This document shows, one piece after another, positions 1 to 64,000 of a DNA stretch of 64,000 nt; position 1 is the first letter of the stretch; each line of letters opens with the position of its first letter. The stretch lies in assembly GCF_023698535.1 (NCBI RefSeq), contig NZ_JALJCL010000013.1:57426-121425 (forward strand), given 5' to 3'. A model generated the notes under the pieces. That model was not told the origin of the DNA. It saw only the letters and a program-made list of their open reading frames with translations, and searched no databases. A program made the position numbers and the translations under genes. The stretch comes from Halorientalis regularis. Lineage in GTDB: Archaea > Halobacteriota > Halobacteria > Halobacteriales > Haloarculaceae.

Positions 1-1836
1 GACCGGCTTCGAGAGGGAACGACGGTCGACGCAATCGGCGACGCTGTGACCGAGGCGGCTACGACGCTAGAGCTCTCGGACGTGTTCGGCGTCGTAGGCG
101 AAGAGACGACCGTCACGCCGGTCCGTGACGACGACACGAACGTCGACGACTGGCAGCCGCGCCCCCAGAATAACCAAACCCAGGCCGTTACCGCTCCAGA
201 CTACGTTTGTGATGCCTGTGGGCGGCACGTCAGTCAGCACGAACTACGCAGCCACGAAGACGCAACGGCGGATAACGCGCAGATAATGGCGGACCACGCC
301 CCTGCGGCTAGTGCTGATATGGCCAGTCCCGAGACGGTCGGGCTGGCGGCCGGCGGGGCGAAAGACGTCACGAACTTCCGGGAGAACGCCGAGAGCGGCT
401 ACACGCCACAACCCGAGGCAATCAGCGACGAGGGGCTGTTCTACGACTACTACTTCGAGACGGGCGCGCCGACGGAGACGGACGCGCTGTTCGCGCCGCG
501 ATACGCAGCGGCCGTGAGCGAACACCCGATCTCCGGTGAAACCGAGCGCTATCTGTCGGTCGGGCTGGACTCGACGCTCTCGGTGGCGGAGTTCGAACGC
601 CCCCGACTGGATCTGGTCGCCGTACTCGATGTTTCCGGGTCGATGAACAGCGAGTTCGACGGGTACTACTACGATGAACACGGGCGCAAACGCGAGGCCG
701 AGAACGACGCCACGACGAAACTGGCAGCCGCCACTCAATCGCTCTGTGCACTGACCGAGCAGCTCTGCGACGACGACCGGCTGGGCGTCGTGCTGTACAA
801 CAACCGGGCGCACGTCGCGAAACCACTCCGGGACGTCGGATCGACGGACATGGATGCGATCCGGCGACACATCGGCGAGGTCAGTGCGGGCGGCGGAACG
901 AACCTCGAAGACGGCTTCGAGGCTGCCTGGGACATGCTCGCTGACGGTGAACCCCGCGAAGATCTCGAACGGCGCGTCGTGTTCATGACCGACATGATGC
1001 CCAATATGGGCGCAACCGACGAAAGCGAGCTCACCGACTTGTTCGCCGACGCGGCCGACCGTGGCATCCACACGACGTTCATCGGGATGGGGCTGGACGC
1101 CAATGCCGAACTTGCCGACGCGCTGTCGGGGATTCGGGGTGCGAATCACTACTTCGTTCACTCGGCGACGGAGTTCGAGCAGCGCCTGGGCGAGGAATTC
1201 GCGTACATGGTCACACCGCTGGTCTATGACCTTGGGCTGGAACTGGAGACCGACGAATGCGAGATCGCCGCGGTACACGGGTCCCCGTCAGCCGACGACG
1301 CGACCGGGGAGCTGATGCACGTCACCACGCTGTTCCCCTCGGCCAAGGACGACGGGGAAGCCCGTGGCGGCGTGGTCCTGCTCCGACTGGATGGCGGAGT
1401 CGGGCCGGTGAACGTCGACCTGATCGCGTCCTGGACCGAACGCGACGGGAGCGAGCACTCCCAGCGGGTGACCGTCGCGCTCCCCGACGGCACGGAGTCG
1501 TTCGACCACGACGGCGTTCGGAAGGCCGTCGCGCTGGCCCGCTACGCCAGGGAACTCCGCTCGTGGGCGAGAAACGTCCACGAGCGCGCTGCGTCGACCA
1601 ACGGGGTCGACGATTGGCTGCCGACCGACCAGCGGGGCGAACACGAACGGGAATCCGTGCCGCTAGGCGTCCCGGATGAGTACACGGCACGGTTCGAGCA
1701 ACTCCGGGCGTATCTGGACGCCGAGATGCAGGCTGTCGGCGACGACGACATGGAACAGGAACTGGCGCTGCTCGACATGCTCCTCGAGCACGGTGCGAAC
1801 AGAAACCCCGACACGAACCAGGAATCCGAGAGGTGA
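1..1836 (+). CDS. VWA domain protein (5' end outside window)
   Basis: The reading frame is open to the first base of the window, so the true start probably lies upstream; the first in-window start candidate is a GTG at 46. Counting from that GTG, a Cys-x2-Cys...His-x4-His zinc-knuckle-like segment lies near residues 53-70, and a von Willebrand A domain begins near residue 190 with the MIDAS motif DVSGSM, followed by the conserved Thr and Asp regions. VWA domains bind a divalent metal and mediate protein contacts. There is no signal peptide or membrane segment, so it is probably cytosolic. It is 7 nt upstream of the HAD-HEAT gene and heads a four-gene plus-strand cluster ending in a CARF-like/PIN pair. 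The VWA fold is clear; the partner and role are unknown. Confidence 0.8.
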   Translation, partial: DRLREGTTVDAIGDAVTEAATTLELSDVFGVVGEETTVTPVRDDDTNVDDWQPRPQNNQTQAVTAPDYVCDACGRHVSQHELRSHEDATADNAQIMADHAPAASADMASPETVGLAAGGAKDVTNFRENAESGYTPQPEAISDEGLFYDYYFETGAPTETDALFAPRYAAAVSEHPISGETERYLSVGLDSTLSVAEFERPRLDLVAVLDVSGSMNSEFDGYYYDEHGRKREAENDATTKLAAATQSLCALTEQLCDDDRLGVVLYNNRAHVAKPLRDVGSTDMDAIRRHIGEVSAGGGTNLEDGFEAAWDMLADGEPREDLERRVVFMTDMMPNMGATDESELTDLFADAADRGIHTTFIGMGLDANAELADALSGIRGANHYFVHSATEFEQRLGEEFAYMVTPLVYDLGLELETDECEIAAVHGSPSADDATGELMHVTTLFPSAKDDGEARGGVVLLRLDGGVGPVNVDLIASWTERDGSEHSQRVTVALPDGTESFDHDGVRKAVALARYARELRSWARNVHERAASTNGVDDWLPTDQRGEHERESVPLGVPDEYTARFEQLRAYLDAEMQAVGDDDMEQELALLDMLLEHGANRNPDTNQESER

Positions 1837-1843
1837 CTCACCG

Positions 1844-3625
1844 ATGCACGTGTTCGCCTTCGATCGCGACTGGACCGTCGACGTGAATCCGCACCCGCGA
1901 CACGAGGCCGTGCCGCTAGAGTGGGTCAAGCATCTCGCCCACGAGACCCATCACGCAGTGTACGCGATCGGGAATCAAGACCTTGCCGAGGAAGCGGCGA
2001 TCCCCGGCGTGGTCGACATCGTCGGTCGCCACGCCGACAACTGGGACGAGTGGCTCGGCGGCAAACAGCCCGATGGATACTACGAACGATTCCCGACCCG
2101 CCGCGAACGCCTGTCACTCATCGCCGACCTGCATCCCGACGCCGACGAATACGTCGTCGTCGACGACCTCGACCTGAGCGATATCGCCGGCTGGGCGCAC
2201 TACCACGCCTGGGAGTTCGTCCCAGCCGTGGAACGCGGGGAGATACATCCGGACCTCCCTTGGGCTCGCGAGCCTGTCGCCGACGGTGGATATCCGACGA
2301 GTGCGGGCATCATCCCGGTCGACGCCGCCGATCTCGCGGAGTTCATCGACGAGTATGCTGACGCGCCGGCGTTCGAACTCAGGTACGATGATGAGAGTTC
2401 GGAGCGCACCTACCTGTTGGCCGATATCTCGGTGATCGACCGGACGGTCGAGCGCCCAGCTGCTGCACCGGCGATTCGGTGTCACCCAGCTTCGCCACGA
2501 GCTGATCCGTTCTCGGTGCGCGTCGATGCCGTCGAGCAACTGTCGACTGTCGATCCACCGGCAGAGGCGTTCACCGCGGCCGCCGAGGCGCCAACCGAAC
2601 GCGCGACCGCGCTCCGGCGACTGGCCGAGGCGAAACCCGACGCAGTCACTGTCTCTGCGGTCCTCACGTTGCTGGACAATCAAAACGAAGACTCCCGGCA
2701 GGACGCGCTCAGAGCGTTGCGCCTCGTGGCGGATAATCGTCCCGAGGACTGCACGCCAGCGATTCCGATCCTCCGGTCGCTGTTACAGCGCGACGACCTC
2801 GCTGCGCCCGCCGATGCACTCGGAACACTCCAAGCGATCGGCGAAACCGACCCCGCTGACATCGCGCCACTGACCGAGGAGATCAGGACGTATCTCGGTG
2901 CAGCCGACGACGCGGTTCGACGCGAGTCCGTCCGATGCATCGCCGCGATCGCAGACGGTGACCCAGCGGACGCAGTCGACGCTGTGCCCGCGCTCGCAAC
3001 CGTCATCGAAGACCAGGCTGACGGGTTGCCGTACGCGGTGTACACGCTCTCCTGTGTCACCCAAGAGTTCCCGGAAGCGGTCGAACCGGCGGCTGGTGCA
3101 CTCGGTGACGTAATCGCTGACGCCACACAGCAGGATTCCGTCCGGCTGAACGCGACCGCAGCGCTCGGCCGCATCGTCGGTGAACACCCGGACACCGGGC
3201 TCGACATCGTCGACGATGTCGCGGCCCTGTTCGACGCCGACAATCGTAAACTCAGGAACAACGCCGTCGGACTGGTCGGTGACGTCGCCACGGTCCACAC
3301 CGACGTCGTCGAACCATACACCGACGACATCGGATCGTTGTTGACTGTCGACGACACGTACACGCGGATCAACGCGAGTGCGGCGCTCGCTCGCATCGCC
3401 GAAGACTTCCCGGACGAGGTGGCCCCGCTTGCACCGCAATTCCGTACGTTGCTCGACGACGACCATCCGGTCGTCCGGAAAAACGCGTGCTGGGCGCTCG
3501 GCCACCTCGGCGACGACACGGCAAAATCGACGCTAGAAACGATCAGCGAGACGGACGACGACGAAGACGTCCGGACCCGGGCCATGTGGGCGGTCGCTCA
3601 GATCGAAGGTGCACACGACCCGTAA
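1844..3625 (+). CDS. HAD-like domain plus HEAT-repeat protein
   Basis: ATG at 1844 is chosen because it follows the VWA stop by 7 nt and gives the N-terminus MHVFAFDRDWTVDV, which carries a HAD-like motif I (D-x-D-x-T/V). A VVVDDLDLSD segment near residue 105 resembles the acidic motif IV. From about residue 225 to the end (593 aa) the protein is made of roughly ten HEAT-like helical pairs of about 37 residues, with recurring NA...LG/IA signatures, as in PBS-lyase-type HEAT proteins. No membrane segment is seen. The family suggests a scaffold with a phosphatase-like head. Its position between a VWA protein and a CARF-like/PIN pair suggests one complex or pathway, which is inference. Confidence 0.75.
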   Translation: MHVFAFDRDWTVDVNPHPRHEAVPLEWVKHLAHETHHAVYAIGNQDLAEEAAIPGVVDIVGRHADNWDEWLGGKQPDGYYERFPTRRERLSLIADLHPDADEYVVVDDLDLSDIAGWAHYHAWEFVPAVERGEIHPDLPWAREPVADGGYPTSAGIIPVDAADLAEFIDEYADAPAFELRYDDESSERTYLLADISVIDRTVERPAAAPAIRCHPASPRADPFSVRVDAVEQLSTVDPPAEAFTAAAEAPTERATALRRLAEAKPDAVTVSAVLTLLDNQNEDSRQDALRALRLVADNRPEDCTPAIPILRSLLQRDDLAAPADALGTLQAIGETDPADIAPLTEEIRTYLGAADDAVRRESVRCIAAIADGDPADAVDAVPALATVIEDQADGLPYAVYTLSCVTQEFPEAVEPAAGALGDVIADATQQDSVRLNATAALGRIVGEHPDTGLDIVDDVAALFDADNRKLRNNAVGLVGDVATVHTDVVEPYTDDIGSLLTVDDTYTRINASAALARIAEDFPDEVAPLAPQFRTLLDDDHPVVRKNACWALGHLGDDTAKSTLETISETDDDEDVRTRAMWAVAQIEGAHDP

Positions 3626-3695
3626 CGGCGCGAAGGTTCTTCTGACAGAGCGATGAACATAGCGCACCCACTCGGCGGGGTTCCCTTTCCTACCA

Positions 3696-4196
3696 ATGTC
3701 AACACCAGACTCAGACGGCACTCCCAACTACTGGATAACGACCGCGAGTCCGACGATCGAAGCCGTCGTGAACCCGCTGACGGCAGCCTGTACCGAAGCC
3801 GGGTACGTTCCCGACGTCGTTCGGATCTTGGACAATCCCACTGTCCGCGAAAGCAGTGCGCGAGCTGCCGAGTTGGCGGGAGAGCTCGTCGCTGCACACG
3901 CAGGTGAAGAACCCGACATCGACCGCATCACGATCGAAACCGAACGTAATTTTGAAGCCATCGTCGACTACCACCGACACGCGGTCGAAGACGCTCACGA
4001 CGACGGTGCGACAGTCGCGATCGACGTGACGCCCGGCCGGAAGTTCATGTCCGCGATCGCCTTCCAGGCTGGCATCCAGTTCGACGCTGACCACGTGTAC
4101 TATCTGCATCTCCACTCCAGCGACTACTACAATCGGGTCTATCCCGAGATCCCCAGGCCCGGTGTCGACCTCGTGGACTTCACGGAGGTATTCTGA
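3696..4196 (+). CDS. CARF-like ligand-sensing domain protein
   Basis: A 166-aa single-domain protein. Near residues 107-118 it has the sequence DVTPGRKFMSA, which matches the signature loop of CARF (CRISPR-associated Rossmann fold) domains, D-x-T-x-G-x-K-x-M. An N-terminal strand and helix of the type TASPTIEAVVNPL also fit. CARF domains bind cyclic oligoadenylates or related nucleotides and switch effector nucleases. The gene's last base is shared with the ATG of the PIN gene (TGATG), so the two are translationally coupled and look like a split sensor and effector. No cas gene, CRISPR array or nucleotide cyclase is visible in the window. The family call is from motif reading; the ligand is unknown. 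Confidence 0.7.
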   Translation: MSTPDSDGTPNYWITTASPTIEAVVNPLTAACTEAGYVPDVVRILDNPTVRESSARAAELAGELVAAHAGEEPDIDRITIETERNFEAIVDYHRHAVEDAHDDGATVAIDVTPGRKFMSAIAFQAGIQFDADHVYYLHLHSSDYYNRVYPEIPRPGVDLVDFTEVF

Positions 4197-5239
4197 TGCT
4201 ACTGGCACGCTCATCTCTGATGTTACTGCTCAACGCGTTGTACGACCATGGGCAGACCACGATCACAGTCGAACATCCGTCGGACGAGATCGGGGAACTA
4301 CTGCGTATCCGACTCGACGATACGACCGAAGCGACCGTGAGCATCACCGCCGATCGCTACGAGTACGAGGACCGCCGCGCCGAGGTCGAGCGTGAGTACG
4401 GCGACGCCGCCTACGAGGACCTGCCCCAGCCTCAGGATTACGTTCGAACGCTTATCGCCGGCGGGCTGTTCGACGTAGCTAACAAAGACGAGATCGACGA
4501 GTTCCTGCGACGACACGGCACGCCGGACTTGGAGGCTGGACACGATCCAGTGATGGCCGGGATCGACACGAACCTGTTTGGCTGGCAACTACCCTCGGTC
4601 CTGGATCTCGACCCCGATGCCGAGCAATATCACCGATCCAACGGCAGACCGCCCGTGACCGGATTCGTCCTCTCCTCGGGCGTCAAAGAAGAACTGGACT
4701 GGCACTACAAGCACTACGACACTCGAGAGCTGACGCGGGCCTTCGGCGACGAGTTCGAGCGCCTCGACAACCAGCCCGCCGGGGAGAACCGCGAGGGGTT
4801 CCTCGGGTTGTATCAGTTCCGCCGGTTGATGGCGCGACGGCAGACTGACTTCGCGTACAGCGATACCGGTGACGCCGAGATCGTCGAGGGATACGTCGAC
4901 TACCAGGACGAACACCGGAAGGAAGTCCTGCTGTTCAGCAACGACACGGGCTTCGTTGAGCGCGCCAACGACGCGGGCGTCAAAGCTCAGAAGGTCGCCT
5001 TCCCGCCGAACGTTCCGAAGCGGGCGACTGTCCAGTGGGAAACGCTGTGTGATCTACTGTACGTTGCAGCTGTCATCTTCGGTGTCATCGTGCTTCCGAA
5101 GGCGACGCTATACGGTGTCTGGAACGGAAAGAACGGATCACATTGGAAAAATCAGAAATTGGTCATCGAAAACCGAAGCCCGAAACTCGAAGCACAACTC
5201 GACCGCGATAGCCGAATCGTGGACGCGTACGACGGGTAA
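4196..5239 (+). CDS. PIN-domain nuclease coupled to CARF-like sensor
   Basis: A 347-aa protein whose ATG overlaps the CARF-like stop. Residues 1-115 are a helical region of unknown function. A PIN nuclease core starts near residue 120 (MAGIDTNLFGW, first catalytic Asp), continues with SSGVKEELDW near 155 (conserved Glu) and LLFSNDTGFVERA near 240 (Asp pair). PIN domains are metal-dependent RNases. Near residues 281-300 is a short hydrophobic stretch (LLYVAAVIFGVIVLP) that could be a membrane anchor or buried helix. A Lys-rich tail follows. Together with the upstream gene this looks like a ligand-gated RNase. Whether it cuts tRNA, mRNA or other RNA cannot be told. Confidence 0.75.
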   Translation: MLLARSSLMLLLNALYDHGQTTITVEHPSDEIGELLRIRLDDTTEATVSITADRYEYEDRRAEVEREYGDAAYEDLPQPQDYVRTLIAGGLFDVANKDEIDEFLRRHGTPDLEAGHDPVMAGIDTNLFGWQLPSVLDLDPDAEQYHRSNGRPPVTGFVLSSGVKEELDWHYKHYDTRELTRAFGDEFERLDNQPAGENREGFLGLYQFRRLMARRQTDFAYSDTGDAEIVEGYVDYQDEHRKEVLLFSNDTGFVERANDAGVKAQKVAFPPNVPKRATVQWETLCDLLYVAAVIFGVIVLPKATLYGVWNGKNGSHWKNQKLVIENRSPKLEAQLDRDSRIVDAYDG

Positions 5240-5284
5240 GGTTCCCGAGTATCGCAGATTCTCCGGCGTAGCCGCTCGCATCCC

Positions 5285-5773
5285 CTACTCTCCGATCTCC
5301 TGTAGTTTGTTTTGGACTTGCGTGTACACTGTCGGATGAAGGTTCATTCCTTCGTTGACGAGATCGTACAGGACATCACTGGCTTCTGTTGGTGACAGCA
5401 CACCCTCTTTTGCGCATTTTAGCAGCAGTGTGGTCACCCACCAACACTCGACGCCATGACTCCGGGCAACTTGGATCAGTCCCTTGTCGTTGGCCAGAAG
5501 TACTTCTTCGCCTTCGTCGGCCAACAAAACCACAGCCGCGTCCGTGACGGCGATCCCCTCCATCGCGGCTACTTCCTCGGCCTGTGCCGGCGTCTCGCAC
5601 ACTGTGACATCCTCCAAAAACGAGCGAAGCGGGGCGGTGCCTCTTTGCCCCTCGGCAATGACTTCTTCTCTCACCCCGTCAGGTGTTCGGATTTCGTCGA
5701 AGACAGCAGAGACGAGATCGAGGCGGCCGATCCGCGCCAGCGGGATCAGCGCAGACGAATCCACGACGACCAT
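5285..5773 (-). CDS. PIN-like toxin, DUF3368 type
   Basis: A 162-aa protein starting MVVVDSSALIPLARIG, the N-terminal Asp-containing strand of the DUF3368 branch of PIN domains. A second acidic cluster, VTDAAVVLLAD, lies near residues 77-87 and LLANDKGLIQVA near 93. This family pairs with UPF0175 antitoxins, and that partner is immediately upstream, sharing one base (TGATG). It is predicted to be a ribonuclease toxin held inactive by the antitoxin. The C-terminal 45 residues form the helical tail usual for this family. It converges on the CARF-PIN cluster, with only 45 nt between the two stops. Confidence 0.8.
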   Translation of the reverse strand: MVVVDSSALIPLARIGRLDLVSAVFDEIRTPDGVREEVIAEGQRGTAPLRSFLEDVTVCETPAQAEEVAAMEGIAVTDAAVVLLADEGEEVLLANDKGLIQVARSHGVECWWVTTLLLKCAKEGVLSPTEASDVLYDLVNEGMNLHPTVYTQVQNKLQEIGE

Positions 5774-6066
5774 CAGAGGCGCTCCAAATCGCGTTCGAGG
5801 TCCTCGGTCGTGTACCCGATATCGATGCCCTCCTCAGCGGCGAGCGAGAGCATTTCGACGTACGACACGTCGGCCACGTCGGCCGCGCGACGAATTGTAA
5901 TCTCATGCTCACGGAGTTGCTCCAGTGCCTTCTCTTTTCGCCAGTCCGCCAACCCACGGCGGATAAGACGGCGAAGCACCTCTGATCTGTCCGCGGTCAA
6001 CTCCGCTTCGAGTTCAGCCAAGACTTCTTCATCGTCCTCTGGGATTCGGGTCGTGACCGTCTTCAT
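5773..6066 (-). CDS. UPF0175 family antitoxin
   Basis: A 97-aa protein with an N-terminal ribbon-helix-helix-like segment (MKTVTTRIPEDDEEVLAELEA) and the C-terminal UPF0175 signature around residues 60-90, RRAADVADVSYVEMLSLAAEEG. It is expected to bind its own promoter and neutralise the downstream DUF3368 PIN toxin. It overlaps that gene by one base. A perfect 9-bp inverted repeat lies just upstream of the start and is the likely operator, so autoregulation is inferred. Confidence 0.8.
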   Translation of the reverse strand: MKTVTTRIPEDDEEVLAELEAELTADRSEVLRRLIRRGLADWRKEKALEQLREHEITIRRAADVADVSYVEMLSLAAEEGIDIGYTTEDLERDLERL

Positions 6067-6081
6067 CGTTACAACAAGGTA

Positions 6082-6107
6082 CGTTACGATACAGCATAAT
6101 CGTAACG
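6082..6107. promoter_or_regulatory. Palindromic operator of the UPF0175/DUF3368 module
   Basis: Perfect inverted repeat CGTTACGAT-N8-ATCGTAACG, 16 nt upstream of the antitoxin ATG on the minus strand. Its position and symmetry fit an autoregulatory antitoxin site. Confidence 0.65.
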
Positions 6108-6166
6108 GTAGCTCCGCCGCGTACCGCTGTTTTCAGGCCGACGTGTGGGAGTGACTATGACCACAG

Positions 6167-6511
6167 TCAATATTCGGCGAGACTGCGGTTCTGCGCGGAC
6201 CTCGTCGCTCGCCCGACCTGGATGTACTCAAAGCGACCTGGGTCGTCGACGCTTGATTGAATGTGGTCTAACGTATCATCGTTCATCGACGCGATTTCGA
6301 TCACCGTCAACGGGCGTTGCGTGAGCGCGTAACTGCTGGCGAACCCGGTTGGCTTTACGACGAGTACAGACTCGGAGTCGGCATCCCTGAGTATGAGTTC
6401 TGCGTCTCGGTGGGTGTGGACCGTCGCCGACAGTTCTTCGACCGGGAACAACACTGACGCGTCGTCGTAATCAAGGTAGTCACCAGCGTTGTGATAATGC
6501 CCTATGTACAT
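6167..6511 (-). CDS. Small acidic protein, paralogue of the 48.7-kb gene
   Basis: A 114-aa protein of no family I can name. It shares a clear pattern with the 118-aa protein at 48740: Y-x-D-x-A-x-LFPVxxL near residue 18, HRDAxLxLxDxDxExVxVVxPTxxAxSYxLTQ in the middle, and an ending like SLAE. It has no Cys, membrane segment or signal peptide. Both copies sit in toxin-antitoxin or nuclease-rich neighbourhoods and start beside an AT-rich promoter. Upstream of this gene is an AT-rich stretch (6512-6550) that probably holds the TATA box. It is real by conservation of the paralogue; function unknown. Confidence 0.65.
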   Translation of the reverse strand: MYIGHYHNAGDYLDYDDASVLFPVEELSATVHTHRDAELILRDADSESVLVVKPTGFASSYALTQRPLTVIEIASMNDDTLDHIQSSVDDPGRFEYIQVGRATRSAQNRSLAEY

Positions 6512-6577
6512 ATACTGGTAAATATTAATTACTCCTGTTTATTCCTTGTGGCAGTGCTAATAGTCGCAGACGCAATC

Positions 6578-7006
6578 TCAATTAAACGGGTTATTCGCTG
6601 TCGCAAGGCGCGTAATACCGTCGAGGGCGTCGAAGTCGTCGTCGAAGGAGTATAGATACTCGATATCCTCACGTTGCATGTACGCAACGATAGTCGCGTC
6701 GCCAAAGGAGAGTTCCTCGTATCTCTGAAAGAGCGTCACAGCGTTAGTGAAATCCTTCTGGGCCGCGTCGCGTACTTCGAATCCAGCAGAGCGATGGAGA
6801 CGCTCGTACGTCTCCACGGCCGTTTCGTGACGCTTCCGGTTGTGAATCCAATTGAGGGTTTCGAGCGCGACGTAGTTCGTCACGCGTCCAGTTGGCAAGT
6901 CGCCATGGTCCATCTGCCGGACGATCTCCGTCGCGACCTCGTGATGTGCATCATCGACATCCGCCATTCCGATGAGAACACCTGTGTCGACGACTGCGAC
7001 CGCCAT
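6578..7006 (-). CDS. vapC: VapC-type PIN toxin
   Basis: A 142-aa PIN domain: VAVVDTGVLIGMAD at the N-terminus (first Asp), YVALETLNWI near residue 46 (Glu), SFGDATIVAYM near 100 and YSFDDDFDAL near 118 (acidic cluster). VapC proteins are metal-dependent RNases that usually cut tRNA or rRNA. The start shares its first base with the stop of the upstream AbrB-type antitoxin. It is closely similar in layout to the PIN toxin at 9953, including the ending TAxNPF/Y, so the two are paralogues on either side of the helicase gene. Confidence 0.85.
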   Translation of the reverse strand: MAVAVVDTGVLIGMADVDDAHHEVATEIVRQMDHGDLPTGRVTNYVALETLNWIHNRKRHETAVETYERLHRSAGFEVRDAAQKDFTNAVTLFQRYEELSFGDATIVAYMQREDIEYLYSFDDDFDALDGITRLATANNPFN

Positions 7007-7275
7007 TACGTGTCCCCCGAGAACGCAGAATCATCCTCGTAACCGGCGATATCGTGCGTTTCGGACCCCTTACCCCCCATAGACACCGGTTCGAAGTCGT
7101 CGAATGCCCCGTACCGCTCTTTGACGACCTCGACGGAGAGCTCCCCATCCTCGTTGATATTCCACCGGAGTTTGTCGCCGGCCTCGATGTCGAGTCGGTT
7201 CCGGAGTGAGGCCGGAATTGTGACCATCCCCCGGTCGCTAACTTTGGTTTCTTCGGGGACATCATCAGTTGCCAT
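7006..7275 (-). CDS. vapB: AbrB/SpoVT-type VapB antitoxin
   Basis: An 89-aa protein with the swapped-hairpin AbrB fold signature KVSDRGMVTIPASLRNRLDI and GDKLRWNINEDG near residues 11-45. The acidic tail should bind and block the VapC toxin encoded next. A dyad TACATGT-N6-ACATGTA lies 29 nt upstream of the start and probably serves as its operator. It is similar to the antitoxin at 9701. Confidence 0.85.
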   Translation of the reverse strand: MATDDVPEETKVSDRGMVTIPASLRNRLDIEAGDKLRWNINEDGELSVEVVKERYGAFDDFEPVSMGGKGSETHDIAGYEDDSAFSGDT

Positions 7276-7303
7276 ATTCGGATATACACACCCTCTCCAA
7301 ATA

Positions 7304-7323
7304 CATGTTGCGCCACATGTACC
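7304..7323. promoter_or_regulatory. Dyad operator upstream of vapB
   Basis: Inverted repeat TACATGT-N6-ACATGTA, between the vapB start and the 3' end of the helicase gene. Half-site length and the 6-nt spacer match the repeat upstream of the second vapB at 9651. Confidence 0.55.
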
Positions 7324-7352
7324 CCTCTCGGGTCGCCAATCGGTAAGCCCCC

Positions 7353-9566
7353 TCAGACTGGAATGAAATCCGGGTCGACGTCACGCAACCGCCCAGTCGT
7401 CGCGAAGAAATCGTGGAAGTTCTGGTACAGTTCGGTCGACTTGCCATCGGTATCGTACCGGAGGGTGTGGAAGTCGCCGACGACGGCGCAGTAGCGCTTC
7501 GCCCGCGTCAACGCGACGTTCAGCCGCCGCGGGCCGTCCTGTGGTCGCCCGAGGAAGCCGATGTCGCCTTCGGCGTTACTCCGGACCAGCGAGAGGACGA
7601 TCGCGGTTTTCTCGCTGCCCTGGAACGAGTCAATCGTATCGACCGTGATCGCGTCGCTGCAATCGACGTGGTCGTCGAGACGCTCTCTCACGAGTCGGGC
7701 GTGCGCCGCATATGGCGTGATCACGCCGATCTCTTCGGGCGGAACCTCGTCGAGTAACTCAGAGACAAGGTGGACGACCAGTCGGGCTTCGGTCGTGTTC
7801 GCCCGGGAGTGATCGACGAGATCGACTGACCCACCGACGTTGTACCCCTGGACTGCCGGTCTGTCCGGGAGCGGCGTGACGACCTCGCCGTTCCGGAGCG
7901 TCCGGTCGTAGAACTCCCGGTTCGAGAAGTAGGCGATGTCCGGATGCATCCGGTACTGAGTCTTCAACTGGAGGCCAACCCCTTCGTAGACGCCACCGTC
8001 GGCATAGAGATGCTCGAACAGCGAGAGTCCGTAACCCGACGCGGGCGGGTCCTCGGTCGCACTGAACGGCGGGAGCTGTCGGTGGTCACCCGCCAGCACT
8101 GCCCGATCGGCCCGGGCCAGCGGGATGCAGGAGGCGGTACAGGTAGACTGCGTCGCCTCGTCGAGGACTACCAGATCGAAGTCTCGGGCGAGCGCGGCCG
8201 CGCTACTGTTCGTCGCTGCGACGACATCCGCGCGCTCGGGAACGTCGCCGTACTGTCGGCGGACGAGTTCGTGCGCCGACCGTCCGGCGTTCGCGCGGTC
8301 GAGCGTGAATTCGTCGTCGCCGTGTTGCCCGTGAGCGTGCAGGGACTGAGCATCAGGATCGCTTGGTGTCGACGATCCGACGACGAGGTTGTCGAGCGCC
8401 TGGTTGGAGTCAGCACAGACGAGCACGTCCTCGCCGGCGTCGACCGCTCGCCGGATGATTTCCAGCAGGGTACGTGTCTTCCCAGTGCCGGGCGGCCCGT
8501 GGATGCAGAACAGATCGTCGGCCAGCAACGCGTACTCGACCGCCAGTTGCTGTTCCTGATTCAGTTCAGCATCGAACGACTCACTCAACGCAGCCGCCTC
8601 GTTGGAGAACGTCAGCGCCCGGTCGCCGACCAGTACCTCACGGAACGTCTCGTCCCGAAGATCGTCAACTGCGTCCAGTTCCCGCTGGAAAGGCACAGGA
8701 TTGAGCAGCTCCGAAAGCTCGAACTCTCGGTCACGTTCAAGCTGTGCCCCGACCGCAGCGGAGTCCTCGACCGCGCTCCATTCGACCGTCAGCCAGAGGG
8801 TCAACCCGCGGATACGTTGCACGTCGGCCGCGATCGGGAACTGATCGGCTGGGTCATCGGCGGCGTGCAGCAACACTTCGTTGTCCTCGTAGATGCCGAA
8901 CTCGCTCTCGACGAAGTACGCCCAGTCACCGTCCCTGCGATCCTCCAGACGGGAGTCCAACTCAACTCGGAACCGATAGGCATCGTCGTCCTCGCCAAGA
9001 CAGGTGAGCGACGGAATCGCGGATTCACCCTGCTCGTAACGCGTCCGCGCCGACTGTCTGCGTGCGCTCTCCCAGTTGCTATCACGCGTCGCATCCCGCT
9101 CCTCGGCCACGTACGACCGAAACTCATCCAGCAGGTCACCATCGACGGGATTACGCGGCGGTTCGTGATCGTCGATCGGGGCGTCGTACCCCGGCGGGGA
9201 CGACTCGGGTAGGTAATCGGAATGCCAGAACCGAATGCGGTCGGCCAGCTTGGTTCGTCCGAACTCCTCGGCCGCGATCGGTTCGTAGTCGCCGTCGCGT
9301 TCGACGAGGAAGATTTCGCCTCGCACGTTGTGATCGGTGTATGCGACGAACTCGTCGGTCGGCTCGGCATCGTCGCGGCCGTGAAGCGGAATACAGATCC
9401 AGTCCCGCTCGGGATGGGCGAGTGATTCGTGGTGCTTGGCGAACTCGCCGATAGGGCGAACCGGAACGTCCGTGTCCGTCGTGTTCAGATCACTCTCGTC
9501 AGCGGCACAGAGCGAGGCACGACCCGGAGAAAACTGCTCGACGGCGTGCTCGAACAGCAGTGACAT
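7353..9566 (-). CDS. UPF1/DNA2-type superfamily 1 helicase
   Basis: A 737-aa protein. The N-terminal ~330 residues are an acidic region of unknown fold with a 1B-like beta segment. The SF1B helicase core then shows all motifs: Walker A GPPGTGKT near residue 358, Walker B LVVLDEATQS near 466, GDHRQLPP near 490, TQYRMHPDI near 536, TIDSFQGSEK near 645 and NVALTRAKR near 684. These proteins unwind nucleic acid 5' to 3' using ATP. There is no nuclease motif. The gene is flanked on both sides by paralogous VapBC modules, the left one on the same strand and the right one divergent, which suggests a mobile defence or maintenance cassette. The substrate is unknown. Confidence 0.9.
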   Translation of the reverse strand: MSLLFEHAVEQFSPGRASLCAADESDLNTTDTDVPVRPIGEFAKHHESLAHPERDWICIPLHGRDDAEPTDEFVAYTDHNVRGEIFLVERDGDYEPIAAEEFGRTKLADRIRFWHSDYLPESSPPGYDAPIDDHEPPRNPVDGDLLDEFRSYVAEERDATRDSNWESARRQSARTRYEQGESAIPSLTCLGEDDDAYRFRVELDSRLEDRRDGDWAYFVESEFGIYEDNEVLLHAADDPADQFPIAADVQRIRGLTLWLTVEWSAVEDSAAVGAQLERDREFELSELLNPVPFQRELDAVDDLRDETFREVLVGDRALTFSNEAAALSESFDAELNQEQQLAVEYALLADDLFCIHGPPGTGKTRTLLEIIRRAVDAGEDVLVCADSNQALDNLVVGSSTPSDPDAQSLHAHGQHGDDEFTLDRANAGRSAHELVRRQYGDVPERADVVAATNSSAAALARDFDLVVLDEATQSTCTASCIPLARADRAVLAGDHRQLPPFSATEDPPASGYGLSLFEHLYADGGVYEGVGLQLKTQYRMHPDIAYFSNREFYDRTLRNGEVVTPLPDRPAVQGYNVGGSVDLVDHSRANTTEARLVVHLVSELLDEVPPEEIGVITPYAAHARLVRERLDDHVDCSDAITVDTIDSFQGSEKTAIVLSLVRSNAEGDIGFLGRPQDGPRRLNVALTRAKRYCAVVGDFHTLRYDTDGKSTELYQNFHDFFATTGRLRDVDPDFIPV

Positions 9567-9650
9567 CTAACTCCAACTGTCCCCTGTAACATATATAACT
9601 GTTCGCGAGTCCCATTCGAATCTCCGGGTCGAGTTTGGAGTGGTCGAATT

Positions 9651-9668
9651 TAGTGTGCCCGTACACTA
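9651..9668. promoter_or_regulatory. Palindromic operator of the second vapBC
   Basis: Perfect inverted repeat TAGTGT-N6-ACACTA, 32 nt upstream of the antitoxin ATG, followed by a T-rich segment. It is the likely autoregulatory site. Confidence 0.6.
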
Positions 9669-9700
9669 CTTTTTTGAACGGTGGTAGCCATATCTCGTGT

Positions 9701-9952
9701 ATGACTAGTGAGGGTGTCGACTCCGAGAGCAAGGTTTCGGGGAACCAGGCCAATATTCCCGCCAGCATCCGTAACGAGTTGAACATCGACGACGGCGACA
9801 AACTCAGGTGGCACATCGAGGACGACGGTACGCTCCGCGTACAGGTTGTTCAACAACGTACCGAGACGTTCAGCGACTTCGAAGGGTACGACGGTGATCA
9901 GGAGACGGACGTCACAGCCGAACACGACGCCTGGGGTGTCGATATCGAATAA
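9701..9952 (+). CDS. vapB: AbrB-type VapB antitoxin (second copy)
   Basis: ATG at 9701 gives an 83-aa antitoxin. An upstream in-frame start would run through the operator and add residues unlike the family. Residues 10-40 show the AbrB pattern NIPASIRNELNIDDGDKLRWHI. The acidic C-terminal half is the toxin-binding part. The toxin ATG follows the TAA with no spacer, and the pair is paralogous to the 6578-7275 module. Confidence 0.85.
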   Translation: MTSEGVDSESKVSGNQANIPASIRNELNIDDGDKLRWHIEDDGTLRVQVVQQRTETFSDFEGYDGDQETDVTAEHDAWGVDIE

Positions 9953-10387
9953 ATGCCTCGCGCACTCGTCGATACGTCGGTTCTCTTCGCGGCCGGGTAC
10001 CGCCACGACGGAGCACACGACGACGCCCTCCCTATTCTGAAGAGTATCGATGGGGCTGACCTCCCGGAAGCGGTGATCCTCGACTACGTACTGGCGGAGA
10101 CACTGAATGGCTTGACGACACACGCAGGTCACGAGCCCGCGGTCGATTTCCTCGACCGACTCGAAGAGAATACGCAGTTTCACATCGAGAGTCTCTCCAC
10201 GGATGCATTCGCTACGGCGAAAGCGCTCTTCCGGCAGTATTCACAGTTCTCGTTCGTCGATGCCGCTATCGTCGCGTATATGCAGGCAGAAGGACTCGGG
10301 TATCTCTACGCGTTCGACGATGACTTCGACGTCGCTTCAGATGTCTATCGGCTCAACACTGCAACCAATCCCTATCGTCCCAAATGA
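9953..10387 (+). CDS. vapC: VapC-type PIN toxin (second copy)
   Basis: A 144-aa PIN protein: RALVDTSVLFAAG (first Asp), DYVLAETLNGL near residue 44 (Glu), SFVDAAIVAYM near 99 and YAFDDDFDV near 118. It begins on the base after the antitoxin stop. It is a predicted RNase toxin. Overall layout and the terminal TATNPY motif match the toxin at 6578, so the modules are duplicates that have diverged. Confidence 0.85.
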   Translation: MPRALVDTSVLFAAGYRHDGAHDDALPILKSIDGADLPEAVILDYVLAETLNGLTTHAGHEPAVDFLDRLEENTQFHIESLSTDAFATAKALFRQYSQFSFVDAAIVAYMQAEGLGYLYAFDDDFDVASDVYRLNTATNPYRPK

Positions 10388-10445
10388 TCTTGTCTACAGC
10401 CGAACGACAATTTTCCGGTTAGTGAATTTCAGCGAATACTGCAAA

Positions 10446-10725
10446 TTAATCGTCCTCAGCAGTGTACGCGCCGTCGCGACGTTTGATACGGACGACGACC
10501 AGTTGCGTCCTGGCGGAAAATCACGGAGAGACGGTACTCACCGACTCGGATATTCTTGCACGGGCCGTTCTGGAGCGGTTCACCGTAATCGGGTGGATCA
10601 CGCCACGGGGAGTCGACGATCTCGTCGAGTTTGTCCAGTATTCGGTCCTGCTCGTCCGGGGACAGTGCGTCGAGGTCGTCCCGTGCCGTCGAGGAGAGTT
10701 CCCAGTTCCACCCGTCGTCACTCAT
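10446..10725 (-). pseudogene. relE: RelE/ParE toxin with C-terminal frameshift
   Basis: The start ATG at 10725 overlaps the RHH antitoxin stop by 8 nt. Residues up to about 74 match RelE-type mRNA interferases (STARDDLDALSPDEQDRIL, NIRVGEYRLSVIFRQD). After FRQD the frame changes. In the +1 frame the sequence continues as QLVVVRIKRRDGAYTAEDD and stops at 10446, exactly the basic C-terminal strand expected. In the original frame the product ends with an unrelated tail at 10456. One extra base near 10502 explains this. The toxin is therefore either inactivated or a sequencing error is present. The antitoxin is intact. Confidence 0.75.
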
Positions 10726-10999
10726 CGCTCGTACCGAATTCCTCACGTGCGTCGTCTGCGGTCATCGTCTGTCCTGTCCGGATGTCGTCTTCGGCTTCGA
10801 GAAGGGCGATGAGTTCGTCGCGGTCGAAGGTCGGGAATTCGACCGCATCCCGGAGCGTGTACCGAATGAACTCACTCCGGCTGTTGAACCCACGCCCCTG
10901 CCACGTATCGTCGATATCAGCGAGAAAGGACTCGGTGACTTTGAAATTCACCGTGACGATCTCGTCTTCACCGTCATCTTGCGTGGTTGCTCCGGACAT
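10718..10999 (-). CDS. Ribbon-helix-helix (CopG/ParD-like) antitoxin
   Basis: The start at 10999 (MSGATTQDDGEDE) is preferred because upstream codons cross into low-complexity promoter DNA. The 93-aa protein has a classic RHH segment, VTVNFKVTESFLADID, followed by RSEFIRYTLRDAVE. The acidic C-terminal part should bind the RelE-like toxin whose gene overlaps its last 8 nt. It is predicted to repress its own promoter. Confidence 0.8.
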   Translation of the reverse strand: MSGATTQDDGEDEIVTVNFKVTESFLADIDDTWQGRGFNSRSEFIRYTLRDAVEFPTFDRDELIALLEAEDDIRTGQTMTADDAREEFGTSDE

Positions 11000-11075
11000 A
11001 CAAGAGTAATACGAGAGTCTTACCAATAGATGTCTCGCCGACCCGTCCGCCATGACTGGTCTTCGAGGGCCTGAC

Positions 11076-14000
11076 TCAGTTCTCCTCGACTGATTGTGGC
11101 GCGCACGGCAGTTCGTTGTGCGAACACCACTGGCAGTGCTCACCAGATTCGAACTCCTGGAAGGAGGTGTCGACGATTCGGTCCATCGTCGAGGCAACCG
11201 TCGATCGAACGCTGTTCAACTCGTCTTCGGGGAAGACGCGAGTCTCGACGTTCGGCCCGATCGGCCCGACGTACGCGTAGCCCGCGCGAGTGACTGGTTC
11301 GTCGTAGAGGTCGCGACACGCGAGCAGGTAGATCGGGAGTTGCTTGTCCTCGTCGAGATCGCGGTGGCGCTCCGTCGCTTTGTAGTCGATGACCAGCAAC
11401 TCGTCGTCGGGCGTGCGGTAGACGGCGTCGATGAAGCCGGTGAGCGTGTGCCCGTCGACATCCAGTTCGAATTCGCGCTCGGCGTCGATCACGTCGTACT
11501 CGCTCAGGTCCAGTTCGAAGTACCGGTCGATGCACTGCCTGGCGTCCGGGAGTGCGTCGCGAGCGCGGCGCTGTCCGGCGAGTCGGTCACAGATTTCGTA
11601 CCACTCCGATTTACTCGCCGCGCCCTCGTCGGCTGCCTGTTCAGCTGTGTCGTGGAACAGCAACCCGACCTCGCGCTGGGAGACGCCATCGTACTCGCTG
11701 CCGTCGCCGTCGCTGTAGTCGGCGAAGGCGTTGACGACGTAGTCGAGGTAGTGCTGGCGTGGACACTCCGAGAAGGCTTCTAGCGAGGTGTAGCTGTGGG
11801 ACAGAGCCGGCGTCGGGGTCACCGGCCCGGTGAGCGTGTCGACTCGGAGCGTGGACTGCTCACCGTTCCCGTCCAGACGCCCGTCGAGCGACGCGGTGGC
11901 GAGCTCGAGCAGCCGGTCGCGGCCCGCTGTGGCCGTCAGTTCGTCGTCGCGGTGTTCGACCGCGCCGCCGACGCGACCGACCGGTTCGCTGGCCAGCGTG
12001 TCCGTCCAGTCTGTCGCTCCGGGTGGCAGACAGTCCTGGATGTCCCGCCAGATCGGGAGATGGGAGCGGTCCGGTCGCCACGGGACGCGTCCTGGGAGAA
12101 TCTCCGTCAGCGACTCGGCGATCGGATGTGGATCGTCGTGGTCCGTTTCCTCGTCTTCGTCGTGGCCACCTTGCAGGACCAGCACGTCTTCGGCGCGCGT
12201 GATCCCGACGTGCAGGACGCGACGGGTTTCCCGGGCGTCGCGCGCGACGAAGTCTTCGGCGAACGCGGCCGCGGGACCGTCCGACAGCGCCGTTTCCAGC
12301 GCGTCGTAGGTTCGCGATCCCGGTTCCCACTCGTCGGCGGTCAGCCGCGGCATCATCACTACCGGGAAATCCAGGCCCTTGCTCTTGTGGACAGTCATGA
12401 CGTTGACCGCGTCGTCGGCCAGTTCGGGCTGGTCGGTGGGCGTGGAGCCGCTCTCGTCGAACAGCGAGTCGTAGTGCTGGAGCGAGTCGACGAACTCCCC
12501 TGTCAGCGGGGGTTGCACAGCATCAGTGCCGTACTGGTCGACGATCTCGTCGAGGTGTGCGAGATCCCGGCGTTCCTGCTCGCTCAGATACCACTCGACG
12601 TTCGTCACGTCCTTGAGTTCCGCGTACAGGTGCGACAGCGACGCGGTATCCCGCACGTCCAGGAGTGTCGTGACGTGGTCGCGGGCTTCGCGCACGCGCT
12701 CCGGTTCCTCGAACTCGTCGAGGGCCGCGTCGCGGAGTTCGTCGACGAGCGTGCCGTCCTCCCCGGTGTCGTTGAGGCGGCGCAGGTCCGCGTCGTTGAG
12801 ACGGTACCGCATCGTCAGGACGCGGTTCCAGCTCACCTCGTCTTCTTCGGGGCGTGCAAGTGCTTTCAGGTACGCGACGACGGTTCCGACGCCGACCGAT
12901 TCCGTGGCCAAGTCGCCGGCGACCTGATAGGGGATGCCGGCCTGGTCGAACGCTTCGAGGATCGGGGTCGCGTGGTCGTTTTTCCGGACGAGCAACGCGA
13001 TATCGCCCGGGTCGTACGATTGGTCCAGTTCCGCGGCGTTACCGCTCAGGAGGTTCTGGGTGACGGTGACGAGTTGCTGGGCGCGCTTGGTTTCGTCGTC
13101 GGCCTCGTCGACGACCGCGACCGTGTCACCGTTGTATGCGGGCTCGTCGACGCGTGTCAGGGTTTTCCCATCGCCCCGGCCTTCGAGTTCTTCGAGGAGG
13201 TCGTTCGCGAGGTCCAGGATCGGCTGGCGGGACCGGAAGTTCTCTTCGAGGGGTTCGTCGACGAGCGCGTCGCCGAACTCGGTATCGAGTTCGCCCGTGA
13301 TGTTGGCGACGTGTGCGCCCCGCCACTCGTAGATGGCCTGGTCGTCGTCCCCCACGACGAACAACTGGTCGTCCGAGACCAGCGACGTGACCAGATCGAA
13401 CTGGAGTCGGTCGGTGTCCTGGAACTCGTCACAGAACACGTAGTCCCACCGAGCAGCGACCTCACTCCCGGCCTCGGTGTCGAGCAATCGCTTCGTCTCG
13501 ACGACCAGCCCGTCGAAGTCGATGAGATCGCGCTCGGCGAGTTCCCGTTCGTACGCGGCGTAGCCGGCGACAAGGTCTCGCGCGACGAGACAGTCGTCGA
13601 CGAAGTCGCCGAGCTGGTCCGTGAGCTCCAACTTCAGGTCCGGAATCCCCGAGGGCGCGCCGCTGCTGTACCCGCCGAGCAAGTACTTCGGGAGTTTGTG
13701 CGCGTCATCGGGCAGCGACCGCTCGCCGGCCTCGTGGGCCTCGAAGGCCGCCTCCAGCGCGTCGCACAGGCGAATTAATCGGTCGAGGAAATCGGTGATT
13801 GCGGCTTCGACGCCCTCGTCGCCGAGTGCGTCCCGTTTCGCCACGATGGCGGCGCGAGCGTCGGGGAGGCCGCCGAGCACGGACGACACGGAACGCCCGC
13901 CGAGGTGGTCGCTGGCGATCGCTTCGATCTCGTCGGCGAGGTCGGCCAACTCGTGGAGGCGCTCAGCTGGCCCGAGGAACGCGTCGATGTCCTCGGGGGC

Positions 14001-14516
14001 GACGCCGCTGCGTTTCATCGTCCCGACGAATGACAGGAGCTTCGACGCCACACCACTCCCGTAGGAGTCCGGGCCGTACACGTTAGGTTTGACCCACCGA
14101 TACTCGATGTCGTCGAGGACGTCCAGCACGATAGCGTACTTCTCGGCGTCGCTGACGATCTCGAAGTCCGGGTCCAGCCCGGCCTCGTAGGCGTAGTCGG
14201 TCAGAATCTCGTTGCAGATGGAGTGGTACGTGTAGGCGTCGATGTCGTAGCCAGCCGTCCCGATTTTCGCGTTGAGTTTCTCCCGCATCGAATCGACGGC
14301 GTTGTTCGTGAACGTCAACGCGAGGATTCGGTCGGGCGACACTCCCTCGTCGATGAGGTGCTCGATTTTCCGGACCATCGTGAACGTCTTCCCGGTCCCC
14401 GCGCCGGCGAGTACGCGCATCGGATACTCGTCGGACCGGATGATCGTGCGCTGTTGGTCCTCCGGATCGACGTCTTCTTCGACGGTCGGCAGCCACGCCG
14501 GTCGGTCCTCGGTCAT
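11076..14516 (-). CDS. UvrD/RecB-type helicase fused to PD-(D/E)XK nuclease
   Basis: The ATG at 14516 overlaps the upstream Cas4-like gene by 4 nt. The 1146-aa protein has SF1A motifs: AGAGTGKT near residue 40, DEFQDT near 362, GDDDQAIYEWRGA near 392, HKSKGLDFP near 708 and GITRAED near 768. From about 905 a RecB-family nuclease domain follows, with FIDAVYR and VIDYKATE near 1030-1045. A four-cysteine set (SECPRQ, then C-x2-C-x6-C near the end) resembles an AddB/Cas4 iron-sulphur cluster. This architecture processes DNA ends. With the two overlapping upstream genes it probably forms one helicase-nuclease complex, for repair or defence. Confidence 0.9.
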   Translation of the reverse strand: MTEDRPAWLPTVEEDVDPEDQQRTIIRSDEYPMRVLAGAGTGKTFTMVRKIEHLIDEGVSPDRILALTFTNNAVDSMREKLNAKIGTAGYDIDAYTYHSICNEILTDYAYEAGLDPDFEIVSDAEKYAIVLDVLDDIEYRWVKPNVYGPDSYGSGVASKLLSFVGTMKRSGVAPEDIDAFLGPAERLHELADLADEIEAIASDHLGGRSVSSVLGGLPDARAAIVAKRDALGDEGVEAAITDFLDRLIRLCDALEAAFEAHEAGERSLPDDAHKLPKYLLGGYSSGAPSGIPDLKLELTDQLGDFVDDCLVARDLVAGYAAYERELAERDLIDFDGLVVETKRLLDTEAGSEVAARWDYVFCDEFQDTDRLQFDLVTSLVSDDQLFVVGDDDQAIYEWRGAHVANITGELDTEFGDALVDEPLEENFRSRQPILDLANDLLEELEGRGDGKTLTRVDEPAYNGDTVAVVDEADDETKRAQQLVTVTQNLLSGNAAELDQSYDPGDIALLVRKNDHATPILEAFDQAGIPYQVAGDLATESVGVGTVVAYLKALARPEEDEVSWNRVLTMRYRLNDADLRRLNDTGEDGTLVDELRDAALDEFEEPERVREARDHVTTLLDVRDTASLSHLYAELKDVTNVEWYLSEQERRDLAHLDEIVDQYGTDAVQPPLTGEFVDSLQHYDSLFDESGSTPTDQPELADDAVNVMTVHKSKGLDFPVVMMPRLTADEWEPGSRTYDALETALSDGPAAAFAEDFVARDARETRRVLHVGITRAEDVLVLQGGHDEDEETDHDDPHPIAESLTEILPGRVPWRPDRSHLPIWRDIQDCLPPGATDWTDTLASEPVGRVGGAVEHRDDELTATAGRDRLLELATASLDGRLDGNGEQSTLRVDTLTGPVTPTPALSHSYTSLEAFSECPRQHYLDYVVNAFADYSDGDGSEYDGVSQREVGLLFHDTAEQAADEGAASKSEWYEICDRLAGQRRARDALPDARQCIDRYFELDLSEYDVIDAEREFELDVDGHTLTGFIDAVYRTPDDELLVIDYKATERHRDLDEDKQLPIYLLACRDLYDEPVTRAGYAYVGPIGPNVETRVFPEDELNSVRSTVASTMDRIVDTSFQEFESGEHCQWCSHNELPCAPQSVEEN

Positions 14517-15421
14517 CGCTGCACCTCCGCGGCGAGATGCTCCGGGCACATCTCCCGGTAGTCACAGTCCCCGCAGGCCTCCTCGCTGATCAACGTGAAC
14601 GGCTCCGGATCGTACGCCTGCTCTCTGATACCTTCGTGTGCATCTTCGACGAGGTCCCAGATCACCTCGTAGTGGTCGTCGTAGATCGCGGTCGTCTCGC
14701 GTTCGCGGCCACTGGCCGTGACCTCGTAGCCCGTCGGCGTGCTCTCGAACGTCGTGTCGTGGAGCACCCCGTAGAAACTGAACCGGACATCCATCCCGGC
14801 TTCGTAGAGGTCCGATTGCTTGATGCCCTCCACGTACGCGGCCGTCTGGAACGCGTTCTTGACGCGGCCCGGCTCGTGGGTCTCGCCGTTCAGATGCTCG
14901 GCGAGATACTGCGCCGTATAGGACGTGATGATTCCGTGGACGTTTCGCTTGTAGTCGATCACGTGCAGGCCGTCCTCGGTCCGAAGGACGTTATCCGCGT
15001 AGCCATGCAGCCCGAGCCCTTCGTGGACGCATTCGACCCAGATCTCCGTCGCGACCGACTGGCGCGCGTGCCGGATGCCGTCACCGCCGTCCGGAGCGAA
15101 GAACGCGTCGATGGCCGCACGATTCTCCGCGCGCTGATACGCCTCGTGAGCGCGCGACGAGTACTCGTCGGAGTCCAGGTGCTCCTCCCACTTCTCGGCG
15201 AACGCCTCCATCGCGCGGTCGTGGATGGTCTCTGCATCCTCGCCCGGATCGGTGGCGTTGCAGACGGCCTCTATCGTCTCGTGATACGCTTTGCCCTGAT
15301 TGGCGTACAGGAGCGTCTGCTCCGGGGCCGACACGTCCTGTTCGTAGGAGTGGTCGTACTTCCGCTGGCAATCCGCATAGGTCGCCAGCCGCGACGGCGA
15401 CAGGTAGACGACGTCACTCAC
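14513..15421 (-). CDS. Cas4-like PD-(D/E)XK nuclease with Fe-S cysteines
   Basis: GTG at 15421 is used because it overlaps the preceding stop by 8 nt and gives the family N-terminus VVYLSPSRLATYADC. The 302-aa protein shows the nuclease core with GYADNVLR...VIDYKRN near residue 155. Cysteines at about 18 and in ACGDCDYREMC near 283 are the four expected for a 4Fe-4S cluster. It resembles Cas4/RecB nucleases, but no cas1 or cas2 is present. Its place between an inactive-helicase-like gene and a UvrD-nuclease gene argues for a DNA-end resection complex rather than CRISPR adaptation. Confidence 0.8.
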   Translation of the reverse strand: MSDVVYLSPSRLATYADCQRKYDHSYEQDVSAPEQTLLYANQGKAYHETIEAVCNATDPGEDAETIHDRAMEAFAEKWEEHLDSDEYSSRAHEAYQRAENRAAIDAFFAPDGGDGIRHARQSVATEIWVECVHEGLGLHGYADNVLRTEDGLHVIDYKRNVHGIITSYTAQYLAEHLNGETHEPGRVKNAFQTAAYVEGIKQSDLYEAGMDVRFSFYGVLHDTTFESTPTGYEVTASGRERETTAIYDDHYEVIWDLVEDAHEGIREQAYDPEPFTLISEEACGDCDYREMCPEHLAAEVQR

Positions 15422-17477
15422 GGCGCACCCTCCCTGTCGCGAAGTCGATACGGGCACGTAACGCCTCACGCAGTTGGTCGCCGCGCACACCGCTCTCGCC
15501 GAGCAACGCGTCGATATCGGCGAGATCAGCTTCCACGTCGTCCAGCGCGACCGTGATATCCTGACTGTTCGTGCGCCGCACGTCCGCCAGCGCCCGGTCG
15601 ACACGCGACAGGAGATACTCCTCCGCGGCGCGCTCGGTCCGAATCGTCGAATCCTCCGTTTCGCCAAGCCACGGTAGCTCCCGATACGCGTCCGCGAGGA
15701 ATCGCGAGGGCTGCACGCGCTCGTCCAGCGCCGTGTCCGCGTGTTCGTGCAAGCAGAGATAGAGCTGGGAGTTGGCAACTGACGCACCGACAGCCAGTTG
15801 CCGGCGCGCGTACTCGGCGTGATACCGGCGAAACGGGTCGGTCGACGCCGTCGACTCCGTCGTGAACGACGACGCCACATCCTCGCCGGTCACCTGCGTC
15901 ACGCCCGGATAATCCGGCATACTCGTGACGCGCTCCCGCGGGAACAGCCGACTCACGGCCGGCTCCCCGGGATACTCCGCGTCCACGACGTTCGTGACGA
16001 ACACGGCCTCGAACGACCCGTTCTTGAGCGACCGCAGGTGATCCACGCGCACCCCGCCGTCCCGTTCGATCGCGCTGGTCTGGTTGTGCTGAGGCGCATA
16101 CTCGTGGGCGCGCTCCAGCATCCTCGCGAACGACGCCCACGAGGCCTCGAGGAACGCCGTCTCCTCGACGAAATCCGCCATGGTGAACGCGCGACTCACG
16201 TTCCCGAACCGCGTTCGTGCCTCCAGCGGGTCGGTGCCCTCGGCGATGCGCTGTTTCAGATTCGACGCCGTCGCCCAGCGACGGAGCGCATCACCCAGGT
16301 CGTCCATCGCAACCAGTTCCTCGCGGCGATCCGCGTCAAGCGGCTGCTCCGTGGCAGTGATCGCCGGCCCATCGTCGTCCGTCTCAGCGAGCGCACGGAC
16401 GACCTGGAGGAGTTCGCGGATCGCCGGGTCGTCCCCGAACCCCACCACCGTCGCCGATTCGGTCGGGATGCAAGCCTGCCGGAGTTCCCGAAGCGTGTCG
16501 ATCACGGGCTGCCCGCTGCGCTTGAGCGCGACAGCGAACTGCTCGTACTCCCAGCCGTGCTCGTCGCGCAATCGTTCAATCTCGTCCGCGACACGTTCGA
16601 TCTCCTCGTTCGCAGTGTCCGCCGCGATCACCTCGACGCCGCCGGTCCCTGGGTCAGAATCGGTCTCCTCACAGGCCAGATAGCGGGCCGTCGCGCCCGG
16701 TCGCGTCTCCGGTGGTGATTCCTCGACAGTCCGTTCCTCGGTGAACGAGACGCGCTCCGTGATCGGACCCGGTTCCGCCCAGGCCCGCCGGATGCTGGCG
16801 TCTCGTTCACCGATACACACCAGCTGTCGATCCGCGGCCAACGCTTCCAGATACCGTCGGTCCTGTTCGAGGAACTCCTCGAACTCCACGACCAGAACCG
16901 CCTCCCCGTTGTGAACACTCTCGTCCGTGTCGTCGTCCGAAAGAGCGGCCAAGGCTTCGCTAATCAGCTCCCCGCGCTCCAGGTGATCGTGTTCGCCGAG
17001 CCACGCGTGGAACTCGTCGACCGCATTGGTCACCGCTTGCAGTTCGGGTGTGGTATCGAACTCGATCCCCTGCCACACAGCCGTCTCCATGAGCTGTGCG
17101 AAATCAGCCTCGAACGACTCTTGCTCGGCGGCCCGTCGGAGGTAGTCGGTCTTCCAGTCTCTGTCTTCCAGGAAGCGATGCACGAGTTCACGCCGCATCG
17201 CATCGGACAGAATCGCGCGGTCGTCCGTGCGATTGATCACGTCCGTCGCGTGCACGATCAGCGACGTTACCCGCGGTACTGCGGCACCAGGGAGTTCGGG
17301 TTCGAGTAGCGCCTCGAACGTCGTCATACTCGTCGGCGACCCAGCTACTACCAGCACATCCTGTGGGTCGCGGTCCGCGATACACTGTCGATACTGCTCC
17401 AGAACTGTTCGCTGAACCTGATCTGAGCCGAACGGGACTTCGATTATCGTTCCGTCGTAGGTGTGCTGCTCACTCAT
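15414..17477 (-). CDS. AddB-like protein with degenerate helicase motifs
   Basis: ATG at 17477; 687 aa. The N-terminal P-loop position reads VVAGSPTSMTTF, lacking the GKT of an active Walker A. Later segments do resemble UvrD/AddB: DAMRRELVHRFLED, and FEAVFVTNVVDAEYPGEPAVSRLFPRE near residue 490, which matches the motif V region with its EGEFP-like loop. AddB-type subunits scan DNA without hydrolysing ATP in the usual way. It heads an operon in which each following gene overlaps the last by 8 or 4 nt. The AddB assignment is from weak motifs; the association with the two nucleases is strong. Confidence 0.65.
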   Translation of the reverse strand: MSEQHTYDGTIIEVPFGSDQVQRTVLEQYRQCIADRDPQDVLVVAGSPTSMTTFEALLEPELPGAAVPRVTSLIVHATDVINRTDDRAILSDAMRRELVHRFLEDRDWKTDYLRRAAEQESFEADFAQLMETAVWQGIEFDTTPELQAVTNAVDEFHAWLGEHDHLERGELISEALAALSDDDTDESVHNGEAVLVVEFEEFLEQDRRYLEALAADRQLVCIGERDASIRRAWAEPGPITERVSFTEERTVEESPPETRPGATARYLACEETDSDPGTGGVEVIAADTANEEIERVADEIERLRDEHGWEYEQFAVALKRSGQPVIDTLRELRQACIPTESATVVGFGDDPAIRELLQVVRALAETDDDGPAITATEQPLDADRREELVAMDDLGDALRRWATASNLKQRIAEGTDPLEARTRFGNVSRAFTMADFVEETAFLEASWASFARMLERAHEYAPQHNQTSAIERDGGVRVDHLRSLKNGSFEAVFVTNVVDAEYPGEPAVSRLFPRERVTSMPDYPGVTQVTGEDVASSFTTESTASTDPFRRYHAEYARRQLAVGASVANSQLYLCLHEHADTALDERVQPSRFLADAYRELPWLGETEDSTIRTERAAEEYLLSRVDRALADVRRTNSQDITVALDDVEADLADIDALLGESGVRGDQLREALRARIDFATGRVRRE

Positions 17478-17884
17478 CAAATATCCTCCAACGGCAGGGC
17501 GACTGCGATCCGGTTTTCGCTATGATGTGGGCCATATACATACGAGATACTGCGGTACCCATGCCGTCTGACGGAATCCGCATAATAGTAGTGGGACTTA
17601 CAGAACGCGTAATCGGCTTTAGAAGTCCAGGACCATCGTGAAATCTGAGATGATTCAGATCTATCAGCCAACTTCTCCAAGCAACATCGTCTTTGGACTC
17701 ATTACTCAGGCAATCACATGTTTTCGTGCAAACCACGGTGCTAACTGGTTTCCTCAGAGACGCCTCCCTACTTACAACCCAGTGATGTCCCTGACATCCT
17801 ACCTTCGCCCTCTCATTATCACTGGTCAAAAACAAACTGGTTCAGATTGTTTCTACATACTGACCAGAAATACCATACCGCCTC
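17478..17884. other. Intergenic region, promoter of the helicase-nuclease operon
   Basis: About 400 nt, more AT-rich than the flanks, without a convincing gene. It lies upstream of the minus-strand operon starting at 17477 and downstream of the membrane protein at 17885. It must hold the operon's promoter; I could not fix a single TATA box. Confidence 0.4.
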
Positions 17885-19324
17885 TCACTCGGGTAATGTA
17901 AGATTTCTCTCTGCCAACTCTTCCAAGTACTCTTTATACACGTCTTCATCGAGAGTATCCCGGAAGGCATCGCTTTCATCGGCAGTGTAACTGCCGAGCA
18001 TTCCGAGACCTCCTCCAACAAGCGCCCCCTGCATGGCTGTTCCCCTACCCGCATCGTCTTGAGCGAACCGGGCGCCAGCATCGGCTCCAGCAAGGATAGC
18101 TTCGGGGTCAGCCTCCCGGATCCACTTTGCATACTCTTCTGGGGCTAACTGACCGCCAAGATAACCGAATGCACCGAGTAGCGCACCGGCTGCTTCACCG
18201 TCTATATTCTCTAATTTTTCACCCTCTCCAGCGAGCCTTGTCATTGCCTCTCCCAGTTCTTCAGGATTAACATCCGCTAACAGATCGCCATCAGCCCCAG
18301 TTGCATAAACACCAGCAGAAGCACCAACAGTCAACGAAGCCAACAGCACCAACGATGTCGGGTATGGTGACCGACGAGCCATCGGCCGAGCAGCGTGGCC
18401 AGTCTGTATCGCCCATCTGCCCACTTCTTCAGGATCTGCTTGGCCGAGCGTGCCACGAACCTGACCAGCGGTTTCTTCCACTTTTTCTCGCACCTGCTCA
18501 GCCGATGATGCAGCATCCTCCTTCAATCGCCGACGAGCCCGCTCCGACGGTGTCTCCACCTCTCGCCGCAACTCCTCAGCCGATTCAGAACTGGCCACAA
18601 CATCGTCAAGCGTCTGCTCTTCTTCCTCTATATGCTCTTCTAAGAGATTATCCAGCCGCGGGATTAACTCCTCAACACTATCTGCTTCTGTAACGACCGC
18701 ATTTGCATCTTCTATTGCATCATCTGGGAGTTGGTCAAGCCGGTTCCGCACATCACGACTATCGTAACTAATCGAATCATCGCCTGAAATCGTGTAATTC
18801 GCCTCATCAGAATCTACCGCTACATCACCACGCACTGCTCCAACGGTATCACGTAAGTACTCACTCAGTGTCTCCAAGTCATCCTCATTGTAATCGCCCG
18901 CCATCGGCACACTGATGTGCGCATTGTCAATCTCAAAGACAAACGTGTTATTCGAGAGACGACCCCCGGCCTCGTAATTCACTGCTTCAATTTCTCCGAG
19001 TTCAAGTTCACAGACTTGATCCCCCTCGGTGTTTCCTGCAATCATCACCCACCGCTCGTCAGTAATCAGGTGTAACACACGATATCGGATCGACCGTTCG
19101 ACCGGGTCAGGAGCTCCTGGACCGTTGAATTCTGGCTCCTTACGATCAGCATGGAACAAAAACTCCGGTTGCTCTTCTGCACGGAGATACCGATACAGCG
19201 GCTGGTCATGCAGCCTGTATCGCTGGAAGCCAATATCGTTGCTCACCAACCGATCTGGAGTCACCGAATCGTGCATAGCATCTTCAGCAAGTTCTCTTGC
19301 CCGCTCAATATCTGCATCTGGCAT
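17885..19324 (-). CDS. Membrane-associated protein with PH-like N-terminus
   Basis: A 479-aa protein with lower GC and different codon use from its neighbours. Residues 35-165 contain a beta-rich region (RYRVLHLITDERWVMIAG, LGEIEAVNYEAGG, TFVFEIDNAHISVP) that looks like a PH/GRAM-like domain. Residues 190-310 are charged and coiled-coil-prone. A hydrophobic segment near 325-345 (SLVLLASLTVGASAGVYATG) could span the membrane. The C-terminal part is Gly/Ala-rich, with two weakly hydrophobic helices. It has its own start 161 nt downstream of the SNF2/zinc-array operon. A membrane effector for that system is possible but unproven. Confidence 0.65.
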   Translation of the reverse strand: MPDADIERARELAEDAMHDSVTPDRLVSNDIGFQRYRLHDQPLYRYLRAEEQPEFLFHADRKEPEFNGPGAPDPVERSIRYRVLHLITDERWVMIAGNTEGDQVCELELGEIEAVNYEAGGRLSNNTFVFEIDNAHISVPMAGDYNEDDLETLSEYLRDTVGAVRGDVAVDSDEANYTISGDDSISYDSRDVRNRLDQLPDDAIEDANAVVTEADSVEELIPRLDNLLEEHIEEEEQTLDDVVASSESAEELRREVETPSERARRRLKEDAASSAEQVREKVEETAGQVRGTLGQADPEEVGRWAIQTGHAARPMARRSPYPTSLVLLASLTVGASAGVYATGADGDLLADVNPEELGEAMTRLAGEGEKLENIDGEAAGALLGAFGYLGGQLAPEEYAKWIREADPEAILAGADAGARFAQDDAGRGTAMQGALVGGGLGMLGSYTADESDAFRDTLDEDVYKEYLEELAERNLTLPE

Positions 19325-19485
19325 ACACTACAGCGCGAATGTAACCACCAAAAACCTTAGACTGAGTACACGACCAGAAACTATCTATACTATCTGACCT
19401 TCCACGAGACTCATCGACATTTCCCTCAGACTCTATCTCATTCTGATAGTAAATCCCGACATCTTATCGCGAGCACCACGGCCGA

Positions 19486-20379
19486 TTACTCCCACACGGT
19501 TTCGTACTCACAGACAGCCTGGTAGTAGCTCTCGTCGTCCACGACTGCTCGCGGAATCTGACCCGTATCGAACTGGGAGAGGTGTCCGATATGAACTGGC
19601 AGTAGTCCTGTTGCGGGGTCGTCGTCACGGCTGGTCGCGACGAGTCGGCGATTGACCAAACGTAGTGTCGCTGCCTCACCTCGGGACTCGGCGCCGCGTT
19701 TCCAGGACCGAACGGCACTCCCTATCTCGGTTGTCTTGTCGGCTGGAATATCGTCTCGAGGGACGTTGATCCAGATGTGTCCGTGTTCGGTGATGTAGAG
19801 GCGGCCCGCGTTGTTACGGTACTCACGGTACGTCGCGACGATCTCGTCGTGGTCGAACGCGGATTCGAACCGGTAGTCGCGCCAGTTCCAGACGAGAGTG
19901 CCGTCGTGACTGACACTCCAGCGTTCGCCGTGATTGAACGTGAATCCTGTCCAGATTTTCACGCCGGAACTCGGAGCTGCGGGATCGGTATCGACTTCGT
20001 CGAAGTCGATCGTCCCGGCCAGCTTGCCGACGTAGACGGGTATCCAGCCGGTGTCAATCGGTGCTTGGTCGACATATTTGTAGTCGTCGGCGGGAATTTT
20101 GGTCAGGATCTCTCTGTCGCTGGTCACGCGAATGCTTCCATACCCGCCACTCTTCCCGAGTAAGACGAGTGAGCGACGGAGTCCGTCCGGCACTTCGGTG
20201 AAAATCTTGAGATCCTGTTTCTCCCATTTGAGCACTGGATCGGAGAAATCCTCGTGTGAGACGATGCTGTACTGCGAGCCCCGGTATGCGGAGGGCCACG
20301 GTTGCCCGGCGTCTATCGTCACGGTCTGGGCGCCGTCGATCGGTACCTTCGTCGACTCCTCTTCGAGTGTCGCTTTCAT
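19486..20379 (-). CDS. Beta-domain repeat protein of the candidate defence operon
   Basis: A 297-aa protein I cannot assign to a named family. It starts on ATG at 20379, overlapping the Mrr-like gene stop by 4 nt. It contains a PWPSAYRG...Y segment near residue 27 and three copies of a pattern of the type G-x-[IL]-R-[VL]-T/V...I/L...P-V-Y/H-[VI]-G-x-L (near 97-137, 190-205 and 240-270). The same two motifs occur in the protein at 26847 and at the C-terminus of the helicase at 27707. This shared domain is probably a ligand- or nucleic-acid-binding beta unit. It is the last gene of the four-gene operon. Confidence 0.7.
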   Translation of the reverse strand: MKATLEEESTKVPIDGAQTVTIDAGQPWPSAYRGSQYSIVSHEDFSDPVLKWEKQDLKIFTEVPDGLRRSLVLLGKSGGYGSIRVTSDREILTKIPADDYKYVDQAPIDTGWIPVYVGKLAGTIDFDEVDTDPAAPSSGVKIWTGFTFNHGERWSVSHDGTLVWNWRDYRFESAFDHDEIVATYREYRNNAGRLYITEHGHIWINVPRDDIPADKTTEIGSAVRSWKRGAESRGEAATLRLVNRRLVATSRDDDPATGLLPVHIGHLSQFDTGQIPRAVVDDESYYQAVCEYETVWE

Positions 20380-21356
20380 TGTTCCGTGTCAGTTTCTTCC
20401 ATCCCGTCGACGAACCTGTCTAATGCAGCGTAATCGCCGTCTTCTCGCGGGTCGGCGTACAGCGTCCCAGTTGCGCCGTCCTCGGGCAGGTCCTCGTCGA
20501 CGGGGATTTGCTCCTTACCGTCCACATCATCCTTCACAGTACCCGGCCCGGTTCCTCCGGGGCCGGCGTCTTCTGCCGCGGCTGTCGGCGACATCGCGAG
20601 CGGATCGGTGTCACTCACGTAGGCAGGGGCTGGTGGGAGATCGACTAGGTCCGAGAGGTTGCCGTCGTGATTTTCGCCTTCTTCCAATACGGCCCCGGTC
20701 ACGTCGGGCGGGAACTGTACTTGTCGAAGCCAAGTGGCGACGTACGGGCCGTCGAACAACTCGACGTCGCCTTTCGGTGCGCCTTCCTCTGCGGGCGGTG
20801 TGAATCCAGTGTTCGTCACGACTGCGATCGTCGAGGGTGCGCGCCGGCCATCGAGATCGGTGTCGCCGTTCACCACTGCTCGCAGCGTGTCTTCCGAAAC
20901 CTGGTCGCCGTCCGGGTGGACTACCGTTCGGAATCCGACAGTAGTGTGCTGACGGTTCCAGTACAGGTCGAGTACGACATCGTCGTTTTCCGACGGACGA
21001 ACCGTCCCGCCGCCGAACCACTCGAAGACCGCGCCGAGGAGGCGTGCGAACTCCTTGTCCGAGAGATACGCGATGTCCTCGATGTTCGTGTAGCGTCGGG
21101 GTCGGTCCCGGGGCTGTCGATCGGTGGATGGTGGTTGTGAGAGCGAAACTGTGTTGTCGTCAGCTCCGCCTTCACGATTAGCCGCTGCTTCGACGATGCG
21201 TCGAAGCCGGTCTTCAGGCGCGTCGTCGCCGAATTCCGCGTCCCGGAGGTCGTCGATCGCATCCTCGACTGTCCTGTCGCCGTCAGCGACGCGCCGGATG
21301 ATCGTCTGCACAGATGTAGCGGACATTCTGTCGAGGTGCCGCCGCCACGGCGTCAT
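20376..21356 (-). CDS. Mrr-like restriction endonuclease domain protein
   Basis: A 326-aa protein overlapping its neighbours by 4 nt on both sides. Residues 1-85 are helical. Residues 90-235 follow the Mrr_cat plan: DKEFARLLGAVFEWFGGG, then an Asp before a strand (VVLDLYWN), then TIAVVTNTGFTPPA and VELFDGPYVATWLR, the conserved C-terminal strand and helix of Mrr. At the expected Q-x-K the sequence reads GFR, so the catalytic lysine seems replaced. The enzyme may be inactive or use a variant site. The C-terminal 90 residues are low-complexity and acidic. Its operon position between a helicase/zinc-array pair and a beta-domain protein suggests a DNA-targeting complex. Confidence 0.7.
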   Translation of the reverse strand: MTPWRRHLDRMSATSVQTIIRRVADGDRTVEDAIDDLRDAEFGDDAPEDRLRRIVEAAANREGGADDNTVSLSQPPSTDRQPRDRPRRYTNIEDIAYLSDKEFARLLGAVFEWFGGGTVRPSENDDVVLDLYWNRQHTTVGFRTVVHPDGDQVSEDTLRAVVNGDTDLDGRRAPSTIAVVTNTGFTPPAEEGAPKGDVELFDGPYVATWLRQVQFPPDVTGAVLEEGENHDGNLSDLVDLPPAPAYVSDTDPLAMSPTAAAEDAGPGGTGPGTVKDDVDGKEQIPVDEDLPEDGATGTLYADPREDGDYAALDRFVDGMEETDTEQ

Positions 21357-24300
21357 GAGAACACCCCCTTGAGACGAGCCAGGAAGCCAACCGACCGTCG
21401 GTTCACCACTTCGTCCGTCTCACGGTCGACGACGATGACCTCGTTCGAACTCAGCAGCGCCTTCGAATAGATGACGAGGTATCGTTCGTTGGCTCCGGCC
21501 GCGTAGCGCCCGAGATCATCAGCGACCGTGTCGGGGACGAGTGTCTCAAGTTTCCCGTCGATGTTGCGGCAAGCCCGGCATCGGTCGTTTTCCAGCGAGG
21601 TCTCGGCGTAGGGTTGCTGGCACAGCTCGCAGTCGACGAAGTGCTCGTCACACACCGCCTCCACGGTGACTGGGTCGTGGTTGGCGTGGTCGGCACAGAG
21701 CGTCTCACCGTCGACAGTGCAGGTTTCGCGGTGGTCCTGACAGTACGGGCTGTTCTCGTCACACACGTCGCAGGCCCGCATATGACTCGGACAATGGTGT
21801 TCGCCGCCGTCGGCGCAGATGACACTGTGTTCGCCACAGCGCGGTGTTCCACACGTCGCGCAAATGTAGTGATGGGAGCTACAGAACGACTCGCCACACC
21901 CGCCACAGGCCGCTGCGTGTGACTGCCCGACCGTGTCACCACACGCAGTGCAGACCGTCGCATCGTCGGCACAGACCAACTCGTCGCATTCACTGCACGT
22001 GTCACCGTGGTCGTCGCAGAAGTACTCGCCGCACTCGTGACACGTGTTCTCGTCGCGCTGGCAGAGCACGTCGTCACAATCAGCACACGTTTCAGTGTGG
22101 TCGGGACAGAGCAGTTCACCGCAGTTCGTACATTCGGCCAGGTCGGCCTCACAGGTCACGGCATCGCAGATGCCGCACGCGTCAGCATGCTGTTCACAGA
22201 CCGTGTCACCACAAGAGTGGCATTCGACACTGTCCCGCTCGCAGTGCACGTCGCCACCGACGGCGCAGGTGTACTGATCGTCGACACAGAGGGACTGGTC
22301 ACACGTCGTGCAGTCGACGAGATCACTGAGACACGTGGTCTCGCCACAGACATCACACGCATCGGTGTTCTCCGGTGCGAAGTAGTCCTGGCAGGAGTGA
22401 CACTCCACTGCGTGATCGGTGCACCGCAGTTCGTCGTTCGCAGTCACTTCGACGTGATGTGTCGGGCACGCTGTCCGACCGCAGTCAGCACACGTGGCGG
22501 TATGCGCGGTACAGATGCGTGCACTGGCGGCGTCTTCGCTGGACTCCAGGCAGACCTCACAGTCCGTCCGATGGTCGGGACAGACCGGTGACCGACACTC
22601 CGAGCAGCGGTCGAGCGCGTCGTAACAGAACGGGTCACCACACTGGACGCAGTCGTCTCGGTCGTTTTCACAGAGCAAGTTTCCGTGTTCGGTACAGGCG
22701 ACCTGATGCTCGGGACAGACTGCGTCCCCACAGTCCGAGCACACTTCGAGATGCTGATCACAAATATACGTGCCACAGTCGGTACAGGCGCTGGCGTGCT
22801 CTGTACAGTGGAACTCGTTACAGACCGTGCATTCCACGGCGTGACTCGGACCGACGACCTCGCCACACGTCCCACAGGAAACGACGTATTCCTCGGAAAT
22901 CGGCTCCTCACAGACGCTGCACGTAGCGACGTGTTCGTCACAGACGATGTCGCCGCTGTCCGCACACTCGGTCGTGTGCTCGACGCAGTGAGGGTCATCA
23001 CAAACTGCGCACGTCTCGGCGTGGCTCGGGCAGACGCCAGCGTCGCACGTCGCGCAGGTAACGACGTGGTCCTTCGCGATCGTCTCATCACAGACGCTAC
23101 ACACTCGTCCGTGCTCATCACAGACAGCGTCCCCGCAGTGGGCACACTCCGTCGTGTGCCCGCTGCAATGGATCTCTTCACACGACTCACAGGGCGCGCG
23201 ATCGTCCTCACAGACTGCCTGCCCGCAGGTCGCACAGTCAGTTAGATGGCCCGTCCCGAAGTCACCAGCACAGATCGCACAGGTCGCTGCTTCGTCGGTA
23301 CAGTGGTAGCCACCACACCCGTCGCACGCGACCGCGTGCTCGTCGCACCGGTCGTCACCGCAGCCGGCACACGTCACGCGATCGTTCTCACAGAACGTGC
23401 CGTCACAGGCTGTACAGGCACCTGTGTGCTCGCCGCAGTACAACTGTTCGCAGTCATCACAGGTCGTGAGATGGGCCTGGCAGTGCGTCGCGCTGTCGTG
23501 CTGACAGTCGCTCAGATGCGTGTCACAGTGGAACCGCCCGTCAGTCTCACAGGTCGTCCCGCAGAGTAGACACACCGTCTCGTCGTCAGTCATACAGGCC
23601 CGGGAATGCGCACCACACACGTACCGCTCGCACTCCGTACACGTCTCGGCGCAGTCCGCGCACTCGCTCCGGTTACAGATCGCACACGTATCCACCGGCG
23701 TCTCACAGTCCGGACACCCTGACGCACCACAGGATTCACACACATCGAGACAGCCGCCACAGACGACGTTGTCACATTCACAGACCTGCGGCATCGTCGC
23801 CGACTCGAACGCCGTGCCACAGGTCGCACAGTCGAACGCATGCGTCTCTCCGGGTCCAGGCGCATATTCCAGCGTCGTCACACCAGTTCGCTCACCATCG
23901 TCCACCCCGACGCTGAGCTCGCCGTTCTCGTGAGCGACGAGCGTCATCCCGAGCAACGAAATATCGACGTCGACGGTGTGACGCTCCGTCGTCTCGGCGA
24001 TCTCCTCGCGTTGCTTTTCCCGGAGTTCCTCGCGACGCTGTTCGATCAGCTCCTGAAGCTCCTCGTATTCCTCTTTGGCCTCAGAGAGATTCTTGCGATA
24101 CCGCCGCCGCGTCTCGTTCTTCCGTGCACTGTTGACCTTGTCCTGCCATTTCCGAATCTCCTGTTTCTGCGCCGGGAGTTTCTCCTCTAACTCCTCGATG
24201 CGCTGATCGTACAACTCCCGGATCTCCTCTGCTCGCTGTGTCGCCTCGTCGGCTGCGTCCGAGGTCAACTCGTCGACTTCATCCTGAATACGCTGCTTGA

Positions 24301-24910
24301 CGACGTCAACTGCTTCCTCGTACCGATCTTCGACCGTCTCGTCGGAGGTCTGCACAGGGACCGTTTCACTGCTCTCGAGCAACGGATCTAGATGGGTGTG
24401 CAGTCGCTCTTTCAGCGCCGGGCGTCGAACCCCCGTCTCGAGATCGAACGCAACCGTCTCCAGACGCTCCCGGTGGAACGAACTCGTACTCTCGAACTCC
24501 ACCGAGAAGTGGAAGACGACTACGTCTTCCGTGCGAGTCGCGTCGAACCCTTGGACGGTCGTTTGCAGGTCCGACACGTCTAACACGTCTGGTAACTGAA
24601 CCTGGAAATCACTAGCCCCAACGCGAAGATGGCCGACCGTGACATCCTGGGTCGCGAGCTCCAACAGCGCGTTGAACGCTCTGGACCCGGGCTGGACGAT
24701 CAGATCACCGCGCCCCGGCTGCTGGTCTTTCGGATCGAACACGAGCGTCACGTCACGGTCGTCCGAAAGATCTTCGAGTTCGGATGGTAAGTCGACGTGC
24801 CAGCACGCCGTATCGGACCGTTCCACGCGACCACCGTGAGTTTCGATAACTTCCGCGGCGAACCGCCGCACTGAGAGCCGGTTCAGAACTGCTCGGTCGA
24901 CAGAACTCAT
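21353..24910 (-). CDS. Giant tandem zinc-finger array protein with coiled coil
   Basis: A 1185-aa protein. Residues 1-200 are a mixed alpha/beta domain (FDPKDQQPGRGDLIVQPGS). Residues 205-310 form a strong coiled coil rich in Glu/Arg. From about 355 to 1130 the sequence is a continuous array of short Cys/His units of the type C-x2-C-x4-C-x2-H/C, giving dozens of predicted zinc sites in B-box/RING-like spacing. The last 60 residues (YLVIYSKALLSSNEVIVVD) return to a globular form. It overlaps the SNF2 gene by 4 nt upstream and the Mrr-like gene by 4 nt downstream. I know no named family with so long an array. It may be a recognition or scaffold subunit. Confidence 0.8.
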   Translation of the reverse strand: MSSVDRAVLNRLSVRRFAAEVIETHGGRVERSDTACWHVDLPSELEDLSDDRDVTLVFDPKDQQPGRGDLIVQPGSRAFNALLELATQDVTVGHLRVGASDFQVQLPDVLDVSDLQTTVQGFDATRTEDVVVFHFSVEFESTSSFHRERLETVAFDLETGVRRPALKERLHTHLDPLLESSETVPVQTSDETVEDRYEEAVDVVKQRIQDEVDELTSDAADEATQRAEEIRELYDQRIEELEEKLPAQKQEIRKWQDKVNSARKNETRRRYRKNLSEAKEEYEELQELIEQRREELREKQREEIAETTERHTVDVDISLLGMTLVAHENGELSVGVDDGERTGVTTLEYAPGPGETHAFDCATCGTAFESATMPQVCECDNVVCGGCLDVCESCGASGCPDCETPVDTCAICNRSECADCAETCTECERYVCGAHSRACMTDDETVCLLCGTTCETDGRFHCDTHLSDCQHDSATHCQAHLTTCDDCEQLYCGEHTGACTACDGTFCENDRVTCAGCGDDRCDEHAVACDGCGGYHCTDEAATCAICAGDFGTGHLTDCATCGQAVCEDDRAPCESCEEIHCSGHTTECAHCGDAVCDEHGRVCSVCDETIAKDHVVTCATCDAGVCPSHAETCAVCDDPHCVEHTTECADSGDIVCDEHVATCSVCEEPISEEYVVSCGTCGEVVGPSHAVECTVCNEFHCTEHASACTDCGTYICDQHLEVCSDCGDAVCPEHQVACTEHGNLLCENDRDDCVQCGDPFCYDALDRCSECRSPVCPDHRTDCEVCLESSEDAASARICTAHTATCADCGRTACPTHHVEVTANDELRCTDHAVECHSCQDYFAPENTDACDVCGETTCLSDLVDCTTCDQSLCVDDQYTCAVGGDVHCERDSVECHSCGDTVCEQHADACGICDAVTCEADLAECTNCGELLCPDHTETCADCDDVLCQRDENTCHECGEYFCDDHGDTCSECDELVCADDATVCTACGDTVGQSHAAACGGCGESFCSSHHYICATCGTPRCGEHSVICADGGEHHCPSHMRACDVCDENSPYCQDHRETCTVDGETLCADHANHDPVTVEAVCDEHFVDCELCQQPYAETSLENDRCRACRNIDGKLETLVPDTVADDLGRYAAGANERYLVIYSKALLSSNEVIVVDRETDEVVNRRSVGFLARLKGVFS

Positions 24911-26688
24911 GCATTCCCTTCGAACTCGAAGCTGTCGAACACACTCTGGTTGAAATCGTTCATCTTCTCGGCGGCCTCGGTGTTCTCCTCGAGATCCACA
25001 GCCATCTCCTCGAAGTTGTTCTCCAGTTCGACCTCCGAATCCGCGCTGCGAAGGCGCTCGAACACTTCCTGCTCGAAGTCACTCCCGGACTGCTCCATCC
25101 GCGACAGGATATCCCGAAGCCCACCGATGGACTGGTTGAACAGGTCGATCTTCCCGTAGAGTTTGTCCAGTACGTGTTCCTCGACGGTATCCTCGAGCGC
25201 CATGTTGAACACGTGGACTTCGCGGTTCTGCCCGATCCGGTCGACACGCCCGATCCGCTGTTCGACCTTCATCGGATTCCACGGCAAGTCGTAGTTGACC
25301 AAGACGTTGCAGAACTGCATATTCCGCCCTTCGCTGATCGAATCCGTCGCCACCATGACACCGCCTTCCGCCTCGAAGTCGGCGACTTTCTGGGCCTTCT
25401 GCTTACTGGACAGATCACCGTTGACGACGTGGACAGGTTCGTCGAGTGTCCGCACACTCTCGGCGATCGCATCCTGTGTCGGCCGGAACTGCGTGAACAC
25501 GACCACACGCGTCGTGTTCAACTGCTCCTGAATCGTCTCGATGACGTTCTGGAGTCGCTGTTGCTTGGTCGTCTGCCCCATCCTGTCGACAACAGCCTGG
25601 ATCTCTTCCATCGACTGCCGCTCCGCACGCGACAGTTGCTTTGATTTGTCGGCGAGCCAGCGACTGACCGTCTTCTCGACAGCATACGGGCTGCTGACGA
25701 CTTCCTTCTGGAGCGTGAGCAACACCAGATGACGCGCTCCCTGACTGGAGTAGTGTTCGCGGACGTGCCGCGTCACTTCGTCGTAGAGTTCTCGTTCACG
25801 GTCAGCAGGTTCGAAGACGTTCGTATGCACCTCGCGGTTCGTGAAATCGATCTTCGTCTCTTCACGCCGGTTCCGAATCATCACCTGCTTGAGTTTGCGC
25901 TGAAGATCGTCCGCGTTCTTGATCTGAGCGCTCTCCCTATCAGCGACGTACCGGCGATTGAACTCCTGTTCCGTCCCCAGCAATCCAGGGCGAATGAGAT
26001 CGACGACGTTGTACAGATCGGTGATGTCGTTCTGGATCGGCGTCGCCGTCGCGAAAAACGCGTTTCCGTAATCGATGGCATCCATCAACTCGTACCGTTG
26101 CGTGTCGGCGTTCCGGACGTGGTGCGCTTCGTCGAGCACCACCACGTCCCAGCGCCGTGAGAGTACGTCGTCACGGTGTGTTTTTGATTTCGCCGTGTCG
26201 ACGCTGGCGACGATTTTGTCGTGCGCATCGAATCCCTCGAAGTCATCGTCGTAATTGCACACGAACTCGAGACCGAACTTCTCTTGCAGTTCGTCCTGCC
26301 ACTGCGGCGCGAGTTGCGCCGGCGTCAATACCAGAAACGTGTCCCGACTGTCTCGGAAATCCATCTCCTTCAACACCATCCCGATCTCGATGGTCTTCCC
26401 GAGCCCGACCTCGTCGGCGAACAACGCACCTGATCCCATCTGGAACAATGCACGATGCGCAGCGTTGAGCTGGTGATCCAGGAGTTTGATCCGGTCTTTG
26501 ATCTCCTCGACCGAGAGCAACTCCTGCTGCCCCTGAGCGATTGAAAACCGATGTGACTGCACGTTCAGCAGATGCTCTGTCGTCTCGTCAGGTCCGTCCT
26601 CACTGAGGGCTTCGGTGGCGACCGACGCATCGTCGATCGAAAACGTCGAACCAGGGGACTGGTTGCGCCTTGCCCCGCCATCTGACAT
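24907..26688 (-). CDS. SNF2/RapA-type DEAD helicase (ATPase)
   Basis: A 593-aa SF2 ATPase: ADEVGLGKTIE near residue 93 (Walker A), VVLDEAHHVRN near 184 (Walker B), ATATPIQND near 213 and a C-terminal lobe with VVVFTQFRPTQ near 400 and NPMKVEQRIGRVDRIGQNR near 480. This is the SNF2/RapA subgroup found in defence operons such as type II DISARM, but none of the DISARM partners (DUF1998, PLD, methylase) is present. It is the first gene of a four-gene operon with 4-nt overlaps, reading away from a shared divergent promoter. It is expected to translocate on double-stranded DNA. Confidence 0.9.
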   Translation of the reverse strand: MSDGGARRNQSPGSTFSIDDASVATEALSEDGPDETTEHLLNVQSHRFSIAQGQQELLSVEEIKDRIKLLDHQLNAAHRALFQMGSGALFADEVGLGKTIEIGMVLKEMDFRDSRDTFLVLTPAQLAPQWQDELQEKFGLEFVCNYDDDFEGFDAHDKIVASVDTAKSKTHRDDVLSRRWDVVVLDEAHHVRNADTQRYELMDAIDYGNAFFATATPIQNDITDLYNVVDLIRPGLLGTEQEFNRRYVADRESAQIKNADDLQRKLKQVMIRNRREETKIDFTNREVHTNVFEPADRERELYDEVTRHVREHYSSQGARHLVLLTLQKEVVSSPYAVEKTVSRWLADKSKQLSRAERQSMEEIQAVVDRMGQTTKQQRLQNVIETIQEQLNTTRVVVFTQFRPTQDAIAESVRTLDEPVHVVNGDLSSKQKAQKVADFEAEGGVMVATDSISEGRNMQFCNVLVNYDLPWNPMKVEQRIGRVDRIGQNREVHVFNMALEDTVEEHVLDKLYGKIDLFNQSIGGLRDILSRMEQSGSDFEQEVFERLRSADSEVELENNFEEMAVDLEENTEAAEKMNDFNQSVFDSFEFEGNA

Positions 26689-26846
26689 ATGACAAACTTG
26701 TACTGCTAGCTAACACATAAGAATTTCCGTAGTGTAGTGCTGTTTCACCCATTAATATGTATGATGTAACACAATATGTGTCGACAGGCATATAGTAAAC
26801 CCAGCGATAGGTTAGACAAGAACGCTTCACTGGTGTTCGATACGAT
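26689..26846. promoter_or_regulatory. Divergent promoter region of the candidate defence system
   Basis: 158 nt, distinctly AT-rich, between the minus-strand SNF2 operon and the plus-strand two-gene operon. TATA-like stretches such as TTAATATG (about 26752) and CATATAGTAAA (about 26789) are present. Both halves of the system are probably controlled from here. Confidence 0.5.
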
Positions 26847-27704
26847 ATGTCCGATGGCCACGCATCCGGTGACGAATGGGAGAATCACTATCGCGGCTAC
26901 CGACTCCACACCAACCAAGAAGGCGACGTCTGGTGGCAAGTCTACGACGGAACCGACCGCCTCTATCTCGACCCAACACCAGAGGACCTCGTCGAACAAC
27001 TGCTCACGGTCAAACGCCTCGGCGGGCGGATCCGAGTCACCGAAGGAAACGATGTCATCGCCAAAGAAGAACGAGGCGACGACTACGAAACCATCTGGAT
27101 CGGAACGCTCTCGCTATCGGGCGAACTCGTCCCAGCAGACGACCCAGAATACAGTATCGACATCCAACCTGATAACCTGAGCCCCGGCGACCTCTGGCCT
27201 AGCGTGTACGACGGCGCCAAATATTCGTTCGGCCCAGGCGCAGAGCGCGTCTGGTGGAGTAATCCAGGCACGCACAAGCGACATCCCGTCACATCGGCTC
27301 TTCCCACCGACATCACAGAGCGACTGGCCCGTTACAAACCACAGGGCGGTTCGCTACGAGTGACTCCCTGGAATGACGTCATCACGCTCGTCGATGCACA
27401 CCCGGCATCGGACAACCTCCGCCAGCAGTTCAACGACCTCCCCCGCGTCGTCAAAAACATCATCAAACTCCGCAAAGAACGCGGCGTCGAGAAACTGCCC
27501 GTCTACCTCGGCTCCATCGACGAAACACCGCTCACGGTAGCCGAACCGGACTCACTCACCGACCAACTCTCGGCCAAAGAACAATCCGAACTGGAATCTT
27601 GGGCGTCGTCGCTCGGCTCCACGACATCGACGGACCCGGAAGACCACACAGTAGACGACGCCGACGAAAACGATATTCCACACGACGACCCGACTGACTG
27701 GTAG
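26847..27704 (+). CDS. Beta-domain repeat protein, partner of the XPB-like helicase
   Basis: A 285-aa acidic protein of unnamed family. It carries two copies of the unit also seen at 19486: LGGRIRVTEGNDVI...IWIGTLSL near residues 50-90, and QGGSLRVTPWNDVI...LPVYLGSI near 168-225. Between them is LWPSVYDGAKYSFG...WW, the counterpart of PWPSAYRGSQYSI. The last 60 residues are a disordered acidic tail. The next gene begins 2 nt after its stop, so the two are co-translated. A shared domain with both helicase-containing halves of the locus supports one system. Confidence 0.7.
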   Translation: MSDGHASGDEWENHYRGYRLHTNQEGDVWWQVYDGTDRLYLDPTPEDLVEQLLTVKRLGGRIRVTEGNDVIAKEERGDDYETIWIGTLSLSGELVPADDPEYSIDIQPDNLSPGDLWPSVYDGAKYSFGPGAERVWWSNPGTHKRHPVTSALPTDITERLARYKPQGGSLRVTPWNDVITLVDAHPASDNLRQQFNDLPRVVKNIIKLRKERGVEKLPVYLGSIDETPLTVAEPDSLTDQLSAKEQSELESWASSLGSTTSTDPEDHTVDDADENDIPHDDPTDW

Positions 27705-27706
27705 CG

Positions 27707-30577
27707 ATGGGGCGACGCTTCCCGCCGCCGCTGTTCGGGGCCGAGGACATGAAGGCAAGGAGCCGTGCCTTCGTCACGCTCGCCACTGACTCGTCCGACC
27801 CCCTCTCGAAAGATGCGTTCGTCGACCGCTGTCGCGACCGCCTCACGAAACCAGACGGTGAACGCTACTCTGAACAGTACATGCGGCGCATCGTTTCGAC
27901 ATACGTACAACTGGGCGTCCTCCGACAAACCAACGATGGACTAACCGTCTACCAGTTCGCGCAGGATTGGATCGACGGCGAACTGGATTTCGGGACGTTC
28001 CTCTGGTACGCCGTCAAACGAAAGTGGGCCATCGAAGGCGACTTTCCAGAGGGGGTCGAGGGACTGTACAGTATTCACTCGGTAGTACACCAGGCCGACG
28101 CCCCAGTCACGCGCTCCGAGATAGAATCACGACTCGCCGCCGAACAGGGCTACGAATTCAACGAAGAACGAATCCGCGGCTATCCCTCCCTCCTCGAAAG
28201 CATGGGTGCCCTCCACCAAACCGACGACGGGTACGTGACGTTAGCGCCCGACCGATTCGCAGAACGGTTCCGTAACGCCGATTTCCTCTGGCAGTTCGAA
28301 CAGTGGCTCAAACGCGAGGGCCCGAACACGAACCCGCCACCGGATCGAGTAAAGCGAGATCTGGCGAAATACTACATGTACCGGGAATCCGGCGGGCATG
28401 GCCGCCATCGGAACCTACTCGATACCGCACGAACCGATTATCTCGCTGACGCGTCGCTTACCGACACCTCGAAACCCCAACTCCGACGCTCGGACCGGTA
28501 TCTGGAGCAACGACGCCATCGTCGTGAACTTCGCGACGAGATCCAGGATCATTTCGACGCGCTGGATTCTCGCTCCCTCGCCGGGCTCTCGACGGACGTT
28601 CTCGAGCGAATGGCGGCAGCCCCGACCGAACGTGAGGCTGTTCGAATCAAATCCAGTGCCGGCTCGGGAATGTCCCGTGCTGACCTCGAAGCGATGGCAG
28701 ACGCACCACGCCCATCGTACACCTACCCTGACGAGTTCGAACTCTACGACTGGCAACGGGAAGCGGCCGACGAATGGTTCGATACCGACTCAGCGTCGGA
28801 GCGCGGGATCGCACAGGTCGTAACCGGCGCTGGCAAGACCGTCATGGCCCTGGAAATCGTTCGCCAGTGGCTCGACCGCAATCCAGACGGTGTCGTGACC
28901 GTCGTGGTCCCGACGAAGGTCCTTATGAAGCAGTGGCTGACCGAACTCGTCGAGAAACTGAACGTCCCAGCTGACGAGATAGGCTGGGCTGGTGGCGGAC
29001 ACAAAGACGGCTTCGAGGACGGATACAGAATTCTCGTCAGCATCGTCAACTCCGCAGTCAAAGACGACTACCTGCATGAGACCCTGAACACCGCCGACGC
29101 CACTGACCACCTGCTCGTCGCCGACGAGTGCCACCGCTACACCGGCGACACGTTCTCGAACATCTTCGACTATCCGCGAACCGCCTCACTCGGACTCTCC
29201 GCGACACCACTTTCGGACCCCAGCGACGAGGAACTCTCTCCAAGTGATGAACTCCTGTTAGAGGAACTCGGTGAGATCTATTACGAACTCTCCTACGACG
29301 AAGGGCTTGAACGCGGGTTGATTCCGCCGTTCCGGATCAACTATATCGGATTCGACCTGACCGACGCCGAGGGAACGGCGTACGAACGACTGAGCGATCA
29401 GGTCTCCGACGCGGTCACGAAGATCGAAAACCGATACCAGAACCGACTGTACGATTTGAACGGGAGTTTTGCCCGGAAGCTACAGGTGATCAAAGAGAGC
29501 ATCGACGGTCCGACACCGGCGATCAGCGATTACTTCCAGTACACACAGGAACGCCGGGAGCTCGTCGCCGACGCCGTCGCTCGACAGGCGATTACACTCC
29601 GGTTGCTGGAGGAGACGATCGACAACGAGCAGAAGGCGATCGTCTTCCAGGAACGAATCGACCAGTTAGAGCAAATGGTCGCCCCCAAGGAAACCCGCGG
29701 CCGAAACCCCCGAACGGGCGACGTGTCACAAGCGGACATCGACAGAACACGCCTCTACGAACAGTACCCGGCTCTCGAAACCGTCGACCGACAGCTCGAA
29801 GACCTGTTTTTCTCGGCCAAGTACAAACCCGTGATGTACCATTCGGGCCATCGGAGCGACGCCTGGAACGACTTCGCCATCGAATGGTTCGATGACGACG
29901 GCTTCGCGAACGTGATGCTCAGCGTCAAAGCCCTCATCGAAGGCGTGGACGTCCCCAGTGCCGACGTCGGCATCGTCCGGGTCTCATCCGGGAGCGTCCG
30001 CCAACGAATCCAGACGCTCGGTCGCGTCCTCCGGACGGGCGAGGACGCGAGTAAACGCTCCGAACTATACGTGCTGTACGCGAGCGATACGGTCGACGCA
30101 GACATCTTCGAGAAGCACGACTGGCGAGACGAATTGGCCCGTGCCGACGTTCGCCACCTAACCTGGGAAACCGGCGAAAACGCTGTCGAGGGTGAACTAC
30201 GGCCTGCAACCGAAGACGAGATTCCAGAACCACCGACGACACGTGAGATTCCCGATCCAGAGACACTCGACGTGGGTGATCCGTACCCCGGTCCACGCCG
30301 CGGATACGAGTTTAGCGTCGACGCTGACGGTCGCCCGTTCGAGAAAACCGACGGGCGAAAATACATCAATGACGATGACTACCAGGCTGTCGCAGACATT
30401 GCATACGAGATGAAAGGTGGCGGAACGGTGAGAGTGAACGAAGCCAACCACGCGATAACCCGGGTTGACGGCGAAATGGTGTTTCTCGGCGGCCTCAAAT
30501 CACCGGACAACATCACGTACAGCGAGGCATCCGGCGGACTCACTGATGAGCCCGATATGGACCTCGATGACCTATAA
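27707..30577 (+). CDS. XPB-like SF2 helicase with winged-helix N-terminus
   Basis: A 956-aa protein. The N-terminal 330 residues contain winged-helix-like repeats (SKDAFVDRCRDRL...YMRRIVSTYVQLGVL, and SEIESRLAAEQGYEFN). The SF2 core follows: LYDWQREAADEWF (Q-like motif) near 345, TGAGKTVMALEI near 373, VADECHR near 472, GLSATPLSDP near 500, then VKALIEGVDVPSADV near 745 and RQRIQTLGRVLRTG near 765. The final ~95 residues (YPGPRRGYEFSV, GGGTVRVNEANHAI, MVFLGGL) repeat the beta domain of the 26847 and 19486 proteins. The arrangement resembles restriction-type helicases, and the C-terminal domain links it to the rest of the locus. Confidence 0.85.
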   Translation: MGRRFPPPLFGAEDMKARSRAFVTLATDSSDPLSKDAFVDRCRDRLTKPDGERYSEQYMRRIVSTYVQLGVLRQTNDGLTVYQFAQDWIDGELDFGTFLWYAVKRKWAIEGDFPEGVEGLYSIHSVVHQADAPVTRSEIESRLAAEQGYEFNEERIRGYPSLLESMGALHQTDDGYVTLAPDRFAERFRNADFLWQFEQWLKREGPNTNPPPDRVKRDLAKYYMYRESGGHGRHRNLLDTARTDYLADASLTDTSKPQLRRSDRYLEQRRHRRELRDEIQDHFDALDSRSLAGLSTDVLERMAAAPTEREAVRIKSSAGSGMSRADLEAMADAPRPSYTYPDEFELYDWQREAADEWFDTDSASERGIAQVVTGAGKTVMALEIVRQWLDRNPDGVVTVVVPTKVLMKQWLTELVEKLNVPADEIGWAGGGHKDGFEDGYRILVSIVNSAVKDDYLHETLNTADATDHLLVADECHRYTGDTFSNIFDYPRTASLGLSATPLSDPSDEELSPSDELLLEELGEIYYELSYDEGLERGLIPPFRINYIGFDLTDAEGTAYERLSDQVSDAVTKIENRYQNRLYDLNGSFARKLQVIKESIDGPTPAISDYFQYTQERRELVADAVARQAITLRLLEETIDNEQKAIVFQERIDQLEQMVAPKETRGRNPRTGDVSQADIDRTRLYEQYPALETVDRQLEDLFFSAKYKPVMYHSGHRSDAWNDFAIEWFDDDGFANVMLSVKALIEGVDVPSADVGIVRVSSGSVRQRIQTLGRVLRTGEDASKRSELYVLYASDTVDADIFEKHDWRDELARADVRHLTWETGENAVEGELRPATEDEIPEPPTTREIPDPETLDVGDPYPGPRRGYEFSVDADGRPFEKTDGRKYINDDDYQAVADIAYEMKGGGTVRVNEANHAITRVDGEMVFLGGLKSPDNITYSEASGGLTDEPDMDLDDL

Positions 30578-31438
30578 AATATACCTATTAAGTCAAAGAT
30601 AAAAAAACGTCACTTGGAGTTCGGAAACTACGATTTCGGAAATTACGATTTCCATAGTTCCTCTCGTGCCTCCGGAGAGATTGTAGAATATATGTTAGAA
30701 TCCCCAAATGAGATATTCCACGCCGTGAACGGTGTGGTTTCCCCGCATGAGAATTCCGACGAACTGCCGAGAGAAGCCCCATGACTCCCCTAGCCACAGG
30801 CTGTGGTAGGTTTCGGGTAAAGACCGCACCCCAGTTTCGTGGCGCTCAAAGCCTTCCTGTACTTCGTACTGTTCGTTACCCCCGCCTAATTTCATCCTCC
30901 TATATGTAAATGAGATGTAATTTTCGCGGATTTCATAGCGTTCAATCTCTTCTTGAACTTAAATCCCCCCACACACCTAATTTCATGGATTCACTTCATT
31001 GAGGGTGGGGGTGGGGTGGTCAAATTCTACATCCCCTGATTAGAAGCGCAATCTGGAAGTCTTTAGACCTTGTTTGAATCTTACTGTATAGACAAAAACT
31101 GTTCAATCTGCTGTAACAATATGCTTCCAACAAGTGCTAATAGTCAAGATATCTTGTTACTATACCTTATCCTAGATATTATTTATATGGTGTGGTGGGT
31201 ACTCTTGTTGTCGGTCGTTAACCCCACCGCAACTCTGGTGCGGAATCCATGAAATTAGGAGTGGGTGTGTTCCAATCCATTTCTACAAGACTAAATCCTC
31301 TAATATTCTCTCTTAGAGGCGCTAAAATGCGGATACTGGTTTACTCGACTGTAGCATTCGATGAAGAGTACGAAGACTACGAATGCCGTGAACACTGGCA
31401 AACTCGTTCCCGATCAGACGGATTTCATACCTCTGCAC
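30578..31438. other. AT-rich gene-poor region
   Basis: About 860 nt without a credible gene; base composition drops sharply. It contains a 17-bp perfect inverted repeat pair (listed separately), a polypurine/polypyrimidine stretch near 31008 and several short hairpins. It separates the candidate defence system from the HNH gene and looks like a mobile-element or plasmid scar. Confidence 0.5.
30976..31259. repeat. Possible MITE bounded by 17-bp inverted repeats
   Basis: CCTAATTTCATGGATTC at 30976-30992 is repeated in perfect inverted form at 31243-31259. The 284-bp segment between the outer ends is AT-rich and non-coding. A partial copy of the motif (CCTAATTTCATCC) lies at about 30885. No target duplication was identified. 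Confidence 0.45.
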
Positions 31439-32425
31439 TCAGACCCACGCGAGTTCTGCGTTGTGTTCGGCGAGATACGCGGTCTCCAAGCTGGCTTCGA
31501 GCACTGCAACCTGCTCGCCCGCTCGCTCAAGAATCGTCCGCTGTAGCAAGTCACTCTGCGTTTCGAATGACGGATTCACGCGCAGTCGATAGTCCTGATC
31601 GAACGTGAACAGGCCCCGATCAAAGGCAGCGTGATGCGTCTTACTCAAGGGCACGACGTTCCCCAGGTCTGCCCTGTGGTCGGGATACTCACTCCAGGAC
31701 AAAACGTGCGCCACGTCTAGTAGTCCCGGATGATCGACGCCGGATACTGGGCACGTCCGGTCGTGCTGTGCGATCACCGTCGCGCGAAACTCCGGATCGA
31801 CCGCTCGCGCAGTCACCACCGTCTCGTAGGTCCCAACCGACACGTCCGAGTCACCCCCAGCCGGCGTCCACTCCGAATCCGCCCACTCCTCCACCGCACT
31901 CTCGACGAATCCTCGCCCCTCACTCGTCAACGCGAACTCGTCGTCCCGTTTCTCGACGAGACCCATGCTTCGCAGCCAATTCACCCGTTGCTTCGCCATA
32001 TCCGGCTCCCCGGGACTCCACCCCAACTCGGGATGCGTGTCCAGTTGCTGCTCGCTCACTTCCGCCAACGACATCGGCCCAGCAGACAACGCATACAGGA
32101 GACTCCGCAGTCCGACGTTCCGCTCACACATGATACCCAACAGTGTCCCGACATCACCCTGCTCAACGTACTCGCGGCCAGCATCACCGAGTTCCCAGTG
32201 ATCGTCTGTCTCGCGAAGGAATCCGACCTGTTGTAAATAGCTCACTCGCCGCAGTATCGACTCTCGACTCGACACGTTCGGGAACGATCCGCGGTGCCAC
32301 CCGACGAGCTCGTCCGCCGTCGGCTGATGCGACTCGACGAACTCGAGAATAGCGTCTAACGTCTCGACGTACCGTGTTGCACCGCCGAACATCGGCACAA
32401 TACTCCGAAGGCGGTCCGAAGGCAT
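31439..32425 (-). CDS. HNH endonuclease with winged-helix domains
   Basis: A 328-aa protein. Residues 20-90 and 105-185 look like two winged-helix units (ESILRRVSYLQQVGFLRE, MAKQRVNWLRSMGLVEK). An HNH domain occupies about 225-290: CPVSGVDHPGLLDVAHVL, the Asp-x-Ala-His of an HNH active site, followed by NVVPLSKTHHAAFD. This type, ending in RVNPSF...L, is common in haloarchaea and is predicted to cut double-stranded DNA. The C-terminal half is related to that of the protein at 49221, whose N-terminus differs. No methylase is adjacent, so it may be a modification-dependent nuclease. Confidence 0.8.
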   Translation of the reverse strand: MPSDRLRSIVPMFGGATRYVETLDAILEFVESHQPTADELVGWHRGSFPNVSSRESILRRVSYLQQVGFLRETDDHWELGDAGREYVEQGDVGTLLGIMCERNVGLRSLLYALSAGPMSLAEVSEQQLDTHPELGWSPGEPDMAKQRVNWLRSMGLVEKRDDEFALTSEGRGFVESAVEEWADSEWTPAGGDSDVSVGTYETVVTARAVDPEFRATVIAQHDRTCPVSGVDHPGLLDVAHVLSWSEYPDHRADLGNVVPLSKTHHAAFDRGLFTFDQDYRLRVNPSFETQSDLLQRTILERAGEQVAVLEASLETAYLAEHNAELAWV

Positions 32426-32526
32426 GCAGACATAGTGACAGAGCCAGATGATGATCTTTTCCCCGGCAAAGCCGGAACTTCTATGCGACGGTGGTACTCT
32501 GTCTTGGTGACTTACCTGCGGTTAGC

Positions 32527-32874
32527 TTAATGGAATCCGATATTAGCCGGGTCGGAGTCACGGTCAAGCGTGACTTCGAGAACGCCATTGTTGTAGCTCA
32601 TCTGCGCGGACTGATCGTCGACATATGCTGGCAGGTCGATGCGCGTGCGGAACGGGCGCGGGTCACGTGCTGCTCGGATCGCTAGTACCCGCCCATCGCA
32701 CTGAATGCCGATCTCGTCTTGGCTGGTGTCAGGAATGTCTGCGACGACCCGAATTTCATCCTCGTATTCGTGAACATCAACAGCCTCCGCCTCATCGCCA
32801 CCAGATAGCATCTCGTTGATCTCGTCAAAGACATCACCGAACGGATTCTCGTCGTCGTCCGTGTTCCGTCTCAT
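32527..32874 (-). CDS. Hsp20-family small heat-shock protein
   Basis: A 115-aa protein starting at ATG 32874. An alpha-crystallin-type beta sandwich covers residues 30-112: EAVDVHEYEDEIRVVADIP, a strand with RVLAIRAAR, and the terminal NNGVLEVTLDR motif typical of Hsp20. The N-terminal arm is short and acidic (NPFGDVFDEINEML), as in the haloarchaeal Hsp20/GvpH group. It should act as an ATP-independent holdase in the cytosol. It is a single gene with no gas-vesicle genes nearby. Confidence 0.85.
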   Translation of the reverse strand: MRRNTDDDENPFGDVFDEINEMLSGGDEAEAVDVHEYEDEIRVVADIPDTSQDEIGIQCDGRVLAIRAARDPRPFRTRIDLPAYVDDQSAQMSYNNGVLEVTLDRDSDPANIGFH

Positions 32875-33306
32875 CACTATTTACACCGTCGTCACGCCGA
32901 TAAGAATTCGGTGCTCGTTCGACAAGCGCGCCTACTTCATCGACTACGCAATTCGATGAATCGCTTTCTTCGTGGATCGCATACCGGCATCGGTGCCGGC
33001 ATGAGCTTACGGATCAACTTGTTGACCTCCTCTGAGTACTCCTTTGTCGCGCCAGGGTACTCACTGGATCAGACAAGAGAACTGACCACCGAATCTCTGC
33101 TCTACGATCGGCGGGTCACTCAACGCCGAAACTCTGTTGACGCTGAACGCGCCACGACTCGTCTCAATCCGTTTCAGGCCGATGGTTCAAATATAATGAC
33201 AAGCTTCTATGAGAGGGTACGGCTTGGTCGATGAATGGTAGAATGAAAAACATTCATGCTGGCTGCGGGAACGGGTTAGTGCGTGTACCAATTTGTCCCC
33301 GATGAA

Positions 33307-34308
33307 ATGGACCGAAAGCGAGCCCACCACCAGGCGGTCAAACAGGATGCCGATGACATTGATGCCAAACGAATCGGGAACCTGGGTGAGATCGCGTTCG
33401 AGCAGTTCTGCCGTGAGTATCTCCCGAGCGAGATGTGGGAGTGGAACAACGAAACCGCGATTCGTCGCTGTAATCCCGAGAGTTTTGCCGGACACGATTA
33501 CGAGGTGTTCGGCTACGAAGTCGATGTCAAAACATCGCGAGACATCCTCGCGTTCAAACCAGACGCCCTCGTCGAAAACGACTCGGACGACGATATTATC
33601 GTCATGGTCTGGCACCGAGACAACGAGGACAGCTTGATACTCATCGGGTGGGAGCGAGTCGACACGCTGCTCTCGAAAGTCCGGACCGAACAGCAGTATT
33701 CCGGGGACTCACCCATGAAACTGGAGCACCTTGCAACCCGACCCATGAACGATTTGCAGGATCTCGGTCCGAACACCGCGCACATGAACCAGACACCCGA
33801 GAACCCATTCCAGCCCGGCGACCGCGTCGAGAAAGCTGCTGACAACGACGCATCGGTCGGCGTCGTGGTCGAAGTACTTCCACCGGAAACTCAGGTCGAA
33901 CTCTACGGGCAAGAACTGAACGGCGAAGCCGTTAGAGTCGCTTTCCCCAGCTCCATGGACGAAGGCCCAGGCGACTGGCGCGACATCGACCCAGCACTCC
34001 TATCCTCGTACTGCGTCGACCAAGATATCAGCCTCTACACCTACAAGCACGAGAACCTCCAGTTCGCAGCCAACCCATTCACCGTCGGCGACTACGTCAT
34101 CAAAACCTCACACGACGATCCCAACCCAGCGGTTGTCGTTGAACGATCCGAGACAGATGATACTCTCACTGTCGTCTACGAGGGGCCGCGAGGCGACGAA
34201 GTCCCGCCAGCTAACCTGCCGGATCATTGTGAGGAAGAAGGCTTGTCGACATACGAGTATTCCCACACAGAACTGGAATTCGCTGACATTGGCCAAACTG
34301 ATAAATAA
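33307..34308 (+). CDS. PD-(D/E)XK nuclease with two tandem C-terminal beta domains
   Basis: ATG at 33307 is preferred over an in-frame GTG at 33283. The N-terminal 130 residues contain GNLGEIAFEQFCREYLP, then HDYEVFGYEVDVKTSRD, a good D...D-x-K nuclease site. Residues 165-335 are two similar units of about 85 residues, each beginning NPF-x-x-GD-x-V and ending Y-x-Y-x-H-x-x-L-x-F, with an SH3/KOW-like feel. They may bind DNA or a protein partner. The gene stands alone between Hsp20 and the IS6-truncated gene, with AT-rich DNA on both sides. It is a predicted restriction-type nuclease with unknown target. Confidence 0.7.
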   Translation: MDRKRAHHQAVKQDADDIDAKRIGNLGEIAFEQFCREYLPSEMWEWNNETAIRRCNPESFAGHDYEVFGYEVDVKTSRDILAFKPDALVENDSDDDIIVMVWHRDNEDSLILIGWERVDTLLSKVRTEQQYSGDSPMKLEHLATRPMNDLQDLGPNTAHMNQTPENPFQPGDRVEKAADNDASVGVVVEVLPPETQVELYGQELNGEAVRVAFPSSMDEGPGDWRDIDPALLSSYCVDQDISLYTYKHENLQFAANPFTVGDYVIKTSHDDPNPAVVVERSETDDTLTVVYEGPRGDEVPPANLPDHCEEEGLSTYEYSHTELEFADIGQTDK

Positions 34309-34532
34309 AGCCAAATATGAAAGTTAAACCATTCCAATAGAGGTAATTTTAGTAATGGATTTAATAATACAACAAACACTCAAGAAGGAGTCGGATTCAA
34401 TCAACAAGCTACTGAGCGGATAGCAACCATGGACAGTTAGCGTCATTAAGTGTCAGAGAATAATAAAAGTATCTACCACTGGATCACACTTCACACTATG
34501 ACACCTATGGATCAATCTATCTTACCCAAGCC

Positions 34533-35204
34533 ATGACCTGGAAGGACTCGGTTAAGCGGGAACTTGATCGCTACCGGGAAGAACACGACCAGAAAACATT
34601 CACACTAGCTGAGTTCTATGAGTTTGCCGAGGACCGACTCGCCGCAGAGTACCCGAATAACAACACCATCCAGGCGAAAATCCGTCAAACTCTGCAACGA
34701 CTACGGGAAGGTGGCGAGATAAAGTTTGTTGACGATAACGGCAACTACCGATTTCCCGAACCGACACCCACCATTCCGGATTTCCGTCTTAACCATCCAA
34801 AAAACTACTTTGGATACACGCTGGCTGTAGATATTGCTACAATGAACCCTGCCAGAGCAGTTGCTTCGTTAATGACGGAACAAAATAAGGACGGTAAGAA
34901 AATTACAAGCGATATCTCGGGCGCTCGTGCTGGCGCCCACCATCTCGACTTAGTTGAGACGACTGGGGAGACAACTCACCTCACCAATCTCGGTCACCGA
35001 CTCGTCTCATTTGCAGAGCGTGAGCACGATAGCACAGACGCTGCCCTCAATGAACTGCGTTCGTTCTTTGGCACCTCAAAGTTGTTCGTTGATGCGTTGC
35101 CGGCCTGGACTGGGCTCACACGAGAGATTATGGTGAATGATCAGGGTATCGCCCGTCTCGTGGAGCTCATGTTTGATATTCATTCTTCCCGAGATGAGGG
35201 GTAG
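34533..35204 (+). CDS. wHTH protein truncated by an IS6 element
   Basis: 223 residues are readable. The first ~75 (FTLAEFYEFAEDRLAAEYP...IRQTLQRLREGGEIKFVDDNGNYRF) match the winged-helix domain found at the C-terminus of DpnI/DpnII-type restriction enzymes. The remainder (FGYTLAVDIATMNPARAVASLM) has a second HTH-like region. The stop codon TAG at 35202-35204 uses the first base of the IS terminal repeat, so the original gene was longer and has lost its 3' end. It is AT-richer than the chromosomal-type genes in the window, which suggests transfer. Confidence 0.6.
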   Translation: MTWKDSVKRELDRYREEHDQKTFTLAEFYEFAEDRLAAEYPNNNTIQAKIRQTLQRLREGGEIKFVDDNGNYRFPEPTPTIPDFRLNHPKNYFGYTLAVDIATMNPARAVASLMTEQNKDGKKITSDISGARAGAHHLDLVETTGETTHLTNLGHRLVSFAEREHDSTDAALNELRSFFGTSKLFVDALPAWTGLTREIMVNDQGIARLVELMFDIHSSRDEG

Positions 35205-35892
35205 TGTTCAGATTAGCTGATTCCATGCGAAGGCGAATGATTGGAGCCAGTCGTCAGCTGTGTCTCGGTCGGCGTTGCTGAAACAGTTTGAGAACGAAGA
35301 GGTACGGCGTTTTACCTCACGAAAGACACGTTCGACACTGTTCCGATTTCCGTGGCGTTCGTATCTGAAATCGAGGCCGTGTCGCTGGCAGGCGTCTTTC
35401 AGCGGAGCTGCACCATCGACGAGAAACACAGCGTCATCGATATCGTGTTTCTCGCGGAGTTCAGCGAAGAACGCGTGAGCGAATGCATTGGTTCTCACCG
35501 GCTCAAGCTTTGTATGGAGTAATTCGTTCGTATCTGGATCGACGGCGGCGTACAGCCAGTATTGCTCGTCGTCGAGTTGGATCACGGTCTCGTCAACTGC
35601 AACGTGATCCGGCTGGCGTCCGTCTTGGGGCTGTAGATCGGCCTTGTGAACCCAGTTGTGAACGGTGGATCGTGCGCGTTGGACACCGAATACCTCAAGA
35701 AACGAAACAGTATTCGAAGGATAGAGTCCAGCCAGATGTAACTGAATACTGAGCTTCATCAGCAGTCGCGGTGTCGCTTCTCGCTCCACAAACTCTAACT
35801 CGATCTGGTCTAAACAGCCGTTGAGGCGGTTGGTTTTTGGCATAGAGCACTAAAAACCGCATCCGCCTCACTTTTCAATCTTATCTGAACAC
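35204..35892. mobile_element. IS6-family insertion sequence
   Basis: A 689-bp element with terminal inverted repeats GTGTTCAGATTAG (left) and GTGTTCAGATAAG (right, inverted). It holds one transposase gene filling most of its length. The flanks (...GAGGGGTA and CGCCGTGT...) show no 8-bp target duplication, so the element sits at a deletion or recombination junction rather than a simple insertion. Confidence 0.85.
35208..35843 (-). CDS. IS6-family DDE transposase
   Basis: A 211-aa protein with the compact IS6 layout: an N-terminal HTH region (STVHNWVHKADL), then the catalytic triad DDE as HVAVDETVI near residue 82, VFLVDGAAPL near 141 and RNSVERVFRE near 172. The length fits haloarchaeal IS6 transposases. 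The stop codon lies inside the left terminal repeat. It appears intact and potentially active. Confidence 0.9.
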   Translation of the reverse strand: MPKTNRLNGCLDQIELEFVEREATPRLLMKLSIQLHLAGLYPSNTVSFLEVFGVQRARSTVHNWVHKADLQPQDGRQPDHVAVDETVIQLDDEQYWLYAAVDPDTNELLHTKLEPVRTNAFAHAFFAELREKHDIDDAVFLVDGAAPLKDACQRHGLDFRYERHGNRNSVERVFREVKRRTSSFSNCFSNADRDTADDWLQSFAFAWNQLI

Positions 35893-36256
35893 CGCCGTGT
35901 CGCGCCGCACGACGTTCAACAAGCACAAACGCGCCTGCGCGTACGCCTTCCCGCTGGACGCGTTCAACCGCGGCGGCCGGCCCACTGACGACACGCACTC
36001 CGAGCAGCCCTCTGTAACCAGTGAGACCACAGAGGATGGCAGTGATGAACAGCAGCAACTCGATGTGGTCGCCGACCAGTCCCCGGAGTCAGGAGAGGAA
36101 ACGGGAGTCGTGGAGGAGTCCGAGGCGGCGTCAGGCGCTCACGACGTTGGTGGAGAGGAGAACGCTGGAGGGGGTGGTGAGAACGCTGCTGCGGAGGTGC
36201 GTGCTCGGTTGCAACGAGCAATTGATGCGCTCCAGGAGGTGGAGGACGCGTTGTAG
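35893..36256 (+). pseudogene. 3' fragment of an unidentified gene cut by IS6
   Basis: An open frame begins at the IS right end and runs to TAG at 36256. A GTG at 35897 would give 119 aa, but the frame continues back into the IS, so this is best read as a gene remnant. The first 30 residues (RRTTFNKHKRACAYAFPLDAFNRGGRP) look like the end of a folded domain. The rest is an acidic, Gly/Glu-rich tail ending in a short helix. Not recognised. Confidence 0.45.
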
Positions 36257-36328
36257 GTGCAGCGAGCGAAGGGGCCGAATGTGAAGATCGGGGCTGGGTG
36301 GTGCGGCGCCAGCAGCTACTGAGGTTCT

Positions 36329-36338
36329 TATTATAAAG
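36329..36338 (+). promoter_or_regulatory. TATA box of the acetone carboxylase operon
   Basis: TATTATAAAG in an AT-rich patch about 100 nt upstream of the first gene. No other strong TATA element lies closer. Confidence 0.45.
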
Positions 36339-36433
36339 GCTAAACATTTGTGTTCCGGTTGTCATCTCGTGTCATTGCCGTTCAACGGGCTTCGTGGTAA
36401 TGACTAACTAACCACACTGGTTGCACTGACGTG

Positions 36434-38602
36434 ATGGCGAGCTCAGAAGACAACCCAACAGACCACAACGCAGAGATACTGTCAATTGACGCCGGCGGGA
36501 CGATGACGGACACGTTCCTGATGGATAAAGACGGGAAATTCACTGTCGGCAAAGCCAAGACGACACCGGAAGACGAGTCCCGAGGGTTCATCAACTCCTC
36601 TCAGGATGCCCTTGAGGATTGGAACCTCAATGTCGAGGAAGGCTTCCCAGACCTTGTCTCGACGGTGTACTCGGGGACAGCCATGCTCAACCGGCTGGTC
36701 GAGCGCGAGAGCGAGGTCGATGTCGGGATTCTCATCACGGGCGGCATGGAAGACACACTTCGGATGGGGCGTGGCCGACAATCCTATACCGGGTTTTCGT
36801 ACTCGGACCGGCTCCACGTCAATACACACAAACACCCCGAGCCGCTGATTCCGCGCGATCAGATTCGCGGAGTGCGAGAACGGATCGATGTGAAGGGGAA
36901 CGAGCTGGTGCCGATTTACGAGGACGACGTCCGGGAGTCGGTCAACGACCTCCTCGATAGGGGTGTTGACCACATCGCGGTGATGTTCCTCCACGCCTAC
37001 CAGAACGATACCCACGAACATCGGGCCAAGGAGATTGCGGAGGAGATCATCGCGGAGCGCGATATGGACACCGACGTGATGTTGTCGAGTGAGTATTATC
37101 CGACGCTCAAGGAGCTCCCGCGGTTGAACACGCTCGCAGCCGAGGCTTTCGCCGCCGAACCATCGCGCCATCAGCTCCAGAATGTGCAAGATGCCGTTGA
37201 CGACCACGGCGGCGAAGTGGGCGTCCGTGTGATGGCGAGTCACGGTGGCACAGTCGACATTCATGCCAACGAGCTCGCGCGGACACTCATCTCAGGACCG
37301 ATTGGCGGGATGATTGGGGCGAACTACTTCGGCGAGAAACTGGGCTACGAGAACATGGTCTGCACCGACATCGGTGGGACCAGTTTCGACATGGGGATCA
37401 TCATCGGGAACGACTGGGATATCGATTACAATCCCGAGATGGCTCGCCTTCTGCTGTCGTTGCCGATGGTCAATATGGAGAGTGTCGGCGCCGGGACGGG
37501 AAGTTACGTGCGCGTCAACCCGACGTTCGACAAAATCGAGCTGGGGCCGGAAAGTGCCGGCGACCAGGTCGGTGTCAGCGCTGTCGAGACGGATGTCGAG
37601 ACTGTGACCGTGACTGACTGTCACGTCGCGCTCGGCTGGATCGACCCCGAGAATTTCCTTGGCGGCGACATGCCTATCGACCGTGAAGTCGCCCTCGAAG
37701 AGATCGAAGAGCAGGTCGCCGAGCCGCTCGATATGGGCGTCTACGAGGCCGCGCAGGGCGTCGTCGATATCCTCGAAAACAAACTTCGGAACGACCTCGA
37801 GGCTGTCGTCACTGGCGAAGGCTACGCGCCGTCGAACTTCAAGTGTCTGTCCTACGGCGGCGGCGGCCCGGTACATACCGCTGGCTACACCAAGGATCTC
37901 GGGTTCGACGAGGTACTTATTCCCGAGTGGGCGGCCGCGTTCTCCGCGTTCGGCTGTGGGGCAGCTGATTTCGAATACCGGTACGACCAGACGACGAACA
38001 TCGACATCGACGCCGACCTCTCGATGGAGGAGGCGGCCGAGACGGCCGGCGAGCAACTGACTGACATCTGGAAACACCTCGAGGACAAGGTGGCTGCTGA
38101 GTTCGAGAACAGCAACATCGGCCGCGACGAGATTGACTTCCAGTACCACATTCTCGGGCAGTACCAAGGCCAGCTCAACGCCATCGACATCGAATCGCCG
38201 GTCAGTCGAGTCGATACGGCCGAGAAACTCGAGCGGCTCTTGGATACTTTCGAGAACGCCTACCGGCGCCAGTACTCCGAGGAAGCCCGGTCACCGGAGC
38301 TCGGACACACGGTTACACAGGCGTCAGTTCGCGGCGTCCGAGACGTGGTCAAACCGGAAATCCCGACCGAGGAGACGCACGGTCCTGAGCCGCCAGCAGG
38401 AGCGCACAAAGAGCCGCGGGAAACGTACTGGGACGGCGAGTGGGTCGAGACGGACATCTACGACCTCCACGCACTCCAGCCAGGCAACGAAATCACCGGG
38501 CCGGCTGTCTTGGAAGGTGCCGCGACGACGTTCGTGTTGCCGCCGGGCCATGAGACGTGGCTTGATGAACATCGCGTCCACCACCTCTCGGACTCGGCTT
38601 AA
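36434..38602 (+). CDS. acxA: Acetone carboxylase beta subunit (hydantoinase A family)
   Basis: ATG at 36434 (a GTG precedes it by one codon). The 722-aa protein has the hydantoinase/oxoprolinase A fold: ATP-binding DAGGTMTDTFLMD near residue 19, YSGTAMLNRLVER near 77, ISGPIGGMIGANYFG near 285 and DIGGTSFDMG near 312. Length and the order beta-alpha-gamma match acetone carboxylase, which uses ATP to join acetone and bicarbonate to acetoacetate. The general family also includes hydantoinases and acetophenone carboxylases; the gamma subunit two genes downstream makes acetone carboxylase the best call. Cytosolic. Confidence 0.88.
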   Translation: MASSEDNPTDHNAEILSIDAGGTMTDTFLMDKDGKFTVGKAKTTPEDESRGFINSSQDALEDWNLNVEEGFPDLVSTVYSGTAMLNRLVERESEVDVGILITGGMEDTLRMGRGRQSYTGFSYSDRLHVNTHKHPEPLIPRDQIRGVRERIDVKGNELVPIYEDDVRESVNDLLDRGVDHIAVMFLHAYQNDTHEHRAKEIAEEIIAERDMDTDVMLSSEYYPTLKELPRLNTLAAEAFAAEPSRHQLQNVQDAVDDHGGEVGVRVMASHGGTVDIHANELARTLISGPIGGMIGANYFGEKLGYENMVCTDIGGTSFDMGIIIGNDWDIDYNPEMARLLLSLPMVNMESVGAGTGSYVRVNPTFDKIELGPESAGDQVGVSAVETDVETVTVTDCHVALGWIDPENFLGGDMPIDREVALEEIEEQVAEPLDMGVYEAAQGVVDILENKLRNDLEAVVTGEGYAPSNFKCLSYGGGGPVHTAGYTKDLGFDEVLIPEWAAAFSAFGCGAADFEYRYDQTTNIDIDADLSMEEAAETAGEQLTDIWKHLEDKVAAEFENSNIGRDEIDFQYHILGQYQGQLNAIDIESPVSRVDTAEKLERLLDTFENAYRRQYSEEARSPELGHTVTQASVRGVRDVVKPEIPTEETHGPEPPAGAHKEPRETYWDGEWVETDIYDLHALQPGNEITGPAVLEGAATTFVLPPGHETWLDEHRVHHLSDSA

Positions 38603-38620
38603 CACCATTCCCCACTCCCC

Positions 38621-38697
38621 GTGTAGAGATGCACCTACTGCTCGTCGTGATGCACCGGTTCGGTTGGTGCGAGCCTCGGGCAGTAGGTGCACTACAC
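38621..38697 (+). ncRNA. Structured mRNA element between acxA and acxB
   Basis: The intergenic region contains a long imperfect palindrome: GTGTAG, 3 extra bases, then TGCACCTACTGC, paired with GCAGTAGGTGCA and CTACAC 40 nt further on. Inside the loop a second hairpin, GCACC-N9-GGTGC, is present. The structure lies between co-directional cistrons, so it may be a processing, attenuation or stability element that sets subunit ratio. Confidence 0.5.
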
Positions 38698-38748
38698 GAG
38701 CCCGCATCTGGCTCGGAACAGATGCACCCGAACACGCTTTGACCATCT

Positions 38749-41271
38749 ATGAGCCAACAACAACAGTCCGAGGAAGACTTCCCTCGCATGCGACGCGAGA
38801 AGGAGAAGGTCCACGAAAAGGAAGAAAACGGTGAAGGTATCGGCTGGGGCGGCCAATCGCTCCGTGAGCAGTTTGAAGAACTCGAACGGAAGACGGAGGA
38901 GAGCGGCCACTACGCCGGTATCGACGAACTCGAATTAAAAAACGAGGAGCCGATCGAGTACGAGCAGATGTTCTCGCAGCTCCGGGGTGACCTGGTGACG
39001 GCGCGCGAGACATCAAAAGAAGTCGCCGCCACACCGATCGTTGAACAGGAAGGCGAGCTGTGCTATGGCCTCTTTACCCCCGAAGGTGATTCCATCGCCG
39101 TCTCGACGGGGATTATCGTCCACATTCACACGATGAGCGAGGCCATCAAGTACATGATCAATCACGACTACGAAGAGAGTCCCGGTATCGAACCGGGCGA
39201 CGTTTTCGTCAACAACGACGTGGACGTGGGCGACGTACACGCCTGTGACATCATGACGCTGATCCCCATTTTCCACGATGGGGAGCTGGTCGCCTGGGCC
39301 GGCGGTGTCAACCACGTCATCGACACCGGCGCCATCGGGCCCGGGAGTATGAACGTCTCGCAGTCTTCCCGCTTCGGTGACGGTGCCTACTACACCGCGC
39401 GCAAAATCGGTGAGGATCTCGAACTGTACAACTCCTGGAAGAACGACTATCCCGACAAAACGCGAACGCCGGACTTCCTGAAACTCGACGAACGAACGCG
39501 GATGACCGGCTGTCTGATGATCCGGGATGCAGTCAACGAGATGATCGACGAGTATGGCGTCGACAAGTTCAAACAGCTGTCCCGCGAGGCCGTCGAAGAC
39601 GGCCGCCGTGGATTCCGCAACCGCATCGAGAAGACGATGCTGCCGGGCACCTATCGCGGCGCCTCGTTCGTTGACGCCCTCTACGAAGGACAGGATAACC
39701 TCACGCGGTCCTATGCGAACGAGAACCACCTGATGCACGCACCCTCGGAGCTGCACGTCCGCGAGGACGGTTCCTTCCAAGTCTCGTTCGAGGGTGCGAA
39801 CAAGTGGGGCTGGCACCCCTACAACTGTACGCCGGCCGCGATTCAAGGCGGCATCTGGGTGATGCTCACCCAAACCGTCATTCCCAACGCGAACGTCAAC
39901 GACGGCGCCTACTATAGCTGTGACTTCCACCTGCCGGAAGGATCGTGGGCGAACACGCAGAACACGGAGACAGCCCATGCCTACGCGTGGCACTTCCTCG
40001 TGTCCGCCTGGGCACCGCTGTGGCAACACTTGTCCCGTGGCTACTACGCCCGCGGGTTCTGGGAGGAAATCAACGCTGGCAACGCCAACACGTCGAACTG
40101 GCTCCAGGGCGGCGGCATCGACCAGTTCGACAAACTCCACGCCGTCAATTCCTTCGAGTCGGCGTGTGAGGGTGTCGGCGCCCGCTACGTCGAAGACGGT
40201 GAACCCCACGCGGCAGCCATCTGGAACCCCGAAGGCGACATGGGCGACGCGGAAGTGTGGGAAATGACTGAACCGCTGCCGTTCCTGGGTCGTGCCGTCA
40301 AGCCCAACACCGGCGGTGCCGGTCGGCGCGCCGGCGGCGCTGGATTCGAGTCGATGCGCACCGTCAAAGACGTCAGCCGGTGGTTGCTCTACGAGATGGG
40401 GAACGGCTACATGACCAGCGACGGCGGGCTCTTCGGTGGCTACCCCGCAGCCTCGGGGTATATCCTCAACGCCCAGGATACGGACCTCAAGGAACGGTTC
40501 GAGAATCAGGAGGACTACCCGCAGCACGATCTCGATCCCGAAAGCGGTGACTTCGAGTCCAAAATCGACGGCGAGATCACGCGTCGGCCGGAGGGCATCA
40601 GCACGCCCAAGCAGTTCGACGACTACGACATGTACCTGAACTACCTCCGCGGTGGTTCGGGACTGGGCGATCCGCTCGAACGTGACCCCGAAGACGTGCT
40701 TTCGGATATCCACGACGGCTACGTGCTCCCCCGGCACGCCAGGGACGCATACGCTGTCGTCGTCGAAAAAGTCAACGAGGAGGCAAAGCACAACTCCGCC
40801 GTTCAAGGCGAGTGGGAAGTCGACGAGGAAGCAACCCAACAACTCCGCGCCGAACGTCGTGAAGAGCGTGCGGAAAAGGCCCAGCCGGTCACGGAGTGGC
40901 TCGAAGAGGAGCGTGACCGAATCATCGAGGAAGAGGATCTCATCGACGACGTCAAGAAGACCTACGCGAGCAGCATGCGGATGAGCAAACAGTTCGCGGA
41001 GTTCTATCACGAGTTCTGGGATCTGCCTGAGGGCTTCGAATTCGATCTCAGCGAGAAGGCCGAGAAGTCGCTCGAGAACCGCTTCAAGACTGGCTTCAAG
41101 CGGAAGTGGAAGAATCCCACCAAAGGTCACGAGACGTGGTGGGGTGTCGGCCGCGACGACGAACCTGCGGTTCCCTACACGTGGAACTCTGACCGCTCGA
41201 TCAAGGATCTCTCGAGCCCCGACGCGTCGTTTGGCGAACCGACCTCCGGAAAAGCAATGGATGACGACTGA
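38749..41271 (+). CDS. acxB: Acetone carboxylase alpha subunit (hydantoinase B family)
   Basis: An 840-aa protein. After a charged N-terminal extension (QQQSEEDFPRMRREKEKV) it shows the hydantoinase B core: LRGDLVTARETSKE near 80, FTPEGDSIAVSTGI near 105, FVNNDVDVGDVHACD near 155 and WAGGVNHVIDTGAIGPG near 182. The C-terminal 250 residues are the extension specific to acetone carboxylases and end acidic. It follows acxA by 146 nt containing a hairpin, and precedes acxC by 16 nt. A second, diverged and frameshifted copy lies at 45062-47571. Confidence 0.9.
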   Translation: MSQQQQSEEDFPRMRREKEKVHEKEENGEGIGWGGQSLREQFEELERKTEESGHYAGIDELELKNEEPIEYEQMFSQLRGDLVTARETSKEVAATPIVEQEGELCYGLFTPEGDSIAVSTGIIVHIHTMSEAIKYMINHDYEESPGIEPGDVFVNNDVDVGDVHACDIMTLIPIFHDGELVAWAGGVNHVIDTGAIGPGSMNVSQSSRFGDGAYYTARKIGEDLELYNSWKNDYPDKTRTPDFLKLDERTRMTGCLMIRDAVNEMIDEYGVDKFKQLSREAVEDGRRGFRNRIEKTMLPGTYRGASFVDALYEGQDNLTRSYANENHLMHAPSELHVREDGSFQVSFEGANKWGWHPYNCTPAAIQGGIWVMLTQTVIPNANVNDGAYYSCDFHLPEGSWANTQNTETAHAYAWHFLVSAWAPLWQHLSRGYYARGFWEEINAGNANTSNWLQGGGIDQFDKLHAVNSFESACEGVGARYVEDGEPHAAAIWNPEGDMGDAEVWEMTEPLPFLGRAVKPNTGGAGRRAGGAGFESMRTVKDVSRWLLYEMGNGYMTSDGGLFGGYPAASGYILNAQDTDLKERFENQEDYPQHDLDPESGDFESKIDGEITRRPEGISTPKQFDDYDMYLNYLRGGSGLGDPLERDPEDVLSDIHDGYVLPRHARDAYAVVVEKVNEEAKHNSAVQGEWEVDEEATQQLRAERREERAEKAQPVTEWLEEERDRIIEEEDLIDDVKKTYASSMRMSKQFAEFYHEFWDLPEGFEFDLSEKAEKSLENRFKTGFKRKWKNPTKGHETWWGVGRDDEPAVPYTWNSDRSIKDLSSPDASFGEPTSGKAMDDD

Positions 41272-41287
41272 CAAGAGGTGACAAACA

Positions 41288-41800
41288 ATGCCAGAATCCT
41301 ATCCACGCGAACACATCGAAGATCTCGTCGACGACAATCTCGAGTGGAACCAGTTGCACGACATGATGAGCGACTTCAAAGATGCTGATCGCTTCCAGAA
41401 GGTCCGCGACGTGCTCCAGGAGCGCGTCGATTGGGACGATCCGATTATCATCCCGTATGCGGACCATCTCTACGTCGTGGCCAAATCAGACGATAAGTGG
41501 ATCATCAAGTGTGATTGCGGTCACGAGTTCTGTGAACACGACGAGAACTGGAAGGCTGACGCGCTGATCAACGTCCGCGACACCGAAGAGGAGTATCTCG
41601 ACATCTACCCGGAGAATATGCATCCCCATCCCGATTACATGGAACTGCGGGAGTTCTTCTGTCCCGGATGCAAGACGCTGCTCGAAGTGACGAACGTGAT
41701 GCCAGGCTACCCACTCATCCACGAGTTCGAACCTGACATCGAGACGTTCTACAACGAGTGGATCGACGAGCCGATCCCGACGCCCGAGCAGACAGCATAG
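41288..41800 (+). CDS. acxC: Acetone carboxylase gamma subunit
   Basis: A 170-aa protein with the family's zinc-binding cysteines: CDCGHEFCEHDENW near residue 75 and FFCPGCKTLLEV near 120, and the conserved YPENMHPHPDYMELREF between them. Length matches the ~168-aa gamma subunit known from acetone carboxylases. GAGGTGAC before the ATG is a plausible Shine-Dalgarno. Its presence separates this operon from plain hydantoinase operons. Confidence 0.9.
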   Translation: MPESYPREHIEDLVDDNLEWNQLHDMMSDFKDADRFQKVRDVLQERVDWDDPIIIPYADHLYVVAKSDDKWIIKCDCGHEFCEHDENWKADALINVRDTEEEYLDIYPENMHPHPDYMELREFFCPGCKTLLEVTNVMPGYPLIHEFEPDIETFYNEWIDEPIPTPEQTA

Positions 41801-41832
41801 CAGGACAGACACTGTCTCTTTCCTGACGACCT

Positions 41833-43398
41833 ATGTCCGCACAACCAACACTGAAACATCTGTACGAGTCGATACTGCGTCGCCACGCGTCAGCACCGGC
41901 CATCTCGTTCGACGACCAGACGGTGACCTACGACACACTCGATGCGCAGTCGGCACGCCTTGCCAACGCACTCGTGGAACTCGGCCACGACCGAGAGGAC
42001 CGCGTGGGGGTGCTCATGTCGAACCGGCCCGAATACGCCGTCGCCGATATCGCGCTTGCGCGTGCTGGGCTGGCGAAAGTGCCGCTGAATGACATGCTCG
42101 GGCCCGATGACATCGAGTATATGCTTGCCAACAGTGATGCAACGACAGTCATCGCGGGGCCGAACTTCGTCAACACGGTGCGGGATATCGTTCCGGCGGT
42201 CCCGACACTGGATCGGATTATCGGCATTCAGACTGCTGACCAGGTCGCGGAAACAGCCGAGTACCATCAATTCGAGGCGCTGCTCGACGCAGCGACGCCA
42301 TCAACACCGGACGTCGCAGTCACTGCGGATACCCTCGCTGGCGTCTTCCATACAGGTGGTACCACAGGCGATCCGAAAGGAGTGAAACACACACAAGAAA
42401 ACCTCGTTTTGAACGCCCACGCACACGCTCTCGAACTCAACATCCAACCCCGCGACAAACTCCTGTTGATGACGCCACTGCCCCATTCGGCTGGTCTCAT
42501 CCTGGCCGGTGGGTTAACGCAGGGGAGTCACCACGTCGTCACCCAGGGGTTCGATGCAGAGCGTGCGCTCAGGCTCATCGAGCAACGCGACATCGCGTGG
42601 ACGTTCATGGTGCCGACGATGGTGTACCGTCTCCTCGATACACTCGACGGGCAGTCGTTCGATACGGCATCGCTGGAGACGCTGGTCTATGGCGCTGCAC
42701 CGATGAAACCCGACCGCCTCCGGGAAGGGCTGGACAAGCTCGGAGACGTCTTCGTGCAACTGTACGGTCAATACGAGACACCGGATCTCATCACGGTTCT
42801 CCCGAAGACAGCTCACGACCCGGCGGACGAGCAACGCCTGTCGTCGTGTGGGCTGCCGACAGCGATGTGTGAGGTCAAAGTCGTTGACGACGATGGCGAG
42901 GCGGTTCCGCCCGGCCAACCGGGCGAGATTCTGGCTCGCGGGGCTTACTCCATGACGGGCTACTACGAGTTGCCCGAAGTAACTGCCGAGACGATGGACG
43001 ACGGCTGGATCAAAACCGGTGACATCGGGAAGCGAGACGAAGACGGATATCTCTACATCGTCGATCGGGATGCCGATGTCATCATCAGTGGTGGCATGAA
43101 TGTCTACTCCGTGACGGTTGAGGACGTCGTCCAGCAACACGAGCAGGTCGCCAACGTCGCTGTCATCGGGATCCCTGACGACGAGTGGGGTGAGGCTGTC
43201 ACAGCTGTCGTCGTTCCCGAAGGCGACACGATCGACCGAACTGCAATCCGATCGTTTTGTGCCGACCGATTGGCCGATTATGAAGTCCCGAAAACCGTGG
43301 AGGTGGTTGATGAACTGCCGACGACGCCGTACGGAAAAATCGACAAGAAGCAGCTTCGGGAACCGTACTGGGAAGACGAGACACGGGAGGTGAGCTGA
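41833..43398 (+). CDS. AMP-forming acyl-CoA synthetase
   Basis: A 521-aa ANL-superfamily ligase: P-loop-like FHTGGTTGDPKGVKHT near residue 171, LVYGAAPMKPD near 285, QLYGQYETPD near 310, GYYELPEVTAETM and DDGWIKTGDIG near 395, and a C-terminal lysine region PYGKIDKKQLRE. It forms an acyl adenylate, then a CoA thioester. Directly downstream of acetone carboxylase, acetoacetate is the obvious substrate, giving acetoacetyl-CoA for thiolase. This is inference from context. It overlaps the next gene by 1 nt. Confidence 0.85.
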   Translation: MSAQPTLKHLYESILRRHASAPAISFDDQTVTYDTLDAQSARLANALVELGHDREDRVGVLMSNRPEYAVADIALARAGLAKVPLNDMLGPDDIEYMLANSDATTVIAGPNFVNTVRDIVPAVPTLDRIIGIQTADQVAETAEYHQFEALLDAATPSTPDVAVTADTLAGVFHTGGTTGDPKGVKHTQENLVLNAHAHALELNIQPRDKLLLMTPLPHSAGLILAGGLTQGSHHVVTQGFDAERALRLIEQRDIAWTFMVPTMVYRLLDTLDGQSFDTASLETLVYGAAPMKPDRLREGLDKLGDVFVQLYGQYETPDLITVLPKTAHDPADEQRLSSCGLPTAMCEVKVVDDDGEAVPPGQPGEILARGAYSMTGYYELPEVTAETMDDGWIKTGDIGKRDEDGYLYIVDRDADVIISGGMNVYSVTVEDVVQQHEQVANVAVIGIPDDEWGEAVTAVVVPEGDTIDRTAIRSFCADRLADYEVPKTVEVVDELPTTPYGKIDKKQLREPYWEDETREVS

Positions 43399-43814
43399 TG
43401 CACATCGACCACATCGGTATCCTCGTTGATGATATCGAGTCGCATACATCCCTCTTCGAAACCCTCGGATTGGACGTCAGTGCTGTGGAAACGGTCCCAG
43501 GGTTCGGGGTCCGTATCGCGTTTCTTCCCGTCGGCGAGAGTTTACTCGAACTGGTCGAACCACTTGAGGAGGGATCGGACCTTACCGCGGAACTTGCTGA
43601 GACTGAGCAGAGGGCCCTGTTACATCATGTTGCCTTGCGGGTTGATGATATCGAGGCGTGGTTGACAGACCTGAAATCGCTGGACGTTCCTCTGGCAGAC
43701 GAGACTCCGCGGCAGGGAGCAGGCGAAGCACGCGTCGTGTTTTTGGAGCGGCGAGCAGCCAACGGCATTCGAATCGAACTGGTCGAACGCAACAGTGAAC
43801 CAGCATTCCTCTGA
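43398..43814 (+). CDS. VOC-family protein, methylmalonyl-CoA epimerase-like
   Basis: A 138-aa glyoxalase-fold protein: MHIDHIGILVDDIE with the first metal-binding His, GESLLELVEPLEEGS near 52, LLHHVALRVDDIEAWL near 76 (second His) and GIRIELVE near 125 (Glu). This is the plan of methylmalonyl-CoA epimerases. Its start overlaps the ligase stop (TGATG). A role on a CoA thioester of the acetone pathway is possible, but the substrate is not known. Confidence 0.75.
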   Translation: MHIDHIGILVDDIESHTSLFETLGLDVSAVETVPGFGVRIAFLPVGESLLELVEPLEEGSDLTAELAETEQRALLHHVALRVDDIEAWLTDLKSLDVPLADETPRQGAGEARVVFLERRAANGIRIELVERNSEPAFL

Positions 43815-43828
43815 TGACGTAAGGGGAA

Positions 43829-43838
43829 AACATATATC
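43829..43838 (+). promoter_or_regulatory. TATA box upstream of the Bat-type regulator
   Basis: AACATATATC in the 182-nt gap before the regulator gene, preceded by a purine-rich BRE-like GGGGAA. It probably starts a second transcript covering regulator, UspA and the second alpha-subunit gene. Confidence 0.5.
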
Positions 43839-43996
43839 GCCTCCGTTCGTGCAAATCGTTACCATGGTTTCTCCGTTGGCGTCTGTACCCAGCCACTCCA
43901 GAGCTTGGACGGCATGGTCTGAACACATGTGAGGTTGTTGGCGAACAGGCAGAGCAGCATGAGAGACCACAGAGACGACGGGCAACTCACTGATAC

Positions 43997-44677
43997 ATGC
44001 TCAGAATCGAGTTTCAGCTTGGCATGGCGGGGATTCCGTCACGACTCCTCGAGACTGGGGAAGCGGTCGAAAGCATCGAAATTGACAACGCAATGCCTGT
44101 GGCAAACAGTGCTGTGTTTCTTTTTTTGACGGTCCGAACCGATTCTGAGGTCACCGAAGACAGCCTTGCGATGGAACTCCCCGGGCTCGAGATCATCGAC
44201 ATGTCACAAGCAGAGGTCAGCTCGCATACCTACTATCTGGGTGTGATCGCCGATTCGACAGACGTGACCGTCTTCGGGTTGCTGACGGAGAATCGAGCGA
44301 TTCCACACCGCATCGTGGGCAAGAATTCGCAACTGGAGGTTGTTGCCTCTGTTCGTGACTGGAATCACCTGAAAGAGGTCGCCAGTGCTGTCGAGGAAGA
44401 ATACGGGTCACTCGAGCTACTCGGGACGACACAGACCAACCGCATCGGGTTCCCGTTGGGAAGCAACAAAATCAAACAAAGCATGTCGGGGAAACTCTCC
44501 GACGAGCAGTTGGAAGTGCTGGAGACTGCCTATCAGATGGGGTATTTCAAAGTCCCACAAGAGGTAACCGCCGAAGAGATTGCGGCCGAGCTCGATATCA
44601 GTAGGTCCACGCTGAGCGAACGGCTCCGTCGTGTCCAGCACAACTTCTGTAAACTCCTCTTTGGACCGCAAGAATGA
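43997..44677 (+). CDS. Bat-type HTH transcriptional regulator
   Basis: A 226-aa protein with the C-terminal bacterio-opsin-activator HTH domain typical of haloarchaea: LSDEQLEVLETAYQMGYFKVP near 165, then EEIAAELDISRSTLSERLRR near 190. The N-terminal part is the beta-rich sensor-like region of this family. It sits between the acx operon and a UspA gene, with a 4-nt overlap to the latter, and is the likely regulator of acetone use. Confidence 0.85.
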   Translation: MLRIEFQLGMAGIPSRLLETGEAVESIEIDNAMPVANSAVFLFLTVRTDSEVTEDSLAMELPGLEIIDMSQAEVSSHTYYLGVIADSTDVTVFGLLTENRAIPHRIVGKNSQLEVVASVRDWNHLKEVASAVEEEYGSLELLGTTQTNRIGFPLGSNKIKQSMSGKLSDEQLEVLETAYQMGYFKVPQEVTAEEIAAELDISRSTLSERLRRVQHNFCKLLFGPQE

Positions 44678-45072
44678 GTACGATTATCATTATCGACTCT
44701 GTCGAGGAAGAATCTGCGGTCGAGGAGATCCTTGATTCTATCGTGACGGCTGGTGAGACGGTCTATTTCCTGCGATTGTCGAGCGCTCGAGGGCTTGGAC
44801 CACTCATCCAAGCGATCAATCCGATGCTCAACTACGGCGTGGAGTATACCATTGACTGCCTTCCAGAGAATTATGACGCGTCAGATCTTGCCGCCTTCGC
44901 TGTCGAGGTTGACGCGTCACGGATCTGTATCGGTATTTCGGAGCGAACGCTCACTGGTAAGGCTCGCATCGACGACGCCACGCAATCGATTTTACTCCAC
45001 GATGGGATTTCGGGTGACTTGGTGGTTGGAGAGGACGCAATCATCTTGGAGGAACTTGAGTATGGTCAATAA
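44674..45072 (+). CDS. UspA-like universal stress protein
   Basis: A 132-aa protein with the Usp fold pattern: an N-terminal strand (TIIIIDSVEEESA), EYTIDCLPENYDASDLAAFAVEV in the middle, and the late segment RICIGISERTLTGKARIDDATQSILL, a degenerate form of the Usp ATP-binding G-x2-G-x9-GS motif. It overlaps the regulator by 4 nt and the next gene by 11 nt. Confidence 0.7.
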   Translation: MSTIIIIDSVEEESAVEEILDSIVTAGETVYFLRLSSARGLGPLIQAINPMLNYGVEYTIDCLPENYDASDLAAFAVEVDASRICIGISERTLTGKARIDDATQSILLHDGISGDLVVGEDAIILEELEYGQ

Positions 45073-47571
45073 CCAATCCAGACGCGAGCAACGGCAAGCG
45101 GAAGCACAGCGCGAAAAAGAGAAACTACGAGAAAAGCAACGCCGGGGCGAGGGCATCGGTTGGGGCGGGAAAACCCTCCGCGAACAGTTGGCGATGCTCG
45201 AGGACAAGACAGAAGCGACGGATCACTATGCCGGTCTATCGGATCTCTCGATGAAGGATGACGATCCGATCCGCTACGAGCAGTTGTACTCCCGTCTCCG
45301 TGGCGATCTAGTCACAGCACGCGAGACGTCGAAAGAAGTCTCCGCTACACCGATTGTCGAGCAGGAGGGTGAGTTGTGCTATGGCCTCTTTACCCCTGAA
45401 GGTGACTCTATCGCCGTTTCGACGGGGATCATCGTCCACGTCCACACGATGAGCGAGGCGATTAAATTCATGATTAATCACGACTACGAAGACAACCCTG
45501 GCATCGAACCAGGTGATATCTTCGTCAACAACGACCCTCACGTCGGGGACGTGCATCCGTGCGATCTGATGACGCTGATCCCCATTTTCCACGATGGGGA
45601 ATTGGTCGCCTGGGCCGGCGGTGTCAACCACGTTATCGACACTGGTGCCATCGGGCCCGGGAGCATGAACGTCTCACAGGCATCTCGTTTCGGCGATGGC
45701 GCCTACTATACCGCGCGTAAAATCGGTGAAGACTTCGAACTGTATAACTCGTGGCGGAAAGAGTATCCTGCGAAGACGCGGACCCCGAATTTCCTGAAAC
45801 TCGACGAACGAACGCGTGTGACCGGCTGTCTGATGATTCGCGACTCCGTGAAAAACCTCATCGATCAGGTTGGCATCGAGACGTTCAAACAACTCTCACG
45901 AGAGGCCATTGAAAACGGGCGTCGAGGGTTCCGGACGCGCATCAAACGGACAATGTTCCCGGGGACCTACCGCGGCGCCTCATTCGTTGACGCCCTCTAC
46001 GAGGATCAAGAGAACGTCACTCGTGAGTATGCCAACGAGAACCACATCATGCACGCTCCCTCAGAGTTGCACGTCCGCGAAGACGGAACATTCCAAGTGT
46101 CCTTTGAGGGCGCGAACAAGTGGGGGTGGCATCCCTACAACTGCACGCCCGCCGCAATCCAGGGTGGGATCTGGGTGATGCTCACACAGACTGTCATCCC
46201 GAACGAACTCGTCAACGATGGGGCCTACTACGCCTGTGATTTCCATCTCCCCGTCGGCTCTTGGGCAAACACCCAGAATACAGAAACAGCCCACGCCTAC
46301 GCGTGGCACTTCCTCGTGTCCGCCTGGGCACCGCTGTGGCAGCACCTCTCCCGGGGGTATTACGCCCGCGGGTTCTGGGAGGAAATCAACGCTGGCAACG
46401 CCAACACGTCGAACTGGCTCCAGGGCGGCGGCATCGACCAGTTCGACAAACTCCACGCCGTCAATTCCTTCGAGTCGGCGTGTGAGGGTGTCGGCGCCCG
46501 CTACGTCGAAGACGGTGAACCCCACGCGGCAGCCATCTGGAACCCCGAAGGCGACATGGGCGACGCGGAAGTGTGGGAAATGACTGAACCGCTGCCGTTC
46601 CTGGGTCGTGCCGTCAAGCCCAACACCGGCGGTGCCGGTCGGCGCGCCGGCGGCGCTGGATTCGAGTCGATGCGCACCGTCAAAGACGTCAGCCGGTGGT
46701 TGCTCTACGAGATGGGGAACGGCTACATGACCAGCGACGGCGGGCTCTTCGGTGGCTACCCCGCAGCCTCGGGGTATATCCTCAACGCCCAGATACAGAC
46801 CTCAAGGAACGGTTCGAGAACCAGGAGGACTACCCACAGCACGATCTTGATCCTGAAAGCGGCGATTTCGAATCCGAAATCGACGGCGAAATCAATCGGC
46901 GGCCGGAGGGCATCAGCACGCCCAAAGAATTCACCGACTACGACATGTACCTGAACTACCTCCGCGGTGGGTCAGGACTCGGGGACCCGCTCGAACGTGA
47001 CCCCGAAGACGTGCTCTCGGACATCCACGATGGGTACGTGCTCCCGCGCCACGCTGCGGATGCCTACGGCGTTGTCGTCGAGAAAGTCGACGACAACGCG
47101 AAACACAACTCTGCGGTGGAAGGTGAGTGGGAGATTGACGACGAAGCAACCGAGCAACGGCGCCGCGAGATGCGTGAGGAGCGCACCGAAGACGCCAAAC
47201 CTGTCTCGGAATGGTACGAGGACGAACGAGCACGGATTATTGAGGAAGAGGCGCTCATCGACGACATCAAGAAGACCTACGCGAGCAGCATGCGGATGAG
47301 TGACCATTTCGATACGTTCTTCCGTGAGTTCTGGAACCTGCCCGAGGACTTCGAGTTCGATCTCAGTGAGCAAGCCGAACGGTCACTCGACAATCGATTC
47401 GACACGGGACTTCGTCCGATGTGGGACAATTACACTCAGCGACACAAAACGTGGGCAGACGTTGATGACGAGCCGTACGTCCCATATACTTGGCTCAATC
47501 GGTCTATCCAAAGCCTATCCGGGCCAAAGGCTACCTTCGGCGACCACAAGCAAGCAACCGACGACGATTGA
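45062..47571 (+). pseudogene. acxB: Second acetone carboxylase alpha subunit, frameshifted
   Basis: The ATG at 45062 starts a protein nearly co-linear with the acxB product (VNNQSRREQRQAEAQRE... then GEGIGWGGKTLREQL). Near 46792 one G is missing relative to the first copy (CCCAGATACAG against CCCAGGATACGG), and the frame is lost. The remaining third continues in the next frame and ends at 47571 with the normal acidic C-terminus. Restoring the base gives a full-length alpha subunit. The 432 nt before the lesion are identical to the first copy, while the flanks differ at many sites. It has no partner beta or gamma gene. It could be a pseudogene, or an assembly artefact between near-identical copies. 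Confidence 0.8.
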
Positions 47572-47776
47572 TTTCCTTGTTCGGTCGTGAGTGAGAACCC
47601 TCTCTGGCTTCGGCGGCAGCTCGCTCGTGGCGCTTCTCGACCTGTCGCATCTCCTCAGGATTGTTGTGATATGGTAGTATCGCTCCGAGAGAGGGCCGAG
47701 GCGGAGTCAATCTGGAATTTCGAGTTGGTTGCCGTATCCGATGGCCGTCAACACGACTGGTGACTCGAGGAACCGA

Positions 47777-48694
47777 TCAGGTTTCAGGGTGGGATTGGGC
47801 GGGTTGTGCTGCTCCCGGATCGTAGCCAGCCTCTTGCAGGTTGTCGAGGACGTCAGTGATGGTATCGAGGGTATTGTAGAGGTTTTCGGTGGTGCGGCCT
47901 TCGGTGAGGAAGTCGTTGCTGTCGGTGTTTTCGACGAGGAGGTTGGCGTGGGCGACGTCGTTGCGGAGCCCGGTGATGTCGTGGAGGCGAGTCTCAGCGG
48001 TCCCGTTGGTGGAGAAGCCGCAGGTTTCCCAGCAGGCCTTGATGTTGGTGACGATGGTTTCGAGCGTGGAGAATTGCGCGTAGTGGAGTTCGTCTAAGGC
48101 GACGTTCGCGGCTTGTGCGTCTTCGTATCGGTCTTGGATATCCTCAAGCTCATCGACAGTAACGGGTGTGTTCTTCCAGTCGGGCGTTGTGTCGAGGATG
48201 AGTTCGCGGAGGTGTTCTTCGAGGTAGGTGATGCGGTCGAAGAGGTAGATGCGCGCTGGGGCGGTGTTGAGGTCGGCGCGGGTGAGGATGCCGGTGACGT
48301 GGTTGTGCCCGCCGAGAAAGTATACGGGATGTTCGATGAGGGCGTCGAGGACGGTGGGGAAGGCGGCGTCGCCGCTGATTAGGTAGTTGATGGTCAGTGG
48401 GGTGAGGTGGTCGTCGAGAGTGTCGCCGTCGTCGTCCGTTGTGACGTCGTCTTTGTGAAGGAACCCGATTGGCTCGTCGTCTGCGTAGACTGGGGCGGCG
48501 TCGTAGCCGTTCTCGTCAAGCCATGTGGCGGCGTCGCTCGGAGCCATATTGTCGTCGAGAGATACGACTGAGTGCGTGGCGAGTTCGGCTGCTGTACAGT
48601 CGTACAAATCGCGGGGCATATCGACTCGTGGGGTGGCTGGATAGTCAAACTGAGGGACGGAGGTGCCTGCTGAGGTCGGGAGTACGGAAGTCAC
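47777..48694 (-). CDS. CBS-domain protein with HEPN-like C-terminus
   Basis: A GTG at 48694 gives 305 aa; an internal ATG at 48619 is also possible. Residues 30-145 form a tandem CBS-like module (ATHSVVSLDDNMAPSDAATWLDENGYDAAPV and GILTRADL). CBS pairs bind adenine nucleotides. Residues 150-280 are helical, with the sequence RNDVAHA, an R-x4-H motif of HEPN ribonucleases. The combination reads as a nucleotide-sensing RNase or a HEPN-fold regulator. It diverges from the 48740 gene across an AT-rich 45-nt promoter gap. Catalytic activity is inference. Confidence 0.65.
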   Translation of the reverse strand: MTSVLPTSAGTSVPQFDYPATPRVDMPRDLYDCTAAELATHSVVSLDDNMAPSDAATWLDENGYDAAPVYADDEPIGFLHKDDVTTDDDGDTLDDHLTPLTINYLISGDAAFPTVLDALIEHPVYFLGGHNHVTGILTRADLNTAPARIYLFDRITYLEEHLRELILDTTPDWKNTPVTVDELEDIQDRYEDAQAANVALDELHYAQFSTLETIVTNIKACWETCGFSTNGTAETRLHDITGLRNDVAHANLLVENTDSNDFLTEGRTTENLYNTLDTITDVLDNLQEAGYDPGAAQPAQSHPET

Positions 48695-48739
48695 CCATCA
48701 CAAATTTAATGCTCATGGGGCATATATTCTCAACTATTA

Positions 48740-49096
48740 ATGCCCAAAGAGCATTTTCAGTCGGCGACGGCGAGCATCGACTACGGGGACGCTGCCGAGC
48801 TGTTCCCTGTCGATGATCTTGATGCTGAGGTACTCCAGCATCGGGATGCCCAACTGGAACTTGCCGATGTTGACGGCGAGGATGTCGTTGTTGTTGCCCC
48901 GACGAGTCTCGCTACCAGCTACTTTCTCACTCAGCACGCACTCACCGCGATTCCCATCGATAGTCTCCCACCAGCGGCCCAGGCACAACTCGGCGAAGAG
49001 GTTACGGCTTCCCTCGACACGTTCGAGCTCATTCAGATCGGGAAATGGACCACTGACAGCCCGAACCACTCACTTGCCGAATTTGGAAACCCCTGA
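48740..49096 (+). CDS. Small acidic protein, paralogue of the 6.2-kb gene
   Basis: A 118-aa protein of an unnamed family. It shares with the product at 6167 the blocks AELFPVDDL, QHRDAQLELADVDGEDVVVVAPTSLATSY and LTQ, and an ending like SLAEF. The start is very close to the AT-rich promoter (CATATATTC at 48721), which suggests a leaderless or short-leader mRNA. No catalytic motif is seen. It is divergent from the CBS-HEPN gene. Confidence 0.65.
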   Translation: MPKEHFQSATASIDYGDAAELFPVDDLDAEVLQHRDAQLELADVDGEDVVVVAPTSLATSYFLTQHALTAIPIDSLPPAAQAQLGEEVTASLDTFELIQIGKWTTDSPNHSLAEFGNP

Positions 49097-49220
49097 CCGT
49101 TTAGTGGTGGCTCGAATTGGCCGAAGATCAGCAATACCTTCGCCTGCCAATGACCACTAATCTCGAAGAAGAATACCCGGAGGCCGCCCTGTACATCCGG
49201 CAAGCTGTTGGAAGAGTGAG

Positions 49221-50264
49221 TTATAGCCATGAGAGACCCGCGTTGAGTTCTTCGAGGAACGATGGCCGAATCTCAACAGTCGGTGGGAACGAGAGTTGGT
49301 CGTCTTGTCGATTGAGGATGGTTTCGCGAAGGAAGGGATGGGCTGGGTCGAATGAGGGACTCGTTTGGATGCGGTAGTCGCTGTCGATGGTGAACAGCGC
49401 GGCATCGAACGCACGGTGGTGCAGCGAGTTCAACACGAGCACATTCTCCGGGTGTTCAGCTAAGTCAGGGTGCTGACTCCGGGGGAGGACGTGCGCGAGA
49501 TCCAGCAAAGCATCTTCTTGAATGCCAGTCAGGGTGCACTCGTGGCCGTAGCGTTCGAGTGTGTCTGCCCGGAAGGCGTCGCTCACGGTGATTTCCGCAG
49601 TCTCATAGCGGCGAACCCGGCCGCTCGAATCGAGGGGTTCACCGGTCGGCCATTGTGCGACCTCTCCTGACTGGACCCACTGCTGCCAGACGTCGGGTGC
49701 CGCGCTGTCATCGTTCTGCTGGGCGCGCTCGTGCAGCCAGGTGACGGGGACGGTGTTGGTGTTGAGGATTGAGAAGTGGAACTGGTAGTTCGGGACCTGT
49801 GTTCCGTCCTCAGCACGGTATGCGCGCACCTCGAGGTGGTCGGGAACGCAGAGGCCGCAGAATTCGACGACGCCTGATTCGGGTTTGCGGAAGACGAGAA
49901 CCGGCGGGACGTTCTCGCGCCGACCGGCCGCGGCGTTGTCGAAGGCGGCTTTGATTTTCTGGTTCTGTGTGGACTCGTCGTAGGGGTTGTCGGCTTTCGC
50001 GTCGCCCCAGTAGCTGATGTACCCGGCGTTGACAGCGAGGGTGTCCTCCCACGGGTCGTCGTGCTGGGAGATACCGCTGTCGTTGGAGACGAGAACGAGT
50101 GCTGCGGGCGTGTCAGACCGGTCCGCACCGAGGTCGCGGATGCCGCCGGTGTTCTTGATGCCGGTGTCGAGCGGGCCGCGAATCCATCGGAGGAACTGGT
50201 CGTCCGGGTTGCGGTAACTCCCGGTGTCGCGGTATTGTTGCCCGACCCGGAACGCGTGTTGCAT
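49221..50264 (-). CDS. HNH endonuclease with possible modified-base reader domain
   Basis: A 347-aa protein. Residues 1-190 (RVGQQYRDTGSYRNPDDQ, AGYISYWGDAKADNP) resemble the N-terminal recognition domain of AspBHI/ScoMcrA-like modification-dependent enzymes, a tentative match. Residues 215-295 carry the HNH nuclease: CTLTGIQEDALLDLAHVLPRSQHPD and NVLVLNSLHHRAFDAALF. The C-terminus is related to the HNH protein at 31439. No methyltransferase is adjacent, in line with an enzyme that restricts modified DNA. Confidence 0.75.
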   Translation of the reverse strand: MQHAFRVGQQYRDTGSYRNPDDQFLRWIRGPLDTGIKNTGGIRDLGADRSDTPAALVLVSNDSGISQHDDPWEDTLAVNAGYISYWGDAKADNPYDESTQNQKIKAAFDNAAAGRRENVPPVLVFRKPESGVVEFCGLCVPDHLEVRAYRAEDGTQVPNYQFHFSILNTNTVPVTWLHERAQQNDDSAAPDVWQQWVQSGEVAQWPTGEPLDSSGRVRRYETAEITVSDAFRADTLERYGHECTLTGIQEDALLDLAHVLPRSQHPDLAEHPENVLVLNSLHHRAFDAALFTIDSDYRIQTSPSFDPAHPFLRETILNRQDDQLSFPPTVEIRPSFLEELNAGLSWL

Positions 50265-50422
50265 GCTACCGCGGCATTACATCCGTTAGTCAATAAATGC
50301 CTGCGTGATACTCAAAAGAGAGCTCAGGATGTGACCTTGTTGGACTTGCCGTAATAGAGCTTGGCGTTGCCGTCCTCCCTCAGGTTACTCACCTTAGCCG
50401 GCTGAATGAGAACCAAGATCCG

Positions 50423-50935
50423 TCACTCTAGAGAGTTGCAGACGCAGACCCCGCCTTCCCGGATCTGGTCTGTCGCGTACTTGTGGACGCTTCGAGCGAG
50501 TTGCTGCATTGTCTCCGCTTGACGTTCTGTCGGGCGTCGGCCGCCATAGTAACTGTCTGTGCGGTTGGTGTTGTACAGCTGCCGGAGTTTGCGTGTTGTC
50601 GCATCGGAGAGCAGGCCGAGGGCGGTTGCGCCGTCGTAGCAGGTGGTGTGGTCGTGAAAGTCATCGAGATCGTCGCCACCTTCAGCTAGGGCGTAGGCTT
50701 CGACGGAGCGTTCGGTCGCGCCGAAGCACAATTCGATTGTCGCGGTATAGAAGCCTTGGCTGGAGAGTGTATCGACCGCCGCCAGCAGCCGGCATGCTTT
50801 TGTCAGCTGGGTTTTCCAGTCGGCGTCGGAATTGATCGCGTCTTCGCGCGTCGGGACACCGTATCCTTCTTCGTTGAATGCGTCGATAGCTGCGGCGAGT
50901 GCGTCGAGGATGGCTTGCGGGTTAGAGGTCTCTAC
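50423..50935 (-). pseudogene. Helical protein remnant, possibly HEPN, start codon lost
   Basis: The frame can be read from 50935 to the stop at 50423 (about 170 codons). It begins with GTA right after an in-frame TGA, where a GTG would be expected, so there is no start. The product is helical: DALAAAIDAFNEEGYGVPTRE, KACRLLAAVDTLSSQGFY, CFGATERSVEAYALAE and RTDSYYGGRRPTERQAETM. This recalls HEPN-type proteins that pair with nucleotidyltransferases. A shorter product from TTG/ATG-like codons near 50731 would lack the first helices. The fragment just upstream may be its former partner. Confidence 0.45.
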
Positions 50936-51106
50936 TCATCGAGATCACCGTCGAAGACCATATCTCGAACGGTCTCGAACTTCTCCGAGTCCTAGACAAC
51001 GAGACCATCGCCGAGTACGTCGCGGAGCTCGTCAGTGTAGTTCCAAGAGATCGCAACGACACACGCCACGTATGCCATTCTGGTCGCGATGACTGCTCCA
51101 GCTCAG
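50932..51106 (-). pseudogene. 3' remnant of an unidentified gene with in-frame TAG
   Basis: On the minus strand a coding-like stretch reads ATRMAYVACVVAISWNYTDEL then RDVLGDGLVV, an amber TAG at 50992-50994, then DSEKFETVRDMVFDGDLDE and a stop at 50932. The stop overlaps the start region of the helical remnant downstream. This resembles a decayed two-gene module. The family is not recognised. Confidence 0.3.
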
Positions 51107-51123
51107 TTTCGTCGTCGACGTCA

Positions 51124-52368
51124 TCACGCATCGGTCTCACCGTCCAGCTGGGCGAGGCGGTCCCCGAGTACTGAATCCGAGCTCTGGAAGAGCTGATAGC
51201 CGGCGAGGAGAAGCGCCGCGGCCGCGGGCTGGGTCAGTTCCACGCTCCCGGCCGCGAGGTCGACGGCGTTCGTGGTGCTGGCGATCACGAGAGCGGTCAC
51301 GAACATGAGCGTTAGCAGGACCATGCCGCTGGGAAGGAGCCGTCGACGCGTCTTCCCCAGTTGGTCCAGGAGCGGCAGGCCGACGACGCGATCCCAGACT
51401 GACCGGCCGCGCTCCTCGAGGTGATCGATTGCTTCCGTCCCAGCTGTGAGAACAGCCGGCCCGATCTGGCTCTGGTTCTCGGCCGAGTCCAGGAAATCCG
51501 ACAGCGTGGTATTCTCGATCGACTTCTGTGCGTGGGTTTCCAACGGATCTTCGTTCCCATCGATGTCGTCGTCACTCGCGCGGTAGCGCTCCGGCGTCAG
51601 CTGGTCGAGTTCCCACAGATCGTTGTTCGCTCGGATCTCGCTGAAGGTCCGCGGCTCGTCCGGTAGATGGTACGGGATCGTGACGTCGCGGTTATAGGCT
51701 TCCTGGAGGGCCATCCGTAGCCGATGATCAGATTTCGTCACGTAGTAGATCGCGGTCGAGAGGTACTTCCAGCCGATAAAATTCGTAATCATCACAGGAT
51801 TCATTCCGCGAAGAATGAGGTTGTTGACGGCTGTCGCGCGTAACGACTGGGGATAGAGGTTGACATCGACCGCGTCACAGACCTCTTCGAGCCGGAGCAA
51901 TCGGTTGCGGTACGTCTGCTCGGTCATCGGGGCTTCATACCCACCGTAATACTCCAGATACAGGTCGATCATCTCGCTTTGGCGTTCGGTAAGAACGGGG
52001 ATCTTGCGCCCTCCGGCGTGGGACTTGGGCGACCAGTACTGGTCGATGAAGTCGGTCCAGTGGGCATCGTCGGCGTCAGCATCCCGTGCGGCCTGCTTGG
52101 CGAGCATCCGACAGACAGGACAGTCGTCACTGCACTCGAGGCCAGTCGGGATCTGGTAGTCGACGATCTCGCCTTTGTAATTGCGGATCACGTAGTCATC
52201 GCACGTGTGCAACACCTCTGCGTTGCGCCCGCCGAGGCGACCGGCGAACACCAGTAGACCCGACATTTCGACTGCTCTGGCAGGATCTTTGATCGTGGCT
52301 GCTTTCTGAAACAGCGTCTCGAACTCATGGGGAGGGAGAACGTCGTCGACGCCAGATCTGCGAACCAT
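51124..52368 (-). CDS. Tyrosine recombinase (integrase) with C-terminal membrane helices
   Basis: ATG at 52368 gives 414 aa; a GTG at 52458 would add 30 residues but lies almost on the promoter. Catalytic features are AGRLGGRNAEVL (first Arg), YPQSLRATAVNNLILRGM (Ser-x-x-Arg in place of His-x-x-Arg) and the terminal GWKYLSTAIYYV (nucleophilic Tyr). Four cysteine/His positions near residue 100 (CSDDCPVC) may bind zinc. Two hydrophobic segments at the C-terminus (MVLLTLMFVTALVIAS, AAAALLLAGYQLF) are unusual for an integrase but recurrent in haloarchaeal relatives. It borders the Ro60/tRNA array. Confidence 0.75.
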   Translation of the reverse strand: MVRRSGVDDVLPPHEFETLFQKAATIKDPARAVEMSGLLVFAGRLGGRNAEVLHTCDDYVIRNYKGEIVDYQIPTGLECSDDCPVCRMLAKQAARDADADDAHWTDFIDQYWSPKSHAGGRKIPVLTERQSEMIDLYLEYYGGYEAPMTEQTYRNRLLRLEEVCDAVDVNLYPQSLRATAVNNLILRGMNPVMITNFIGWKYLSTAIYYVTKSDHRLRMALQEAYNRDVTIPYHLPDEPRTFSEIRANNDLWELDQLTPERYRASDDDIDGNEDPLETHAQKSIENTTLSDFLDSAENQSQIGPAVLTAGTEAIDHLEERGRSVWDRVVGLPLLDQLGKTRRRLLPSGMVLLTLMFVTALVIASTTNAVDLAAGSVELTQPAAAALLLAGYQLFQSSDSVLGDRLAQLDGETDA

Positions 52369-52467
52369 ATCCGAGAATACTGGCGATTCACGTAAAAGGG
52401 TTAGAGGGGGTCGCCATCGGAAGCACGGTCTCCCGACGACCGATGTGTACTTAAACACCCTCAGAAC

Positions 52468-52477
52468 ATATTTAAAG
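52468..52477 (-). promoter_or_regulatory. TATA box of the recombinase gene
   Basis: TTTAAATATG on the minus strand, placing transcription start near 52446 and so favouring the ATG at 52368 over the GTG at 52458. Confidence 0.5.
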
Positions 52478-52656
52478 AATCGCGTGCATCCGGCACCGGT
52501 TAAGTACTCCGCTCAGCGTTACGTAAAAACGGTCTGCCGTCAATTCGAGATAACACCAGTCAGTGGCTGAGCGGGACGATTCTTCCCCCGATATTTTGTC
52601 AGGCGTACTCACCACGTTTCTCGTCGTCCCTATTCACATCAACCGACTGGGGAGCA

Positions 52657-52959
52657 TCACTCGCTGGTCTCCAGCCGGTCGATGGTGTCGACACAGACCG
52701 CGTCGGAGAGCCGCTCGCGAAGATCCTCGACGGCCGCGCCGCTCTCGATGGTGACGGCGACGGTCACGAGCGTCGCGGTGAACCGCGGTTCGAGCCCGCG
52801 GAGCCCGTCGACGGTGACTGCGTGGACGCCTTCGACGCGACCGAGTCGCTGTTCGGCGCCGGTCGCGAGGTCGGCCCCGGCGCTGTCGGGGATTCGGACG
52901 GCGAGCACTGCCGGCACGGTCGTCGTGTTCTGTTCAGTGTCGGTGTCTGTGATTGCCAT
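52657..52959 (-). CDS. Small conserved-looking protein next to Ro60
   Basis: ATG at 52959 gives 100 aa (AITDTDTEQNTTTVPAVLAVRIPDS). The pattern of alternating strands and helices, with acidic composition and GC-rich third positions, supports a real gene. It looks like a small alpha/beta (ferredoxin-like) domain: VLAVRIP, GVHAVTVDGL, FTATLVTVAVTIE and VEDLRERLSDAV. It is the next gene downstream of Ro60 on the same strand, 245 nt away. I do not recognise the family. Confidence 0.55.
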   Translation of the reverse strand: MAITDTDTEQNTTTVPAVLAVRIPDSAGADLATGAEQRLGRVEGVHAVTVDGLRGLEPRFTATLVTVAVTIESGAAVEDLRERLSDAVCVDTIDRLETSE

Positions 52960-53203
52960 GTGTGTCACCTCCGTTGGAGAGCGGCGCGAGAATCGACCCG
53001 TGCGAACCGATGAGTTCGCAGGGAGATTCTCGGTCGGTGCGAGCGGCGAGACGCGACGCGTCGAGCCGCGAGCCGCGCGGTAGCACCGCGAGCCACACTC
53101 CGATGCGCGAGGAACGATTCGAACGCTCGTCTCGGCCCTGGCGAGGCCGCGTGATCGGCCAGGCTACACCACTCGCGCGCACTTCGAAAAATTGGAATCC
53201 GCA

Positions 53204-54733
53204 CTACTGCGGTTCGACAGCATCGATCTCGTCGATGACCTGCATCGGCTGTTCAGCGTGCTGGATGAACTCCAAAACGTTCTCCGACCAGCCGGAGACG
53301 TTGTACACGTCCTCGTAGCCCTCTGGCGTGACGAGGTCGCCGTAGGACGCCAGGTCGATCAGGTACAGCGACGCGTCCGGCGCGACTCTGTCTCGGTAGG
53401 CGTCGAACTCCTCGCGAACCGTCGCGGCGTCGTCACTGAACCCGATTCGGGAGTCCCAGATCTGCATGTCGGTGAACACGACGATGCGGTCGACGGCGAT
53501 ACCCTCCTCGCGGAGGTGTCGCAGCGCCTTCCAGCCGTTCGTCGAATGACCGACGTCTTCGTCGATGCCCAGCAGGGCGTCCTGTCGCTGGAGGACCGGC
53601 GCGTCGGCGTGCATCGGGACCTCCCGGAAGTCGTCACCGAAGCCACCGACGCGGGCACCGCGGTCGGCGAGGATCGCGCCGAACAGCGAGCCGATCTCCT
53701 TGTACCGGAGGGTGCCGTTCTGCGAGAGCGTCGCGTCCATCGACCCCGAGAGGTCGACGGCGACGAACGTCTCGCCCAGGCCGTCGGGGACGGTCTCGAC
53801 GGCCACGTCGATGGCCTGTTCCAGCCAGCGCTCGACGGCCGGCGCGTCGATCCGGGCCGCTTGGAGGGCCTTGTAGGCCTGGTAGTACCGGAACGGGTAC
53901 AGCGGGGCGTGCCGGACCGCCTCGAGGTCGAGGTGGTCGACGATCGTTGCCTCGTCGACGCCGGCCTCGAGCATGTTCCGGAGGTTCCGGATCGACGCGA
54001 AGATCGGCAGGGTGTACGCCTCGTCTTCGATCAGTGTTTCCCAGGCTTCACGGGTGTTCCCGCGCTCGGAGATCACCGTCTCCCAGGTGTTCGGGGCTGG
54101 GAGCGGTTCGACATCCGGGTAGTCGTCGAGGTCGCCGCGCATGAACCGCTCGAAGAGGGCCTCCTGGTCGGCGTCGACCGGCGTCGGGTGGACGCGGTTG
54201 AACACGTCGTGGAGCGTCACCTCACGCCGCGAGAGGGTGTACTTCCCGAGCGTGTACGCGTCGGCCATCTCGACGAGGGCGTCTTCGATACCGCGCCGGA
54301 GCGGCCACGGCGCGGTGCCGCCGAAGAGGTCGTCGTGGACCGCCAGCGCGGTCGCCGTCTCGTCCATTCGCTGTACGATCGACGGCGTCCACTCGCGGAT
54401 CAACGACTCGTCGGAGTCGTCTTTAAACCGGTCGTCGTTGGCCGCCAGCACGAGCAGTACCTGCGGCACGTCACGCAGGTACAGCTCCTGCCGAGCGTAG
54501 GCGGCGAGTTTGAGGACGAACTCGGGGTCGTCATCGGCCGCGGCGTCGAATCGCTCGACGATGGCCTTGAGATGTGCCTCGTCGGACTCGTAGTACGAGT
54601 CCTCGAGCAGCTGGTTGATCGTTCGTTTGTACAGGGCGAGTCGCGGATCGACAGGCGCGAACGCCGCACCACCTTCGTGGTTGGTCGTCCGTGTCGCCTC
54701 CGCGAGTGTCTCTTTAGTATCGTTGAATTTCAT
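53204..54733 (-). CDS. rsr: TROVE-VWA protein, Ro60/Rsr orthologue
   Basis: A 509-aa protein. Residues 1-310 are the TROVE domain, a ring of HEAT-like helices: TNHEGGAAFAPVDPRLALYKRT, FVLKLAAYARQELYLRDVPQVLLVLAAND, TYTLGKY-type repeats and YQAYKALQAARI. Residues 325-509 are a VWA domain with the MIDAS motif VAVDLSGSM near 331 and VVFTDMQI near 415. Ro60 proteins bind Y RNAs on the outer surface and thread misfolded RNA ends through the ring. Length is close to the usual ~530 aa. It lies downstream, on the same strand, of a tRNA array and three tandem Y-RNA-like RNAs, which is the key context. Confidence 0.92.
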   Translation of the reverse strand: MKFNDTKETLAEATRTTNHEGGAAFAPVDPRLALYKRTINQLLEDSYYESDEAHLKAIVERFDAAADDDPEFVLKLAAYARQELYLRDVPQVLLVLAANDDRFKDDSDESLIREWTPSIVQRMDETATALAVHDDLFGGTAPWPLRRGIEDALVEMADAYTLGKYTLSRREVTLHDVFNRVHPTPVDADQEALFERFMRGDLDDYPDVEPLPAPNTWETVISERGNTREAWETLIEDEAYTLPIFASIRNLRNMLEAGVDEATIVDHLDLEAVRHAPLYPFRYYQAYKALQAARIDAPAVERWLEQAIDVAVETVPDGLGETFVAVDLSGSMDATLSQNGTLRYKEIGSLFGAILADRGARVGGFGDDFREVPMHADAPVLQRQDALLGIDEDVGHSTNGWKALRHLREEGIAVDRIVVFTDMQIWDSRIGFSDDAATVREEFDAYRDRVAPDASLYLIDLASYGDLVTPEGYEDVYNVSGWSENVLEFIQHAEQPMQVIDEIDAVEPQ

Positions 54734-54798
54734 ACTACCACCGGAGCCGTAACAGACGGCTCCAGACTGACTGCCAGCGGGGACCGCAGGCAGCGAAC

Positions 54799-54985
54799 GC
54801 CCTCGGCAGGAGTCGAACCAGAGGAAGACTCGCGCTCCGCGCGAGACTTCCAGGGCTCAAATTCGCTTTGCGAATTTGAACCTGCGACACCCGGCTTCGA
54901 AGGCCGGTGTCCCCGCGAACGGAGTGAGCGGGGGCTCGTCAGAGCTTGCTCTGACGGTGCTCTGTCCAGACTGAGCTACGAGGGC
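54799..54985 (-). tRNA. tRNA-Arg(TCG) with two hairpin insertions
   Basis: Acceptor GCCCTCG/CGAGGGC pairs fully, and the anticodon arm is CCGGC-CTTCGAA-GCCGG. The gene is 187 nt because of two insertions. The first, ~47 nt between D-arm and anticodon arm, contains GTCAGAGC-AA-GCTCTGAC and CCCCGC...GCGGGG hairpins. The second, ~65 nt in the T-loop between T-stem strands GCAGG and CCTGC, has AAATTCGC/GCGAATTT and an 11-bp GC-rich hairpin. Removing both leaves a normal 74-75-nt tRNA. Confidence 0.8.
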
Positions 54986-54989
54986 AGGC

Positions 54990-55123
54990 AGTGGTCGGAA
55001 GATCACCGGCGCGTGTGGATCAGCATGCTACCAGATTACACCAGGGCGGAGGTTCCGCCCCCAGGATTCGAACCCGGATCTCCGGCTCTTGAGGCGAAGG
55101 AACGCGCCGGTTCGACGACCACT
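54990..55123 (-). ncRNA. Candidate Y RNA 1 with complete tRNA-like domain
   Basis: 134 nt. Closing helix AGTGGTCG/CGACCACT; internal loop TCGAA against TGATCTTC; second helix CCGGCGCG/CGCGCCGG. Inside are, in order, a short segment with GCCTC...GAGCC, a T-arm (CCGGG-TTCGAAT-CCTGG, 55061-55077), a closed acceptor-like hairpin (GGGCGGA-ACC-TCCGCCC, 55044-55060) and a D-arm (TGGTGTAATCTGGTAGCATG, 55024-55043). The order is that of a tRNA whose anticodon arm is replaced by the long helix and whose acceptor end is closed. This matches the tRNA-mimic module of bacterial YrlA RNAs. It starts 4 nt from tRNA-Arg and ~260 nt from the Ro60 start. Confidence 0.75.
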
Positions 55124-55132
55124 ATGAGTGGT

Positions 55133-55273
55133 GGCGACCGGGAAACCATCGGAACGGGGTCCGGTGTCGGGACGCTCCCTTTGCCCGGACTTCACGATAG
55201 ACCGGCTGGTCTACCGCCGAGATTTGAACCCGGGGAATCCTGAGCGAAGTAACGCTCCGACTCGACGGTCGCC
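55133..55273 (-). ncRNA. Candidate Y RNA 2
   Basis: 141 nt, 9 nt from candidate 1. Closing helix GGCGACCG/CGGTCGCC; internal loop TCGAG against TGGTTTCC; second helix TCGGAGCG/CGTTCCGA with one G-U pair. A T-arm (CCGGG-TTCAAAT-CTCGG, 55217-55233) is followed directly by a closed hairpin (CGGTAGACC...GGTCTATCG, 55195-55216). A third hairpin (GTCCGG...CCGGAC) sits where candidate 1 has its D-arm. Helix lengths and loop sizes are identical to candidate 1, while helix bases differ by compensatory changes. Confidence 0.7.
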
Positions 55274-55286
55274 GCAATGACTGGTG

Positions 55287-55371
55287 GGTGGCCGGAAAAC
55301 CGATGGAGCGGGTGCGGGAGTTGACCCCGCTGGGTGCCAGAGTGAAGGAACGCTCCGTCTCCACGGCCACC
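55287..55371 (-). ncRNA. Candidate Y RNA 3 (short form)
   Basis: 85 nt. Closing helix GGTGGCCG/CGGCCACC; internal loop TGGAG against CGGTTTTC; second helix ACGGAGCG/CGCTCCAT with one C-A mismatch. The interior is reduced to a small hairpin (CTGG...CCAG) and a T-arm-like hairpin (GCGGG-GTCAACT-CCCGC, 55314-55330). It shares the 8-5/8-8 helix-loop plan with the two neighbouring copies, supporting a common binding function for the stem. Confidence 0.65.
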
Positions 55372-55398
55372 CAGTTGGGACGGGGCTCGGTGCCCCAG

Positions 55399-55525
55399 GC
55401 CGGCAGAGCGGATCGAACGCTCACAGCCACCTTACAAGGGTGGTGTCCTCGTGAGGCCCGGTAGGCCGAACGAGGGCTCGTCAGAGCTCGCTCTGACGGT
55501 GCTCTGCCAGTTGAGCTATGCCGGC
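55399..55525 (-). tRNA. tRNA-Thr(TGT) with hairpin insertion
   Basis: Acceptor GCCGGCA/TGCCGGC, anticodon arm CCACC-CTTGTAA-GGGTGG, T-arm GAGCG-TTCGATC-CGCTC. Between the D-arm and anticodon arm is a ~56-nt insertion with the GTCAGAGCGAGCTCTGAC hairpin also found in tRNA-Arg(TCG) and a second hairpin CCTCGT...ACGAGG. Total 127 nt. Confidence 0.8.
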
Positions 55526-55547
55526 ACGAATTCGGGTCGGGGCTAGG

Positions 55548-55618
55548 CCCGAAGCCTGCGCCAGGGATCGAACCTGGACGGCATCCATACCACGGAAGTG
55601 CTCTGCCAATTGAGCTAC
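55548..55618 (-). tRNA. tRNA-Thr(GGT)
   Basis: Acceptor GCCTGTG/CGCAGGC, anticodon loop GTGGTAT, T-arm CCAGG-TTCGATC-CCTGG. One mismatch in the anticodon stem and an unusual G at loop position 32. Confidence 0.75.
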
Positions 55619-55628
55619 ACAGGCGCAG

Positions 55629-55701
55629 GGCCGGGTGTGAGTCTCGAACTCACTGCTCGGTCGTCACAGGACCGAAGGTTCCCTGGTACCCCAACCCGGC
55701 C
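55629..55701 (-). tRNA. tRNA-His(GTG)
   Basis: Acceptor GCCGGGT/ACCCGGC with an encoded extra 5' G opposite C73, as expected for tRNA-His; anticodon arm GGTC-CTGTGAC-GACC; T-arm GTGAG-TTCGAGA-CTCAC. Confidence 0.8.
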
Positions 55702-55729
55702 ATACAATTTCCCGCCAACGGCGGGGAAT

Positions 55730-55800
55730 GGAGCGACCAGGACTCGAACCTGGACCGCCAGCGTTTCAGGCTGGTGCTCTCCCAATTGAGCTATCGCTCC
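55730..55800 (-). tRNA. tRNA-Phe(GAA)
   Basis: Acceptor GGAGCGA/TCGCTCC, anticodon arm CCAGC-CTGAAAC-GCTGG, T-arm CCAGG-TTCGAGT-CCTGG. All stems are perfect. Confidence 0.85.
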
Positions 55801-55805
55801 GCAGT

Positions 55806-55880
55806 GCTTCCGAAGGGAATTGAACCCTCGACTTCCAGCTCGAAAGGCTGGCGTCCCTCGCCATCGGGGACTCCGGAAGC
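55806..55880 (-). tRNA. tRNA-Glu(TTC)
   Basis: Acceptor GCTTCCG/CGGAAGC, anticodon arm CCAGC-CTTTCGA-GCTGG, T-arm GAGGG-TTCAATT-CCCTT. The D-stem is extended (GTCCC...GGGAC). Confidence 0.8.
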
Positions 55881-55886
55881 ACAGAA

Positions 55887-56025
55887 GCCGCGGATCGGAT
55901 TCGAACCACGTCCGGACGTGCTCACTGCGTTGCGGCCGCCGGGTTTGCTCTGGAAACCGCCGGTTTCCAGACCGATGTGATCCTGCTCTGCGGGCAGGTG
56001 CGTTCGACCACTCTGCCATCGCGGC
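55887..56025 (-). tRNA. tRNA-Cys(GCA) with T-loop insertion
   Basis: Acceptor GCCGCGA/CCGCGGC (one mismatch), D-arm GGCAGAGTGG as in haloarchaeal tRNA-Cys, anticodon arm CCTGC-CCGCAGA-GCAGG with C instead of U at position 33. The T-stem strands ATCGG and CCGAT are separated by ~70 nt holding CTGGAAACC/GGTTTCCAG and CACGTC/GACGTG hairpins. C33 makes it doubtful as a functional decoder. Confidence 0.65.
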
Positions 56026-56079
56026 CGATGGACGCCCCCGGGAGTCACGAGAAAGAAGTGAGCGTGACGCCGTCTTATT

Positions 56080-56150
56080 GGTCCGACGGAACTCGAACCC
56101 GGTGCCTCCCGCTTGCGAAGCGGGCGCTCTGCCAATTGAGCTAGGGGCCC
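56080..56150 (-). tRNA. tRNA-Ala(CGC), degenerate acceptor
   Basis: Anticodon arm CCCGC-TTCGCAA-GCGGG is perfect. The 5' acceptor GGGCCCC pairs poorly with the 3' strand TCGGACC, and the T-stem has mismatches. Possibly a decayed copy. Confidence 0.6.
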
Positions 56151-56194
56151 ACGAGAGTGAGAGTCAGGATATGCGGGACTACGCGGTCCCGAAC

Positions 56195-56267
56195 GCCTGG
56201 GGACGGAGTCGAACCGTCCACGACCAGGGTAACAGCCCGGCTCCCCCACCACGGGGGACTCCCAGGC
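56195..56267 (-). tRNA. tRNA-Asn(GTT)
   Basis: Acceptor GCCTGGG/CCCAGGC, anticodon loop CTGTTAC, T-arm GACGG-TTCGACT-CCGTC, long D-stem CCCCC...GGGGG. Confidence 0.8.
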
Positions 56268-56279
56268 ACGAGAAAGAGG

Positions 56280-56351
56280 GGGCCCGACGGGATTCGAACC
56301 CGCTATCTTGCGGTTAAAAGCCGCCTGCCTGTACTCATAGGCTCCAGGCCC
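56280..56351 (-). tRNA. tRNA-Lys(TTT)
   Basis: Acceptor GGGCCTG/CGGGCCC, anticodon loop CTTTTAA between GCGG and CCGC, T-arm GCGGG-TTCGAAT-CCCGT. Confidence 0.8.
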
Positions 56352-56355
56352 GCAT

Positions 56356-56428
56356 GCGTCACCCCGGATTCGAACCGAGACTACTGGCTTGGAAGGCCAG
56401 TGTCCTCGCCAGATTAGACCAGTGACGC
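56356..56428 (-). tRNA. tRNA-Gly(TCC)
   Basis: Acceptor GCGTCAC/GTGACGC, anticodon arm CTGGC-CTTCCAA-GCCAG, T-arm CTCGG-TTCGAAT-CCGGG. Confidence 0.8.
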
Positions 56429-56435
56429 AAGAGTA

Positions 56436-56507
56436 GACACCCCCGGGACTCGAACCCAGAGCCTTCGTCCTGCCAGGACGCTGCTCTGCCGATTGAGCTA
56501 GGGGCCC
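56436..56507 (-). tRNA. tRNA-Ala(GGC), degenerate acceptor
   Basis: Anticodon loop CTGGCAG with an imperfect stem; T-arm CTGGG-TTCGAGT-CCCGG. The acceptor strands GGGCCCC and GGGTGTC have several mismatches, so this may be a non-functional copy. Confidence 0.55.
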
Positions 56508-56543
56508 GCGTGGCACCGAGGACCTCCAACCCTCGCTGCCAAT

Positions 56544-56613
56544 GGACGCACGAGGAATCGAACCTCGATCACAGCCTCGTGAGGGCCATATCTTGCCGTT
56601 GGACCATGCGTCC
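56544..56613 (-). tRNA. tRNA-Val(CAC)
   Basis: Acceptor GGACGCA/TGCGTCC, anticodon loop CTCACGA, T-arm CGAGG-TTCGATT-CCTCG. Confidence 0.8.
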
Positions 56614-56618
56614 TGAGT

Positions 56619-56691
56619 GGGCACGGGAGGACTCGAACCTCCGACGAATCCGTTATCAGCGGATCTCTCTGACCAACTGAGGTACGCACCC
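56619..56691 (-). tRNA. tRNA-Ile(GAT)
   Basis: Acceptor GGGTGCG/CGTGCCC with G-U pairs, anticodon arm ATCCG-CTGATAA-CGGAT, T-arm GGAGG-TTCGAGT-CCTCC. Confidence 0.85.
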
Positions 56692-56695
56692 GGAT

Positions 56696-56767
56696 TGGCG
56701 GGGCAGGAGTCGAACCTGCGATCTCGCCGGAGTCAGCGGCGCGTCCACTCCACTGGACTACCCGCCA
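56696..56767 (-). tRNA. tRNA-Val(GAC)
   Basis: Acceptor TGGCGGG/CCCGCCA, anticodon arm CGCCG-CTGACTC-CGGCG, T-arm GCAGG-TTCGACT-CCTGC. Confidence 0.8.
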
Positions 56768-56768
56768 T

Positions 56769-56839
56769 TGCGGGACCAGGAGTCGAACCTGGATCTCGTC
56801 CATACCACGGTCGCACTCTGCCGATTAAGCTACGCAGGC
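56769..56839 (-). pseudogene. Degenerate tRNA-Thr(GGT) copy
   Basis: D-arm, anticodon loop GTGGTAT and T-arm (CCAGG-TTCGACT-CCTGG) match the intact Thr(GGT) gene upstream. The 5' acceptor GCCTGCG cannot pair with the 3' segment TCCCGCA, so it is chimeric or decayed. Confidence 0.6.
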
Positions 56840-56845
56840 TGAGGG

Positions 56846-56905
56846 CCGGGTACGAGTCTCGAACTCGCCGCTCGACCGTCACAAGGTCGAAGGTTGCCAG
56901 CTACC
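56846..56905 (-). pseudogene. tRNA-His(GTG) interrupted in the D-arm by TnpB element
   Basis: Anticodon arm CGACC-TTGTGAC-GGTCG, T-arm GCGAG-TTCGAGA-CTCGT and 3' acceptor ACCCGGC match the intact tRNA-His. On the 5' side the sequence breaks off in the D-arm (about 56905), where the TnpB element's left flank begins. The 5' acceptor was not found on the far side of the element. Confidence 0.6.
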
Positions 56906-57123
56906 TATAACAGCTGGAGAGTCCCGCCCTTCCGGTGAGGGACGAGTGTTCCGACATACGGTCGGAACCGAGGACCGAACAGGGCGGGCGTGAAGCGCGT
57001 AAGCTCTAATGAGATTCTGCCGAGAGATTGTTGGCCCTGAGTCTCCAACAAGACGGACGAGGTTCACTTCCACTGCGGATGGCTGACATTCAAACCCGAA
57101 GCGGACGTACACAGGATTGTCTG

Positions 57124-58461
57124 ATGAAGCGTACCAACACGTTTGCCGTGCGACTGCTCTCCAACGAAGAGGAGCAAGTGCTACGGGACTTGTTGGACGC
57201 TTCCGCCGCTCTCTGGAACGAAGTCAATTACCAGCGCCTCATGCGGTACAACGACGAAGACGGCTTCAAGGGCGACGTGTGGGACGCCGATACAGGCCGA
57301 CTCGAAGGTAAGTACAAAGGTGTTCTCGGTGCGTCCACCGCCCAACAAGTAATTGGGAAAAACACCGAAGCGTGGGAGTCGTTCTTCACGCTCAAAGACC
57401 AGTATCACGACGAGTCAAACACGTCGGTCACAGAACACCCCGAACCGCCGGGATTCCGCGGGAACGAAGACGACGGACGTGTTCTCAAAGGCGTCATTCG
57501 CAAAGATGCGTACACTGTCGAATGGGGTGAACGGTCCCGACTTGAGATAGTCGTCGGAGAACAACTCCGAGACAGGCACAACAGCCCGAAAAGCCGTCTT
57601 CGGCTGGAAGTCGTTGGCGACCCGAACTGGCCTGACTACGAAGACCAGAGCCGGTTGGAATTGTGGTACGACGAGACTGACAGCACCTTCCGAGCTTCGC
57701 AACCCGTGACTATTACTGATGCACGGGACACTCCACTGGCCTCAGAGACGGCCGCTCTGGACATTGGTGCAAACAATCTCGTCGCCTGTACCACCACGAC
57801 CGGCGAGCAATATCTGTACGAGGGCCGCGAGTTGTTCCAGCGATTCCGTGAGACGACACGAGAGATTGCCCGGTTACAATCCAAGCTCCCGGAAGGCCAG
57901 TACAGTAGTGAGCGTATCCAGCGACTGTACCGGAAACGCACCCGTCGCCGCGACCACGCTCAAGAAGCACTATGTCGTGATCTGCTAGACCGACTGTACG
58001 CCGAAGGTGTCGATACCGTGTATATCGGTGGTTTGACCGACGTGCTGGATACACACTGGTCGGTCGAAACCAACGCCAAGACCCACAACTTCTGGGCGTT
58101 CAAGCAATTCACCGAACGACTGGCGTGTACCGCCGAGGAATACGGTATCTCCGTCGAGGTCCAGTCAGAGGCGTGGACGAGCCAAGAGTGCCCGCAGTGT
58201 GGCGGCATAGACCGAACGACACGGCATCAGGACACGCTTACCTGTCCGTGTGGGTTCGAAGGGCACGCCGACCTCACAGCGTCAGAAACGTTCCTGAAGC
58301 GTCATTCAGAGAAGACAGTCAGGCCGATGGCACGGCCCGTGCGGTTCGAGTGGGACGACCACAACTGGTCGGAGTTACCACGCTCTCACCGTCCCAAAGA
58401 ACAGCGCACAGACCCGAGTACCGTCCACCACAACGGGAATGTTGCCTCCGGGGAGTCGTAG
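57124..58461 (+). CDS. tnpB: TnpB RNA-guided nuclease (IS200/IS605 family)
   Basis: ATG at 57124 gives the usual haloarchaeal start [12 protein letters not shown]; 445 aa. The split RuvC nuclease is seen as [10 protein letters not shown] near residue 212, [14 protein letters not shown] near 298 (at the usual catalytic Glu strand the residue reads Gly, so the Glu may be lost) and HADLTASE near 380. The four-Cys zinc finger is CPQCGG...CPCGF near 356-378. TnpB is guided by an omega RNA from the element's 3' end. A non-canonical residue at the second RuvC site would make it cleavage-deficient; this needs alignment. Confidence 0.88.
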
Positions 58462-58563
58462 ACCGGCTGAGACTCCCACGGAGGAAACCGCGCCGTCGTC
58501 GGGCTACGCCCGACTGCTTGAGGGAGCTTTGCTCCCTCTCCGTTTACGGCGCGGAGGATGTCA
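58440..58563 (+). ncRNA. Probable omega RNA (3' end of TnpB element)
   Basis: From the end of tnpB the DNA can fold into an outer helix CCGCGCCGT/ACGGCGCGG enclosing hairpins CGGGC-TAC-GCCCG and GAGGGAGC-TTT-GCTCCCTC. This position and compact multi-hairpin form match omega/reRNA scaffolds of TnpB elements. The 5' end within tnpB is not defined. Confidence 0.55.
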
Positions 58564-58607
58564 TTCCACTGGAGCAGGCTGGCCTCGCCAGCTGGGTCAT
58601 CAGCCAC

Positions 58608-58729
58608 GGGACGGGCAGGACTGAGCGAAGTCGAAGACTTCGCGAAGGCCGGAAGACTCGTCTTCCGGAACTCGAACCTGCAATCTGTTCCGTAGAAAGG
58701 AACTGTCGTGCCGATTTGGCTACGAGGGC
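58608..58729 (-). tRNA. tRNA-Arg(TCT) with T-loop insertion, odd 3' acceptor
   Basis: 5' acceptor GCCCTCG, anticodon arm GTTCC-TTTCTAC-GGAAC, T-stem GCAGG/CCTGC. A ~50-nt insertion in or next to the T-loop holds CCGGAAGAC/GTCTTCCGG and GCGAAGTC/GACTTCGC hairpins. The 3' acceptor region reads CCGTCCC, not the expected CGAGGGC, so the 3' end is decayed or displaced. Confidence 0.6.
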
Positions 58730-58792
58730 TCGAATGTCGGGAGAGCAGCGTCTCCCGAGCTCACACCTGTGGCACACTCGCGTGTGCCAAGT

Positions 58793-58863
58793 CTCCCCGG
58801 CACGACTCGAACGTGCGTCTCCTCCTCTACAGGGAGGCGTCGTCGCCGCTGGACCACGGGGAG
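58793..58863 (-). tRNA. tRNA-Tyr(GTA)
   Basis: Acceptor CTCCCCG/CGGGGAG, anticodon arm CCTCC-CTGTAGA-GGAGG, T-arm GCACG-TTCGAGT-CGTGC. Confidence 0.85.
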
Positions 58864-59058
58864 GTGCTAGAAACCGGGGAAAACCGTAGTGGAGAGTTGT
58901 GTGTCGGCTCGATCGCTCTCGCCGCGTACACCGAGGCGTCTCACCCTCGGACCTGCCCGAGTGGCCAGCCCGGTTAATCCCTGGTGCGAGATCGAAGTAT
59001 CTCCACTACTCGACCCAGTCGTCGAGGTCATCGAGAACGAGCGTGGCCATGGTCTCCC
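58864..59058. other. Spacer in tRNA array with decayed sequence
   Basis: About 195 nt with a CCGAGG...CCTCGG hairpin and T-arm-like fragments, but no complete tRNA fold on either strand. On the minus strand a tiny frame (ATLVLDDLDDWVE, ~59052-59010) resembles the first residues of a FitA-type antitoxin and then stops. I see nothing functional. Confidence 0.3.
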
Positions 59059-59114
59059 GCGGGAGGGTCGTTCTCTCGCTCGACTTGCAGTGTTGATTGG
59101 TGTGCTGTCCAACT
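59059..59114. repeat. 56-nt direct repeat, copy 1
   Basis: Differs at 2 positions from the copy at 59325-59380; the pair flanks tRNA-Ala(TGC). It begins GCGGGAGGGTCGTTCTCTCG. Origin unknown; may mark a tandem duplication or recombination site. Confidence 0.75.
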
Positions 59115-59212
59115 CGTGAACTGCGCCGATCGCTGGCAGCCCGTCTTTCTGTCCGGTACTGCTACCATCAAAGGTGTCTGGGCGTTACTCCAGCGCACCG
59201 ACCGACGCTGAT

Positions 59213-59283
59213 GGACCCGGCCGGATTCGAACCGGCGGCCTCCCGCTTGCAAGGCGGGCGCTCTGCCACTGAGCTACGGCCCC
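59213..59283 (-). tRNA. tRNA-Ala(TGC)
   Basis: Acceptor GGGGCCG/CGGGTCC (one mismatch), anticodon arm CCCGC-CTTGCAA-GCGGG, T-arm GCCGG-TTCGAAT-CCGGC. Confidence 0.8.
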
Positions 59284-59286
59284 AGA

Positions 59287-59326
59287 GTACGGGACCACGA
59301 TTTGAACGTGGGTCCCCGAACAACGC
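59287..59326 (-). pseudogene. 3' half of a tRNA, cut at a direct repeat
   Basis: A T-arm (CCACG-TTCAAAT-CGTGG) and following acceptor strand TCCCGTA are present. Toward the tRNA 5' side the sequence ends at the 56-nt repeat. Identity of the amino acid cannot be assigned. Confidence 0.5.
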
Positions 59327-59380
59327 GGGAGGGTCGTTCTCTCGCTCGACTTGCAGTGTTGATTGGTATGCTGTACAACT
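59325..59380. repeat. 56-nt direct repeat, copy 2
   Basis: Second copy of the repeat at 59059, offset 266 nt, 54 of 56 bases identical by eye. Its boundary coincides with the break in the tRNA 3'-half. Confidence 0.75.
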
Positions 59381-59620
59381 GTGCGACGGCGAACGACTGT
59401 ACCGCAACTGTCCGCCGTCGCGAGGCGGGCGTACTTCGGGGTATCCCTGGAATGTCCATCGGATCATGCAGGTTGCAGACCCTTCCGGGCCCAGCTCCCT
59501 GCCCGCGTTCGGTACGCGGACAGGGGCTGCCTGCCTCGATGAGCATCCCATTTGGCTCGCGGGTCACTCGCGTTCCCCGCTCGCTCTCGAGGTCCTCCCA
59601 TTCGGTCGGACCTCGCTGAC
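59381..59620. other. Unassigned GC-rich spacer in the tRNA array
   Basis: 240 nt with several hairpins (for example CTGTCCGCG...CGCGGGCAG and GGCGAACGAC region). A CCCGGAAGGG motif on the minus strand recalls SRP RNA, but the flanking conserved loop is missing. No gene called. Confidence 0.3.
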
Positions 59621-59693
59621 GCCGACGCCGGGATTTGAACCCGGGTCACGGTCGTGACAGGACCGTATGCTAGCCGAGCTACACCACGTCGGC
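59621..59693 (-). tRNA. tRNA-Asp(GTC)
   Basis: Acceptor GCCGACG/CGTCGGC, anticodon arm CGGTC-CTGTCAC-GACCG, T-arm CCGGG-TTCAAAT-CCCGG. Perfect stems. Confidence 0.87.
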
Positions 59694-59704
59694 AGTGTGG
59701 CAGT

Positions 59705-59779
59705 CGCCCCGGCCGGAATCGAACCGGCGACCTCGGGCTCCAAAGGCCCGCGTCCCTCGCCAACGGAGACTCCGGGGCT
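59705..59779 (-). tRNA. tRNA-Pro(TGG)
   Basis: Anticodon arm CGGGC-CTTTGGA-GCCCG, T-arm GCCGG-TTCGATT-CCGGC, acceptor AGCCCCG/CGGGGCG with a mismatch only at the first pair. It is the 5'-most tRNA of the array. Confidence 0.8.
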
Positions 59780-60368
59780 GTGCAGTGCCGCAGCTATGGC
59801 TGTGGGCGAATGGGCGTCCAGCAGCTCAGCGTCCGCTCAGCGCGAACGAAGCTGCACGCTCACACCGCTCTCGGTGAGAGCTGGAATCACGATGCCGCGA
59901 GCACCATCCACGGGACCCTCTCGAAGGAGACAGTCCTATCGCTGGATGGAAGGAGGCGGCAGGCCCGTGTTCCCCCGCCCCGGCGGGTAGTCCGCGTAGG
60001 GGCCGAGTTATGCGGGCAGTGGTGTCCGGACAGCGCCGGATTGGGTCACGCCATCGCAACTGGCGTAGCCTGGATTCCAGCGTTCCGGATCGGGTTCGTC
60101 CCCACGCTGTTTGCGTAGGGGCTCGCCGAAGGTGCCCACGGCTATGGACAAGCGAGCGAGCCGTGGAACGTGGCGAGCTGACATCATACTGAATCTCCTC
60201 GGGTTGTGTGCTGTCGACGACTTCAATTACATCTCAACGTGGCAATTGTATTAAATGTGGCTGAGGTATGGTACACATAGACACAATATCGGGTCGGCAT
60301 ACCGTCGTGACAGTTCCAACCTCCGTCTTCATGCAACAAGACGGGCAATTCCCCTTTCTTGGCGCGTC
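59780..60368. other. Unassigned region upstream of the tRNA array
   Basis: About 590 nt. The part to ~60180 is GC-rich and hairpin-rich, with a minus-strand frame ending at 60008 whose sequence (FGEPLRKQRGDEPDPERWNPGY) is not obviously a protein and may come from a structured RNA. From 60180 the DNA becomes AT-richer and could hold the array promoter. I could not match RNase P, SRP or other known RNA. Confidence 0.35.
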
Positions 60369-60848
60369 TTAGGGCGGATTCTGTCCAGCATTCAGTGGCT
60401 CGAGAGACCTAGAATGATAGGCTACCCGCCAGAGGGTGAGGACAGCACGAGTAACGAGTATCTCGGGAGACTGCTCGATGCAGGACGATTCGACTTCGGT
60501 CGGATCGGACGATGCGTTCGGCGGTGGATGGTAGTGTTCCAGGCCCGGTACGTGGACGTACTCGTCGTTGTGTGGATGGCGTCCCCAGCGGAAATTCACG
60601 TCATCAGTGTCTGTGTAGTGGTACTTGTAGTCGTCTCGGGTCGTCCATTGGACGTCGATACGAGCCTTCTCTGCATCCAGCAGTCCGTCATCAAGTTCGA
60701 CTTCGAGGACAGACGGATTCAGGAAGTCGTCGAGCTGGGCCGCTGCGAGCGGTTCCTCGTCGTCGAACAGGTCCCGAATCGCAATCAATGCTGGTCTGTC
60801 GATCGCACCGCGCAGTGAGTGGGATTCGGGAGATGGTGTTCCACCCAT
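60369..60848 (-). CDS. DUF6516-like toxin candidate
   Basis: A 159-aa protein with the compact core ARIDVQWTTRDDYKYHYTD...NFRWGRHPHNDEYVHVPG, rich in His, Tyr and Trp, like the DUF6516 family found beside HTH proteins in archaea and bacteria. It starts 3 nt after the HTH gene stop. The pair has the size, order and spacing of a type II toxin-antitoxin module. The toxic activity is inference. Confidence 0.65.
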   Translation of the reverse strand: MGGTPSPESHSLRGAIDRPALIAIRDLFDDEEPLAAAQLDDFLNPSVLEVELDDGLLDAEKARIDVQWTTRDDYKYHYTDTDDVNFRWGRHPHNDEYVHVPGLEHYHPPPNASSDPTEVESSCIEQSPEILVTRAVLTLWRVAYHSRSLEPLNAGQNPP

Positions 60849-60851
60849 TGA

Positions 60852-61445
60852 TTACGAGGGTGAGACACTCCCACTGGACGGCTGAGTATCGTCGGTGACG
60901 AACTTCTGTGCGTTGGCGATCGAGAGGGCGGCGTTCGCGAACGCGAGATTGCGACGCGTCGTTTGCCACTCCCGCAGTGTTTCCTCGTCGATCGTCTCGG
61001 ACTCGGTTCCGGTCCCGGAGAGTACGTCGTTCGTGGCTGCGACGGACAATTCTTCGGGCGATTCGACGCCGAATTCGTTCTGATACTCCCGAACTGTCTC
61101 GCGCATGTCGGCGACCCGTTCTCGAAGATCGTCGGTCGAGACCTCGGACAGGATGTCGGCAGCCTGCTCCACGACGAGTGACTCTGCCGACCGCTGATAG
61201 AGTGTTCCACCGGTCTCACTCGTTGATGTTGTCACGAATCCTTCGTCGGCGAGCGCTTCGAGATGCTTGCGAGCGGTTTTGGGCGAGGTCCGCGCGTCGT
61301 CCGCAATAGTCTCGGGCGAGACCGGACTGTAAGTTCTGCTAATGACCTCTCTGACCCGCTCGTACGGTGTGGTCTCTGCTTCCCATTCTTCACCCACCTT
61401 CTCGTTGATGTCAGCGAACGATCCTGGACCGGGTGAATCAGTCAT
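60852..61445 (-). CDS. Winged-HTH regulator / antitoxin partner of DUF6516-like protein
   Basis: ATG at 61445 gives 197 aa. A winged-helix domain lies near residues 25-85 (RVREVISRTYSPVSPETIADDA, SPKTARKHLEALADEGFV). A helical, acidic C-terminal half (DILSEVSTDDLRERVADMRETVREYQ) may bind the partner. Upstream is a perfect 9-bp inverted repeat overlapping an AT-rich promoter, so it probably represses its own operon. Confidence 0.7.
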   Translation of the reverse strand: MTDSPGPGSFADINEKVGEEWEAETTPYERVREVISRTYSPVSPETIADDARTSPKTARKHLEALADEGFVTTSTSETGGTLYQRSAESLVVEQAADILSEVSTDDLRERVADMRETVREYQNEFGVESPEELSVAATNDVLSGTGTESETIDEETLREWQTTRRNLAFANAALSIANAQKFVTDDTQPSSGSVSPS

Positions 61446-61465
61446 GTCTTCATCTACAAGATTCC

Positions 61466-61498
61466 GTAGTATAGTCCTTTGGCAAGATTCTATACTAC
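61466..61498. promoter_or_regulatory. Palindromic operator/promoter of the HTH-DUF6516 module
   Basis: GTAGTATAG-N15-CTATACTAC, perfect 9-bp arms, 21 nt upstream of the HTH start. Each arm contains a TATA-like core, so binding would block transcription. Confidence 0.65.
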
Positions 61499-61527
61499 AA
61501 TACTGTTCGGACACTGAGGTTGCGTTG

Positions 61528-61975
61528 TTACGAGCGGGGCCGGGACATCTGCTCGATATCACAGATTCTGGGTGTCTTTTCGACGGATTGGTACTGCCGC
61601 TGCCACGGGTCTGGCGGGAACAGTCCGTTTCTGTCGAACAACTCCCGAGCCTTCTCGGAGAGCTCGTAGAATTTGTACGGATAGTCCCGCTCGCGCTCCC
61701 CGGGGTCGAATGTACGCTCTTCGACGACGCCCACACCGGCTAACGTTTTGAGGTGCCGCCGGATCGAATCTTCGCTGAGTGGCGGGTTCATATACGCGAG
61801 TTCTTCGACACTGATTGCGCCCTTGGGATGGCCGACGATATCGGCGAGGATGTCCGCCCGCGTTTTTTTCGGTCGCTTTCTGGAGCGCACTCCACGCATT
61901 GAACCCGTCTCCCGTGTCCGATGTTTCCGACTCTCCCTCTGGAGTCATATTTGGGGCTTTGTTCTGGATATCCAT
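61528..61975 (-). pseudogene. HTH regulator frameshifted at an A7 tract
   Basis: The start ATG at 61975 (MDIQNKAPNMTPEGESETS) leads into FNAWSALQKATEK and then loses frame at a run of seven A (minus strand, about 61863-61869). The next frame continues without gap as KTRADILADIVGHPKGAISVEELAYMNPPLSEDSIRRHLKTLAGVGVV, a winged-HTH domain, to the stop at 61528. A one-base change in the run restores a ~148-aa protein. It may be a pseudogene, a phase-variable gene, programmed slippage, or a sequencing error. A downstream start at 61899 could still make the wHTH part alone. Confidence 0.65.
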
Positions 61976-62997
61976 AACCACTTGCACTCAGATGAGGTTA
62001 GTTCTAATATCTCACGCTGCTCTCGTAGAGAGCGTTTCTCTCCCAATAATTCTCCGGCCTGAGATATTTTTGGTGAACAGTAGCTTTTCACCACCCGTTC
62101 TGCGGTAATCCTCTCTGATTTGACTCGATATTTGCCCCTGTCTATGTTCGCGAGCCGCATTACTATTTAAACTCGCGTCGATAGAATCCCCATTATCCGC
62201 CTTTCCTGTTGCGAATTCCGACCATTCCCTGACACACTTAAATCCGTTACTCTGAGACAGGATGTAGTGCCCGCAGAACGGCCAGTTCTGACAACACACT
62301 TACTAAATTTGGGGCCAAATTGGTCGTAATAACATCGCTGTACTGCGGTTTCCACTGTTTCCTTGTGCTTAGAGGGGGCAAGCTCTATTCGTTACACTAA
62401 GGGGAAAGACATTGCCGGTAGCGGGCTTGCTGGTGATTTTGTTTGTAGAGCATCCAAACCTATCGAGAGGGAGCACGGTAGTACAGGATAGCAGTCAGTG
62501 ACCAATAGGATTCGCTCAAAACTGGAAGCTACTGATTCTCAGCACCCCTTGTTTTCGCTCCGATCCTCCAGTTCGTGTGCTGGGTCGGCATCACACTGGC
62601 ATCTACTATGGGCGTCAATACCCGAAGAAGCTGAACCGGACGTTCAGAGTAGGATCTCTCATTCTTCAGCTGGGCTGTTTTCCGTGAACTGGCTGGCAAC
62701 GACATCGAACCAATTGACCTGCGTTCAAAGGGTAATTCTCAGTACATCTCAAGTAACATGGAACAAACCCTGAAAACAGCATTTAGAGCTTGTCCTAAGC
62801 ACATTTCTGGTAAGGGCGCTATTGAGCATAGGGGGCCAGGGTTTATACCTAAATCATGGCTACACAGTGATGCGATCAGAGGAGCCCTGAACGCGATTGA
62901 CTGACCTTGGCGCACCGTTGGTCAGTAGAATTCGGGACTCTTGCGAGCGGACCGCACAGGCAGGCAAGCACCGACAGTGACAACTATGCGATAAAAG
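61976..62997. other. Gene-poor region before the second recombinase
   Basis: About 1 kb, AT-richer than average, with only short unconvincing frames on both strands. No tRNA fold, repeat array or transposase was seen. It separates the regulator remnants from the recombinase and may be an integration-site region. Confidence 0.4.
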
Positions 62998-63999
62998 ATG
63001 TCCGAATCGTTCGATGCCGAAGATATAGTGAATATGCTCCTTTCGGGGGAGCTCTCAGAAGAGGTTCCAGAGGATGAACTGTGGAACTTCCTTGAGGATA
63101 CCTTGGACAATTATTCGGAGACCTTACTCGACAAGTTTGAGCAGCGCTTCCCCGAAATCTCTCGCAAATCCAGACCGATTGAGGAAGTTATCGAAGAATT
63201 CCGCGATAGCAAACTCGAGGAGGTCGATAGCACAGATCACTACGATACCAAGATCGACTACATTGAAGACTATTTCAAGTCCGAGGTGGCTGCCGAAACG
63301 ACTGATGAGATCACGAGCGAGGACGTTGAACGTTACAGAAACTGGCGGAAATTCGACTCGTTGGACCGCCAAGAGCCGTTAGCTGATTCAACACTGAGTG
63401 ACGATATGTACCTCTTTGGGGACCTTGTTGGGTATCTATCCAAGCATCGGATGGTGCCGAGCCGGTTCAAACAACTGGTAGAACCGCCGGACTTGGACCC
63501 CGGTGAGGGAGTTGACGAGAAAGAGTTGGACCCGAAGATAGCAAATGCGGCCACGTCGTATTTGAAAAAATACCACCGTGCCAGTATCGAGCACGTGATC
63601 ATGGAAATCGCCTGTCAAGCTGGCCCACGCCTGTCTGGCCTATACAGTCTTGATGTCGACGACTACGACGATGACGATGAGAACTCAACACTCTCCTTCG
63701 AACACTCTGAAGAAACTCCACTAAAACATGACGAAGAGAGTGATCGTGAGATCAAATTACGGGGCGAACTCCCTCAACTTCTGGATGAATACTTGGAAGA
63801 GCATCGCCCGCCCGAGACTGATGAATTCGGTCGAGAACCACTATTGACCAAGGGTAATGGCCGTATGAGCCGGTCCGACATTAATACTCAAGGACATAAG
63901 TACGTGAAGATATTCGGAGGCTCGATGTCATCAAGCGCAATGAGTGCAGCCTCACGAAGTTCATCTAATGTGTCGAAGAGACGGTTTCCAAGAGACTGA
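62998..63999 (+). CDS. Tyrosine recombinase, C-terminal catalytic part missing
   Basis: A 333-aa protein. Residues 70-170 form an N-terminal SAM-like core-binding domain (DHYDTKIDYIEDYFKSEV, ADSTLSDDMYLFGDLVGYLSKH). The catalytic domain starts near 200, with AGPRLSGLYSLDVDDY holding the first catalytic Arg. The family normally continues with His-x-x-Arg and Tyr ~100 residues later. Here the frame turns into a Ser/Arg-rich tail (SSSAMSAASRSSSNVSKR) after FGGSM and stops at 63999. A frameshift near 63920 or a natural truncation is likely. The true end may lie beyond the window. Confidence 0.65.
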   Translation: MSESFDAEDIVNMLLSGELSEEVPEDELWNFLEDTLDNYSETLLDKFEQRFPEISRKSRPIEEVIEEFRDSKLEEVDSTDHYDTKIDYIEDYFKSEVAAETTDEITSEDVERYRNWRKFDSLDRQEPLADSTLSDDMYLFGDLVGYLSKHRMVPSRFKQLVEPPDLDPGEGVDEKELDPKIANAATSYLKKYHRASIEHVIMEIACQAGPRLSGLYSLDVDDYDDDDENSTLSFEHSEETPLKHDEESDREIKLRGELPQLLDEYLEEHRPPETDEFGREPLLTKGNGRMSRSDINTQGHKYVKIFGGSMSSSAMSAASRSSSNVSKRRFPRD

Positions 64000-64000
64000 T

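Follow-up and report, generated by a model that had tools for sequence, protein, structure and literature searches.

We analysed a 64,000-nucleotide stretch of the Halorientalis regularis contig NZ_JALJCL010000013.1 (hereafter the window), in which three consecutive minus-strand units (u1, u2 and u3) occupy positions 54,990-55,371, just upstream of a Ro60 gene. The order on this strand is tRNA array, units, tRNA-Arg(TCG), Ro60 and tRNA-Gly(GCC) (Table 1), and ARAGORN calls place the same order in four other loci (L005, L012, L025 and L034). The tRNA-Arg, the tRNA-Thr and a tRNA-Cys are interrupted, behind the D-arm and/or within the T-arm, by stem-loops of about 50-65 nt, which may be non-canonical introns; the L034 homologue of the tRNA-Arg is uninterrupted. 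An IS200/605-type OrfB (TnpB-like) gene was also observed inside the tRNA array.

Table 1. Features of the Ro60 locus, in window coordinates.
Feature	Position	Strand	Basis and remarks
tRNA-Gly(GCC)	53104..53178	-	ARAGORN; directly downstream of Ro60
Ro60 gene (TROVE + vWA), 509 aa	53204..54733	-	Pfam TROVE, PDB sequence matches, fold
Hairpin before Ro60 ATG	54743..54763	-	GGAGCCG-type stem, CTGTT-type loop
tRNA-Arg(TCG), two inserts	54799..54985	-	sequence; starts 4 nt past u1; no ARAGORN call
Y unit 1 (u1), YrlA-like	54990..55123	-	two helices flanking a 5/8 loop; tRNA-like module in permuted order
u1 outer helix, 5' strand	55116..55123	-	partner 54990-54997
u1 internal loop	55111-55115 opposite 54998-55005	-	sequence and RNAalifold alignment
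u1 inner helix, 5' strand	55103..55110	-	partner 55006-55013
u1 anticodon-like arm TTCGC-CTCAAGA-GCCGG	55082..55098	-	4/5 paired, two G-U, one C-C mismatch, U33 present
u1 T-arm CCGGG-TTCGAAT-CCTGG	55061..55077	-	alignment and arm script
u1 closed acceptor-like hairpin GGGCGGA-ACC-TCCGCCC	55044..55060	-	arm script
u1 D-arm GTGT-AATCTGGTA-GCAT	55025..55041	-	arm script
Y unit 2 (u2)	55133..55273	-	common stem, T-arm-like hairpin, acceptor-like hairpin, extra stem-loop
Y unit 3 (u3)	55287..55371	-	common stem; T-arm-like hairpin as sole head element
tRNA-Thr(TGT), insert after D-arm	55399..55525	-	sequence; precedes u3; no ARAGORN call
tRNA array upstream of Y units	55553..56767	-	12 ARAGORN tRNAs, Thr to Val
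tRNA-Cys, insert-bearing	55887..56025	-	by eye; no ARAGORN call
IS200/605-type OrfB (TnpB-like) gene	57028..58461	+	

The protein encoded next to the units is Ro60, which acts in RNA quality control. Its TROVE domain scores 73 bits with Pfam PF05731 (cut-off 23) and its vWA domain 25.2 bits with Pfam vWA_Ro60, below the cut-off of 27.7; residues D327, S329, S331, T398 and D422, which we take to be the vWA metal-site motif (DxSxS, T, D), are invariant across 14 aligned sequences. A search of PDB sequences returned two strong matches, both TROVE proteins (E 1.6e-27), one of which (9l5y) is titled Ro60 of Thermus phage phiLo. The AlphaFold model, obtained from the 14-row alignment (mean pLDDT 68, pTM 0.61), matches Ro60/TROVE structures best (TM 0.63; Deinococcus Rsr 2nvo, E 5e-10), and every PDB match below E 0.001 (13 in number) is to a TROVE or Ro60 entry. 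Just before a GGTGATAG-type sequence and the Ro60 ATG lies a hairpin with a similar counterpart in the eight Ro60 loci compared (its stem is changed in L025); control of Ro60 translation is a possible role.

The initial annotation had described three units built on one plan, and their coordinates, helices and loops were confirmed as written. An 8-bp outer helix, an internal loop of 5 nt opposite 8 nt and an inner helix are common to u1 (AGTGGTCG, TCGAA and CCGGCGCG on the 5' side; CGCGCCGG, TGATCTTC and CGACCACT on the 3' side), u2 (GGCGACCG, TCGAG and TCGGAGCG; CGTTCCGA, TGGTTTCC and CGGTCGCC) and u3 (GGTGGCCG, TGGAG and ACGGAGCG; CGCTCCAT, CGGTTTTC and CGGCCACC). The inner helix of 8 bp claimed for every unit stood in u1 and u2 but not fully in u3, where one C-A mismatch leaves 7/8 paired; the structure favoured by RNAalifold has an inner helix of 9 bp and a 4/7 loop. 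A T-arm was said to follow the second helix throughout: u1 has one, and the corresponding elements of u2 and u3 are T-arm-like hairpins. The closed acceptor-like hairpin and the D-arm attributed to u1 are both present. Another stem-loop takes the place of this D-arm in u2, and acceptor and D arms are absent from u3. In the RNAalifold alignment of u2-type units, this third stem-loop has a conserved GACAAAG...CGACAC internal loop.

When the units were folded singly, as the initial annotation had proposed, the outer helix formed in all three, but local hairpins replace the inner helix in the minimum-energy fold of u2. Each unit folds more stably than its dinucleotide shuffles, with z values of -3.14 (u1), -3.46 (u2) and -3.63 (u3). 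The geometry by itself (a span of 80-150 with 8 outer pairs, a 5/8 loop and 7/8 or more inner pairs) is not rare in this GC-rich DNA, with 26 matches on each strand of the window (overlapping registers counted) and a mean of 12.45 and a maximum of 25 in 40 first-order Markov sequences (one strand). Given these many chance matches, bare geometry was rejected as proof and, since it is common by chance, the case rests on the common sequence and on relatives.

Three alignments of relatives were made, comprising u1-type units (A1, 19 sequences), u2-type units (A2, 25) and short units (A3, 20), which together hold 64 of 130 distinct units; near-duplicates, insert-bearing units and short units with other heads were omitted. 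Covariance models were built from such alignments, not from the three window units alone: R1 from A1 and R2 from A3, whose 20 sequences include u3, with u1 and u2 outside the set. R2 finds exactly u1-u3 in the window (E 2e-25, 8e-15 and 1e-12; next best E 0.15), and R1 detects u2 (E 9e-15) and u3 (E 4e-12), neither of which is among its training sequences; u2 is thus detected by both models although it lies outside both training sets. RNAalifold reports two-sided compensatory changes at 16/34 pairs in A1, 17/31 in A2 and 9/22 in A3. Pair counting (with 29 pairs in A2) finds 98.8%, 98.1% and 97.7% of cells paired in A1, A2 and A3, and pairing falls to 29-55% when the 3' partners are slid out of register. 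None of 500 shuffles matched the observed paired cells, double-change pairs, double-change cells or covariation score; on a fifth measure, further pair types, the observed value was reached by 6/500 shuffles for A1, 114/500 for A2 and 21/500 for A3. Counts of this kind are inflated by the relatedness of the sequences. The covariation first noticed among the three window units extends to homologous loci, in which pairing is kept. Judged from these alignments, the stem has the form of a Y RNA terminal helix with a conserved internal loop.

A protein scan gave 36 haloarchaeal Ro60 loci with organism titles (L003-L038), and in 35 of them the 1 kb that precedes Ro60 contains units, 107 in total. 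Loci with three units prevail (28 loci), with four units in 4, five in 1 and one in 2 (range 1-5). The contigs of the two single-unit loci (L014 and L029) start just upstream, and the locus in which no unit was found (L004) is an additional Ro60 copy that shares its contig with L035. Units are likewise found upstream of Ro60 in the plasmid loci L011, L020, L024 and L036. Both helices are fully paired (8/8 each) and the 3' loop has 8 nt in 84/107 units, and 105/107 have at least 7/8 pairs in both helices together with a 3' loop of this length, proportions that are not independent tests because the units were preselected by a 23-nt anchor (mismatches allowed) and by pairing. The 5' loop reads TCGAG in 63/107 units and the 8-nt 3' loop is more variable (commonest CAGTTTTC, 22/107), while the seven bases past the inner helix read TTNCTTC in 73/107 and NTNCTTC in 88/107. 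The last unit ends 2-6 nt before a tRNA-Arg in 37/48 loci checked; among the other 11 rows, eight had their last unit dropped as a duplicate, the tRNA of L011 and that of L047 have an altered D-arm, and in L032 this tRNA is missing. A minimal form occurs in G182, with one unit directly before Ro60.

Two further observations concern individual loci. Extra units lie 2.2-2.4 kb upstream of Ro60, deeper within the tRNA arrays, at L005:2680-2821 and L035:2600-2676. At L062:2520-2711 and L032:4676-4861 the heads of the units contain stem-loop inserts (GGAAG...CTTCC) resembling the tRNA inserts, with which they perhaps form one intron family.

The covariance-model search near other TROVE genes that had been suggested as a check was carried out with R2 in 391 haloarchaeal genomes. 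TROVE was found in 43 genomes and R2 matches in 44, 41 being common to both (hypergeometric 1.8e-49, kinship ignored), and 96/99 R2 matches adjoin TROVE: they share its strand and precede it, at distances of 662-1514 bp. This count is partly so by construction, as the 20 training sequences of R2 come from Ro60 neighbourhoods, up to 20 of the 391 genomes having supplied one each; its informative part is that nothing convincing was found away from TROVE. The RNA-only matches (G140, G323 and G309) were taken as false: they overlap mechanical ORFs of 670, 161 and 164 aa, the one in G309 being the least convincing, and no ARAGORN tRNA was found in the 8 kb around them. No R2 match accompanied three of 47 TROVE places in this search (G233, G328 and one of two in G267), and weaker, more divergent units are those of G233 (E 4e-7), G328 (E 6e-8) and G022 (E 1e-7). 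The unit gene is linked to Ro60, as in prokaryotic Y RNAs.

The head of u1-type units presents, in order, an anticodon-like hairpin, a 4-nt variable region, a T-arm (TTCGAAT loop), the acceptor 3' strand, a short loop, the acceptor 5' strand and a D-arm with GG. The anticodon-like hairpin is found in 21/21 haloarchaeal u1-type units (4/5 paired in 17, 5/5 in 4) and U33 in 20/21; its 5' side, TTCGC, is invariant, so there is no covariation on that side. Acceptor hairpin and D-arm are found in 19/21, the exceptions being L062, which carries an insert, and L064. In these counts the D-arms picked for L015 and L056 are odd, the script takes the best of five variable-region lengths, and row L035:4487 is of u2 type and falls outside the 21. 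We read the u1 head as what would be a whole tRNA, opened at a point between its D-arm and its anticodon arm where the Ro60 stem is placed. Circularly permuted tRNA genes have a bulge-helix-bulge splice motif at their ends. Inspection of the aligned stems by eye revealed no such motif (two 3-nt bulges around 4 bp) and a 5/8 or 4/7 loop instead; permuted tRNA splicing was rejected, the canonical splice motif not being seen.

We compared the units with bacterial and phage Y RNAs in both directions. The Rfam YrlA model (RF02553) matches u1 over its full length with parts in identical order (19.2 bits, E 0.32); among 14 loci with u1-type units it matches six at 24.6-32.4 bits (E 0.003-0.53) and gives no match at E 5 or better in eight. 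Neither u1 nor its best archaeal relative (32.4 bits) reaches the gathering cut-off of 69 bits, below which phage and Deinococcus units (at most 50 bits) and the Rhizobium one (56.1) also fall. R1, trained on haloarchaeal u1-type units only, finds units in three of the eight Ro60 loci from bacteria or phages that were tried. Xanthomonas phage Olaya has three in tandem upstream of Ro60 (L131; E 2e-14, 2e-12 and 2e-7), as does Caulobacter phage CcrColossus (L134; E 6e-11, 2e-8 and 2e-5, with a fourth, weak match on the opposite strand), and a plasmid of Deinococcus taeanensis has one (L127; E 7e-12). The best R1 scores outside units, on tRNA-array sequence, are about 27 bits versus 54 for Olaya. 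Rfam marks the same three loci and L133 (Rhizobium), and no unit was found by either model in L128, L129, L130 and L132, the L132 matches being on tRNAs. With YrlA recognising u1-type units below threshold and R1 recognising the phage and Deinococcus units, homology is shown both ways, and u1-type units appear recognisably homologous to phage and Deinococcus Y RNAs. The Olaya, CcrColossus and D. taeanensis units carry no Y RNA annotation in their records. In CcrColossus, the head of a Y-like unit (L134:651-815) is annotated as tRNA-Gln at 655-722, and permuted heads may be misannotated as tRNAs elsewhere.

The survey extended to viruses and to a second archaeal family of the phylum. Halogranum tailed virus 1 (HGTV-1; L069, NC_021328) encodes a Ro60 of 46.6% identity near RtcB and an intron-bearing tRNA-Asp, and neither R1 nor R2 finds a Y unit at this locus; HGTV-1 was rejected as a carrier, its 26.9-bit R1 match spanning two annotated tRNA-Gly genes. 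Searching viral contigs for Ro60 returned one distant locus (25% identity), and the exact pattern of the u2 5' strand occurs in none of the viral contigs. Five TROVE loci of the second family were inspected (L109, L113, L114, L115 and L116). In L113, L115 and L116 a candidate unit (TGGAGG-TGTGA-GGAGAG-ATAC...CTCTCC-TCTTATT-CCTCC[AG]) directly follows a tRNA, and as its helices hardly vary the support it offers is that of a conserved shape; no candidate was seen in L114. The YrlA-like RNA of L109, a TROVE locus in another archaeal genome (Rfam 33 bits; R1 E 4e-9), was set aside as probably lying on a bacterial contig in a draft genome, with AT-rich surroundings and what we take to be a sigma70-like promoter, judged by eye against the consensus.

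The conserved covarying stem, the linkage to Ro60 and the homology to bacterial and phage Y RNAs support the identification of the units as archaeal Y RNAs made in the initial annotation. They have in common a covarying stem of two helices, conserved just upstream of almost all haloarchaeal Ro60 genes examined, and are very probably transcribed Y RNAs, predicted to bind the Ro60 ring via that stem. We infer that the units would be cut from one tRNA-Y-tRNA-Ro60 transcript, in which RNase P cleavage at the tRNA-Arg would define where u1 ends on its 3' side and the array would be released by tRNA 3' processing. Ro60 would be loaded by the constant stem. The heads, which vary (in u1 a mimic of a permuted tRNA, in u2 a T-arm with two stem-loops, in u3 only a T-arm), would control access to the hole of Ro60 or serve as docking sites for partners; different heads could thereby yield Ro60 RNPs that differ in their specificity for structured RNAs such as misfolded tRNA.

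A ribonuclease partner may also be proposed. Passages of PMC7790460 and PMC8394870 describe a Deinococcus Y RNA that tethers Rsr to PNPase. The RNase_PH family gave no match in the H. regularis genome (given as 99.99% complete), and it is present in 12/14 control genomes, Haloferax volcanii being a control without a match. The PNPase of RYPER (the Rsr-YrlA-PNPase machine) was not found, and with no RNase_PH match this machine, in its known form, is inapplicable here; if the genome is without both PNPase and the archaeal exosome, as the search says, neither can serve as the partner. Our best guess is an RNase R-like RNB enzyme, and the RNB family has one match in the genome. In Allomeiothermus silvanus pMESIL01 (L129), a TROVE gene is followed by the gene of an RNB-domain ribonuclease. 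The PNPase-tether model would need changing in view of the missing RNase_PH in this genome and in Haloferax volcanii. More tentatively, and as a possibility that we would not yet favour, archaea could possess their own version of the Ro60-Y RNA machine. In it a single ring would be served by Y RNAs, usually three, that are excised from a tRNA operon; one of these would be an entire tRNA, anticodon-like arm included, in circular permutation about the stem that binds Ro60, and an RNase R-type enzyme would take part since PNPase and exosome are absent.

As regards function, we regard as rather unlikely that the Ro60-bound tRNA mimics act as decoys or sensors for host tRNA-cutting nucleases on mobile elements with spare tRNAs. 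A decoy role is suggested for YrlA in a passage of PMC7790460, Ro60 resides on plasmids in several haloarchaea with units upstream in all four plasmid loci named above, HGTV-1 carries Ro60 with many tRNAs and RtcB, and u1 has an anticodon-like loop; but the short units are without an anticodon loop, no RNA ligase or recognised RNA-cutting enzyme is among the 15 window proteins scanned, and the nucleases found among these are only of DNA type (AspBHI-type, HNH and PD-(D/E)XK). The array could also be a cis-acting leader for Ro60 translation or transcript stability and yield no free RNAs, as its upstream, same-strand position in 96/99 matches and the conserved hairpin before the Ro60 start codon would suggest. 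We hold this to be improbable: the tRNA-Arg between array and ORF should be excised from the transcript, tandem copies with different heads ill fit one leader, and the units have bacterial and phage homologues. Very improbable, and least probable of the three, is a reading of the units as tRNA genes of the array that are decayed or permuted, whether dead or still spliced, and have no Ro60 role. Units that sit in a tRNA array and in the u1 type hold every tRNA arm in permuted order would fit it, as would the tRNA 'pseudogenes' that passages of PMC6333295 report in almost all archaeal tRNA clusters; but u3 and other short units keep the stem without most tRNA parts, that stem covaries, only a 5/8 (4/7) loop is seen and no canonical bulge-helix-bulge, and G182 retains its unit before Ro60 with no tRNA found in 6 kb.

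The identification as Y RNAs bears on loci that are already in the literature. Passages of Morgado and Vicente 2019 (PMC6333295) report TROVE in 20/29 archaeal tRNA clusters, which are the kind of locus described here, several contigs being identical (e.g. L013, L025, L026 and L034). Those passages describe tRNAs and pseudogenes, unlike the Y unit reading given here, and the term Y RNA is absent from the full text. Elsewhere, Borg papers mention TROVE proteins (PMC11208441, PMC9605863), TROVE is listed for archaeal viruses (PMC5671483) and for some jumbo phages (PMC7824862), yrlA is noted in mycobacteria (PMC9569102), and a Ro60 review (PMC11277228) refers to animals and to certain bacteria. 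Among the matches listed in the open-access literature, a scope outside which the main Y RNA papers lie, none concerned an archaeal Y RNA, so that priority is not proven. What we rate as new is the predicted Ro60-Y RNA systems in Archaea with multi-headed tandem sets, the presence of TROVE in archaeal tRNA clusters having already been reported. Y RNAs have been described in animals and bacteria, and the units would extend them to Archaea. They would also explain the presence of TROVE genes in archaeal tRNA clusters, and several heads on one constant stem constitute a natural test of Y RNA head function.

Metazoan Y RNAs have a terminal helix with an internal loop that is thought to bind Ro60, and in this they are like the units; they are not known to have a tRNA-like module. 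Bacterial YrlA is closer to u1: it adjoins Ro60 and has a stem with a 5/8 internal loop, followed by a T-arm, a closed acceptor hairpin and a D-arm. These three arms within the stem are found in u1 and in most u1-type relatives, and not in u2 (no D-arm) or u3 (T-arm only). Compared with YrlA, the archaeal units are usually three with different heads (28/35 loci), and u1-type units have an anticodon-like arm before the T-arm that is absent from the Rfam consensus. The Olaya, CcrColossus and D. taeanensis units resemble u1 in the T-CTTC motif and in the T, acceptor and D arms, of which L131:1288 and L127 have complete sets; an anticodon-like arm with five pairs and U33 is found in 5/7 of them (e.g. 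TTCGA CTGTTAA TCGAG) and not in 2/7. They differ from the haloarchaeal units in their loop sequences, in their bacterial or phage hosts and in having no tRNA array in the 1.5-kb flanks, whereas Olaya and CcrColossus share with the haloarchaea the tandem copies upstream of Ro60. The permuted-tRNA anatomy, which u1-type units have in common with the phage units, suggests a route by which tRNA-mimicking Y RNAs may have originated.
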